From positions 9,019-49,152 of the forward strand of contig PBLC01000005.1 in the NCBI GenBank assembly GCA_002721675.1: a DNA stretch of 40,134 nucleotides, given 5' to 3'. Below, piece after piece: positions 1-40,134 of the stretch (its first letter is position 1; each line of letters opens with the position of its first letter). Under the pieces are notes generated by a model. That model ran no database searches, was not told the DNA's origin, and was given only the letters and a program-made list of their open reading frames with translations. Made by a program: the position numbers and the translations under genes. The DNA is from Chloroflexota bacterium (lineage in GTDB: Bacteria > Chloroflexota > Dehalococcoidia > Lucifugimonadales > Lucifugimonadaceae).

Positions 1-586
1 CCCCTTGAGGGTTCTTTTTAAATATTCCAACCCTTTTATCCCCTCCATCTAAAATTTGATCAGTTTTAATTACAGAATATACAATCCATTCTCCATCTGA
101 AGACCAGTTACCTAATTTTTCTATTGCTGCATTGTTAGTGACTTCATTAATTAATTCATCAGTTACACTATAAACATTAATATCATGTTGCCCATCAGAA
201 TTTTTGCCTTTATATGAAATTTTTGTAGAATCTGGAGACCAAAAGAAATCCTCTACTGATTCCCCTTTTCTGCTTACTAATTTTTGTTGATTGCCCTCGA
301 AATCCATTATCCATAACTCTCTTATAGAGTTTCTTGTTGATATGAAAGAAATGCTATTTCCATCTGGAGATAGCTTAGGGATATCTTCTTCTTTAGAACT
401 ATTTGTAAGCCTAATATGATTATTACCGTTTTTATCCATGGAGTAAATTTCAGGATTTCCATCTTTTTCTGAAATATAAAGTATCGATGACTTTGATAGC
501 CCAGGTGACTCACAAGCGATAAAAAGTAAACTTAAAATCGTGATAAGCAATTTATATCTTATTATTAGTGCTAAGTTATTTTTCAT
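1..586 (-). CDS. Lipoprotein with TolB/WD40-like beta-propeller repeats, partial at window edge
   Basis: This reading frame is absent from the ORF track because it runs off the left edge; the listed 322..513 ORF is its shadow. Translating the minus strand from ATG at 586 gives a basic N-terminus, a hydrophobic stretch and a lipobox (LFIAC, Cys25), so the protein is probably exported and lipid-anchored. After it come repeated beta-propeller signatures: LYISEKDGNPEIYSMDKNG, then LSPDGNSISFIS, WSPDSTKISY and WSSDGEWIVYS, spaced about 40-45 residues apart as in TolB/PD40 blades. About 195 residues are visible and the C-terminus is missing. Such proteins often bind proteins or sugars at the cell surface, but no enzyme activity is visible and none is claimed. 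No clear ribosome binding site precedes the ATG. Confidence 0.8.
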   Translation of the reverse strand, partial: MKNNLALIIRYKLLITILSLLFIACESPGLSKSSILYISEKDGNPEIYSMDKNGNNHIRLTNSSKEEDIPKLSPDGNSISFISTRNSIRELWIMDFEGNQQKLVSRKGESVEDFFWSPDSTKISYKGKNSDGQHDINVYSVTDELINEVTNNAAIEKLGNWSSDGEWIVYSVIKTDQILDGGDKRVGIFKKNPQG

Positions 587-684
587 ATTAATAATTTAAT
601 TTTTAGATAATTATCGTATTAAAAGTTATCGTAGCAGTGATAAAAAACAATTAAAATGAATTTTGAGTATCTTTTTTTTGAATA

Positions 685-1446
685 ATGCCAAGTAGAACAT
701 CAAAAATGAATAAAGAACCTTTATCTGAAGGTAGAAGATCTGTTGCTGAGTCTTTAAAAAATCCTTCTAGCGTAGATAAAGTTCTGGTCAGTAAAAATCT
801 GACCAAATCTAGACCTATAAATGAGTTACTAGAAACGGCAAAAAAATATAATATCCCAATTGAATTTAAGAATGATGCCGATTTAGATAAAATTAGTCAT
901 ACTGGAAAACACCAAGGAATATTAGCTTATTTAGTTTCTGAAGGTTATTATCCTGAAATTCTTTTTTGGGAAACTTTAATTAATAATGATTCTAACTTTA
1001 GATTACTTATTCTTGACGGCATTCAAGATCCTCATAACTTCGGTGCAATTTCAAGATCCGCACTAGCTTTCGGTATCGACTATATAGTTATACCCAAGAA
1101 GAGATCTGTGGGAATTACTTCGGGTTCTATCAGGGCATCTTCAGGTGCTATCCATAATCTAAACATAATTAGGGTTCCAAATATCTCAAATTTTATAAAT
1201 AAATTGAAAAAATTTGATTTTTGGATAGTTGGCTTGAAGTCTGGCTCTGGAAAATCTGTAAAAGAGCATAAATTTTCTAAAAGAGTAAGTATTGTGATCG
1301 GTTCTGAACATGATGGAATATCTAAGAAAGTTGAGAGTCAAATTGATATATTTACTGAAATTACTATTAAAAAAGATAAGATAGAATCTTTAAATGCTTC
1401 TGTTGCTGCATCAATAGTAATGTTTGAATTATTTAATTCAGACTAA
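685..1446 (+). CDS. rlmB: 23S rRNA (guanosine-2'-O-)methyltransferase, TrmH/SpoU family (RlmB-like)
   Basis: The 253-residue protein has the two-domain layout of RlmB-type enzymes, which methylate ribose 2'-OH groups on rRNA using S-adenosylmethionine. The N-terminal substrate-binding domain is marked by EGRRSVAESLKNPSS (residues 15-29). The SPOUT knot carries motif 1 (DPHNFGAISRSALAFG, 115-130, with the conserved Arg124), motif 2 (IVIGSEHDGIS, about 204-213) and motif 3 (ESLNASVAASIVMFEL, 234-249). Length is normal. The ATG at 685 is used; ATG at 706 is a possible later start because the first seven residues are not conserved-looking. The family is secure, but the exact target base could differ (RlmB versus another TrmH-group member). 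Its stop shares four bases with the convergent dehydrogenase. Confidence 0.88.
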   Translation: MPSRTSKMNKEPLSEGRRSVAESLKNPSSVDKVLVSKNLTKSRPINELLETAKKYNIPIEFKNDADLDKISHTGKHQGILAYLVSEGYYPEILFWETLINNDSNFRLLILDGIQDPHNFGAISRSALAFGIDYIVIPKKRSVGITSGSIRASSGAIHNLNIIRVPNISNFINKLKKFDFWIVGLKSGSGKSVKEHKFSKRVSIVIGSEHDGISKKVESQIDIFTEITIKKDKIESLNASVAASIVMFELFNSD

Positions 1447-2453
1447 CTATATTTTGATAATTCTTCTACTACGTTAATTAGAGGTTTGTCGTTATAAAAG
1501 TTATTAATATTTTCTGCAACAATTTTCATTCTTCTTGAGGCTGTCCCGTATGTAGAGCCACAGATGTGAGGGGTTAGTATTACATTTTTAAGTTCATAGA
1601 ATGGGTATTCAGATGGTTTTGGGTTGTCTGATCCGCCCTTAGGATATGTGTACCAAGTATCGAGGCATGCACCAGCAATCCTATTAGATTTTAGCGCATG
1701 ATAAAGATGCTCTTCATTAATTATAGGTCCTCGGGCGGGATTTATTAAGAATGCATCATTCTTCATGGAATATATTTCTTTTTCTCCAATCATTCCTTTT
1801 GTCGATTCAATATATGGAACGCATACCACTACAAAGTCAGAAATTGAAATTAACTTTGTCATCTCATTTGATTTCACAACCTCTTTTATATTTAGCTGAT
1901 TAATAACTTCATCTTGAACATCAAATTCCTCTACTGCGTAATTATTCATTCCAAAAACATTAGTCATCTCAAGTACTTTTTTGCCAATTCTACCCAGTCC
2001 AATTACGGTTATATTTCTTCCAGTTAATTCTTTAAAGGGCCCAAATCTGGCTGGCCAATAGTCCCAGTTATTTTCTATAAAAGTGTTATGAGAATTTATT
2101 AATTCGCGATCTAGTGCGATCATTGACATTAAAACATACTCTGCTATACCAACTTCATGCTCATAACTATTGGTTACAACGCACCCTTCGGGAACAGCGT
2201 CTGAGGCAATTTTGTCCCAACCAGCACCAGGCATAAAAATTGCCTCCAAATTTTTAGCCTCATTTTTCCAAGATATATCCATAGATGTTGAAACTAAAAT
2301 ATTGAAATCTGGCAAAAGTTTTCTTATTTCTTCTTTTTTAGAAGCATCTGTTATATGCCAATCTATAGGCACATTTGTATTATTTTTCAAGTCATCAATA
2401 GAAAGGTTCAAAAACTTACTATTTAGAACTAATGCTTTAAGTTTCTTATTCAT
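1443..2453 (-). CDS. D-isomer-specific 2-hydroxyacid dehydrogenase family protein
   Basis: The 336-residue protein belongs to the NAD-dependent 2-hydroxyacid dehydrogenase family, which interconverts 2-hydroxy and 2-oxo acids. The Rossmann motif GLGRIG lies at residues 152-157. The substrate Arg is in INPARGP (R241) and the catalytic His in LTPHICGS (H296). The usual catalytic Glu position, aligned through the LDxW/DVF segment (LDTWYTYP), is Tyr270, so the His-Glu relay is not canonical. In formate dehydrogenases this slot is Gln, and the DTW/DVW wording is also closer to that branch, but assignment to formate is not justified. The start at 2453 gives a normal N-terminus. It is transcribed alone and divergently from the SDR gene. 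Confidence 0.8.
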   Translation of the reverse strand: MNKKLKALVLNSKFLNLSIDDLKNNTNVPIDWHITDASKKEEIRKLLPDFNILVSTSMDISWKNEAKNLEAIFMPGAGWDKIASDAVPEGCVVTNSYEHEVGIAEYVLMSMIALDRELINSHNTFIENNWDYWPARFGPFKELTGRNITVIGLGRIGKKVLEMTNVFGMNNYAVEEFDVQDEVINQLNIKEVVKSNEMTKLISISDFVVVCVPYIESTKGMIGEKEIYSMKNDAFLINPARGPIINEEHLYHALKSNRIAGACLDTWYTYPKGGSDNPKPSEYPFYELKNVILTPHICGSTYGTASRRMKIVAENINNFYNDKPLINVVEELSKYS

Positions 2454-2540
2454 ATTTCACCTCGTTAATTCAATCTTCTAGCAGAAAAGTTTTTAATGCA
2501 ATATTATTTAAAATAAATTAATTTGATACAAATTTATTAT

Positions 2541-2544
2541 GGAG
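2541..2544 (+). promoter_or_regulatory. Shine-Dalgarno site that fixes the SDR start
   Basis: GGAG lies five bases before ATG 2550. It supports that start over the TTG at 2523 used in the ORF track. Confidence 0.7.
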
Positions 2545-2549
2545 ACAAT

Positions 2550-3317
2550 ATGACAAAAGATAATGGAAAAGTTGCAATAGTTACAGGAGGTGGATCAGGC
2601 ATTGGAAAAGCATCTGCAATAGCACTTTTAAATGATGGTTATTCGGTAGTAATTTCAGGAAGAAGAGAAGATCCGCTTAAAAAAACAATTGAAGAATGTG
2701 GTGAAATGGATAATCATGAGAAAATTTTAGGAATTACTTGTGATGTTGGAGATCCAAATTCTGTCAAAAACCTTTTTAAAAGTACTATTGAAGAATTTGG
2801 AAGGCTAGATGTACTTTTTAATAATGCTGGTGGTGGAGCCCCCAAAAAACTCATAGAAGATTTAACATATGAAGAATGGCAAAATGTAGTTGATGCAAAT
2901 CTAACAGGAACCTTTTTGTGTTCTCAGGAAGCGATAAATATTATGAAAAGCCAAAACCCTATGGGAGGCAGGATAATAAATAATGGTTCAATTTCTGCAT
3001 ATGCACCTAGGCCAGACTCAGCCCCTTACACTGCTACCAAGCATGGAGTTAGCGGATTAACAAAATCTATTTCTTTAGATGGAAGAAAATATAATATTGC
3101 ATGCAGTCAAATAGATATTGGAAATGCTGCAACAGACATGACGGAAAGAATGAAGAATGGGGTTCCCCAAGCTAATGGATCAACGATGGTAGAGCCTACA
3201 TTTGATGTAAACCATGTTGCAGAGGTCGTTGTAAATATTTCTAATTTTCCTTTAGAAACTAATGTTCAATTTATTACAATAATGGCCACCAAAATGCCTT
3301 TCATTGGAAGAGGTTAG
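2550..3317 (+). CDS. Short-chain dehydrogenase/reductase (SDR)
   Basis: Classical NAD(P)-dependent SDR of 255 residues when started at ATG 2550, which follows a good Shine-Dalgarno site; the ORF track's TTG start adds nine implausible residues. Visible motifs are the cofactor loop [11 protein letters not shown] near the N-terminus, CDVGD, the NNAG motif, the catalytic Ser in [10 protein letters not shown] and the YTATK catalytic Tyr/Lys pair. The substrate cannot be read from the sequence. One base separates its stop from the next ATG, so it is probably co-translated with the M81-family gene. That context suggests a shared catabolic task with the flanking hydrolases, but this is inference. 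Confidence 0.87.
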
Positions 3318-3318
3318 T

Positions 3319-4821
3319 ATGAAAATTGGCTTAACATGCTTCATGCATGAGTCAAATAATTTTATTAAAAAAACCACGCCATTAGAAAATTTCAAGGATC
3401 CTTCCTTTGGTGATTTTCTACACGGTGATCATATAGTTGATCATTTTAGAGGTGGGAATCATGAACTTAGTGGTTGTATTGATGAAATAGAGAAACAGGG
3501 TAATACTTTTATTCCAAAATTTTGCGGTATAGCAACTCCTTCTGGGACTGTTGAAAAGTATGCTTTTGACTATATTGTAAACAGAATAGTGGATGAAATA
3601 AATAAAGACGAAATGGATGGCTTAATAATTAATCTTCATGGAGCTACAGTATCAGAAGAGTATCTTGATGTAGATGGAGAAGTTTTATTTAGATTAAGAA
3701 ATAAAATGGGGTCCAAATTTCCAATAATTTGTACTTTGGATAAACATGCAAATATTTCTACTAAAATGTTTGAAAATGCAGATATATTAGTTGTTTTTAG
3801 GACATGTCCCCACCTCGATACTTATGATAGAGGTGTAGAGGCAGCCAAGCTAATGAAGCAGATGTTGAATAATGAATTGAGACCAACTGGGACATTTATT
3901 GCTCCTCCTATGATGATAAACATGACAAAGCAAAATACTTTTGAAGAGCCTGTGTCTAAAATAATAGAAGATATGGAATTTTTATCTAATGACTCTTCAG
4001 TAGTATCTGCAAGTTTTGCTTTAGGTTTCCAATTTGCAGATGTGCCCGAACTTGGAGCCTCCTTTATTGTTTATACAAATGATAATTCCGTACTTTCTAG
4101 AGAAAAGTGCGAATGGGTTTCAAGTAGAGCTTGGAAGAATAGGGAAAAGTATAATTTGGATGCTTATGAGGTAGAAGAAGCTGTAAAAATAGCTAGAGAA
4201 TCTAGAGAATCTCCAGTTGTCCTTAATGACGTTGGGGACAACACTGGAGGAGGTAGTTCAGCAGATTCTACTTTTCTTTTGCATGAGATAGTTAGGCAGA
4301 ATGTAGAAAATTATTGCACTGTATTTTTTGATCCTGAATCAGTATCAATGTGTGTAGATTCTGGAATAGGCTCCACTTTAAAATTAAGGATAGGCGGAAA
4401 AGTTGATGCCCAACATGGTTCTCCAGTTGAATTAGAAGGCAAAGTAATTAATATAACTGATGGTACATGGGAAGATAGCCAGATAAGGCATGGTGGTTAT
4501 ACAAAATATAATCAAGGTCCTACAGTATTATTTGAAACACAAAATAAAGGTTCAATTATCTTGACTTCACTTAGACAGCCACCGCAAAGTATTGGTCAAA
4601 TTACTCACATTGGAATTGATCCGTCTAAAAAGAAACTAATTACAACTAGAGGTGTTATTCTTCCTCGGCCTGCATATGATCCATTTGCTGCTAAAACAAT
4701 GTTAGTAAACACAAAAGGGACAACAACTGCTGATTTAAAAAATCTAAGTTTTAAAAATATAAAGAGAGATCTTTACCCTTTACAGAACCCTTCTTTTCAG
4801 CCTGGATTAAATGAAGTTTAA
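3319..4821 (+). CDS. M81 family metallopeptidase / MlrC-like protein
   Basis: The 500-residue protein matches the two-domain microcystinase C (MlrC, peptidase M81) family in length and motifs. It opens with MKIGLTCFMHESNNF, close to the family's HESNTF signature, followed by INLHGATVSE, DVDGEVLFRLR, TLDKHANIS and FRTCPHLDTYDRG, which carry the likely zinc ligands. The C-terminal domain contains NDVGDNTGGGSSADST. ATG 3319 is preferred over the TTG at 3304 in the track, because the latter overlaps the SDR gene and adds only MEEVS. Most environmental members have no known substrate and many sit beside amino-acid or sugar catabolic genes. Microcystin degradation should not be assumed. It follows the SDR by one base and ends in a shared four-base stop with the amidohydrolase. 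Confidence 0.85.
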   Translation: MKIGLTCFMHESNNFIKKTTPLENFKDPSFGDFLHGDHIVDHFRGGNHELSGCIDEIEKQGNTFIPKFCGIATPSGTVEKYAFDYIVNRIVDEINKDEMDGLIINLHGATVSEEYLDVDGEVLFRLRNKMGSKFPIICTLDKHANISTKMFENADILVVFRTCPHLDTYDRGVEAAKLMKQMLNNELRPTGTFIAPPMMINMTKQNTFEEPVSKIIEDMEFLSNDSSVVSASFALGFQFADVPELGASFIVYTNDNSVLSREKCEWVSSRAWKNREKYNLDAYEVEEAVKIARESRESPVVLNDVGDNTGGGSSADSTFLLHEIVRQNVENYCTVFFDPESVSMCVDSGIGSTLKLRIGGKVDAQHGSPVELEGKVINITDGTWEDSQIRHGGYTKYNQGPTVLFETQNKGSIILTSLRQPPQSIGQITHIGIDPSKKKLITTRGVILPRPAYDPFAAKTMLVNTKGTTTADLKNLSFKNIKRDLYPLQNPSFQPGLNEV

Positions 4822-5657
4822 ACTTTATAAAAATCTGACCCATTATTAAAGAAAAAATCTTCTCTTTCATCATCAGAAAATTTTTCAGTAATATTTTTTG
4901 CTAAATTTAATACATATTCATAAGAATTCTTAATTAAACATACTGGCCAATTGCTTCCGTACATTATCCTTTTTTTTCCAAAAGAATTTATAATTTGAGA
5001 AGAATATTTATCTACCACACCTAAAGATTGGTTATCATTCATCTCTTCAATTATCCCTGAAATTTTGCATGTTAATTTATTTATTTTTGCAAGTTCATTA
5101 ATTTCTGTGGCCCATGGTTCAAACTTATTTGTTGCTATTTCAGGCTTAGCAATATGATCAATTACTCCATTTAGGTCAGGAATTTTATCGTATACTTGGT
5201 GGATATATTTTAGATGGTTTGGTCTCACTAAAAAATCAAAATTGATTTTTCTTTTTGATAGCACTTTTAAACCATTTAGTACTTTAGGATCAATAATCCA
5301 ACTTTCATCTTCTTCATCGTGCCATACATGCCTTATACCAACAAATTTTTTATTTTTTTGGAATTTATCTAATTTATATTCAATTTTTGGACTTTTTAAG
5401 TCAATCCAGCCTACAATTCCACTAATTATTGAAGAATTATTGGCTATATTTAAGAGCCATTCCGCTTCACCTTCTGACTGATGGGCTTGGACACAAATAG
5501 TGCCCACCACTCCATTTCTTTCAATCTCATTAACTAGATCCTCATATAGAAAATTCTTGTTAATCTTTTTAGATTCATTAGAAGGTAGTTCTTTTATCCA
5601 ATCGTATGATCTTAGAGAAAGATCCCATAAGTGATGGTGAGTATCAAGAATTTTCAT
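4818..5657 (-). CDS. Amidohydrolase family 2 (COG3618-type, lactonase-like TIM barrel)
   Basis: The 279-residue protein begins DTHHHLWDLSLRSYDWI, the opening of the COG3618 branch of the amidohydrolase superfamily that includes L-fuconolactonase and 2-pyrone-4,6-dicarboxylate lactonase. Other family landmarks are GIRHVWHDEE, NFDFLVRPNHL, GVIDHIAKPEI and MYGSNWPVCL near the C-terminus. The last motif has Asn where some relatives have the catalytic Asp (GSDWPV); both versions occur in my recollection of the family, so activity is uncertain but likely. The start overlaps the stop of the upstream propeller gene as ATGA, indicating translational coupling. A lactone or cyclic ester substrate is a reasonable guess given the SMP-30-like partner. 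Confidence 0.82.
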   Translation of the reverse strand: MKILDTHHHLWDLSLRSYDWIKELPSNESKKINKNFLYEDLVNEIERNGVVGTICVQAHQSEGEAEWLLNIANNSSIISGIVGWIDLKSPKIEYKLDKFQKNKKFVGIRHVWHDEEDESWIIDPKVLNGLKVLSKRKINFDFLVRPNHLKYIHQVYDKIPDLNGVIDHIAKPEIATNKFEPWATEINELAKINKLTCKISGIIEEMNDNQSLGVVDKYSSQIINSFGKKRIMYGSNWPVCLIKNSYEYVLNLAKNITEKFSDDEREDFFFNNGSDFYKV

Positions 5658-6346
5658 GAATTAATTTTTATATAACCTATTTCTGGATAAGGTCTTACTG
5701 GATTTGGAAAAGCTGCATCTGAATACCAAAGTACTCCATTATTAATAGAAAGACCATGAGGATCCGGGCCCCCATCTGGAACATCAATTTGTTCCAGTTT
5801 ATCTCCTGTAACTTTATTATATTTTACGATATTCCTATCCACTCTGTCAGAGCACCATATTGATTCCCCTTCTATCGCAAGTCCATGAGGAGATTGATCA
5901 ATATCAAACTTGAATAATTCTTTAAACGAGTTAGGATCTACTAAAATCAACGCTGTAGGATTGAATGCAGTGATCCATAGTTTGCCTTGGTCCCATTCAA
6001 GTCCGTGAACCCCGCCACCATCAGGAGTTGGAAACCTAGAAACTATTTCCCCAGAATCTAAATTAACTTTTAGAATCCAGTTCATATGCGTATCTGTTCC
6101 TCTGAATGTTCGTGCATCAGTACGACCATTTGAAGCAAGCCACATATAACCATCTCCAATAGTAATGCCAGACCCATTTTCGCAAGTCGTAGGAATACTT
6201 TTTTTTGATGTTCCTTGTCGATCTACAATGAAAACATTATCGGTTTTTTGATCTATAACAAAAAGGTCATCTTCAAACCATTGCAATCCATTTGGCATAT
6301 CAATGCCACATTCGAAAGCCGGTATAAAATCTACTAAGTTTTTCAT
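5654..6346 (-). CDS. SMP-30/NHL-like beta-propeller protein
   Basis: The 230-residue protein is built from repeated short blades: MPNGLQWFEDDLFVIDQ, VHGLEWDQGKLWITAFNP, PHGLAIEGESIWCSDR and PHGLSINNGVLWYSDAAFP. This pattern (HGL followed by LW) is typical of six-bladed propellers related to SMP-30/gluconolactonase, NHL proteins and virginiamycin-B-lyase-like (Vgb) proteins. There is no signal peptide, so it is probably cytoplasmic. It is the first gene of a two-gene operon with the lactonase-type amidohydrolase (ATGA overlap), which supports a role in handling sugar-acid lactones. I cannot identify metal ligands with confidence, so a non-enzymatic propeller remains possible. Confidence 0.72.
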   Translation of the reverse strand: MKNLVDFIPAFECGIDMPNGLQWFEDDLFVIDQKTDNVFIVDRQGTSKKSIPTTCENGSGITIGDGYMWLASNGRTDARTFRGTDTHMNWILKVNLDSGEIVSRFPTPDGGGVHGLEWDQGKLWITAFNPTALILVDPNSFKELFKFDIDQSPHGLAIEGESIWCSDRVDRNIVKYNKVTGDKLEQIDVPDGGPDPHGLSINNGVLWYSDAAFPNPVRPYPEIGYIKINS

Positions 6347-6397
6347 TTTTATATTTTTTGTGCCCTGAAATGCTGTAATCTAATGTTTAAATTCATT

Positions 6398-6403
6398 TAT
6401 AAT
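6398..6403 (+). promoter_or_regulatory. Candidate -10 box for the NYN gene
   Basis: A perfect TATAAT lies 57 bases before the NYN start in the divergent gap 6347-6459. No convincing -35 is seen at 17 bases, so this is tentative in AT-rich DNA. Confidence 0.3.
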
Positions 6404-6459
6404 AACAATATTATTTATTTAAATTTTCATCAAATAAGTCTTATAGGCTTGGAGTTATT

Positions 6460-7344
6460 ATGTCAGAATCATCAGAGTCAGAACCTCAAATAAAAAAAGA
6501 AAGAGCATCAGAATCATCAGAGTCAGAACCTCAAATAAAAAAAGAAAGAGTAATGGTTTTTATAGATGGTAGCAATTTATACCATGTACTAAACCAGCAT
6601 TTTTCTCGTAATGACATTAAATTTGGAAAATTCGCTGAGAAATTATCTGGAGATAGAGAGTTAGTAAGAACATATTATTACAACATCAAACAGGAATCTA
6701 ATGGAAAAGGAGCAGAAGAACAAGAGAAATTCCTTTCTGCTTTATATGAGATTCCATATCTTGAAGTTAAATTGGGAATAGTTAAGCAGCGTGGCGATGC
6801 AATGGTAGAAAAAGGTGTAGATATGATGATAGGTGTTGATATATTAAAAAACGCTTATGAGGATCTTTACGATTCAGCTATCTTGGTAAGTGGCGACGGG
6901 GATTTCTATCCTGCATTACAAGCCGCAAAAGATCAAGGCAAGCATGTAGAGATTGCAGCATTTGATTCAAACATTTCACCTGAAACTGCAAGAATTGCAG
7001 ATTTACATATTAAATTGAATAAAACTTTTTTCTCAAATTTATGGATGACTAAGTCTGATATTAAGAAAGCATCAAAATCATATAATAAAGAAGAAGTAAC
7101 TGATGAATTATCTTCTCCTGAAGGAGAAAATAAAAAACCTAAAAAAAGGAAAGTATTAAAAACTTCAACCGCTAAAAGAAGTAGTTTCAAATCCAGTAGC
7201 AAAAAGTCATTTAGTAAAGGCAAATCTCGATCGAATTCAAAAAGAACCGAAATGTCCCCATCTACTGAGCCTCCTAAGTTGAATGGTTCGAGAGCATCAT
7301 CCTCAAAAAAGAAGGGCTGGATTAAAAAGTTGGTAGGAAAATAA
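6460..7344 (+). CDS. NYN domain (LabA/DUF88-like PIN-fold) putative ribonuclease with basic tail
   Basis: The core (about residues 31-185) is an NYN/LabA-type PIN-fold domain. VMVFIDGSNLYHVL holds the first acidic residue, EKGVDMMIGVDILKNA the middle acidic cluster, and AILVSGDGDFYPALQAA the final SGDGD metal-binding motif. These are the expected Mg-binding carboxylates of an RNase, so RNA cleavage is the likely activity. The N-terminus is a perfect protein-level duplication of about 15 residues (SESSESEPQIKKER twice). The last 90 residues are Lys/Ser-rich (KKPKKRKVLK, SFKSSSKKSFSKGKSRS), which suggests nucleic-acid binding. ATG 6460 follows GGAG at 6451-6454. A shorter start at ATG 6553 would remove both repeats. 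The gene is single and convergent with ilvD, with a three-base gap. Confidence 0.83.
   Translation: MSESSESEPQIKKERASESSESEPQIKKERVMVFIDGSNLYHVLNQHFSRNDIKFGKFAEKLSGDRELVRTYYYNIKQESNGKGAEEQEKFLSALYEIPYLEVKLGIVKQRGDAMVEKGVDMMIGVDILKNAYEDLYDSAILVSGDGDFYPALQAAKDQGKHVEIAAFDSNISPETARIADLHIKLNKTFFSNLWMTKSDIKKASKSYNKEEVTDELSSPEGENKKPKKRKVLKTSTAKRSSFKSSSKKSFSKGKSRSNSKRTEMSPSTEPPKLNGSRASSSKKKGWIKKLVGK
6463..6552 (+). repeat. Two-copy 45-bp in-frame tandem repeat
   Basis: Copies at 6463-6507 and 6508-6552 differ at one base (GCA versus GTA in the last codon). Together they encode the duplicated N-terminus of the NYN protein. The near identity points to a recent duplication. Confidence 0.95.
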
Positions 7345-7347
7345 AAG

Positions 7348-9048
7348 TTATCCGGTCACTGCACCTTTAGATGCAGGCTGAACAAGTTTAGTATATTTTC
7401 CAAGAACTCCGGTTTTGTATAATGGAACATGCTTTTCTAATTTGCTTAATCTAGACTTAATTTCTTTTGCAGATACATTTAAATTTAATTCAAAAGACTC
7501 TAAGTTTATTTCTATTTCATCTCCATTTTTTACTGCAGCAATAGGTCCCCCAACTGCTGCTTCGGGTCCAACATGGCCTATCATAGGTCCATGTGAAGCC
7601 CCTGAAAACCTTCCGTCTGTCATTAAAAATACTTTATCTCCAAGACCTTGGCCTACTATGGCACTAGTTATTGAGAGCATCTCTCTCATTCCTGGCCCAC
7701 CTTTGGGCCCCTCATACCTAATTACTACAAAATCACCTGGTTTAATTTCATGTTTTTTTAAAGACTCCATACATTCTTCTTCTTGATTGAAAACTTTTGC
7801 TGGTCCTGACCATGAATTGCCATAATTGTGCCCTGCAACTTTAAGAACTGCCCCGTCAGGAGCTAGATTTCCATGCAATATAACTAAACCTCCAGTTTCG
7901 CTAATAGGATTATCTGGCAATCTTACAACATCATTTTCGGTATTATTATCTTCGATTTTTGCTAGATTTTCTTCTATAGTTTTTCCAGTTACTGTCATAC
8001 AATCCCCATGAATAAGGCCGAGTTTTAATAACCTTTTCATTACTAATGGGACACCACCAACATTATCTAGATCATACATAATATATTTTCCGCCAGGTTT
8101 CATATCAGCTAAATGAGGAGTTCTCATTGATATTTCATGGATATCTTCTAGGGATAGATCTACGCCCATCTCGTGAGCTATTGCTGGAAGGTGTAATGCA
8201 GTATTTGTTGAGCCTCCCATTGCAGTCACCACTGTCACTGCATTTTCAAATGCTTTTTTTGTAAGTATGTCAGATGGCCTTATATCTTTTCTTAAAAGAT
8301 TTAAAACGGCTTCTCCGGCTTTTCTGCTTGATGCAGCTTTTCTCTGGTCTACTGCTGGTTCAGAAGCTGAACCTGGCAGACTTAACCCTAAAGCTTCTCC
8401 CACAGAAGACATTGTGTTTGCAGTAAACATTCCGCCACATGATCCTGGTCCTGGGCATGCACGAGATTCTATTTGGTATAATTCATTATCTGTCAGATCT
8501 CCTTTTTGGTGCTTTCCAACAGCCTCAAAGACATCTTGGATTTGAATTGTTTTCCCATTAAGGTTCCCTGGCAATATTGATCCACCATAAATAAATACTG
8601 ATGGTACGTTTAATCTTGCAATTGCCATCATTGCTCCAGGAAGGCTTTTATCACAACCTGCCACTGCAACTAAACCATCAAATCTCTCAGCAAATACAAC
8701 TGTTTCAATTGAATCAGCTATAACTTCCCTGCTAACTAAAGATCCTTTCATACCCACAGTATTCATAGAAATCGCATCACTAACTGTTATGGTTCCAAAA
8801 ACAAAAGGAGTGCCTTGGGCTGCAAAAACTCCCCTTTTTACTTGCTCTACAAGTGGCTCTATTCCAGCATTACATGGTGTAACTTCATTATGTGTGGATG
8901 CAATTCCCACGAACGGGGCATTAATATTTTCGTCGGTTAACCCCATTGCTTTCATCATAGATCTATGAGGTGCTCTTGCTGCTCCTTCAGTTGTCTCCCA
9001 ACTTGTATGCTTACCTAGAGCTCTTTTCTGTTCTCTTTTAGTTGCCAT
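7348..9048 (-). CDS. ilvD: Dihydroxy-acid dehydratase
   Basis: The 566-residue protein is an IlvD/Edd-family Fe-S dehydratase, which removes water from 2,3-dihydroxy acids in valine and isoleucine synthesis. Cluster-binding cysteines are visible in [15 protein letters not shown] and [14 protein letters not shown]. Near the C-terminus are [12 protein letters not shown] and [10 protein letters not shown], the substrate/Mg region. I start it at ATG 9048, preceded by AAAGGAGA, rather than the track's 9087, which adds 13 non-conserved residues. It is the last gene of a six-gene operon and overlaps the Nudix gene by 11 bases. Its neighbours are hydroxyacid dehydrogenases rather than ilvB/C genes. 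Because archaeal relatives also dehydrate sugar acids such as gluconate, a sugar-acid substrate is a real alternative. Confidence 0.92.
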
Positions 9049-9532
9049 TTTTTCTCCTTTTATTGATGCAGTTAATAGCCAGAACAATCACATCTTCCGG
9101 AGGGTGTTTATACTTCCCTTCGTCTACTTCTAATTTACTTTTTTTAATTAGGTCTTGCTCATTAACCCATATCCATCCAGCCTTTAATCTTTCAGGATTG
9201 ATCGCTTCTGCAAAATATATCATATCTATATGGAAGTGTTTACCTTCTTTAGGATCATCGATAGGTTCTAGTAGTAGAGATTCAGGTTTTTCAAGTTCTT
9301 TTATATCCCCAATATTTTTAAATATTGATTTGTTTGAAAATAATTTAATTGATAAACCACTTTCCTCTCGCACCTCTCTAACAACCGCTTCTTCTGGAGA
9401 TTCATTTTTTTCAATATGCCCTCCTGGAGGTAACCATTCCATAACTTTTTTATGCCAATGCAATAGAATTTTATCTTGATCAGGATGTAATACAAAAGCA
9501 GTCGCAGTAAAATGCTTACGATTTAGAACCAT
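9038..9532 (-). CDS. Nudix hydrolase
   Basis: The 164-residue protein carries a complete Nudix box, [20 protein letters not shown] followed by ESGL, matching GX5EX7REUXEEXGU, so it should hydrolyse a nucleoside diphosphate linked to another group using Mg2+. The box lies about residues 37-59, with an N-terminal [19 protein letters not shown] strand region. The start overlaps the end of the dehydrogenase by 10 bases and its end overlaps the ilvD start by 11, so it is translationally embedded in the operon. The substrate is unknown. It may be a housekeeping pyrophosphatase carried by the operon or a cofactor-repair enzyme for NAD(P)-dependent neighbours. Confidence 0.88.
9053..9060 (-). promoter_or_regulatory. 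Shine-Dalgarno site deciding the ilvD start
   Basis: On the minus strand AAAGGAGA precedes ATG 9048 at good spacing, inside the Nudix coding region. It supports the shorter ilvD start. Confidence 0.75.
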
Positions 9533-10518
9533 AGTTCTTTATCCACTATGTTGAAAAGTTCTTTTCCTTTTGAAAATAGTCGACAATTTTTTTCTATTAT
9601 TTCAAATCTTCTCTCGTCTAGGTAAGGCACATCATGTGCAGCAACATGAGGAGTGAGAATTACTTTTGGGTTGCCCCATAGTTCATGAGACTTTGGTAGA
9701 GGTTCTATTTCATAAACATCAAGACCAGCGCCACATATTTCCTCTTGATTTAGCGCTAATAAAAGATCATTTAGAATAGTAGTCATGCCCCTGCCTATGT
9801 TGATGAAAAAAGCACTTTTTTTCATTGATTTGAAAAAGTTTAAATTAAATTGACCTTCTGTTTCAGGGGTATGAGGAACAGTACTTACAACAAAATCAGC
9901 TTCTTTTGCCTTGTTTAGCAATTGGTCAGGTTTTTCTAACTCATGTATAAAAGAAGGCTTATCCTCCCTTTTTGAATCAATTCCAATAACTTTCATACCT
10001 AGCGTGGAACAGTAATATGCAGTTTCTTCTCCGATTCCTCCAATTCCAATTATTAGTATTGTTGATTCAGGTAAATATCTAGTAGATCCTAATGGTAGTT
10101 TTAATGGGTTCCAGTTCTTTTCGTATTGTTGTCTAATATATGTGTGCAGGCTTCTTGAAAATGATAAAATCATTGCTAATATATGACTAGATATATGATC
10201 GTTATATATCCCTTTAAAATTGGTAGCAATTAACGAATGATTTGCAAGATCATTAAAATAAAAATCAGCAGGAGGGGCGGCTTGAGGGGCTTGTAGCCAT
10301 TCTATTTTTTTGGCATACGGAAATAATTCCTCGGTCAATACGCCATATACTGCTTCAGAATCAGTCAATTCTATCTTGGCACCCTCTTTATTTTTAGGTA
10401 CTGCTACTTCTAAATATGGTTCAGAATCAGACAATTTTTTTGCCCAGTTCTCTAAAAGTTCATCATGTGAAAAATTGTCTTTAGTTGAAGGCAAAAAAGT
10501 AAGTTTAAAATTCCTCAT
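9523..10518 (-). CDS. D-2-hydroxyacid dehydrogenase (NAD(P)-dependent)
   Basis: The 331-residue protein has the full active-site set of the D-2-hydroxyacid dehydrogenase family: GIGGIG at residues 158-163, Arg243 in NIGRGM, Glu272 in GLDVYEIEPLP and His291 in LTPHVAAH. The N-terminal substrate domain contains IEWLQAPQAAPP. It resembles the glyoxylate/hydroxypyruvate reductase-like (GhrA/YcdW) branch in length and order, but the substrate is not determined. Unlike the dehydrogenase at 1443-2453, the catalytic Glu is intact. Its ATG overlaps the stop of the upstream Ldh2-family gene (ATGA) and its end overlaps the Nudix start, so it is an internal gene of the operon. It may supply or consume the same 2-oxo acid as its neighbours with opposite stereochemistry. 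Confidence 0.88.
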   Translation of the reverse strand: MRNFKLTFLPSTKDNFSHDELLENWAKKLSDSEPYLEVAVPKNKEGAKIELTDSEAVYGVLTEELFPYAKKIEWLQAPQAAPPADFYFNDLANHSLIATNFKGIYNDHISSHILAMILSFSRSLHTYIRQQYEKNWNPLKLPLGSTRYLPESTILIIGIGGIGEETAYYCSTLGMKVIGIDSKREDKPSFIHELEKPDQLLNKAKEADFVVSTVPHTPETEGQFNLNFFKSMKKSAFFINIGRGMTTILNDLLLALNQEEICGAGLDVYEIEPLPKSHELWGNPKVILTPHVAAHDVPYLDERRFEIIEKNCRLFSKGKELFNIVDKELWF

Positions 10519-11657
10519 ATTAATTGATCAATTTTTAATTCATTTGATGTTTTTTTGTACCATTCAACTACTTCAGGGTGTAGGGGGATACCTTCTTTCT
10601 TTCTTTTTTCTTGTTCATTGGCCTCTATATATCCAGCATAAACTACTTCTTTACCTTCAGAATTCGAAGGTAAGTCGAGCAAACTTTGAAGATATCTGTC
10701 CATAAGTTCCTTAAATTCTTTAGTATCTATAAATGCATCTATTGAGTATGCAGCCAAGAAGTGGCCCTGCCCTGTATGTCCACCTGTGGGAGCAGTTTTT
10801 GATCCGTTAAGTATTCCTGCAAGCACATCAACTACCATTGCCATAGAGTATGATTTATGAGAACCCATCTCTCTAGTTCCTCCGAAAGGAAGCAAATCAA
10901 CAGAACTAGAGATATAGCCACTGGCATACCTTTCTTCTAAGTTTTTAGATTCATCTTCATATTGGTCTAGGTCTTTCATATGCACTTTTTCCATGATTGG
11001 GTTGCCATTTTCGTCAGCAATCCAGCCAGGTTCTAAAGCAACTCCCAGCCTTGAAGCCAATACAATCTTATTACCAGCCACAGAAGTCATTGCAGCATCA
11101 AAAACAAAAGGAGGTAACTTATCTGCAGGAGCAGCATAAGCTATTGGATTGGTACCTATTGCTTTTTTCGAAGAAAAAGTAGGAACCATCCTTGGAGAAC
11201 ATGCTGCCATACAAGTACCTATCATGTCATGCTCTAAAGCCATCATAGCGTGATATGCAAGCATTCCAATGTGTCTTCCGTTTCCAAGAGTGACTAACCC
11301 AACGCCAGTTTTCTTTGCCTTTTCTATGGCAAGTTCCATAGCTTGAGGGGCTACTACTATTCCTAGTCCTGCATCAGAATCTACTGTGATGCAGGAAGGA
11401 GTTTCTTTTACAATTTTCCAATTAGGGATAGGGTTTAAATTTTTTGATTTGAATGCTCCTAAGTATGCTCTAACCATGTTAGACACGCCATGAGTTTCTA
11501 CGCCTCTAAGATCTGAAGAAATAAGAACATCAGTTGCCAACTTGCAGTCTTTTTCTGGCATTCCTTGGCTCATAAATATTTGCTCAGTTACATTTCTTAG
11601 ATTTTCCTCTGGAATTAGAATAATCTCTTGATCAGGAACATGGAATCTTTCTAGCAT
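10515..11657 (-). CDS. Ldh family oxidoreductase (malate/L-lactate/ureidoglycolate dehydrogenase type), copy 2
   Basis: The 380-residue protein belongs to the Ldh2/YlbC family, which oxidises (S)-2-hydroxy acids, or related substrates, with NAD(P) and is structurally unrelated to classical malate dehydrogenase. Family landmarks are RGVETHGVSNM with the catalytic His, GLVTLGNGRHIGMLAYHAMM, GTNPIAYAAP and FDAAMTSVAGNKI. It is a tandem paralogue of the gene just upstream: both begin MLERFHVP and share long identical stretches. This copy carries an extra segment (about YEDESKNLEERYASGYISS) before the LLPFGGTREMGSHK region. The ATG overlaps the upstream stop by one base (TAATG). The duplication suggests two related substrates or divergence after copying. 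Confidence 0.87.
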   Translation of the reverse strand: MLERFHVPDQEIILIPEENLRNVTEQIFMSQGMPEKDCKLATDVLISSDLRGVETHGVSNMVRAYLGAFKSKNLNPIPNWKIVKETPSCITVDSDAGLGIVVAPQAMELAIEKAKKTGVGLVTLGNGRHIGMLAYHAMMALEHDMIGTCMAACSPRMVPTFSSKKAIGTNPIAYAAPADKLPPFVFDAAMTSVAGNKIVLASRLGVALEPGWIADENGNPIMEKVHMKDLDQYEDESKNLEERYASGYISSSVDLLPFGGTREMGSHKSYSMAMVVDVLAGILNGSKTAPTGGHTGQGHFLAAYSIDAFIDTKEFKELMDRYLQSLLDLPSNSEGKEVVYAGYIEANEQEKRKKEGIPLHPEVVEWYKKTSNELKIDQLI

Positions 11658-12781
11658 TATCCTTTTCCTCCATTTTCAGTCATATCAAAGTCAACATTCA
11701 ATTCAGAACAAATATTTTTAAACCAATTTATTACTTCAGGGTGCAGGGGAATACCAATGTTTCTTCTCTCTGCTTCTGTTTCATATTCCATTAATCCTGC
11801 ATATAAAACTCTATCTTGACCTTCTACTGGAGGTAAATCCTCTAATGCTTGGAGATATTCGTCCATCATTTCTTTAAATTGCTGAATATTCGTAAATGCC
11901 TCAATAGAATATGCAGCCACGAAGTGATTTTGATGTTGTTTCATAGTCCTTAAAGGACCTGCAAGACTACCATTTAATATTGATCCTAATATATCAACTA
12001 CCATTCCCAGCGAATAACCTTTATGAGATCCTAATTCTCTGGTTGCGCCAAACGGTGTTTGGAGTAGATTGTCGACTTTATCAGGGTCTTCTTTAATATT
12101 AAGAGGTGTTTCTTCCATGATTGGATTGCCTTTTTCATCAGTTATCCATCCTGCTGCAAGTGGGACTCCTAATCTTTGCGCAACACGCACTTTATTGGTA
12201 GCTATTGCACTTGTTGCTGCATCGAAAACAAAAGGAGCTTTATTTAAAGCAGGCGCAGCTACAGCAATAGGATTTGTCCCTAGGCCAGCTTTAGCAGCAT
12301 AAGTAGGAACAACATTAGTGGTAGAGGATGTCATACAAGTTCCTATCATATCGTGCTCCAGCGCCATCATTGCATGATATCCAGCCATACCCAGATGTCT
12401 TCCATTTCCCATAGATACTAAACCAACGCCAGTTTTCTTTGCCTTTTCGATTGCAATATCCATTGCTTGAGGAGCAACCACCAGGCCTAGGCCCTCATCG
12501 CAATCTATTGTTGCACAAGATTCAGTTTCTCTTGTAATTTTCCAATTAGGATTAGCCTTGGCTGATCCCTCAGAAAGATAAAGCACGTAATTTCTTAGCA
12601 TATTAGAAACTCCATGGGTATCAACACCCCTAATATCTGCTGACAATAATACATCAGTAGCTATCTTGGAATTACCCTCATTCATTCCGCATTTTACAAA
12701 TATTTCTTCTGCGGTTTTTCTTAGTTTTTCTGGACTTACTCTTATTTCGTCTTCTTCAGGAACATGGAATCTTTCTAGCAT
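11657..12781 (-). CDS. Ldh family oxidoreductase (malate/L-lactate/ureidoglycolate dehydrogenase type), copy 1
   Basis: The 374-residue protein is a second Ldh2/YlbC-family NAD(P)-dependent dehydrogenase. It shows RGVDTHGVSNMLRNY with the catalytic His, KTGVGLVSMGNGRHLGMAGY, GTNPIAVAAPA, FDAATSAIATNKV and LLQTPFGATRELGSHKGYS. Length is normal for the family (about 340-380). It lacks the roughly 20-residue insertion of its downstream twin and so probably represents the ancestral form. Its ATG abuts the stop of the GarR-like gene with no spacer, and its stop overlaps the next start. Malate, lactate, 2,3-diketogulonate and ureidoglycolate are all used in this family, so the substrate stays open. 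The pairing with a beta-hydroxyacid reductase favours sugar acids. Confidence 0.87.
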   Translation of the reverse strand: MLERFHVPEEDEIRVSPEKLRKTAEEIFVKCGMNEGNSKIATDVLLSADIRGVDTHGVSNMLRNYVLYLSEGSAKANPNWKITRETESCATIDCDEGLGLVVAPQAMDIAIEKAKKTGVGLVSMGNGRHLGMAGYHAMMALEHDMIGTCMTSSTTNVVPTYAAKAGLGTNPIAVAAPALNKAPFVFDAATSAIATNKVRVAQRLGVPLAAGWITDEKGNPIMEETPLNIKEDPDKVDNLLQTPFGATRELGSHKGYSLGMVVDILGSILNGSLAGPLRTMKQHQNHFVAAYSIEAFTNIQQFKEMMDEYLQALEDLPPVEGQDRVLYAGLMEYETEAERRNIGIPLHPEVINWFKNICSELNVDFDMTENGGKG

Positions 12782-13672
12782 TTATTTTTTTACTTCCACT
12801 CCTGATTGATTTTGTACGAATTTTAATATCCCAGAATGGTCATCTTTCCCGTTTCCTTCAATTACTAATGATTTTAAAACTTGATGTAGATTTGAAGTGA
12901 CTTGTAGAGGAAGTTGCAATTCATTGGCTGTTTCCATTGCGTTAGTAATATCCTTTAAATGCAATTCAATTCTAAATCCTGGCTTAAAGTTTCTCTCATA
13001 CATCATTGGAGCTTTTGTGTTCATAACGTTGCTTCCTGCTAATCCACCCTTTATTGCATTAAATACTGTTTCAGGATCTAATCCCGCTTTAGTAGTAAGT
13101 GTAAGTGCTTCAGCAAGTATATGAATATTTGCACCAACTATCATTTGGTTTGCAAGTTTAGTAAAATTTCCTGCCCCAACATCTCCGCATAAAACAGAAG
13201 AGGCTCCTAGTACATCAAATATAGGCTTAGCTCTTTCAAAATCTGAAGAATTTCCGCCTGTCATAATTGCCAATGTGCCTTCAATTGCTCCTGGTTCTCC
13301 TCCAGATACCGGGGCATCCAAAAACTTAACTCCTTTTGATTGACATTGTTCTGATATTTTTTGAGAAACTAATGGAGAAATTGAACTCATATCAATTATT
13401 AGGTCTCCACTGCTAGCACCTTCAAGAGCACCTTCTTTGCCAAGGACAGCTGTTTCAGATTGCGGTGAATTTTGTACCATAATTATTGTGATATCACTTT
13501 TTTCAGATACTTCTTTTGGGCAACAGGCTTTAAAGGCACCTTGACCAACAATTTTATCTAAATTTGACTCAACAATGTCATATGCTGAAACTTCATAACC
13601 TGCATCTATCATATTTTTAGCCATAGGTGCGCCCATAATTCCTAGGCCAACAAAACCTATCTTCTCTCCCAT
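12782..13672 (-). CDS. NAD(P)-dependent beta-hydroxyacid dehydrogenase (GarR/MmsB type)
   Basis: The 296-residue protein belongs to the 3-hydroxyisobutyrate/2-hydroxy-3-oxopropionate (tartronate semialdehyde) reductase family. It has the signature GFVGLGIMGAPMAKNM at the N-terminus, the substrate motif DAPVSGGEPGAIEGTLAIM, and the catalytic Lys in GAGNFTKLANQMIV. It is the first gene of the six-gene minus-strand operon, with AAGGAG eight bases before the ATG and a promoter candidate and palindrome upstream. Its position points to tartronate semialdehyde or a similar sugar-acid breakdown product as substrate, but 3-hydroxyisobutyrate (valine breakdown) is equally compatible with the sequence. 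Confidence 0.88.
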   Translation of the reverse strand: MGEKIGFVGLGIMGAPMAKNMIDAGYEVSAYDIVESNLDKIVGQGAFKACCPKEVSEKSDITIIMVQNSPQSETAVLGKEGALEGASSGDLIIDMSSISPLVSQKISEQCQSKGVKFLDAPVSGGEPGAIEGTLAIMTGGNSSDFERAKPIFDVLGASSVLCGDVGAGNFTKLANQMIVGANIHILAEALTLTTKAGLDPETVFNAIKGGLAGSNVMNTKAPMMYERNFKPGFRIELHLKDITNAMETANELQLPLQVTSNLHQVLKSLVIEGNGKDDHSGILKFVQNQSGVEVKK

Positions 13673-13712
13673 AATATCTTCTCCTTATTAAATCAATTTA
13701 TATACTAAGATT

Positions 13713-13741
13713 ACTATATTTCATTTTTGGGTAGTTTTCTA
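13713..13741 (-). promoter_or_regulatory. Candidate promoter of the six-gene hydroxyacid/ilvD operon
   Basis: On the minus strand, TAGAAA (13741-13736) is separated by 17 bases from TATAGT (13718-13713). The match is 4/6 and 5/6 to the sigma-70-type boxes. The predicted start is about 33 bases before the GarR-like ATG. Confidence 0.45.
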
Positions 13742-13746
13742 GAAAA
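13735..13746. promoter_or_regulatory. 12-bp palindrome overlapping the -35 box, candidate operator
   Basis: TTTTCTAGAAAA is a perfect palindrome in the 86-bp gap between the FNR-like gene and the operon, covering the proposed -35. It is a possible repressor site. AT-rich chance occurrence cannot be excluded. Confidence 0.35.
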
Positions 13747-13758
13747 AGGTTATTTTGT

Positions 13759-14481
13759 TTAAGGTTTCCAGAATTTCTCTTCAATAAAATTGAATTTATT
13801 TGAATATTTTTTTTCAACATCACTAACCATATCTGGGTGACCACATGCATATAAAATAGTGTCCTCTTTTTCTATATTCTCGAGATCATAAATTGAACTA
13901 AATATTTTATTAACCCTTCCTGTTACGCCTTTCCAAGATGAATTTTTTGGATCATCAGGTCTACTACATGTGGGTGTAAAACTAATTTTCTCATTTGTTT
14001 TACTAACCGAAGTAAGTTCATTTGAGTAACCGAATTCGTCAATAAAACTAGCTCCTTCAAAAATCCAAATTTTATAATCTGTATTTTTAAAATCTATAGA
14101 TCTAATCATGCTTACGAATGGAGCAACACCGGTTACTGTAGAAATCATTATATGGTTTTTAAATTGAGACTGAAATTTAAAAATTCCTTTTGGTCTTTTT
14201 CTTAGTGTAATTTCTGCACCAACATTTAGTTTGTGTAATAACGGGGTTAAGTTGCCTAAAGGCTTAGGAACTAATTCTATAAATAATTCTATTAAATCTT
14301 CATCTGGAGATGAGGCAATTGAGTAAGGCCTTTCTATATCTTTATATCCAACAGTACAATATTGACCCGGGTCAAAATTAAATTTTTCTCCAGGCTCTAT
14401 CCAGACTTTCCATAGATCGCTTGTAAGATCTTCCCTCTTTCTTATTATTCCTTTAGTGAACCTTTTATTTTTATCTGTCAT
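13759..14481 (-). CDS. Ferredoxin/flavodoxin-NADP+ reductase (FPR-type flavoprotein)
   Basis: The 240-residue protein (from ATG 14481; the track uses TTG 14490) has the two-domain FNR fold. The FAD domain shows FDPGQYCTVGY and the flavin motif RPYSIASSPDED. The NADP domain has GVAPFVSMIRS and LYACGHPDMVSDVEKK, followed by a C-terminal aromatic ending EEKFWKP, as in bacterial FPRs. It should pass electrons between NADPH and ferredoxin or flavodoxin, feeding Fe-S enzymes or reductive biosynthesis. It is about the usual 240-260 residues. No Shine-Dalgarno is visible before either start, and an extended -10-like TGGTATACT lies upstream on the minus strand. Confidence 0.85.
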   Translation of the reverse strand: MTDKNKRFTKGIIRKREDLTSDLWKVWIEPGEKFNFDPGQYCTVGYKDIERPYSIASSPDEDLIELFIELVPKPLGNLTPLLHKLNVGAEITLRKRPKGIFKFQSQFKNHIMISTVTGVAPFVSMIRSIDFKNTDYKIWIFEGASFIDEFGYSNELTSVSKTNEKISFTPTCSRPDDPKNSSWKGVTGRVNKIFSSIYDLENIEKEDTILYACGHPDMVSDVEKKYSNKFNFIEEKFWKP

Positions 14482-14561
14482 TGAGTACAAAAACTGAAAT
14501 CAAATTTATAAAATGTTAGTATACCAACCATTATACAAACAATAAGACCTAATAATATTAA

Positions 14562-14813
14562 ATGAGTGATGGAAATTTAGGTGGTGCTAACAGCACCGCT
14601 ATAAGACTTGAGTATAAAAACGAAAAAGGAATACTTGCTGAAATTTTAAAATCAGTGATTAGGACTAGTGGGGATATGGCAGGGATAGACGTTATTTCCA
14701 TAAAAGGCGAAACAATTGTTAAAGATTTAACAATAAATGCTTCAAGGCAAGGTCTTTCCAGAAGAAGAAGCATCCCTAGGTCGGGCTTTATTCCATTCAA
14801 GAGATTTCATTAA
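14562..14813 (+). CDS. Short protein with a truncated ACT domain resembling the NAD-malic enzyme N-terminus
   Basis: The 83-residue ORF contains AIRLEYKNEKGILAEILKSV, GDMAGIDVISIKGE and TIVKDLTINAS. This reproduces the first strand-helix-strand-strand part of the ACT domain found at the N-terminus of NAD-malic enzymes in several phyla. The last 20 residues (GLSRRRSIPRSGFIPFKRFH) do not look like the second ACT helix and strand, so the domain is about half length. No catalytic malic-enzyme sequence follows; the flavoprotein starts four bases later. I searched the other two frames by eye and found no continuing ACT sequence, so a simple frameshift is not evident. It could be a decayed remnant or a small regulatory peptide. 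Confidence 0.55.
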   Translation: MSDGNLGGANSTAIRLEYKNEKGILAEILKSVIRTSGDMAGIDVISIKGETIVKDLTINASRQGLSRRRSIPRSGFIPFKRFH

Positions 14814-14817
14814 TTTT

Positions 14818-15864
14818 ATGAAAGAATTTGACTTAGTAATTATTGGCTCTGGAATAGTTGGATCTTCTTTAGCTTATTATTCAGCAAAAAAAGAAAAGAA
14901 AGTATTGATTATTGAAAAAAACTTTGCTGGTTATAATTCTTCTGGAACTGCTCAAGGAGGATTATCTCCTTACCTAGGTGATGATAAAAAAATAAGAGAT
15001 TTACATGTAGAGTCGTTTAATCTTCACAAGGAACTTAAGTCTAATATTTTAGAAGAAAGCAATATAAACCCGCATTACACAGAAAAGAAACTTTTTCACA
15101 TTATTTCTAATAAGAATGAGATATCGACATTAGAGAATGCCATAAGTTACTACGAAGACCCCAGCAAATTTGAGTTTTTGGATGAAGAAGAAATTAGGAA
15201 GTTTGAGCCTAAATTAAAATCTGCAAGATTTGGGGCACTTGTATCTGATGACTATATGGAAGTAGATTCATTCAATCTCACTAATGCTCTTAAAGAAGCA
15301 TCAATTAATTTTGGGGCAGAATTTTTTATTAATAATTTTTCTTCTAAAAACATGATACTTAGAGATTCAAAATTTGTAGGAATAAATATTGAAGGAGAGA
15401 TTATTAATTCAAACAAGATAGCTTTTACATCAGGCCCATGGACAAAATTGATTTTAAAAGATCATATTGATGTAGATGTGAAACCTTTGAAAGGCCAAAT
15501 TATAAAGGCAAAAACAAATGAAGAATTTGAAAATTCATTTTACTGGCAAGGGGATTACGCTACCAAGAAGATCGATGATTATCTTTGGATTGGCACAACA
15601 GAAGAAGATGTAGGTTTTCTGGAAGGAAGAACAGATGAGGCAAAAAATAAAATTATAAATTCATTTAAAAAGATTTTTTCTGGCTTTTCTGACTTAGATA
15701 TTAAAGAACATACAGCCTGCTTTAGGCCATATAATGAAAGAAATGAACCAATTTTAAGAGAATCGACTGAAATTGAGGGTATTTATGTTGGAACGGGTGC
15801 AGGGAGAAATGGTATTAAACTTGGCCCTGGGATGGGAAAAAGATTGAGTAATATGATTTTCTAA
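14818..15864 (+). CDS. FAD-dependent oxidoreductase, DAO family (glycine/sarcosine oxidase-like)
   Basis: I start the protein at ATG 14818 (348 residues), where the dinucleotide-binding strand KEFDLVIIGSGIVGSSLAYY begins at once; the track start at 14737 adds 27 residues with no family match. Further motifs are VLIIEKNFAGYNSSGTAQGG, the TSGPWT segment, PLKGQIIKAK and the C-terminal flavin-contacting GTGAGRNGIKLGPGMG. This is the layout of the D-amino-acid oxidase superfamily (COG0665), whose members oxidise glycine, sarcosine, dimethylglycine or other amines. The exact substrate is unknown. A plausible alternative is a ThiO-like glycine oxidase, but no thiamine genes lie nearby. It is followed by a 45-base gap and pyrB. 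Confidence 0.82.
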   Translation: MKEFDLVIIGSGIVGSSLAYYSAKKEKKVLIIEKNFAGYNSSGTAQGGLSPYLGDDKKIRDLHVESFNLHKELKSNILEESNINPHYTEKKLFHIISNKNEISTLENAISYYEDPSKFEFLDEEEIRKFEPKLKSARFGALVSDDYMEVDSFNLTNALKEASINFGAEFFINNFSSKNMILRDSKFVGINIEGEIINSNKIAFTSGPWTKLILKDHIDVDVKPLKGQIIKAKTNEEFENSFYWQGDYATKKIDDYLWIGTTEEDVGFLEGRTDEAKNKIINSFKKIFSGFSDLDIKEHTACFRPYNERNEPILRESTEIEGIYVGTGAGRNGIKLGPGMGKRLSNMIF

Positions 15865-15871
15865 AATAATG

Positions 15872-15905
15872 TTGTTATATGTTTAAAAAAATGCTAATTT
15901 ATAAT
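15872..15905 (+). promoter_or_regulatory. Candidate pyrB promoter, possibly giving a leaderless mRNA
   Basis: TTGTTA (15872-15877) lies 17 bases from TAATTT, which is preceded by TGC as an extended -10. A second perfect TATAAT follows at 15900-15905. Either would start transcription very close to the GTG at 15910, and no Shine-Dalgarno is visible. Confidence 0.35.
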
Positions 15906-15909
15906 TTTA

Positions 15910-16809
15910 GTGGACAATTTATTAAACATTGATCGATTAAATAAAACTCAAGTTGAGGAATTAATATATTTAGCCTCTTCTTTGAAGAAAGACTTTCCTA
16001 ATATTAATCCAGTTAACCCTCTTCAAAAAAAGATTATTCTTTTTCTCTTTTTGGAGCCTAGCACTAGAACAAAGACTTCTTTCAACTTTGCATGTTCAAT
16101 ATTGGGAGCAAATGTTATAGATATCTCCCCAATGACTTCCTCAATGACTAAAGGAGAGTCTTTTGAGAATACATTAAAAACTTTAGGTTCATATCCTGCA
16201 GATGCATTAGTCCTAAGAAGCGATGAAAATCATCATATTGATGTCGCCCAAAACCTTCTTGATTTTCCAGTGATTAATGCTGGATCTGGAACTAAATCTC
16301 ATCCTACCCAAACTTTGGCAGACCTAATGACATTAAAAGAACAGGGACTTTCAATAGAAAAGTTAAAGATATCTATTGTGGGAGATATAGAACATAGCAG
16401 AGTGGCAAGGTCATTAATCGAAGCGTTGAATTTCTTTGGATCAAAAATAAATATTTGTGCCCCAGAGTATTTTAAACCTACTGATTTAAGCAATATTTCT
16501 TATTTTGAAGATCTTTCTGAAGCGATAAAAGATGTAGATGTATTAATGACCTTAAGAATACAAAAAGAAAGAATTAAAAAATCAAAAATAAATTTTAATG
16601 AATATTCAAACAAGTACATGATAACAGGAAAAATAATGAATGAATTTAATATCAATTACTTAATGCATCCTGGCCCAGTTAATGAAGGAATAGAAATTGA
16701 CAGAGGACTCCAAGATTCAAGTAAATCCCTTATTTTAGAGCAAGTTAAAAATGGAACTTGGATTAGATGTGCTGTGCTTTTGAAGATCTTATTGGATGGA
16801 AAATCATGA
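15910..16809 (+). CDS. pyrB: Aspartate carbamoyltransferase catalytic chain
   Basis: The 299-residue protein catalyses carbamoyl phosphate plus aspartate to carbamoyl aspartate, the first committed step of UMP synthesis. The carbamoyl-phosphate loop is FLEPSTRTKTSFNFA, followed by the mobile loop MTSSMTKGESFENTLKTL, the HPTQTLADLMTL motif and the terminal MHPGPVNEGIEID. All are canonical for PyrB rather than ornithine carbamoyltransferase. The start is GTG at 15910; there is no upstream ATG and no ribosome binding site, so leaderless translation is possible. No pyrI regulatory chain is present in the window. Its stop overlaps pyrC as ATGA, starting a pyrB-pyrC-carA-carB operon. Confidence 0.95.
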   Translation: MDNLLNIDRLNKTQVEELIYLASSLKKDFPNINPVNPLQKKIILFLFLEPSTRTKTSFNFACSILGANVIDISPMTSSMTKGESFENTLKTLGSYPADALVLRSDENHHIDVAQNLLDFPVINAGSGTKSHPTQTLADLMTLKEQGLSIEKLKISIVGDIEHSRVARSLIEALNFFGSKINICAPEYFKPTDLSNISYFEDLSEAIKDVDVLMTLRIQKERIKKSKINFNEYSNKYMITGKIMNEFNINYLMHPGPVNEGIEIDRGLQDSSKSLILEQVKNGTWIRCAVLLKILLDGKS

Positions 16810-18122
16810 TAGCCATTAGAAATTGCATGATCGTTGATCCTATTAAAGGCCCTACATCTTATAAGCAAGACATAATCATTGAAGAAGATAAGATCTTAGA
16901 CATAATAAATTCCGATTCTTCTATTAACTACGAAAGTGAAATAGATACTGAAGGAAGACTATTGTTCCCTGGATTAATAGATATTCATTCTCATTTTAGA
17001 GAGCCAGGCCAAACTTACAAAGAAAGCATTGAAACTGGTTCTAACGCTGCAGCAAAAGGAGGTTTTACTACTGTGGTGGTAATGCCTAATACATTGCCTC
17101 CATTAGACTCAGTTTTAAATATTGCGAGAATTGAAAGTAGTATTAATAATTCAAAAATTAGAGTTTATTTAGCTCCTTCAATAACCAATAGAAGAGATGG
17201 ATCCAGCATAGTAGATATCGATGCAATTTTGAATAATTTTGAATCAATGATTTTTGGATTTTCTGATGATGGTGACTTTGTTCAAAATGGAGAAATTATA
17301 AAACAGGGGCTTTTAAAACTTGATGGAAAATTTCCTATAATGGAGCATTGTGAAGATTTAGGTATTGAGTATAAAAATGGAACGATAAATCATGGGCAAC
17401 TTTCAAAGAAATATAATCAAATTGGTAGGCCTGTTAAGGCGGAGTTAAATGCTGTAATAAGGGATCTGAAGTTAGCTAAAGAAGCAAATGGCTGGATACA
17501 TATACAACATGTATCCACTAAAGAAGCTATTGATCAAATAAATAATGCTAAATCTGATGGTATTAATGTCACCACAGAAGTTACTCCTCACCATATTTTT
17601 TTGAATGAAAACGAATTGATCAATAATTTAGACCCCACATTTAAAGTAAACCCTCCTCTAAGAACTCAAGAAGATATGCAGTATTGCCTCAAAGCTCTAA
17701 AAAGTGGAGTAATTGATGTAATTGCTACTGATCATGCACCACACTCCAGAGAAGATAAAATAGGAAAATTTATTGAATGTCAATCTGGAATTTCATGGTT
17801 AGAGAATGCTTTTGGGTTAGTCTCTGAGAGGTTAGGTTATAGAATTGCATGTGAAAAAATGTCTTACAATCCTGGTAAATTTTTTCAAAATCTAGGCTTA
17901 AATATCGGATTGATTGAGAAAGGATATCAGGCAGATTTCTTTATTATTGAAGATCAGAATTGGAACTTGGAAGCACAAAAAATAGAATCAAAAAGTTCGA
18001 ATTATATTTTTAAACACGGGAATGGAGATTTAGTTAATTTAAGAGGCAAGCCAATTTTGACATTTTCATGTGGGAAAGAAGTATACAATTCTGGGGAGGT
18101 AAAGTCAGACAATTATGCTTAA
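16806..18122 (+). CDS. pyrC: Dihydroorotase, class I
   Basis: The 438-residue protein cyclises carbamoyl aspartate to dihydroorotate. It has the metal-binding HxH in DIHSHFREPGQ, then GGFTTVVVMPNT, FSDDGD (the class I bridging-Asp region), HVSTKEAI, TEVTPHHIFLNE and the catalytic ATDHAPHS. Because HxH and the late Asp are present, it is expected to be an active enzyme and not the inactive pyrC' partner seen in some bacteria. I begin it at ATG 16806, overlapping pyrB by four bases; the longer ORF-track version starts inside pyrB. It overlaps carA by eight bases, so the four genes are probably translated in a coupled series. Confidence 0.95.
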   Translation: MIAIRNCMIVDPIKGPTSYKQDIIIEEDKILDIINSDSSINYESEIDTEGRLLFPGLIDIHSHFREPGQTYKESIETGSNAAAKGGFTTVVVMPNTLPPLDSVLNIARIESSINNSKIRVYLAPSITNRRDGSSIVDIDAILNNFESMIFGFSDDGDFVQNGEIIKQGLLKLDGKFPIMEHCEDLGIEYKNGTINHGQLSKKYNQIGRPVKAELNAVIRDLKLAKEANGWIHIQHVSTKEAIDQINNAKSDGINVTTEVTPHHIFLNENELINNLDPTFKVNPPLRTQEDMQYCLKALKSGVIDVIATDHAPHSREDKIGKFIECQSGISWLENAFGLVSERLGYRIACEKMSYNPGKFFQNLGLNIGLIEKGYQADFFIIEDQNWNLEAQKIESKSSNYIFKHGNGDLVNLRGKPILTFSCGKEVYNSGEVKSDNYA

Positions 18123-19203
18123 AGAAAGATATTTAATATTAAATGATGGATCTATATATCAAGGTTACGCTTTCGGACATGACAGTGAGTCAATTGGTGA
18201 GGTAGTTTTTAATACTTCTATGACCGGATATCAAGAAATGCTTACTGACCCTAGTTATAGGGGGCAAATATTAGTCTCAACTTATCCAATGATTGGCAAT
18301 TACGGAATAGATAGCAATTTTAGTGAATCAAACAAAGTACAAGTAAAAAGTTATGTTGTTAGAGATTTGTGTGATTATCCTTTTCATTTTTCAAATAATA
18401 AAGATCTGAATGAATTTTTAACCGAAAATGAAATACCTGGAATTCATTCTGTAGACACACGCTCTTTAACTAGGAAAATTAGAAGGTTTGGATCTAAGAT
18501 GGCCATCCTAACCGATAATCCAGATTTAAATGTTGCTTTAGAAAAAATAAATGAATTTGGTTCATATGAAGAAAATAATTATGTTGATCAAGTTTCAGTA
18601 AAAAAGATTGAAAATTATGTAGTTAAAAACAGTAATTTGAATATTGCATTAATTGATTTTGGAGTTAAAAAAAATATTATCAGGTTGTTAAATTCTAGAG
18701 GTTGCAATGTTGAAGTATATCCATGGAATTTTGATTTTAATAATTTAGATTTAAAAAAATTTGATGGTATTGTAATGTCTCCAGGCCCGGGTGACCCAAA
18801 AACCTTATTAAATGACATTAAAGGAATAAAAAAATGTATTGAAAGTGTTCCATCTTTAGGGATATGCCTTGGTCACCAAATTATTGCCCACATTTATAAC
18901 GGAGAGACATTTAAATTGCTCTTCGGTCATAGAGGAGGAAACCAGCCCGTAAAAGAAATTAATTCAGGAAGAGTATATCCAACTTCTCAAAACCATGGTT
19001 ATGCTGTTAGTGACAAAAAATTTCCACCAGAACTTGAAATAACCCACATAAATATTAATGATAATACCGTCTCAGGTTTAAAGCACAAAGAAAAACCTAT
19101 AATTTCTATTCAATATCACTCTGAAGCCTGCCCTGGACCAGTAGATTCAGAATATATATTTGATAACTTTCTAGAATTAATTAAAGGTAAAAATGAAAAA
19201 TAA
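18115..19203 (+). CDS. carA: Carbamoyl-phosphate synthase small (glutaminase) chain
   Basis: The 362-residue protein hydrolyses glutamine and passes ammonia to CarB. The N-terminal CarA domain shows FNTSMTGYQEMLTDPSY and IPGIHSVDTRSLTRKIR. The class I glutamine amidotransferase domain has the catalytic Cys251 in LGICLGHQI and the His-Glu pair in IQYHSEACPGP. Length is typical. Its ATG overlaps the end of pyrC, and its end overlaps carB by 11 bases, consistent with stoichiometric production of the two subunits. Confidence 0.96.
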   Translation: MLKERYLILNDGSIYQGYAFGHDSESIGEVVFNTSMTGYQEMLTDPSYRGQILVSTYPMIGNYGIDSNFSESNKVQVKSYVVRDLCDYPFHFSNNKDLNEFLTENEIPGIHSVDTRSLTRKIRRFGSKMAILTDNPDLNVALEKINEFGSYEENNYVDQVSVKKIENYVVKNSNLNIALIDFGVKKNIIRLLNSRGCNVEVYPWNFDFNNLDLKKFDGIVMSPGPGDPKTLLNDIKGIKKCIESVPSLGICLGHQIIAHIYNGETFKLLFGHRGGNQPVKEINSGRVYPTSQNHGYAVSDKKFPPELEITHININDNTVSGLKHKEKPIISIQYHSEACPGPVDSEYIFDNFLELIKGKNEK

Positions 19204-22200
19204 TAAAAGAATATTAGTTATAGGATCTGGCCCTATTGTAATTGGGCAAGCTGCAGAATTTGATTATGCAGGAACACAGGCTTGCAAATCTTTAAAAGAA
19301 GAAGGGTGTTATGTTATTTTAGTTAATTCAAATCCCGCAACCATAATGACGGACGTCGATACCGCAGATAAAGTTTATGTTGAGCCATTAACAATTGAAA
19401 TTATTGAAAAAATAATTATTAAAGAAAAACCTGATGGCATACTTGGTACTTTAGGTGGTCAAACTGGACTTAATCTTGTCAAAGACCTATATGATAAAAA
19501 AATACTTGAAAAACACAGCGTAGAGGTTCTTGGTACTTCAGTTGAATCGATTAATAAAGCTGAAGATAGATTACTTTTCAGGAATCTAATGGATGAACTT
19601 GGCGAACCCGTCCCTCCAAGTTTTAGTTGCAATACTGTTGATGAGGCAATTGATGCGGCAAAAAATATAAGTTACCCAGTAATAGTTAGGCCTGCCTTTA
19701 CTCTAGGAGGAACTGGAGGAGGTGTTGCCTATAATGATAATGAATTAAAGGAAATATCATATTCTGGAATAAATGCTAGTATGGTTGGTCAAATACTTGT
19801 TGAGAAATGTTTAGTGGGATGGAAAGAGGTTGAATATGAAGTGATTAGAGATTCAGATGATAATGCAATCACTGTTTGTAATATGGAAAATTTTGATCCG
19901 ATGGGTGTTCATACAGGAGATTCGATTGTTGTGGCTCCAAGTCAAACTTTAAGTGACAAGGATTATCAAGAATTAAGAACCTCATCGTTAAATATAATTA
20001 AAGGGCTCAAAATTGAAGGAGGCTGTAACGTTCAATTGGCTTTTAGACCTTATGATTCAAAAGATTATAAAGGCCCTAATTATTACGTAATTGAAGTTAA
20101 TCCAAGAGTTAGCAGATCTTCTGCTTTGGCTTCAAAAGCAACAGGATACCCTATAGCAAGAGTAGCAGCAAAAATTGCGCTTGGAAAAAAATTAGATGAA
20201 ATTAGTAATCAGGTAACAGGAGTTACAACGTCTGCTTTTGAACCTGCATTAGATTATTGTGTTGTAAAAATTCCAAGATGGCCATTCGATAAATTTGAAA
20301 AAGGTGACAGAAAAATAGGAACCCAAATGAAAGCGACTGGGGAAGTAATGTCTATTGAAAGAAATTTTGAAAGTGCTCTATTAAAAGCAGTGAGAGCTTT
20401 AGATATTTCCAATATTTCTCATTTAAATGACAAATCTGTTATTGCTAATGATGTATCTGACCTTCTGCCAGATGACACAAGATTATTTAAAATTTTGAAG
20501 CTTTTAAGAAAAGGAACTGAATTAGAAGAGATTTATAATTTTACAAAGATTGATAAATGGTTCTTAGTAAAACTAAAGAAGATTATAGACCAAGAAAAAA
20601 AATTAAGTAATGCAAAAGAAATTGACAAGGATATATTAAAAACTTCAAAAAAAATTGGTTTTTCTGATGAGAGTATTTCATTGTTAACTAAAAAAAGTGT
20701 TGAAGACATAAGATTGCTAAGGAAAAAATGGTCAATTTTACCAACTTATAAAATGGTAGATACATGTGCATCTGAATTTGAAGCATTAACACCTTATTAC
20801 TATTCAACTTATGAGACTGAAAATGAAGCTGTTCCAGATAAAACTAATAAAGCAGTCGTTCTTGGAAGTGGTCCAATTAGAATTGGGCAAGGTATAGAAT
20901 TTGATTACTGTTCTGTTCATGCTGCATGGTCCCTTCAAAAAAGAAAAATAGACTCAATTTTTATAAATTCAAACCCAGAAACTGTATCAACAGATTTTGA
21001 CACCTCAGATAGATTATATTTTGAACCAATTGACCAAGAATCAGTATTTGATATTTTGGAAAATGAAGAAACGACCAATTCATTTCCATCAACAATTGTT
21101 CAATTTGGCGGCCAAACAGCAATAAATTTAACTAAAGAATTAGAAAAAATTAACTATCCTATTTTAGGAACTTCTGCAAAATCAACTGAACTTGCATCTG
21201 ATAGAGGATATTTTGAAGAACTTACATCAAAAATTGGTGTTCCTCAGCCACCGGCAGGAACCTCTTTGAATTTTCAAGAAGCAAAAATAATTGCTGACAG
21301 AATAAAATATCCAGTTATTGTCAGACCAAGTTTTGTTTTAGGTGGCATGGCAATGAATATTATTGATAATGAGAATGACTTAGAAAGTTATTTTAAAGAA
21401 CATGATTTTTCTAATTTGATTAACCCTGAAATTTTAATTGATAAATATATAGAGGGCATTGAATTAGAAATTGATGCTGTTTCTGACGGAAAAGACATTT
21501 TAATTCCCGGAATAATGTTGCACTTAGAAAAGGCTGGTGTTCATAGTGGTGATTCTGTGGCAGTTTATCCAGCTAAAGGAATTACAGAGCAAGAAAAAGA
21601 AGTGATTCTAGAATATTCGAAAAAAATTGCACAAGAAATAAATATTGTAGGTTTAATGAATATTCAGTTTATTTTAGATAGAAGTGGTAAAGATCCTAAA
21701 GTTTACGTAATTGAAGTTAATCCTAGATCAAGTAGGACAGTTCCATTTATATCAAAAGCTACAGGAGTTCCGATGATTGATTTAGCAGTGGGTTGTATGC
21801 AGGGCGAAAAACTTATTGATTCAAAATTTGGAACTGGTGTTTATAAAGAAAGAAATATTACAGCTGTGAAAGCTCCTGTTTTTTCAATGTCAAAATTAAC
21901 TGATGTTGATACATTTCTAGGGCCAGAAATGAAATCAACAGGCGAAGTAATGGGAATGTCAGATAGTTATGAAGAAGCACTCTCTAAGGCTTTTATTAGT
22001 TCAGGTCTTTATATTCCAAAAAAAGGGTCCGTGTTACTTAGTATTGCTGATAAAGACAAAAAGATTAGTGAGAGTCTTATAAAATTAATTAATGAAAGAG
22101 GGTATAAAATGGTTGCTACTCCTGGGACTGCAAAATTGATTAATTCACTTGGATTTAAGGCTGAAATAATTGAAAAAAGACTAGATAAAAATCCAAATGT

Positions 22201-22417
22201 TTTGGATATGATTAAAGCAACAAAAGTTATTGCTGTTGTTAATACTGTTACTGGAGACAGAAAAACATTACAAGATGGCTTTAGAATTAGAAGAGCTGCT
22301 ACTGAAAGAAAATTGCCTTGCTTTACTTCTTTAGATACTGCAAAAGCAGTTTTTGGAGATAAAGTTTTAGAAGAAAATCTTAAGGTAAATTCTCTGGATG
22401 AATATCTAGCCTTTTAA
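19193..22417 (+). CDS. carB: Carbamoyl-phosphate synthase large chain
   Basis: The 1074-residue protein matches the full CarB layout and makes carbamoyl phosphate from bicarbonate, ammonia and two ATP. The first half opens KRILVIGSGPIVIGQAAEFD and the second repeats KAVVLGSGPIRIGQGIEFDY near residue 560, each leading an ATP-grasp domain with VIEVNPR motifs (YYVIEVNPRVSRSSALASK and YVIEVNPRSSRTVPFISK). The C-terminal MGS-like allosteric domain starts near SGLYIPKKGSVLLSIAD and ends with the carboxyl tail NSLDEYLAF. No truncation is seen. The stop overlaps the convergent methyltransferase gene by 12 bases. Confidence 0.97.
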   Translation: MKNNKRILVIGSGPIVIGQAAEFDYAGTQACKSLKEEGCYVILVNSNPATIMTDVDTADKVYVEPLTIEIIEKIIIKEKPDGILGTLGGQTGLNLVKDLYDKKILEKHSVEVLGTSVESINKAEDRLLFRNLMDELGEPVPPSFSCNTVDEAIDAAKNISYPVIVRPAFTLGGTGGGVAYNDNELKEISYSGINASMVGQILVEKCLVGWKEVEYEVIRDSDDNAITVCNMENFDPMGVHTGDSIVVAPSQTLSDKDYQELRTSSLNIIKGLKIEGGCNVQLAFRPYDSKDYKGPNYYVIEVNPRVSRSSALASKATGYPIARVAAKIALGKKLDEISNQVTGVTTSAFEPALDYCVVKIPRWPFDKFEKGDRKIGTQMKATGEVMSIERNFESALLKAVRALDISNISHLNDKSVIANDVSDLLPDDTRLFKILKLLRKGTELEEIYNFTKIDKWFLVKLKKIIDQEKKLSNAKEIDKDILKTSKKIGFSDESISLLTKKSVEDIRLLRKKWSILPTYKMVDTCASEFEALTPYYYSTYETENEAVPDKTNKAVVLGSGPIRIGQGIEFDYCSVHAAWSLQKRKIDSIFINSNPETVSTDFDTSDRLYFEPIDQESVFDILENEETTNSFPSTIVQFGGQTAINLTKELEKINYPILGTSAKSTELASDRGYFEELTSKIGVPQPPAGTSLNFQEAKIIADRIKYPVIVRPSFVLGGMAMNIIDNENDLESYFKEHDFSNLINPEILIDKYIEGIELEIDAVSDGKDILIPGIMLHLEKAGVHSGDSVAVYPAKGITEQEKEVILEYSKKIAQEINIVGLMNIQFILDRSGKDPKVYVIEVNPRSSRTVPFISKATGVPMIDLAVGCMQGEKLIDSKFGTGVYKERNITAVKAPVFSMSKLTDVDTFLGPEMKSTGEVMGMSDSYEEALSKAFISSGLYIPKKGSVLLSIADKDKKISESLIKLINERGYKMVATPGTAKLINSLGFKAEIIEKRLDKNPNVLDMIKATKVIAVVNTVTGDRKTLQDGFRIRRAATERKLPCFTSLDTAKAVFGDKVLEENLKVNSLDEYLAF

Positions 22418-23230
22418 GGCAACGATTGATAGCCATTTCCTATCTAAAGTTTTGATATTAAGTTCTTTAAATAAGGATGAAACTGTCTCTTGAAGAACTT
22501 TTTTGCCAATGTCTAATGGAATTCCGGGCAATACACCCTCAATCCAATCCTTGAAACTGCTTATTTCATACCAACCATCAAGAGGCACGTTTACATTTTC
22601 TATTTCCTTCTCCACTATTTTAAATCCACTTTTATTGAGTAATTCTTCATAATTTTCAGGAGTTAACTGTATTCTAGATTGAACTTTATCTCTGATAGGT
22701 TTTAAATCATACTCTTTTTTGAGCAATCTTAAACTCTTCATCATCCATTTTCTTAGGAATAATTCTGTTTCCTTTGGATGAGACCCTAAAAAGAAAGAGG
22801 TATTAAAAGCCAATTTGCCTCCATCTTTTAATCCATTTCCAATATGTTTAAGTACTTCTTCTTTTTCTGGAACATAGTGTATGGAATTGCAATATACAAC
22901 AGTATCTACCTTTTCCTTTAAATTTTCATGTAAATTTTGTGCTTCTGATTGAATATAATTTATGATGACATCTTTTCTATCACTAAATCTTTTTAGAGCT
23001 AGAGATATAGCTGTAGAAGAACTATCAACAGCATAAATAGCAATTTTACTCACATCTTTAACTTTACTTAAAATCATTTCAGTAATACCGCCATTTCCAC
23101 AGCCTAAATCTAGTATTTTGGTACTACTATTTATATCTGCAAGATCTAACAAATTTGAGTTTACAGTTCTGTAAAATTCTAAGTTAGAAAAACTATCAAA
23201 ATTGAATTTTTTTGCTTCATCCATTTTCAT
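22406..23230 (-). CDS. Class I SAM-dependent methyltransferase
   Basis: The 274-residue protein has the Rossmann-type SAM motif ILDLGCGNGGITEMIL, an acidic second motif (IYAVDSSSTAISLA) and the post-motif stretch VVYCNSIHYVPEKEEVLKHI, followed by LKDGGKLAFNTSFFLG. These place it in the UbiE/trans-aconitate-type methyltransferases, but the acceptor is not recognisable. I use ATG 23230; the track's GTG start at 23245 is unlikely because a TATAAT sits directly after it. That TATAAT (23242-23237 on the minus strand) is six bases before ATG 23230, suggesting a leaderless transcript. It interrupts the pyrimidine block, pointing the opposite way to carB and modA. Confidence 0.82.
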   Translation of the reverse strand: MKMDEAKKFNFDSFSNLEFYRTVNSNLLDLADINSSTKILDLGCGNGGITEMILSKVKDVSKIAIYAVDSSSTAISLALKRFSDRKDVIINYIQSEAQNLHENLKEKVDTVVYCNSIHYVPEKEEVLKHIGNGLKDGGKLAFNTSFFLGSHPKETELFLRKWMMKSLRLLKKEYDLKPIRDKVQSRIQLTPENYEELLNKSGFKIVEKEIENVNVPLDGWYEISSFKDWIEGVLPGIPLDIGKKVLQETVSSLFKELNIKTLDRKWLSIVALKG

Positions 23231-23236
23231 AAATAA

Positions 23237-23242
23237 ATTATA
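23237..23242 (-). promoter_or_regulatory. Candidate -10 box of the methyltransferase gene
   Basis: TATAAT on the minus strand ends six bases before ATG 23230, so transcription would begin at about the start codon. No clear -35 is seen. Confidence 0.4.
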
Positions 23243-23294
23243 CACTAAGATATCAATATCTAAAAAATATTAATATAATTAGATTAGGTAATAA

Positions 23295-24089
23295 ATGAAT
23301 GAGTTAAATTATAATTCAAATAGAATATTTTTATTATTATTTATTATTTTCCCCTTTCTATTAAATAGTTGTTTTAACCCCGACGATGGCCAAGAACTTA
23401 ATATATTTGCAGCCGCTTCATTAAGTGAACCGTTTAACGCGATAAAAGATGGATATAAAGAATCTATTAATATTGATTATGATGGATCTTTTTCTTTGAT
23501 TAATAAGATTAATTTAGGCGCAACCCCAGATATAGTTATAATTGCTGGATTGGAAAATATAGAGTTAATAAATCAGAATTTTATTGAGATAAGTTCAATT
23601 AGGCCTTTAATAAAGAATGAATTGGTTTTGCTTCATAAGAATAAACTTGGTAATTCTTTATCTTTAAGTGAAGTATGTTTAAATCAAGATATTATATTTG
23701 GAGTTGCGGATCCTTTCCTTGCCCCTCTCGGTAAACAATCGAATCTTGCTATGAATAAATATGAAGACTGTAAGAAAATTATGGCTGAAGGTAATATTAG
23801 AATTTCTAGCAATGCGAGGGCATTAATTAGTGCATTGAATTATGGACACCTGGACGCAGCCATAATTTATAAATCTGATTATATAAATAGTATTGGTAAT
23901 AATAATTCGTTTAGAATATCTGAAGAAAATTTTAATGAAATAATTTATTATCCAGTCTTAATAATGAGTAACGATAACGATAATAAATTATCTATGAAAG
24001 AAAATTTTGTTAAACACTTGTTTTCTGATGATACTAAAGAATTATTTGATAGATTTGGATTTGAAATGGTGACAAATGATATTAAATGA
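23295..24089 (+). CDS. modA: Molybdate-type ABC transporter substrate-binding lipoprotein
   Basis: The 264-residue protein begins with a hydrophobic signal segment (IFLLLFIIFPFLL) and a lipobox LNSC (Cys26), so it should be anchored outside the membrane. The mature part opens ELNIFAAASLSEPFNAIKDG, the classic ModA start, followed by DPFLAPLGKQSNLAM and ARALISALNYGHLDAAIIY in the hinge and ligand region. ModA binds molybdate or tungstate for import. It overlaps modB by 14 bases. Specificity between molybdate, tungstate or another oxyanion cannot be settled here. Confidence 0.85.
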   Translation: MNELNYNSNRIFLLLFIIFPFLLNSCFNPDDGQELNIFAAASLSEPFNAIKDGYKESINIDYDGSFSLINKINLGATPDIVIIAGLENIELINQNFIEISSIRPLIKNELVLLHKNKLGNSLSLSEVCLNQDIIFGVADPFLAPLGKQSNLAMNKYEDCKKIMAEGNIRISSNARALISALNYGHLDAAIIYKSDYINSIGNNNSFRISEENFNEIIYYPVLIMSNDNDNKLSMKENFVKHLFSDDTKELFDRFGFEMVTNDIK

Positions 24090-24744
24090 TCTTGAATTAG
24101 TAGTTTTTTCAATTCGAGGAGCTTTAGTAGCTACAGTAATTGCTGGCTTGGTCGCATTGCCAGTCGCTTATATTCTTGAATTTAAAAAATTTTGGTGGAA
24201 GCCTATATTGGAAGTTTTATCTATCCTTCCATTAGGTGTACCACCAGTAATAATTGGATATTTACTATTAGTAATGTTAAGCCCAAAATATTTTTTTGGT
24301 TCATTCATTTATTCCATTATTGGAAGCAGTTTAGTTTTTACTTGGATAGCAGGCTCGTTAGCAGCAGCAATAGTATCATTCCCTCTTATAGTAAGATCAT
24401 TCCAATTAGGATTTTCTAGCGTAGATAATAATTTAATAAACACTGCTAAAAGTTTAGGTTTATCATTCCCTTATATATTTACCAAAATAATCTATCCCCT
24501 TTCAAAAAAAGGAATATTTGCTGGCTTATTAATCTGTTTTGCAAGAAGTATTTCTGAATTTGGTGCTACTATTGTTGTTTCAGGAAATATGCCTGGAAAG
24601 ACTCAAAATATTTCTACCGCAATATATACTTCCATTTCATCTTCAGATAATAGTTCGGTGATAAGGCTATCGATTTATTCCATTTTGATGGCTATATTAT
24701 CAATAACAGTTCATAATATATTGGTAAATAGAAAATCGAAATGA
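24076..24744 (+). CDS. modB: Molybdate-type ABC transporter permease
   Basis: The 222-residue protein is a membrane permease with about five hydrophobic segments (for example ALVATVIAGLVALPVAYIL and PLGVPPVIIGYLLLVML). It has the inner-membrane EAA-type loop NTAKSLGLSFPYIFTKIIYP and the FARSISEFGATIVVSGNMPG stretch characteristic of ModB/CysW-type permeases. It should carry the oxyanion delivered by ModA. The expected ATPase ModC does not follow; instead the stop overlaps the pyrF ATG as ATGA. The transporter therefore needs an ATPase encoded elsewhere. Confidence 0.87.
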   Translation: MILNDLELVVFSIRGALVATVIAGLVALPVAYILEFKKFWWKPILEVLSILPLGVPPVIIGYLLLVMLSPKYFFGSFIYSIIGSSLVFTWIAGSLAAAIVSFPLIVRSFQLGFSSVDNNLINTAKSLGLSFPYIFTKIIYPLSKKGIFAGLLICFARSISEFGATIVVSGNMPGKTQNISTAIYTSISSSDNSSVIRLSIYSILMAILSITVHNILVNRKSK

Positions 24745-25550
24745 ATTTAAATTGGGTAGAAAAGTTAGAAAAACTTAATCAGGAATTTGTAGTTTGCGTA
24801 GGTGTTGATCCAATTTATGAAAAAATTAGAGAATTAAAATTTAACAGCATATATGAATGGTGCGAGTTTTTAATAGAACATACATCAGAAAAAGCAAATG
24901 TTTATAAATTTCAAATGGCTTATTTCGAAAAATCTGGAATTGAAGGCCTTGAAGATCTAAAGAAGATAATAGATTATTTAAAATCAAATTTCCCTGAGAA
25001 AATTATCATTGGTGATGGTAAAAGATCTGATATTGGGTCTACTGCAAATGCTTATGCTGAGGCGATGTATTCATATTGGAAATTTGATGTTGTAACTATT
25101 AACCCGTATATGGGTTCTGATTCAATAATACCTTTTTCTGAAAAAGAGGGAGCGCTAGTCATATGCAAGACCTCCAATCCTAGTTCAGGCGAGATACAAA
25201 ACTTAATTGTTGATAATGGCCAAAAAGTTTATAAAAAAGTATTAGAGATTGTTGAAAAGAACAATGAGGGGAATAATTTAGGTTTAGTAGTGGGTGCTAC
25301 TTTTCCAAAAGAGTTAACAGAAATTAGAGAAATGAATAGCCAAATCCCAATATTGATTCCGGGGTTAGGATTTCAAGGGGGAGATTTAAAAAAGACCATA
25401 AATTCAGCAAAAGGGGATGGGATAAATATTATAAACTCATCAAGAGGGATAAGCTTCCCAAGTGAAACTTTTAATTCATCGCAACAGTATCAAGATTTTA
25501 TAATAAAATCTTTGAATGATTTTGTAATTTCTGTCGGTGAACATGTTTGA
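24741..25550 (+). CDS. pyrF: Orotidine-5'-phosphate decarboxylase
   Basis: The 269-residue TIM-barrel enzyme decarboxylates OMP to UMP, the last step of the pathway begun by pyrB. It carries the active-site motif DGKRSDIGSTANAYAEA with the Lys/Asp network, an early FVVCVGVDP strand, TINPYMGSDSI, VVGATFPKELTEIR and the phosphate-binding LIPGLGFQGGD. Length and order correspond to the long (subfamily 2) PyrF of actinobacteria and relatives. It overlaps modB by four bases, so it is probably read from the modA promoter rather than from the pyrB one. Confidence 0.93.
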   Translation: MNLNWVEKLEKLNQEFVVCVGVDPIYEKIRELKFNSIYEWCEFLIEHTSEKANVYKFQMAYFEKSGIEGLEDLKKIIDYLKSNFPEKIIIGDGKRSDIGSTANAYAEAMYSYWKFDVVTINPYMGSDSIIPFSEKEGALVICKTSNPSSGEIQNLIVDNGQKVYKKVLEIVEKNNEGNNLGLVVGATFPKELTEIREMNSQIPILIPGLGFQGGDLKKTINSAKGDGINIINSSRGISFPSETFNSSQQYQDFIIKSLNDFVISVGEHV

Positions 25551-25592
25551 CATAGCACTTATCCTGAATAAACTTGAAATAGGAGTAGTTAA

Positions 25593-26129
25593 ATGGAAGA
25601 GTTAAGCATAGATAGTATTAGAGTTAGTCTTTCGAATTATCAAAGAGTTGTAATTCTTAAATTGAAATCTAAAGAAATGTTTATCCCAATTTGGGTTGGG
25701 CCCAGCGAAGCTGATGCAATCGCAATAAAACTTCAGAAAGTTTCTCTGCCTAGGCCTTTAACTCATGATTTAGTTATTTCTTTACTTGATTCACTTTCAG
25801 TATCTGTAGAATATGTATTAATTGAATCCATGAAAGAAGAAACATTTTTTGCAAAAGTTGCAATAAAAAGTAATGACAAAATTATTATGATTGATTCAAG
25901 AGCATCAGATGCAATTGCTCTTGCTGTAAGGGTATCATGCCCTATATATGCCAATGATGATGTTGTTGAAAAAGTATCCGTTTCTTTAGATCATGACAAT
26001 CAGACTGTTAACAAAAAAAATAAAGAAAATATCGAATCTAGCAGTATGGATTACAAACAAGAAACTGACCTAAGCCAATTTGTTGATTTTATCGATACTC
26101 TCGATTTAGAAAGTTTGGGAGATAATTAG
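25593..26129 (+). CDS. Bifunctional nuclease (BFN/DUF151) family protein
   Basis: The first about 130 residues match the DUF151/bifunctional-nuclease family: EELSIDSIRVSLSNYQRVVI, MFIPIWVGPSEADAIAI, RPLTHDLVISLLDSL and SRASDAIALAVRVSCPIY. Plant and bacterial members have been reported to cut DNA and RNA, though many bacterial ones are uncharacterised. The remaining 45 residues are polar and acidic (NKKNKENIESSSMDYKQ and on), probably disordered. AGGAG precedes the ATG. It lies just upstream of the ATP synthase genes with a 111-base gap and is likely a separate unit or the end of the pyrF transcript. Confidence 0.85.
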   Translation: MEELSIDSIRVSLSNYQRVVILKLKSKEMFIPIWVGPSEADAIAIKLQKVSLPRPLTHDLVISLLDSLSVSVEYVLIESMKEETFFAKVAIKSNDKIIMIDSRASDAIALAVRVSCPIYANDDVVEKVSVSLDHDNQTVNKKNKENIESSSMDYKQETDLSQFVDFIDTLDLESLGDN

Positions 26130-26163
26130 TTTCATTAGTAAAGATCGCTTAAATAAATTTCTC

Positions 26164-26192
26164 TTGTCTTGCAAAATTCAATATGTTAGATT
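26164..26192 (+). promoter_or_regulatory. Candidate promoter of the atp operon
   Basis: In the 111-base gap 26130-26240, TTGTCT (26164-26169) is 17 bases from TAGATT (26187-26192), each 4/6 to consensus. This would give a 5' leader of about 40 bases. Confidence 0.35.
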
Positions 26193-26203
26193 TATGATGG
26201 TTC

Positions 26204-26220
26204 ATTTCTTGAAAAGAAAT
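26204..26220 (+). other. Small hairpin in the atp leader
   Basis: ATTTCTT, a GAA loop and AAGAAAT form a perfect 7-bp stem 20 bases before the first atp start. There is no T-run, so it is not a convincing terminator. Confidence 0.3.
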
Positions 26221-26240
26221 ATTAAAGAATCGGCTTAATT

Positions 26241-26462
26241 ATGAAAAAGAATTTCATAATTTTTGGAAAAATAACTGGCCTCGGGTGGTTTGTTGTAATT
26301 ATAACTATAGGTTTAGTTTTGGTGGGAAGATGGATTGGGAGTTTTATTGGTTCGCCCATCCTTTTTGCATCAATTGGAGGCTTAATTGGAATAGTGGTTT
26401 CTTATTTAGGTATAAGATCAAGCATTAGGGAAATACTAAATAATAATGGAAGAGATAAATGA
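26241..26462 (+). CDS. AtpI/AtpZ-like F-ATPase assembly membrane protein
   Basis: The 73-residue protein has two membrane segments (LGWFVVIITIGLVLVGRWIG and FASIGGLIGIVVSYLGI) separated by a short turn (SFIGSPI), ending in a charged tail RSSIREILNNNGRDK. This shape and its position as first gene of the atp operon match AtpI/AtpZ (Uncl) proteins, which help assemble the c-ring or handle cations. The sequence itself is too short for a firm family call. Its stop overlaps atpB by four bases. No ribosome binding site is obvious. Confidence 0.7.
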   Translation: MKKNFIIFGKITGLGWFVVIITIGLVLVGRWIGSFIGSPILFASIGGLIGIVVSYLGIRSSIREILNNNGRDK

Positions 26463-27607
26463 ATAAATCAATAATATTGCCCTTCTTTATTATTTTATTT
26501 ATTACTTCTATATTAGGTGGCGCAATTGGCGGCGCTTTCCCATTCGGCGGTTTTTTTCAAAGTCCGATCGCTCACATACAATTACCTGCTGAAAAAATTC
26601 CAGGATTAGGCGTTTTTAATACATCTTTAACTCTCTGGATAGGTATGATTATTTTAATGACATTTGTATTGTTGGCAACAAGAAATATGAAAAATGTGCC
26701 TGATGGTAGACTTCAAAATATAGCCGAAGTGATTGTTGAGTTCTTTGTTAATTTGGCTCAAACTATATCTGGAAGTGAAAAAGGTAGAAGATTTGTTCCC
26801 TTAGTGCTTTCAATATTTTTGTGTGTAGTTGTTTCAAATTGGGTTGGAGTTTTGCCAGGCGTAGGTACTGTAGGAATAGTAGAATCTGCTGAAGTTGTTT
26901 ATTCGCATAAAGAACATAAAGTTGATTCATGTCACAGTTCAGATCATAGTTCAGATCATGGTTCAGATCACAAAGACTTTAATTGCAAAGAAGCTTTAAA
27001 AGAGCATTTAGTTGTTTTCGAAAGTATTCCAGGTACTGGCATAAAATATCTACCTCCTGGAAGAGGTGAATCCAAAGTAGAAAAAGGTGGAGGCGTAGTG
27101 TTGGTAGAAGATGTTATCCATAGTCATAGTAAATTAGAAAGCAAGACATATGATCAAAAGCATGAGAAGCCACTTTCTTCAAACCTAGAAGGAAAGTATG
27201 CGGGTAGGTTATTGCCGCTACTTAGAGGTGCAAATACTGATCTTAATACTACTCTTGCAATCGCGATTGTAGCTATGGTAGCAGTTCAGTTTTGGGGTAT
27301 TAGTGCATTAGGTATAAGAAAATATGGAGGTAAATTTTTTAACTTTTCTTCACCTATAATGCTTTTCGTTGGCTTGCTTGAATTTATAGCAGAATTAGCA
27401 AGAGTTGTAAGTTTTACCTTTAGATTATTTGGAAACATGTTTGCTGGAGAAGTTCTGCTTGTCGCAATGATGTTCTTGTTGCCATTTATTGGTATTATTC
27501 CATTTATGGGTCTTGAATTATTTGTAGGAGTAATTCAAGCATTTATATTTTCAATACTAACCCTGATTTTTGGTATTACAGCCATATCAGATCACAGTGA
27601 ACATTAA
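26459..27607 (+). CDS. atpB: ATP synthase F0 subunit a with a large His-rich insertion
   Basis: Subunit a forms the proton half-channels beside the c-ring. At 382 residues it is about 110 longer than E. coli subunit a. The core is intact: TRNMKNVPDGRLQNIAE after the first helix, the essential Arg322 in FTFRLFGNMFAGE, and Gln360 in GVIQAFIFSILTLIFG. The extra sequence lies at about residues 140-252, between the helix ending VSNWVGVLP and the RGANTDLNTTLAIA helix, a loop that faces outside in E. coli. It contains three SSDH/GSDH repeats, two Cys (158 and 176), many His and a hydrophilic stretch up to KYAGRLLPLL. Expression should follow the atpI-like gene by ATGA coupling. Confidence 0.93.
   Translation: MNKSIILPFFIILFITSILGGAIGGAFPFGGFFQSPIAHIQLPAEKIPGLGVFNTSLTLWIGMIILMTFVLLATRNMKNVPDGRLQNIAEVIVEFFVNLAQTISGSEKGRRFVPLVLSIFLCVVVSNWVGVLPGVGTVGIVESAEVVYSHKEHKVDSCHSSDHSSDHGSDHKDFNCKEALKEHLVVFESIPGTGIKYLPPGRGESKVEKGGGVVLVEDVIHSHSKLESKTYDQKHEKPLSSNLEGKYAGRLLPLLRGANTDLNTTLAIAIVAMVAVQFWGISALGIRKYGGKFFNFSSPIMLFVGLLEFIAELARVVSFTFRLFGNMFAGEVLLVAMMFLLPFIGIIPFMGLELFVGVIQAFIFSILTLIFGITAISDHSEH
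26936..26971 (+). repeat. Three 12-bp repeats encoding SSDH/SSDH/GSDH
   Basis: AGTTCAGATCAT occurs twice in tandem and is followed by GGTTCAGATCAC, all in frame inside atpB. It looks like a slippage-prone minisatellite in the insertion loop. Confidence 0.9.
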
Positions 27608-27629
27608 ATATGAAAAATAAAATTATTAA

Positions 27630-27917
<288 letters not shown>

Positions 27918-27941
27918 GAAAGGTTAAAAAATAGGAGTATT

Positions 27942-28421
27942 ATGGGTATAAATTTACCAGGTTTAATAACTCAATTAATTAGCTTTGCTATCTTGGTATT
28001 TCTTCTTACAAGGTTTCTTTACAAACCTGTAGTGAAACTTTTAGATGAAAGAGCCGAAAAGATAAAAAAAGGATTGAGCGATGCAGAATCTGCTTCAAAA
28101 GGTGCGGAAGAAGCTGCTAGCAAAATTGAAGAAGAACTTTCTCAAGCCAGATTAGAAGGCAAGAAATTGATTGAGGCTGCTAGAGATGCTTCGAATAGAT
28201 TAAGAGAGGATGAAAAAGAGAAAATAACTTCTGAAATTTCTCAGATGATGGATAAGGCAAAAAAGGAAATTAATAGTGAACGAGATAGTGCGATTCTCGA
28301 ATTAAAAAATAGATTTGGAGAATTAGTAGTAGATGCGGCGGGCAAAGTAATTGAAAAAGAAATTGACGAAAAATCTCATTCTGAATTAATTAAGAAAGCT
28401 TTGGAGGAGAAGTCACTTTGA
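27942..28421 (+). CDS. atpF: ATP synthase F0 subunit b
   Basis: The 159-residue peripheral-stalk protein has an N-terminal membrane helix (LITQLISFAILVFLLTRFLY), then KPVVKLLDERAEKIKKGL, the conserved beginning of the stalk, and a long charged coiled coil rich in Ala, Glu and Lys to the end. The length and pattern are normal for bacterial b. Only one b-type gene is present, so a homodimer is expected rather than the b/b' pair of phototrophs. AGGAG precedes the ATG. Confidence 0.94.
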   Translation: MGINLPGLITQLISFAILVFLLTRFLYKPVVKLLDERAEKIKKGLSDAESASKGAEEAASKIEEELSQARLEGKKLIEAARDASNRLREDEKEKITSEISQMMDKAKKEINSERDSAILELKNRFGELVVDAAGKVIEKEIDEKSHSELIKKALEEKSL

Positions 28422-28435
28422 TTAGGTAACAGTTT

Positions 28436-28966
28436 ATGAAAAATTCTTCGACAACAAATAGGTATTCTGACGCAATTTTTGAAATTGCTAGAGAGGATGG
28501 GGAATTAGATTCTTGGAAAAATTTCTTAGAGGATTTAACTGATGTATTTAGTGACTCTGGGACAGTTGATTTTTTTCAAGATCCGAAGATTAGTAATAAA
28601 GATAAACTCAAATTGATCAGCAATTCAGAAATCAAATCCAATAGTCGTCAGTTAAATTTTTTAAGAATAATTGTAGAAAAAGGGAATGTATATCTTTTTG
28701 ATTCTATACTTATAAGATTTAATAAACTTGTTGATAGTTTTAATGGGATAAAAAGAGCAGATGTTATTACCGCTTTTAAACTCGAGCAAGAAGAATTGGA
28801 TAAAATTAATGAAAAACTAAGCGATTTAGTTGGATCTAAAGTTGTGAGTGTTAACTCGGTTGACAAGACTATCTTAGGAGGTTTTGTAGCCAAGTTTGAT
28901 GACCAAATGTTAGATATGAGTACTAAAGGAAAATTAAATAGATTAAAGGAATCAATTATTGATTAA
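28436..28966 (+). CDS. atpH: ATP synthase F1 subunit delta
   Basis: The 176-residue protein links the peripheral stalk to the top of F1. N-terminal landmarks are TNRYSDAIFEIAREDGELDSW and FFQDPKISNKDKLKLI. The C-terminal VDKTILGGFVAKFDDQMLDM and TKGKLNRLKESI is the typical delta ending (GG-F-D motif). Sequence conservation is low, as usual for delta. The position between atpF and atpA makes the call firm. Confidence 0.92.
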   Translation: MKNSSTTNRYSDAIFEIAREDGELDSWKNFLEDLTDVFSDSGTVDFFQDPKISNKDKLKLISNSEIKSNSRQLNFLRIIVEKGNVYLFDSILIRFNKLVDSFNGIKRADVITAFKLEQEELDKINEKLSDLVGSKVVSVNSVDKTILGGFVAKFDDQMLDMSTKGKLNRLKESIID

Positions 28967-28984
28967 TTAGATTTAGGAGAAAAA

Positions 28985-30490
28985 ATGGCTTCACAAGATA
29001 TATCTTCAGTGATAAAAAAACAAATTCAAGACTATGGTGATAAATCATCATTGGTTGATGTAGGCACAGTAGTTGAGGCAGGTGATGGAATTGCACAGAT
29101 TCATGGATTGTCTAATGTAAAATATAGTGAATTACTTGAATTTCCGAATGGTACTTTAGGTATGGCTCTCAACCTTGAAGAAGATAGTGTAGGGACAGTG
29201 GTATTAGGAGATTACTTAGATATCAAAGAAGGCGATGAAGTAAAAGCAACAGGAAGGATTGTTGAAGTCCCTGTTGGCGAAGAGTTAATAGGAAGAGTAG
29301 TCGATCCTCTTGGTATGCCTATAGATGGAAAAGGATCTATTAAAACTAATTCAACAGCACCTGTTGAGAAACCAGCACCAAACGTTGTAAGTAGGAAATC
29401 CGTAGATCAGCCAGTACAGTTTGGGGTTAAAGTAGTAGATGCATTGGTGCCAGTTGGAAGAGGGCAAAGAGAATTAATTATTGGGGATAGGAGTACTGGT
29501 AAAACTGCTGTAGCTATAGACTGCATAATAAATCAAAAAGGTGGAGATCTAGTCTGTATATATGTAGCGATAGGCCAAAAATCTTCTAAAGTTGCAAGTG
29601 TAGTAGACACTTTACAGAAATATGATGCAATGGAGCACACAATTGTTGTTGCCGCAAATGCTTCAGACTCTGCTCCACTTCAATATTTAGCCCCTTATTC
29701 AGGTTGTGCAATGGCTGAGTATTTTATGGATAAAGGTAAAGATGTTTTAATTGTATATGATGATTTAAGTAAACATGCTTGGGCATACAGACAGATGTCT
29801 CTTCTACTTAGAAGGCCTGCGGGAAGGGAAGCATATCCTGGAGATGTATTTTATCTTCATTCGAGACTTCTTGAGAGGGCTGCAAGAGTAGAGCAAGAAT
29901 ATGGAGGAGGCTCAATAACTGCTTTACCAGTAATTGAAACTCTTGCTGGAGATGTATCTGCATATGTGCCTACAAATGTGATCTCAATAACTGATGGTCA
30001 GATTTATTTAGAAGCAGATTTATTCAATTCGGGGGTAAGGCCAGCTCTTAATACAGGGCTATCAGTTAGTAGGGTAGGAGGGTCAGCTCAAGCAAAAGCG
30101 ATGAAAAAAGTTTCTGGTAGTTTAAAAATTGAGTTGGCTCAGTACAGAGAATTGGCAGCTTTTGCCCAATTTGGATCCGATGATTTAGATGATGTTACCA
30201 AAAAGCAATTGAGTAGAGGGGCTATAATTGTAGAGTTATTAAAGCAACCTCAATATGAACCAGTTCCTCTAGAAAATCAAGTGACATTATTATATTTGGC
30301 ATCAGAAGGTTTGCTTGATGATATTGATGTTTCTGATGTAGCAAAATACGAAATAGCTTGGAATGAATACGCCAACTCTAATGTCTCTGATGCATTAAAA
30401 AATATTAGAGAATCTGGAGACTTGAGCGATGAAGATATGCCTAAAATAAAGAAGGCAGCTGAAGACTTTAACAAAATTTTTAATACATAG
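28985..30490 (+). CDS. atpA: ATP synthase F1 subunit alpha
   Basis: The 501-residue non-catalytic nucleotide-binding subunit shows the beta-barrel start [21 protein letters not shown]-loop GDRSTGKT at residues 167-174, [19 protein letters not shown] and [16 protein letters not shown], which supplies the arginine finger to the neighbouring beta active site. No truncation or odd residue is seen. GGAG (ttaGGAGaaaa) precedes the ATG. Confidence 0.97.
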
Positions 30491-30492
30491 AT

Positions 30493-31338
30493 ATGCCAAA
30501 TTTAAGAGAATTAAGAAGTAGAATAAAAAGTGTAGAGAGTACTTCTAGGGTTACGAATGCACTGCAAATGATCGCGGCAGCTAAAATGAAAAAGGCTCAA
30601 GATAAGGTTCTTGATGGTAGGTCATATGGTGAAAAGTTAAACTCTATTCTTTCAAATTTTTATCTAAGTAATCCGGAAATTTTTAATTCAGAAGATACTA
30701 AAGGAGATAAAAATTTGGTTATCCTGGTAACACCTGACAGAGGTCTCTGTGGAGCGTTGGTATCTAATGTCCTAAAATTAGCTTCTAATTATTTTGAAGA
30801 TCATAATTCAGATAGAGAAATTGTAGTGATTGGTAAGAAAGGCAATAGTTATATTGCAAGGACAACCAACAATGAACCTAAATTTTATCAAGTATCTGAT
30901 ATGCCTGCTTTTGATGAAGTGTCTGACATTACTAAATTTATTATTGAAAAATATTCTAGTGGAGAATTTGGTGAGATAAATATTATTTATTCTGAGTTTA
31001 TAAGCACTGCTGTACAAAAAGCTAAAATTAAAAAACTGATGCCAATTCAAATTGATGAAGACTCAGAGGGAAAAGTTTCTTCAGAATTCTTGTATGAACC
31101 AAGCCTTGAAGAAGTATCAAATGCCTTAATTCCTAGATACGTAGAGGTTAATATATTTAATGCAGTGTTGGATTCTATAGCTAGCGAACATTCTGCAAGA
31201 TTAGTAGCAATGCAAAATGCTACAGATAATGCTAATGAATTAAAGGAAGATTTAACATTAGATTTAAATAAAGCAAGGCAACAAACCGTTACATCTGAAA
31301 TATTAGATATTATTGGAGGAGCTCTCGCCTTAGAATAA
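30493..31338 (+). CDS. atpG: ATP synthase F1 subunit gamma
   Basis: The 281-residue central-shaft protein begins NLRELRSRIKSVESTSRVTN and AMKMIAAAKMKKAQ-like (here ALQMIAAAKMKKAQ), and ends with the conserved coiled helix SARLVAMQNATDNANELKED and NKARQQTVTSEILDIIGGA. The middle has LVTPDRGLCGALVSNV. Everything is canonical. It starts two bases after the atpA stop. Confidence 0.96.
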   Translation: MPNLRELRSRIKSVESTSRVTNALQMIAAAKMKKAQDKVLDGRSYGEKLNSILSNFYLSNPEIFNSEDTKGDKNLVILVTPDRGLCGALVSNVLKLASNYFEDHNSDREIVVIGKKGNSYIARTTNNEPKFYQVSDMPAFDEVSDITKFIIEKYSSGEFGEINIIYSEFISTAVQKAKIKKLMPIQIDEDSEGKVSSEFLYEPSLEEVSNALIPRYVEVNIFNAVLDSIASEHSARLVAMQNATDNANELKEDLTLDLNKARQQTVTSEILDIIGGALALE

Positions 31339-31353
31339 TGAAACTTAAACTAA

Positions 31354-32778
<1,425 letters not shown>

Positions 32779-32780
32779 TC

Positions 32781-33029
32781 ATGAGCCTAAAACTTGAAAT
32801 AGTAACATCTGAAAAAAATGTGTTTTCTGGGGATGTAGATTATGTCGGAGTCAAAAGTTCTGATGGGGAGTTAGGAATATTGCCTCAACATGTCCCATTA
32901 GTAACTGAACTTGTTGAAGGCAAAGTAACTTGGAGACTTAACAATAAGAGTCAAGAAGTTAATATATCTGGAGGATTTCTAGAAGTTATTAATAATAAAG
33001 TTACTATACTTGCTGATAAAGTAGACTAA
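32781..33029 (+). CDS. atpC: ATP synthase F1 subunit epsilon, short form without the C-terminal helices
   Basis: The 82-residue protein contains only the beta-sandwich domain of epsilon: LKLEIVTSEKNVFSGDVDYV, GELGILPQHVPLVTEL, and GGFLEVINNKVTILAD. Usual epsilon subunits are about 130-140 residues and end in two helices that can extend and inhibit rotation. These are absent here, and the stop codon shares four bases with rex, so no downstream extension exists in frame. Short epsilons are known in some groups (for example green sulfur bacteria). Inhibition by epsilon is therefore not expected in this enzyme. Confidence 0.93.
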   Translation: MSLKLEIVTSEKNVFSGDVDYVGVKSSDGELGILPQHVPLVTELVEGKVTWRLNNKSQEVNISGGFLEVINNKVTILADKVD

Positions 33030-33703
33030 CTTGTTACCTTGCTTAACCTTCTTTGTCTTAGATGATAAGTCATAGATTCAATTTCTAATCCAGGATCTAA
33101 ATTCTTTACAATTACATAATCAGGTATTTTTGGTGTGAAACTAGAAAAATTAATTATATAAAATAAATCATTACCAATTAATGTATCTGCTACAAATTGA
33201 GTAATATTATTAGGTGTAGCAATTATTCCAATTTTTATATTCCTTGTTTTTATCGTTCTTTGAAGGTCCTTTATATCTTGAATTTTTAAATTTGAAATTT
33301 TTTTACCAATCATTCTTAAATTAGGATCGAATGCTGCGACTATTCTGTATGTTTGTGATCTTTTTTGTCTCATAAATTCCATGGCTGATCTTCCTAATGT
33401 GCTACCTCCAATTAATACAGCATTCCAACTAGCATCAAGACCTAGTAATTTTTGTAAACTTTTTTTTAATACCTTTACGTTATACCCTTTGCCATTAATT
33501 CCGTTTATACCAAGTGATGTCAAATCTTTCCTAATTTGACTTGATTCTACAGGCATATACAAAGAAAGTTCTTTAGAACTCGTAATTTTTATTTCTTCTT
33601 GTTGGAGTTGAGATAATATTCTTAAATATATTGGCAGTCTATCTAATACAACCCTAGGAATATCTGAACTCAAATATGATTGTTTAATTATATCTTTAGC
33701 CAT
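33026..33703 (-). CDS. rex: Redox-sensing transcriptional repressor Rex
   Basis: The 225-residue protein matches Rex. It has an N-terminal winged helix with RLPIYLRILSQL and the recognition segment SSQIRKDLTSLG followed by GKGYNV, then a Rossmann domain and a domain-swapping C-terminal helix (DPGLEIESMTYHLRQRR). Rex binds promoters of respiration and fermentation genes and releases them when NADH rises. The glycine-rich loop reads LIGGSTLGRSAMEF instead of the usual GAGNLG-like form. The gene is convergent with atpC and divergent from hspR. I see no canonical TTGTGA-type Rex operator next to it. Confidence 0.88.
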   Translation of the reverse strand: MAKDIIKQSYLSSDIPRVVLDRLPIYLRILSQLQQEEIKITSSKELSLYMPVESSQIRKDLTSLGINGINGKGYNVKVLKKSLQKLLGLDASWNAVLIGGSTLGRSAMEFMRQKRSQTYRIVAAFDPNLRMIGKKISNLKIQDIKDLQRTIKTRNIKIGIIATPNNITQFVADTLIGNDLFYIINFSSFTPKIPDYVIVKNLDPGLEIESMTYHLRQRRLSKVTS

Positions 33704-33744
33704 AAAAGCAATATTAAACTATAAAAGTCTAAATCTAAAATAAA

Positions 33745-33771
33745 AATTTATGTTGACATGATCTGTATCAA
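33745..33771 (-). promoter_or_regulatory. Candidate rex promoter
   Basis: On the minus strand TTGATA (33771-33766) is 15 bases from TAAATT (33750-33745). Its -35 is the right half of the HAIR-like repeat. Confidence 0.3.
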
Positions 33772-33772
33772 G
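33752..33772. promoter_or_regulatory. HAIR-like inverted repeat, candidate HspR operator
   Basis: The known HAIR consensus is CTTGAGT-N7-ACTCAAG. Here TTGA-N11-TCAAG is kept with exactly that spacing (GTTGACA, seven bases, TATCAAG), giving 4/7 and 5/7 half-site matches. It lies 48 bases before hspR and covers the -35 boxes of both divergent promoters, as expected for autoregulation. Confidence 0.5.
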
Positions 33773-33779
33773 TTATAAT
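33753..33779 (+). promoter_or_regulatory. Candidate hspR-grpE-dnaK promoter
   Basis: Perfect TTGACA (33753-33758) and perfect TATAAT (33774-33779) are separated by 15 bases, two shorter than optimal. The leader to the TTG start would be about 34 bases. Confidence 0.55.
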
Positions 33780-33819
33780 ATACCCAATGTTATAAGAAAC
33801 AGAATATAAGATATATAAA

Positions 33820-34161
33820 TTGGAAAGCGGAGTATACATAATAAGCGTTGCAGCAAGATTACTCGAAGTTCATCCTCAAACATTAAGAAAATATGAGAAA
33901 TATGGGCTTGTGAGTCCTTCGAGGTCTGTGGGTATGCTTAGGCTGTATTCTGAAGAAGATTTAATTAGACTCAAGATTATAAAAACATTAGTGGATGATT
34001 TTGGGGTTAATTTGGCAGGCATAGCGATAATTATGGAATTTGTTGAAGGTTTAGATGAAGTTTCAATGATTGTAAATAGTATTAATGAAACCAATCTTAG
34101 ATCTAGAAAGAATATGCTTGATGAAAAATTGAAATCTTTGTTGTCAAAAGTTATAGGCTAA
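33820..34161 (+). CDS. hspR: Heat shock repressor HspR (MerR family)
   Basis: The 113-residue protein has an N-terminal MerR helix-turn-helix: YIISVAARLLEVHPQTLRKY, EKYGLVSPSRSVGMLRLYSE and DLIRLKIIKTL, then DDFGVNLAGIAIIMEF, closely following HspR proteins. HspR represses dnaK operons at HAIR sites and works with DnaK as co-repressor. The start is TTG at 33820; no ATG or GTG in frame lies nearby. It is followed directly by grpE and dnaK, so it should sense free DnaK. In actinobacteria hspR ends the operon, whereas here it leads it. Confidence 0.87.
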   Translation: MESGVYIISVAARLLEVHPQTLRKYEKYGLVSPSRSVGMLRLYSEEDLIRLKIIKTLVDDFGVNLAGIAIIMEFVEGLDEVSMIVNSINETNLRSRKNMLDEKLKSLLSKVIG

Positions 34162-34695
34162 ATGAGTAACAAAAAGAAAGAAAAAAAACTATCAAAATCT
34201 GAAGTTGAAATTAATGATTTAAAAAAAGAAAGGGATGATTTTAAAAATATTGCAGCCAGAGCTCAGGCTGATTTAGTAAATTATCGAAATAGAATGAAGG
34301 TGGAATTAAGTGAAATAGAAAGCAGAGGTAAGAAAACTGTATCTCTTAAGGTTCTTTCAGTGATTGATGAATTCGATTTAGCATTAGAAGGTATAGTGCC
34401 AATTATAGGCCAAGCTGCTAATAGTGAAGCTGCAGATATAGTAATAGATGGATTAGATATTATAAGAGAGAAATTTAAAACAACTTTTGAATCTGAAAAT
34501 ATAAGTGAGATCACAGAAGTAAAAATTTTCGATCCTGTTTATCATGAGGCATTAATTACTACAGAGACTGATAAATATGAACCTGGTGCAATAATAAAAA
34601 TTTTGAGAAAAGGTTACATAATGAATGATGAAGTTATAAGGCCAGCTCAAGTAGAAATTGCTAAAGAAAAAAATGAAGAAAAGGAGAAAAAATAA
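34162..34695 (+). CDS. grpE: Nucleotide exchange factor GrpE
   Basis: The 177-residue protein exchanges ADP for ATP on DnaK. The N-terminal coiled coil is [20 protein letters not shown], then [18 protein letters not shown], the [13 protein letters not shown] segment, and a C-terminal beta domain with [10 protein letters not shown] and [20 protein letters not shown]. It begins directly after the hspR stop and overlaps the dnaK ATG by one base. Typical length is 170-200. Confidence 0.95.
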
Positions 34696-36590
34696 TGGCA
34701 AAAATAATCGGAATTGATCTTGGAACAACTAACTCTGCAGTTGCAGTAATGGAGGCTGGAGAGCCTATAATATTGGAGAATAAAGAAGGGAAAAGGACCA
34801 CCCCTTCTGTAGTTGGTGTAAATACTAAAACACAAGAGAGATTTGTTGGAGAACTTGCAAGGCGACAGAGTGTAACTAATGCAGAGAATACTATTTATTC
34901 TGCAAAAAGATTTATTGGCAGACGATTTGATGATACTTCTGTAAAAGAGGATGCATCTAGAATTTCTTATAAACTTGCTAAAGCCAAAAATGGGGATGTT
35001 GAAATACTTCTTTCTGAAAAAAAACATTCTCCACCAGAAATTTCTGCAATGGTATTACAAAAGTTAAAAGAAGATGCTGAACATAAGTTAGGGGATAAAG
35101 TTACTCAGGCAGTTATTACAGTTCCTGCTTATTTTAGTGATAGCCAAAGAGAAGCCACAAAGGTTGCCGGTAAGATAGCCGGATTGGAAGTTATGAGGAT
35201 AATTAATGAGCCTACTGCAGCATCATTAGCGTATGGACTAGATTCTAAAGGGGACAAGACAATTGCTGTTTATGATCTAGGAGGAGGAACATTTGATATA
35301 ACTATATTGCAATTAGGAGAAGGTGTTTTTGAGGTAAAATCAACTAATGGAGATACTCATCTCGGTGGAGATGATTTTGACAATCTTCTTTTGGACAATG
35401 TTGCTGAAGAATTTAAGAAAAATGAAGGAATTGATTTAAAAAAAGATCCTGCAGCATTACAGAGATTAAGAGTAGAGGTAGAGAGAGCAAAAATTGAATT
35501 ATCTACAGTTACTCAAACCGAGATAAATTTACCATTTATAACGGCTGATGCTAATGGACCTAAGCATTTAGTTTCAAATATAAATAGAGCCAAGTTAGAA
35601 GAAATTACCGCTGGCCTTATTGAAAGGACAGTACAACCTTGCAAGCAGGCTATAAAAGATGCCGAATTAGATACTAAATCTATTTCTGACATCATATTAG
35701 TTGGTGGAATGACAAGAATGCCAGCAGTAATCAATAAAGTTAAAGAAATATTTGGAAAAGATGCTTCTGCAGGGATTAACCCTGATGAGGTGGTTGCCAT
35801 GGGAGCAGCTATTCAAGCAGGAGTATTAGAAGGTGATGTAAAAGATGTTTTGCTATTAGATGTGACTCCTCTTTCTGTAGGAATTGAAACTCTTGGTGGA
35901 GTTAGAACTACTTTAATTGAAAGGAATACAACTATTCCAACATCAAAAAGTGAAACATTTACTACCGCTGCAGATAACCAGACAAGTGTTGAAATTCATG
36001 TATTGCAAGGGGAAAGAGAAATGGCTTCCGATAATGTTTCTATAGGAAGATTCAATCTTGATGGAATAGCTCCAGCCCAGAGAGGGGTTCCTCAAGTTGA
36101 AGTAACATTTGATATAGATGCTGATGGGATTCTTAAGGTTTCAGCCAAAGATAAAGGAACTGGGAAAGAGCAGCATATAACTATAACTGGTAGATCTGGA
36201 TTGGATGAAAAGGAAATAGATAATTTAGTTAATGAAGCATCCCAGTATGCAGAAGAAGATAAGGCAAAAAAAGAGAAAGTTGAGGCAAGAAATAATGCAG
36301 AAAGTACTATTTATGCTGCTGAAAAATTGCTTAATGAGAACGGAGATAAGATTCTAGAAGATAAAAAATCAGAGATAAATGAATTAAAAGAGAAGTTAAA
36401 TTCATTGTTATCTAGCGAAGAAGAAAGCGCTGAAGAGATTACTAATTTAACTAACGAACTTCAATCAAAGATGCAGGAAGTTGGTCAGGAGATTTATTCT
36501 GAAGCGCAACCTGAACAATCAGATAATGATAATGATGATTCTAAAGAGGATGATTCAGATACAATAGAAGGGGAGTACAAGGAGGTTTAA
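34695..36590 (+). CDS. dnaK: Chaperone DnaK (Hsp70)
   Basis: The 631-residue ATP-driven chaperone starts [20 protein letters not shown] and carries [43 protein letters not shown], the interdomain linker [19 protein letters not shown], and the substrate domain [16 protein letters not shown]. It ends with an acidic tail [20 protein letters not shown] lies eight bases upstream inside grpE. DnaJ does not follow in this window. The last codons of dnaK contain the Shine-Dalgarno of the next gene. Confidence 0.98.
36579..36586 (+). promoter_or_regulatory. Strong Shine-Dalgarno inside the dnaK end, fixing a TTG start
   Basis: AAGGAGGT sits within the last dnaK codons, five bases before TTG 36591. 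It justifies the TTG start of the FAH-family gene and couples it to dnaK. Confidence 0.75.
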
Positions 36591-37466
36591 TTGAAATATT
36601 TTAGGAAGCAGAATTCAATAATAAATGACGAATGGTACTCATCTTTAATTGCCTTTAATGAGAAATCATATTATGAATTAGGGCTAGACGATTTCAGGGA
36701 ATTATATTTAATGGCTAAGGAATTAAATATTACTCCAGATCAGTATGTTAATAATTTAATATCCGATAATAAGTTATCAGTTTTTGATAGTGATATTGAT
36801 GAGTTATCAATGTTATCTCCAATATTTCCACAAGAAGTGTGGGCTGCGGGAGTAACTTATAGTGATAGCATGAGAGAACGTCAAGCTGAAAGTGATACGC
36901 CTGATGTATATGCAAAAGTATACTCTGCAGATAGACCAGAAATATTTTTTAAAGGAACTGGGGAAAGAATGCAAGGCCCTAATGAAGAATTGGGTATAAG
37001 AGAAGATTCTGGATGGGATGTTCCTGAGTCAGAATTAGCAGTAGTAATTATCGATGGAGAAATAGCAGGATATACTATAGGAAATGATATGAGTAGCAGA
37101 TCAATAGAAGGAGAAAATCCTTTATATCTTCCTCAAGCAAAAGTTTACAATAAGTCTTTTTCATTGGGTCCTTGTATTGTCTCTGCAGAACAAATTGGAG
37201 ACCCTCAGAATCTAAAAGTAGAACTTATGATTACTAGAAAAGGTGACATTGTTTTTCAAGGTGAATCATCAACATCTCAGATGAAAAGGAATGTGTTTGA
37301 ATTAACAGAATGGCTTCAAAAGAGTAATGATTTACCTCCAGTTGCTGTTTTAATGACTGGCACTGGAATAATTCCTCCACAAGATTTTACTTTACAAGAA
37401 GAGGACATCGTGAGTATTAATATAGAAAAAATAGGCACATTAACAAATAAAATAGTATTAGTTTAG
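36591..37466 (+). CDS. Fumarylacetoacetate hydrolase (FAH) family protein
   Basis: The 291-residue protein matches the FAH superfamily branch whose members act on sugar-derived 2-oxo acids. Landmarks are VWAAGVTYSDSMRERQ, RPEIFFKGTGERMQGP, the metal-ligand stretch SGWDVPESELAVVIIDGEIA, GYTIGNDMSSRSIEGENPLY, YLPQAKVYNKSFSLGPCIV and the VLMTGTGIIPP turn. YLPQAKVY is common in the 2-keto-3-deoxy-arabonate dehydratase-like group, so a 2-keto-3-deoxy sugar acid is a reasonable substrate guess, not proven. Its TTG start follows dnaK's stop immediately and has a near-perfect Shine-Dalgarno. The end shares four bases with the next minus-strand gene. Confidence 0.85.
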   Translation: MKYFRKQNSIINDEWYSSLIAFNEKSYYELGLDDFRELYLMAKELNITPDQYVNNLISDNKLSVFDSDIDELSMLSPIFPQEVWAAGVTYSDSMRERQAESDTPDVYAKVYSADRPEIFFKGTGERMQGPNEELGIREDSGWDVPESELAVVIIDGEIAGYTIGNDMSSRSIEGENPLYLPQAKVYNKSFSLGPCIVSAEQIGDPQNLKVELMITRKGDIVFQGESSTSQMKRNVFELTEWLQKSNDLPPVAVLMTGTGIIPPQDFTLQEEDIVSINIEKIGTLTNKIVLV

Positions 37467-38473
37467 ATTTTCTTCCATTTTGATCCTTCAGAGTTATCTT
37501 CTATTTCAATATTATTTGCTATTAATATATCCCTGATTTGATCAGACATACCCCAATCTTTTTTTAGCCTAGCCTCATTTCTAATATCAATTAGCAAATC
37601 TATTTCTACATTAACTTTTTCATCTTTTTTTTCATCTAATTCAATTTTTAAAATTTCTTCAGCCTCTCCTAAAGGTTTATATTCTGAATTTATTTCATTA
37701 ATGCTCATAGTCTCTCCATTATTTATTTCGATTACACCTTTTAGAGATTTAAGTAAAACTTTCCCTTTTCCGTCAACTCTTATGGAGGAATCATTTAGAT
37801 CAAAAGTAATAGAGGTGTGCTCTTCAATGCCAATCATTAACACATCTTTATTTTTTATTAAATTATCAAATCTCTTTTTTCCAATAAAACAATGAGAAGT
37901 ATCATGATCTCCTCCCTCCTTATTGTTAAAATGGGGTACAACAATAGTTTTTTTATCAAGAAAACTTAGTAAGTCTAGTCCAGGAATTAATTTAGGTGTT
38001 TCTCCAACTTTATAAATTTCATATACAGGAATTACATAGGACCCAAAAGTTAGAGCCGCTGCACTTGAAAAAGCTAATATTCCACCATTCTTTATTTTTG
38101 ATTCTAATAGTGAATTTATTCCATATTTATTCCAAATTTTTAAAGCATATGTAGGACTTCCTGGTCCAGAAAAAATAAAATCAGAATTAATTATATTTTT
38201 TTTAATATTTTCATCATACGAATTTTCATCAGGAAAATTTATTGGTTCTATTTTTAAATTAACTTTTTCTTGAAAATATTTAATTATTTTATTGGATAAA
38301 ATATTGTGATTCTCCTGAAAGCCAAAGGGAGTATCTAATAAAAAATTATTATTTGATTTGGAATCAGAATTATTTATTAGATTTCTGTATAATTTGGCCA
38401 TATGTGGAGATGTTTCTCCAGATCCAAACAGAGTTATAATCCTAGATTTAGTAGTTATTCTATTTTCTTTCAA
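37463..38473 (-). CDS. Peptidase S51-like (glutaminase-fold) domain fused to a cysteinyl-tRNA-synthetase-type C-terminal domain
   Basis: Residues 10-225 resemble the peptidase S51/cyanophycinase fold: IITLFGSGETSP, FIFSGPGSPTYALKIW, AFSSAAALTFGSYVIPVYEI with Ser137 at the nucleophile elbow, and VVPHFNNKEGGDHDTSHC with His181. The elbow is SSAAA, not the usual TSAGA, so peptidase activity is uncertain. After a linker, residues 290-335 (DLLIDIRNEARLKKDWGMSD, then QIRDILIANNIEIEDNSEGS) closely match the C-terminal helical end of cysteinyl-tRNA synthetase (typically RNEARKNKDFALSDEIRD). It overlaps the hydrolase gene by 14 bases and is last in a run with pyruvate kinase. Function is unknown. Confidence 0.72.
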   Translation of the reverse strand: MKENRITTKSRIITLFGSGETSPHMAKLYRNLINNSDSKSNNNFLLDTPFGFQENHNILSNKIIKYFQEKVNLKIEPINFPDENSYDENIKKNIINSDFIFSGPGSPTYALKIWNKYGINSLLESKIKNGGILAFSSAAALTFGSYVIPVYEIYKVGETPKLIPGLDLLSFLDKKTIVVPHFNNKEGGDHDTSHCFIGKKRFDNLIKNKDVLMIGIEEHTSITFDLNDSSIRVDGKGKVLLKSLKGVIEINNGETMSINEINSEYKPLGEAEEILKIELDEKKDEKVNVEIDLLIDIRNEARLKKDWGMSDQIRDILIANNIEIEDNSEGSKWKKI

Positions 38474-39308
38474 AAAACTTCCCCTCTATCCTTTGATTAA
38501 TTATTTTATAGACTAATTTTGGCTTTTGAGCATGAATATCATGATCGCCATTTAATCTTTCAATATCAATCGTAACATCACTATCATAGATGAATGTTAA
38601 ATCTGTGTTGTACTTTACTAATATTAGCAGCAAGGGAACTTTGATATTTTTTAAATTTGAAATGTAGTCATTTTCCCATAAACTCTCAAGTATTTTGATA
38701 TGATTATCTAAACTTAATCTTTTGGTAATCTTATTATTCTCATCTACAGAAAATATACTGAATTGGCCCAATATTGCTTCTTCTGACCAATCAGGCCAAT
38801 TTTTTCTTAATCTATCCAACATAATATCTTTATCCATGCCGTCTAAATCAGGTGGTCTTAATTTTTCCAATGCCTCTTTTTTAGATTCAAAATTTCCTTT
38901 TAAATTAATTGCACCCCCATCTATTCCTATACATCCTATTATTCTTTCATTAGCGTGCTGACAAATTGATACCCCAAGGTCACCACCCATAGACTGACCA
39001 ATTATAATGATATTTTTTAAATTTTTCTTTTTAATAAAATTTAGTACATCACAAGATAGGGACTCTATAGAATATATACCTTTAGGCTTATCAGTTAATC
39101 CGTGCCCTCTTAAATCCAAGCAATAAATGTCAAATTTATTGTTATTAAATTCTTTAACTAATGGAATCCATAGATATGCTGATGAAGACAATCCGTGTAA
39201 TAATAATAGAGTAAAATCAGGATTTTTAACTTTTCTTTCTAAGTAATGGAATTTTATTGAAAGTTCAGATGACTGATCAGAAGGAAGATATATATACTTA
39301 GAAATCAA
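38460..39308 (-). CDS. Alpha/beta hydrolase
   Basis: The 282-residue protein has the alpha/beta-hydrolase order: LLLLHGLSSSAYLW (oxyanion-hole HG), IYCLDLRGHGLTDKP, the nucleophile elbow IIIGQSMGGDLG with Ser106, and a late His in NGDHDIHAQKP. A cap region (about 140-210) contains LRPPDLDGMDKDIMLDRLRK. No signal peptide is visible. The substrate is not identifiable (ester, lactone or C-C bond). It starts four bases after the pyruvate kinase stop and overlaps the S51-like gene, so the three are probably one transcript. Confidence 0.85.
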   Translation of the reverse strand: MISKYIYLPSDQSSELSIKFHYLERKVKNPDFTLLLLHGLSSSAYLWIPLVKEFNNNKFDIYCLDLRGHGLTDKPKGIYSIESLSCDVLNFIKKKNLKNIIIIGQSMGGDLGVSICQHANERIIGCIGIDGGAINLKGNFESKKEALEKLRPPDLDGMDKDIMLDRLRKNWPDWSEEAILGQFSIFSVDENNKITKRLSLDNHIKILESLWENDYISNLKNIKVPLLLILVKYNTDLTFIYDSDVTIDIERLNGDHDIHAQKPKLVYKIINQRIEGKFFERK

Positions 39309-39312
39309 CCTA

Positions 39313-40134
39313 TTATTTGGGCTCAGGAACCTGTATGACCCTTAACAAATTGGTATTGCCTGGTATTCCAATAGGCATTCCTGCCACAACAACAACATAA
39401 TCTTTATTTTTTGCTATTCCAGTTTGAATAGATACATCAGACCCCAATTTAAACATTCCTTGAACTCTCTTAAATTGAGGTGCAGATATAGGAATTACCC
39501 CCCACCTTAAAAGTAACTTTTCTACATTTTTTTCATGAATTAATCCTATGATTGGCGCTTTTGGCCTAAAAGATGAGACTCTTCCAGCAGTACTCCCAGA
39601 TTCTGTGAAGGCTATTATTGCTTTTGATTCTACTAAATTAGATGTTTTACAAGCGTTATAGGCAATTGCATCATCTATAGATGAAAAACCTTTACCTGAA
39701 AATCTTTTTTCAAGATAATCTTCAAAATTAAAATAATTCTCTGCCTCAATAGAGATTTTTGCCATATTTTTAACTGTTTCTATAGGATATTTTCCAATAG
39801 AAGTTTCTGCAGAAAGCATTATTGCATCTGTTCCGTCCATGACTGCATTATGAATATCTGTTGCTTCTGCTCTCGTAGGTGTTGGAGATTCAATCATTGA
39901 TTCAAGCATCTGTGTTGCAGTAATTACTGGTTTTCCTTGATGATTTGCCTCTTCAATAATAATTTTTTGAATTCTTGGAACCTTTTCCAGTGGTAGTTGC
40001 ACACCGAGGTCACCTCTTGCCACCATAACTCCGTCAGATTCTTCTATAATTTCTTTTAAATGTGGCACAGAACTTGGAAGTTCAATCTTTGATATAAGTT
40101 CTGGTTCAAAATTATTTTTTTTATAATATTCTTT
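39313..40134 (-). CDS. pyk: Pyruvate kinase, C-terminal part (5' end beyond the window)
   Basis: The frame stays open to the right edge; the track's start at 40068 is only an internal GTG. The visible 273 residues begin KEYYKKNNFEPELISKIELP and continue with SDGVMVARGDLGVQLPLEKV, GKPVITATQMLESMIESPTP and AVMDGTDAIMLSAETSIGKY, the catalytic barrel motifs of pyruvate kinase. The C-terminal allosteric domain ends GIPGNTNLLRVIQVPEPK. It makes ATP and pyruvate from phosphoenolpyruvate at the end of glycolysis. About 200 N-terminal residues should lie beyond the window. The following alpha/beta hydrolase begins four bases later. Confidence 0.95.
   Translation of the reverse strand, partial: KEYYKKNNFEPELISKIELPSSVPHLKEIIEESDGVMVARGDLGVQLPLEKVPRIQKIIIEEANHQGKPVITATQMLESMIESPTPTRAEATDIHNAVMDGTDAIMLSAETSIGKYPIETVKNMAKISIEAENYFNFEDYLEKRFSGKGFSSIDDAIAYNACKTSNLVESKAIIAFTESGSTAGRVSSFRPKAPIIGLIHEKNVEKLLLRWGVIPISAPQFKRVQGMFKLGSDVSIQTGIAKNKDYVVVVAGMPIGIPGNTNLLRVIQVPEPK

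Follow-up and report, generated by a model that had tools for sequence, protein, structure and literature searches.

In the F-type ATP synthase subunit a of E. coli, Bacillus PS3 and mycobacteria, the loop connecting helices aH3 and aH4 lies on the outside, and the corresponding turn faces outside in solved ATP synthases. These chains (237-271 aa) share their helices and the essential Arg and Gln with the protein described here, but are too short to hold a domain of the size reported below. The closest solved relative is subunit a of Chloroflexus aurantiacus, which provided the best PDB matches by both sequence and structure (9itj, 9itm and related entries). It is represented by 18 entries containing 36 a chains (T and Z in each), with 222-266 of 312 residues modelled in the a chains listed, and the enzyme reportedly contains two a-subunits per ring. 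A literature search, with most subscription journals outside its reach, found no description of the loop domain reported here.

We analysed a stretch of 40,134 nucleotides (the window) from a 0.98-Mb metagenome-assembled genome of a Chloroflexota bacterium that is 77% complete; among named organisms, its nearest relatives belong to SAR202/Dehalococcoidia. This genome (G000) contains a single atpB gene, located at 26459-27607 on the forward strand (as are all features of the gene given below) and encoding a protein of 382 aa that is recognised by PF00119, TIGR01131 and other subunit a models. The Pfam match (PF00119, ATP-synt_A) is split in two pieces and scores 137.2 bits against a cut-off of 33.9, while the TIGR01131 score of 97.9 falls just below the cut-off of 102.6, probably because an insertion splits the match. 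Arg322 (codon AGA, 27422-27424), the equivalent of E. coli aR210, and Gln360 (codon CAA, 27536-27538), that of aQ252, are unchanged in both of our alignments of relatives (28 and 63 proteins). E331 and E353 are likewise invariant, and are assumed, from an alignment by eye, to be the half-channel polar residues homologous to E. coli aE219 and aH245. Judged from these alignments, the catalytic core (R322, E331, E353 and Q360) is intact, in agreement with a preliminary description of this DNA that had noted an intact core with Arg322 and Gln360. Profile match, Arg/Gln pair and operon context all identify the protein as F-type subunit a.

The remaining atp operon, as defined by open reading frames and profile matches, encodes c, b, delta, alpha, gamma, beta and epsilon (27651-33029, forward strand). 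It had been described as ordinary, which holds from c to beta; the epsilon subunit, however, is short (82 aa, 32781-33029) and consists of the beta-sandwich of the N-terminus (PF02823), the helical C-terminal domain (PF00401) being absent. Among the genomes searched, PF00401 was not found in G000-G006, G009 and genera g5 and g6, and is kept in G007, G008 and most larger-genome relatives. From these profile searches, epsilon-type inhibition seems to have been lost in some small-genome lineages. A gene for a Rex-like redox-sensing repressor (PF06971 and the CoA-binding PF02629; 33026-33703, reverse strand) is convergent with the operon and touches its end. Elsewhere in the window, genes for a ModA-like binding protein and a molybdate-type permease ModB (23295-24744) lie upstream of pyrF and a gene with a bifunctional-nuclease domain.

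Alignment and the AlphaFold helices place a hydrophilic insertion of 114 aa in the aH3-aH4 loop (residues 140-253, 26876-27217). Helices 54-75, 84-104 and 109-131 of the AlphaFold model precede the block and helix 262-284 comes after it; in the sequence, the block is preceded by the helix ending NWVGVLPGVG and followed by RGANTDLNTTLAIA. A profile alignment to C. aurantiacus subunit a leaves a gap at the same place, the aH3-aH4 turn. The two proteins thus share the core, the position of the insertion and the presence of two Cys in the loop, but the C. aurantiacus loop has only approximately 48 aa and lacks both the E/H150/VF/GRG frame of conserved residues and the His repeat. An extracytoplasmic location of the block is strongly supported by homology to solved subunits a, the helix order and the even Cys counts of such loops, and the same three lines of evidence exclude a cytoplasmic placement. 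The preliminary description had given the coordinates of the block as 26876-27214, which are exactly codons 140-252, and was right to see a large hydrophilic insertion between two membrane helices and to place it on the outside. A sequencing or frame artefact is excluded by the open frame in many genomes, the conserved motifs and the low dN/dS. When the 113-aa block was searched alone, no Pfam family was matched, metal-binding families included, and Foldseek yielded confident matches to ATP synthase a-subunits only, Chloroflexus first, with no other PDB fold; a known domain inside the loop is therefore excluded as well.

The predicted domain includes strand beta-1 (residues 139-143, 26873-26887), which contains E142 (conserved in 56 of 63 aligned proteins), followed by helix alpha-A (144-163, 26888-26947) with the near-invariant H150 (58/63) and H153 (just 23/63). 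A His/Asp-rich loop bounded by Cys158 and Cys176 (CHSSDHSSDHGSDHKDFNC, 26930-26986) is hypervariable in comparisons within the genus. The conserved LVVF...GRG block (27005-27061) runs from strand beta-2 (183-189, with F187 in 61/63) to G201 (62/63), and is followed by a predicted strand (213-215) and helix (216-226). A second hypervariable segment (223-245, 27125-27193) is gapped in the alignment and has a pLDDT below 50 at residues 223-241. The final strand leads into aH4 (247-253, 27197-27217) and carries G249 (63/63), L251 (61/63) and P253 (63/63). The AlphaFold model of the window protein is a monomer with a moderate mean pLDDT of 71. In the model of the Ca. Lucifugimonas marina protein, the pLDDT is 81-90 for residues 151-200, 60 for 201-210 and 75-90 for 211-260, and the two runs agree on the order beta-alphaA-beta2-beta3-alphaC-beta4. 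That conserved residues frame the strands and helix, together with the L. marina pLDDT values, points to a predicted folded domain as opposed to a floppy insertion. Purifying selection is evident for the pair L004/L005, with omega of approximately 0.01 for ordered loop positions and 0.03 for the core (core dS approximately 0.55); dS is near saturation in most of the pairs compared, with only L004/L005 and L024/L058 being informative.

An AtpB match was obtained in 55 of the 60 relatives searched. Loops of 68-163 aa occur in the window's own family, to which Ca. Lucifugimonas marina belongs, and several further families of the order, while the aH3-aH4 loops of its other families mostly span 10-17 aa. 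In a tree built from core columns only, with the loop excluded, the 45 long-loop SAR202/Dehalococcoidia rows group as a single clade (SH-aLRT support of 100%), and all of them have loops of 68-163 aa. The window AtpB falls in this clade, having a loop longer than 60 aa and the E142/H150/F187/G201/G249 frame. So does the cultured Ca. Lucifugimonas marina, which shares with other SAR202 subunits a and the window protein the same domain, conserved residues and predicted fold; its 139-aa loop, unlike that of the window, contains neither Cys nor the SDH repeat. Long loops, the longest with 171 aa, are also found elsewhere in Chloroflexota; at least three changes of state are forced by starred branches of the tree, and six by parsimony. 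In these other loops the sequence frame of the clade is not obvious, and separate origins are therefore possible. One relative (L049, genome G039) has a short aH3-aH4 loop and a long N-terminal outer insertion (approximately residues 40-140), which puts 149 aa ahead of the first core helix, suggesting an outer face enlarged by another route. Genome G003 contains a second, shortened atpB at a contig end (L057/L094 and L008), identical where shared, which is probably an assembly duplicate.

The Cys158-Cys176 segment has a different history. All elements previously reported for the block, H150-x2-H153, C158, the SSDH-SSDH-GSDH run and C176, are present in the sequence. The run is encoded by a 12-bp tandem repeat specifying [S/G]-S-D-H (26932-26970, 3.2 copies by Tandem Repeats Finder), which in sequence terms is a slippage-prone minisatellite. 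Among the eight sequences of the genus the repeat varies from 0 to 5 copies, and none was seen outside the genus in the relatives compared. In two members (L024 and L058) a different His/Asp-rich stretch replaces the SDH run. All eight nevertheless keep the Cys pair, with 3-11 His in between, so that the segment is conserved in composition and not in position. The loop domain is accordingly old and common to a large clade, to judge by its distribution, and the His-rich stretch is a recent, repeat-driven addition confined to the genus. A member of another family of the order (L170) has a different in-frame repeat in its AtpB loop (YLDDHGHLKDIPEGQ, about three copies), which indicates that repeat growth in the aH3-aH4 loop occurred more than once. 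What had been described as a single metal-looking insertion is hence a real block composed of a conserved domain and a hypervariable part found only in the genus. Alignment of the relatives finds the insertion present, but very variable in length and with most of its His and Cys not conserved: the repeat number fluctuates, H153 is a minority residue and the Cys pair is restricted to the genus. This is a mixed outcome for the check proposed in the preliminary description.

Where disulphides form, Cys should occur in pairs. Of 127 different loops with at least 50 aa, 95 contain no Cys, 28 contain two and four contain four, with an odd number in none; the membrane cores of the same proteins contain no Cys in 85 cases, one in 39, two in two and three in one. 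These are given as counts, the loop clusters used for this comparison and for the Cys-His distances being rough k-mer groups. The Cys state changes at least 10 times on the tree, so loop Cys pairing arose more than once. The parity favours reading Cys158-Cys176 as a disulphide over a metal site, although paired metal ligands would also fit even Cys counts. DsbB is encoded in five of nine sampled other genomes of the genus (G001, G002, G003, G005 and G007), making oxidation of the pair feasible; it was not found in the window's own, 77% complete genome. VKOR is absent from the genus genomes searched except for one sub-threshold match, and oxidation driven by VKOR was rejected, DsbB being encoded instead. 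Across genera, loop Cys and DsbB showed no significant association (3/6 vs 2/16, one-sided Fisher P of approximately 0.10).

We favour, with a probability of about 0.55, a reading in which the block forms an alpha/beta domain that caps the FO stator on the extracytoplasmic side and carries a genus-specific, disulphide-closed His/Asp-rich hairpin. The subunit a that bears this domain in its aH3-aH4 loop would be otherwise normal and proton-translocating. The cap may pack against FO from the outside, above the half-channel of the proton inlet or next to it, where it would stabilise the interface of stator and ring and shield the proton inlet; from what is a monomer model, we infer that the domain touches b, c or the inlet. 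A Cys158-Cys176 disulphide would close the flexible hairpin, which would lengthen and shorten within the genus through slippage of the 12-bp repeat. The His and Asp residues of the hairpin may bind a divalent metal or buffer protons as a secondary, tolerated or lineage-specific property as opposed to the basic job of the domain. Sensing, likewise put forward in the preliminary description, would be a further possible role.

The alternative raised by the metal-binding look of the block is that the His and Asp residues, with or without Cys, bind Zn2+, Cu2+ or Ni2+ on the outside, for loop stabilisation or metal-responsive regulation of the inlet. The near invariance of H150 across the clade and the retention of His between the two Cys throughout the genus despite sequence differences are consistent with this, as is the occurrence of His pairs near the loop start in 95 of 122 loops against a shuffle mean of 19, an excess that reflects kinship and partly a single event. 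However, the ligand set is not fixed: H150 is the only deeply conserved His, H153 is not widely shared, Cys are lineage-specific and the repeats come and go. Closeness of Cys to His was considered as a hallmark of metal coordination and rejected: Cys are no nearer to His than under random placement (11/28 vs 8.5, P 0.20). The block is also without a match to any metal-binding family. What counts most against the metal-binding module is that its ligands vary and that Cys lie at random-like distances from His; H150 and the His content that is retained leave it some weight, and we consider it unlikely. Across the homologues, no set of ligands is conserved beyond H150.

A proton antenna or buffer, in which the His/Asp/Glu-rich loop gathers outside protons for the inlet and so helps where, as in seawater, proton activity is low, appears rather improbable. 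Loops across the clusters are indeed acidic and His-bearing (Glu 12.8%, Asp 7.2%, His 5.8%), and lie on the inlet side by homology. Their His content nevertheless ranges from 0 to 14%, most other families of the order manage with loops of 10-17 aa, and cap domains are hydrophilic in any case. We give similarly little credence to a neutral outgrowth, a tolerated hydrophilic connector of helices enlarged by repeat slippage. The length range of 68-163 aa, the two hypervariable segments and the slippage-prone repeat would all fit, but the motif frame, the confident predicted fold and the purifying selection acting on ordered regions fit a role; neutrality is plausible for the His-rich segment only. 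Finally, an inter-subunit bridge, with two a-subunits flanking one c-ring and their outer domains meeting or bracing the ring, is suggested by the two a chains per C. aurantiacus entry but is very improbable, given that the Chloroflexus loop is much shorter and that none of the comparisons made here links loop length to stator number.

Few known enzymes are as conserved as ATP synthase, whose proton half-channels lie in subunit a, a subunit that usually exposes very little on its outer side. It is a doubtful but consequential proposition that the SAR202 outer domain controls proton entry, through metal, Cys redox state or proton collecting, or braces two a-subunits around one c-ring; if true, this would represent a form of extracellular control or a stator arrangement as yet undescribed in enzymes with one a-subunit. 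The outer domain is conserved across an ocean clade that is widespread and includes a cultured member, and it makes the modification of an ATP synthase at the proton inlet open to concrete testing.
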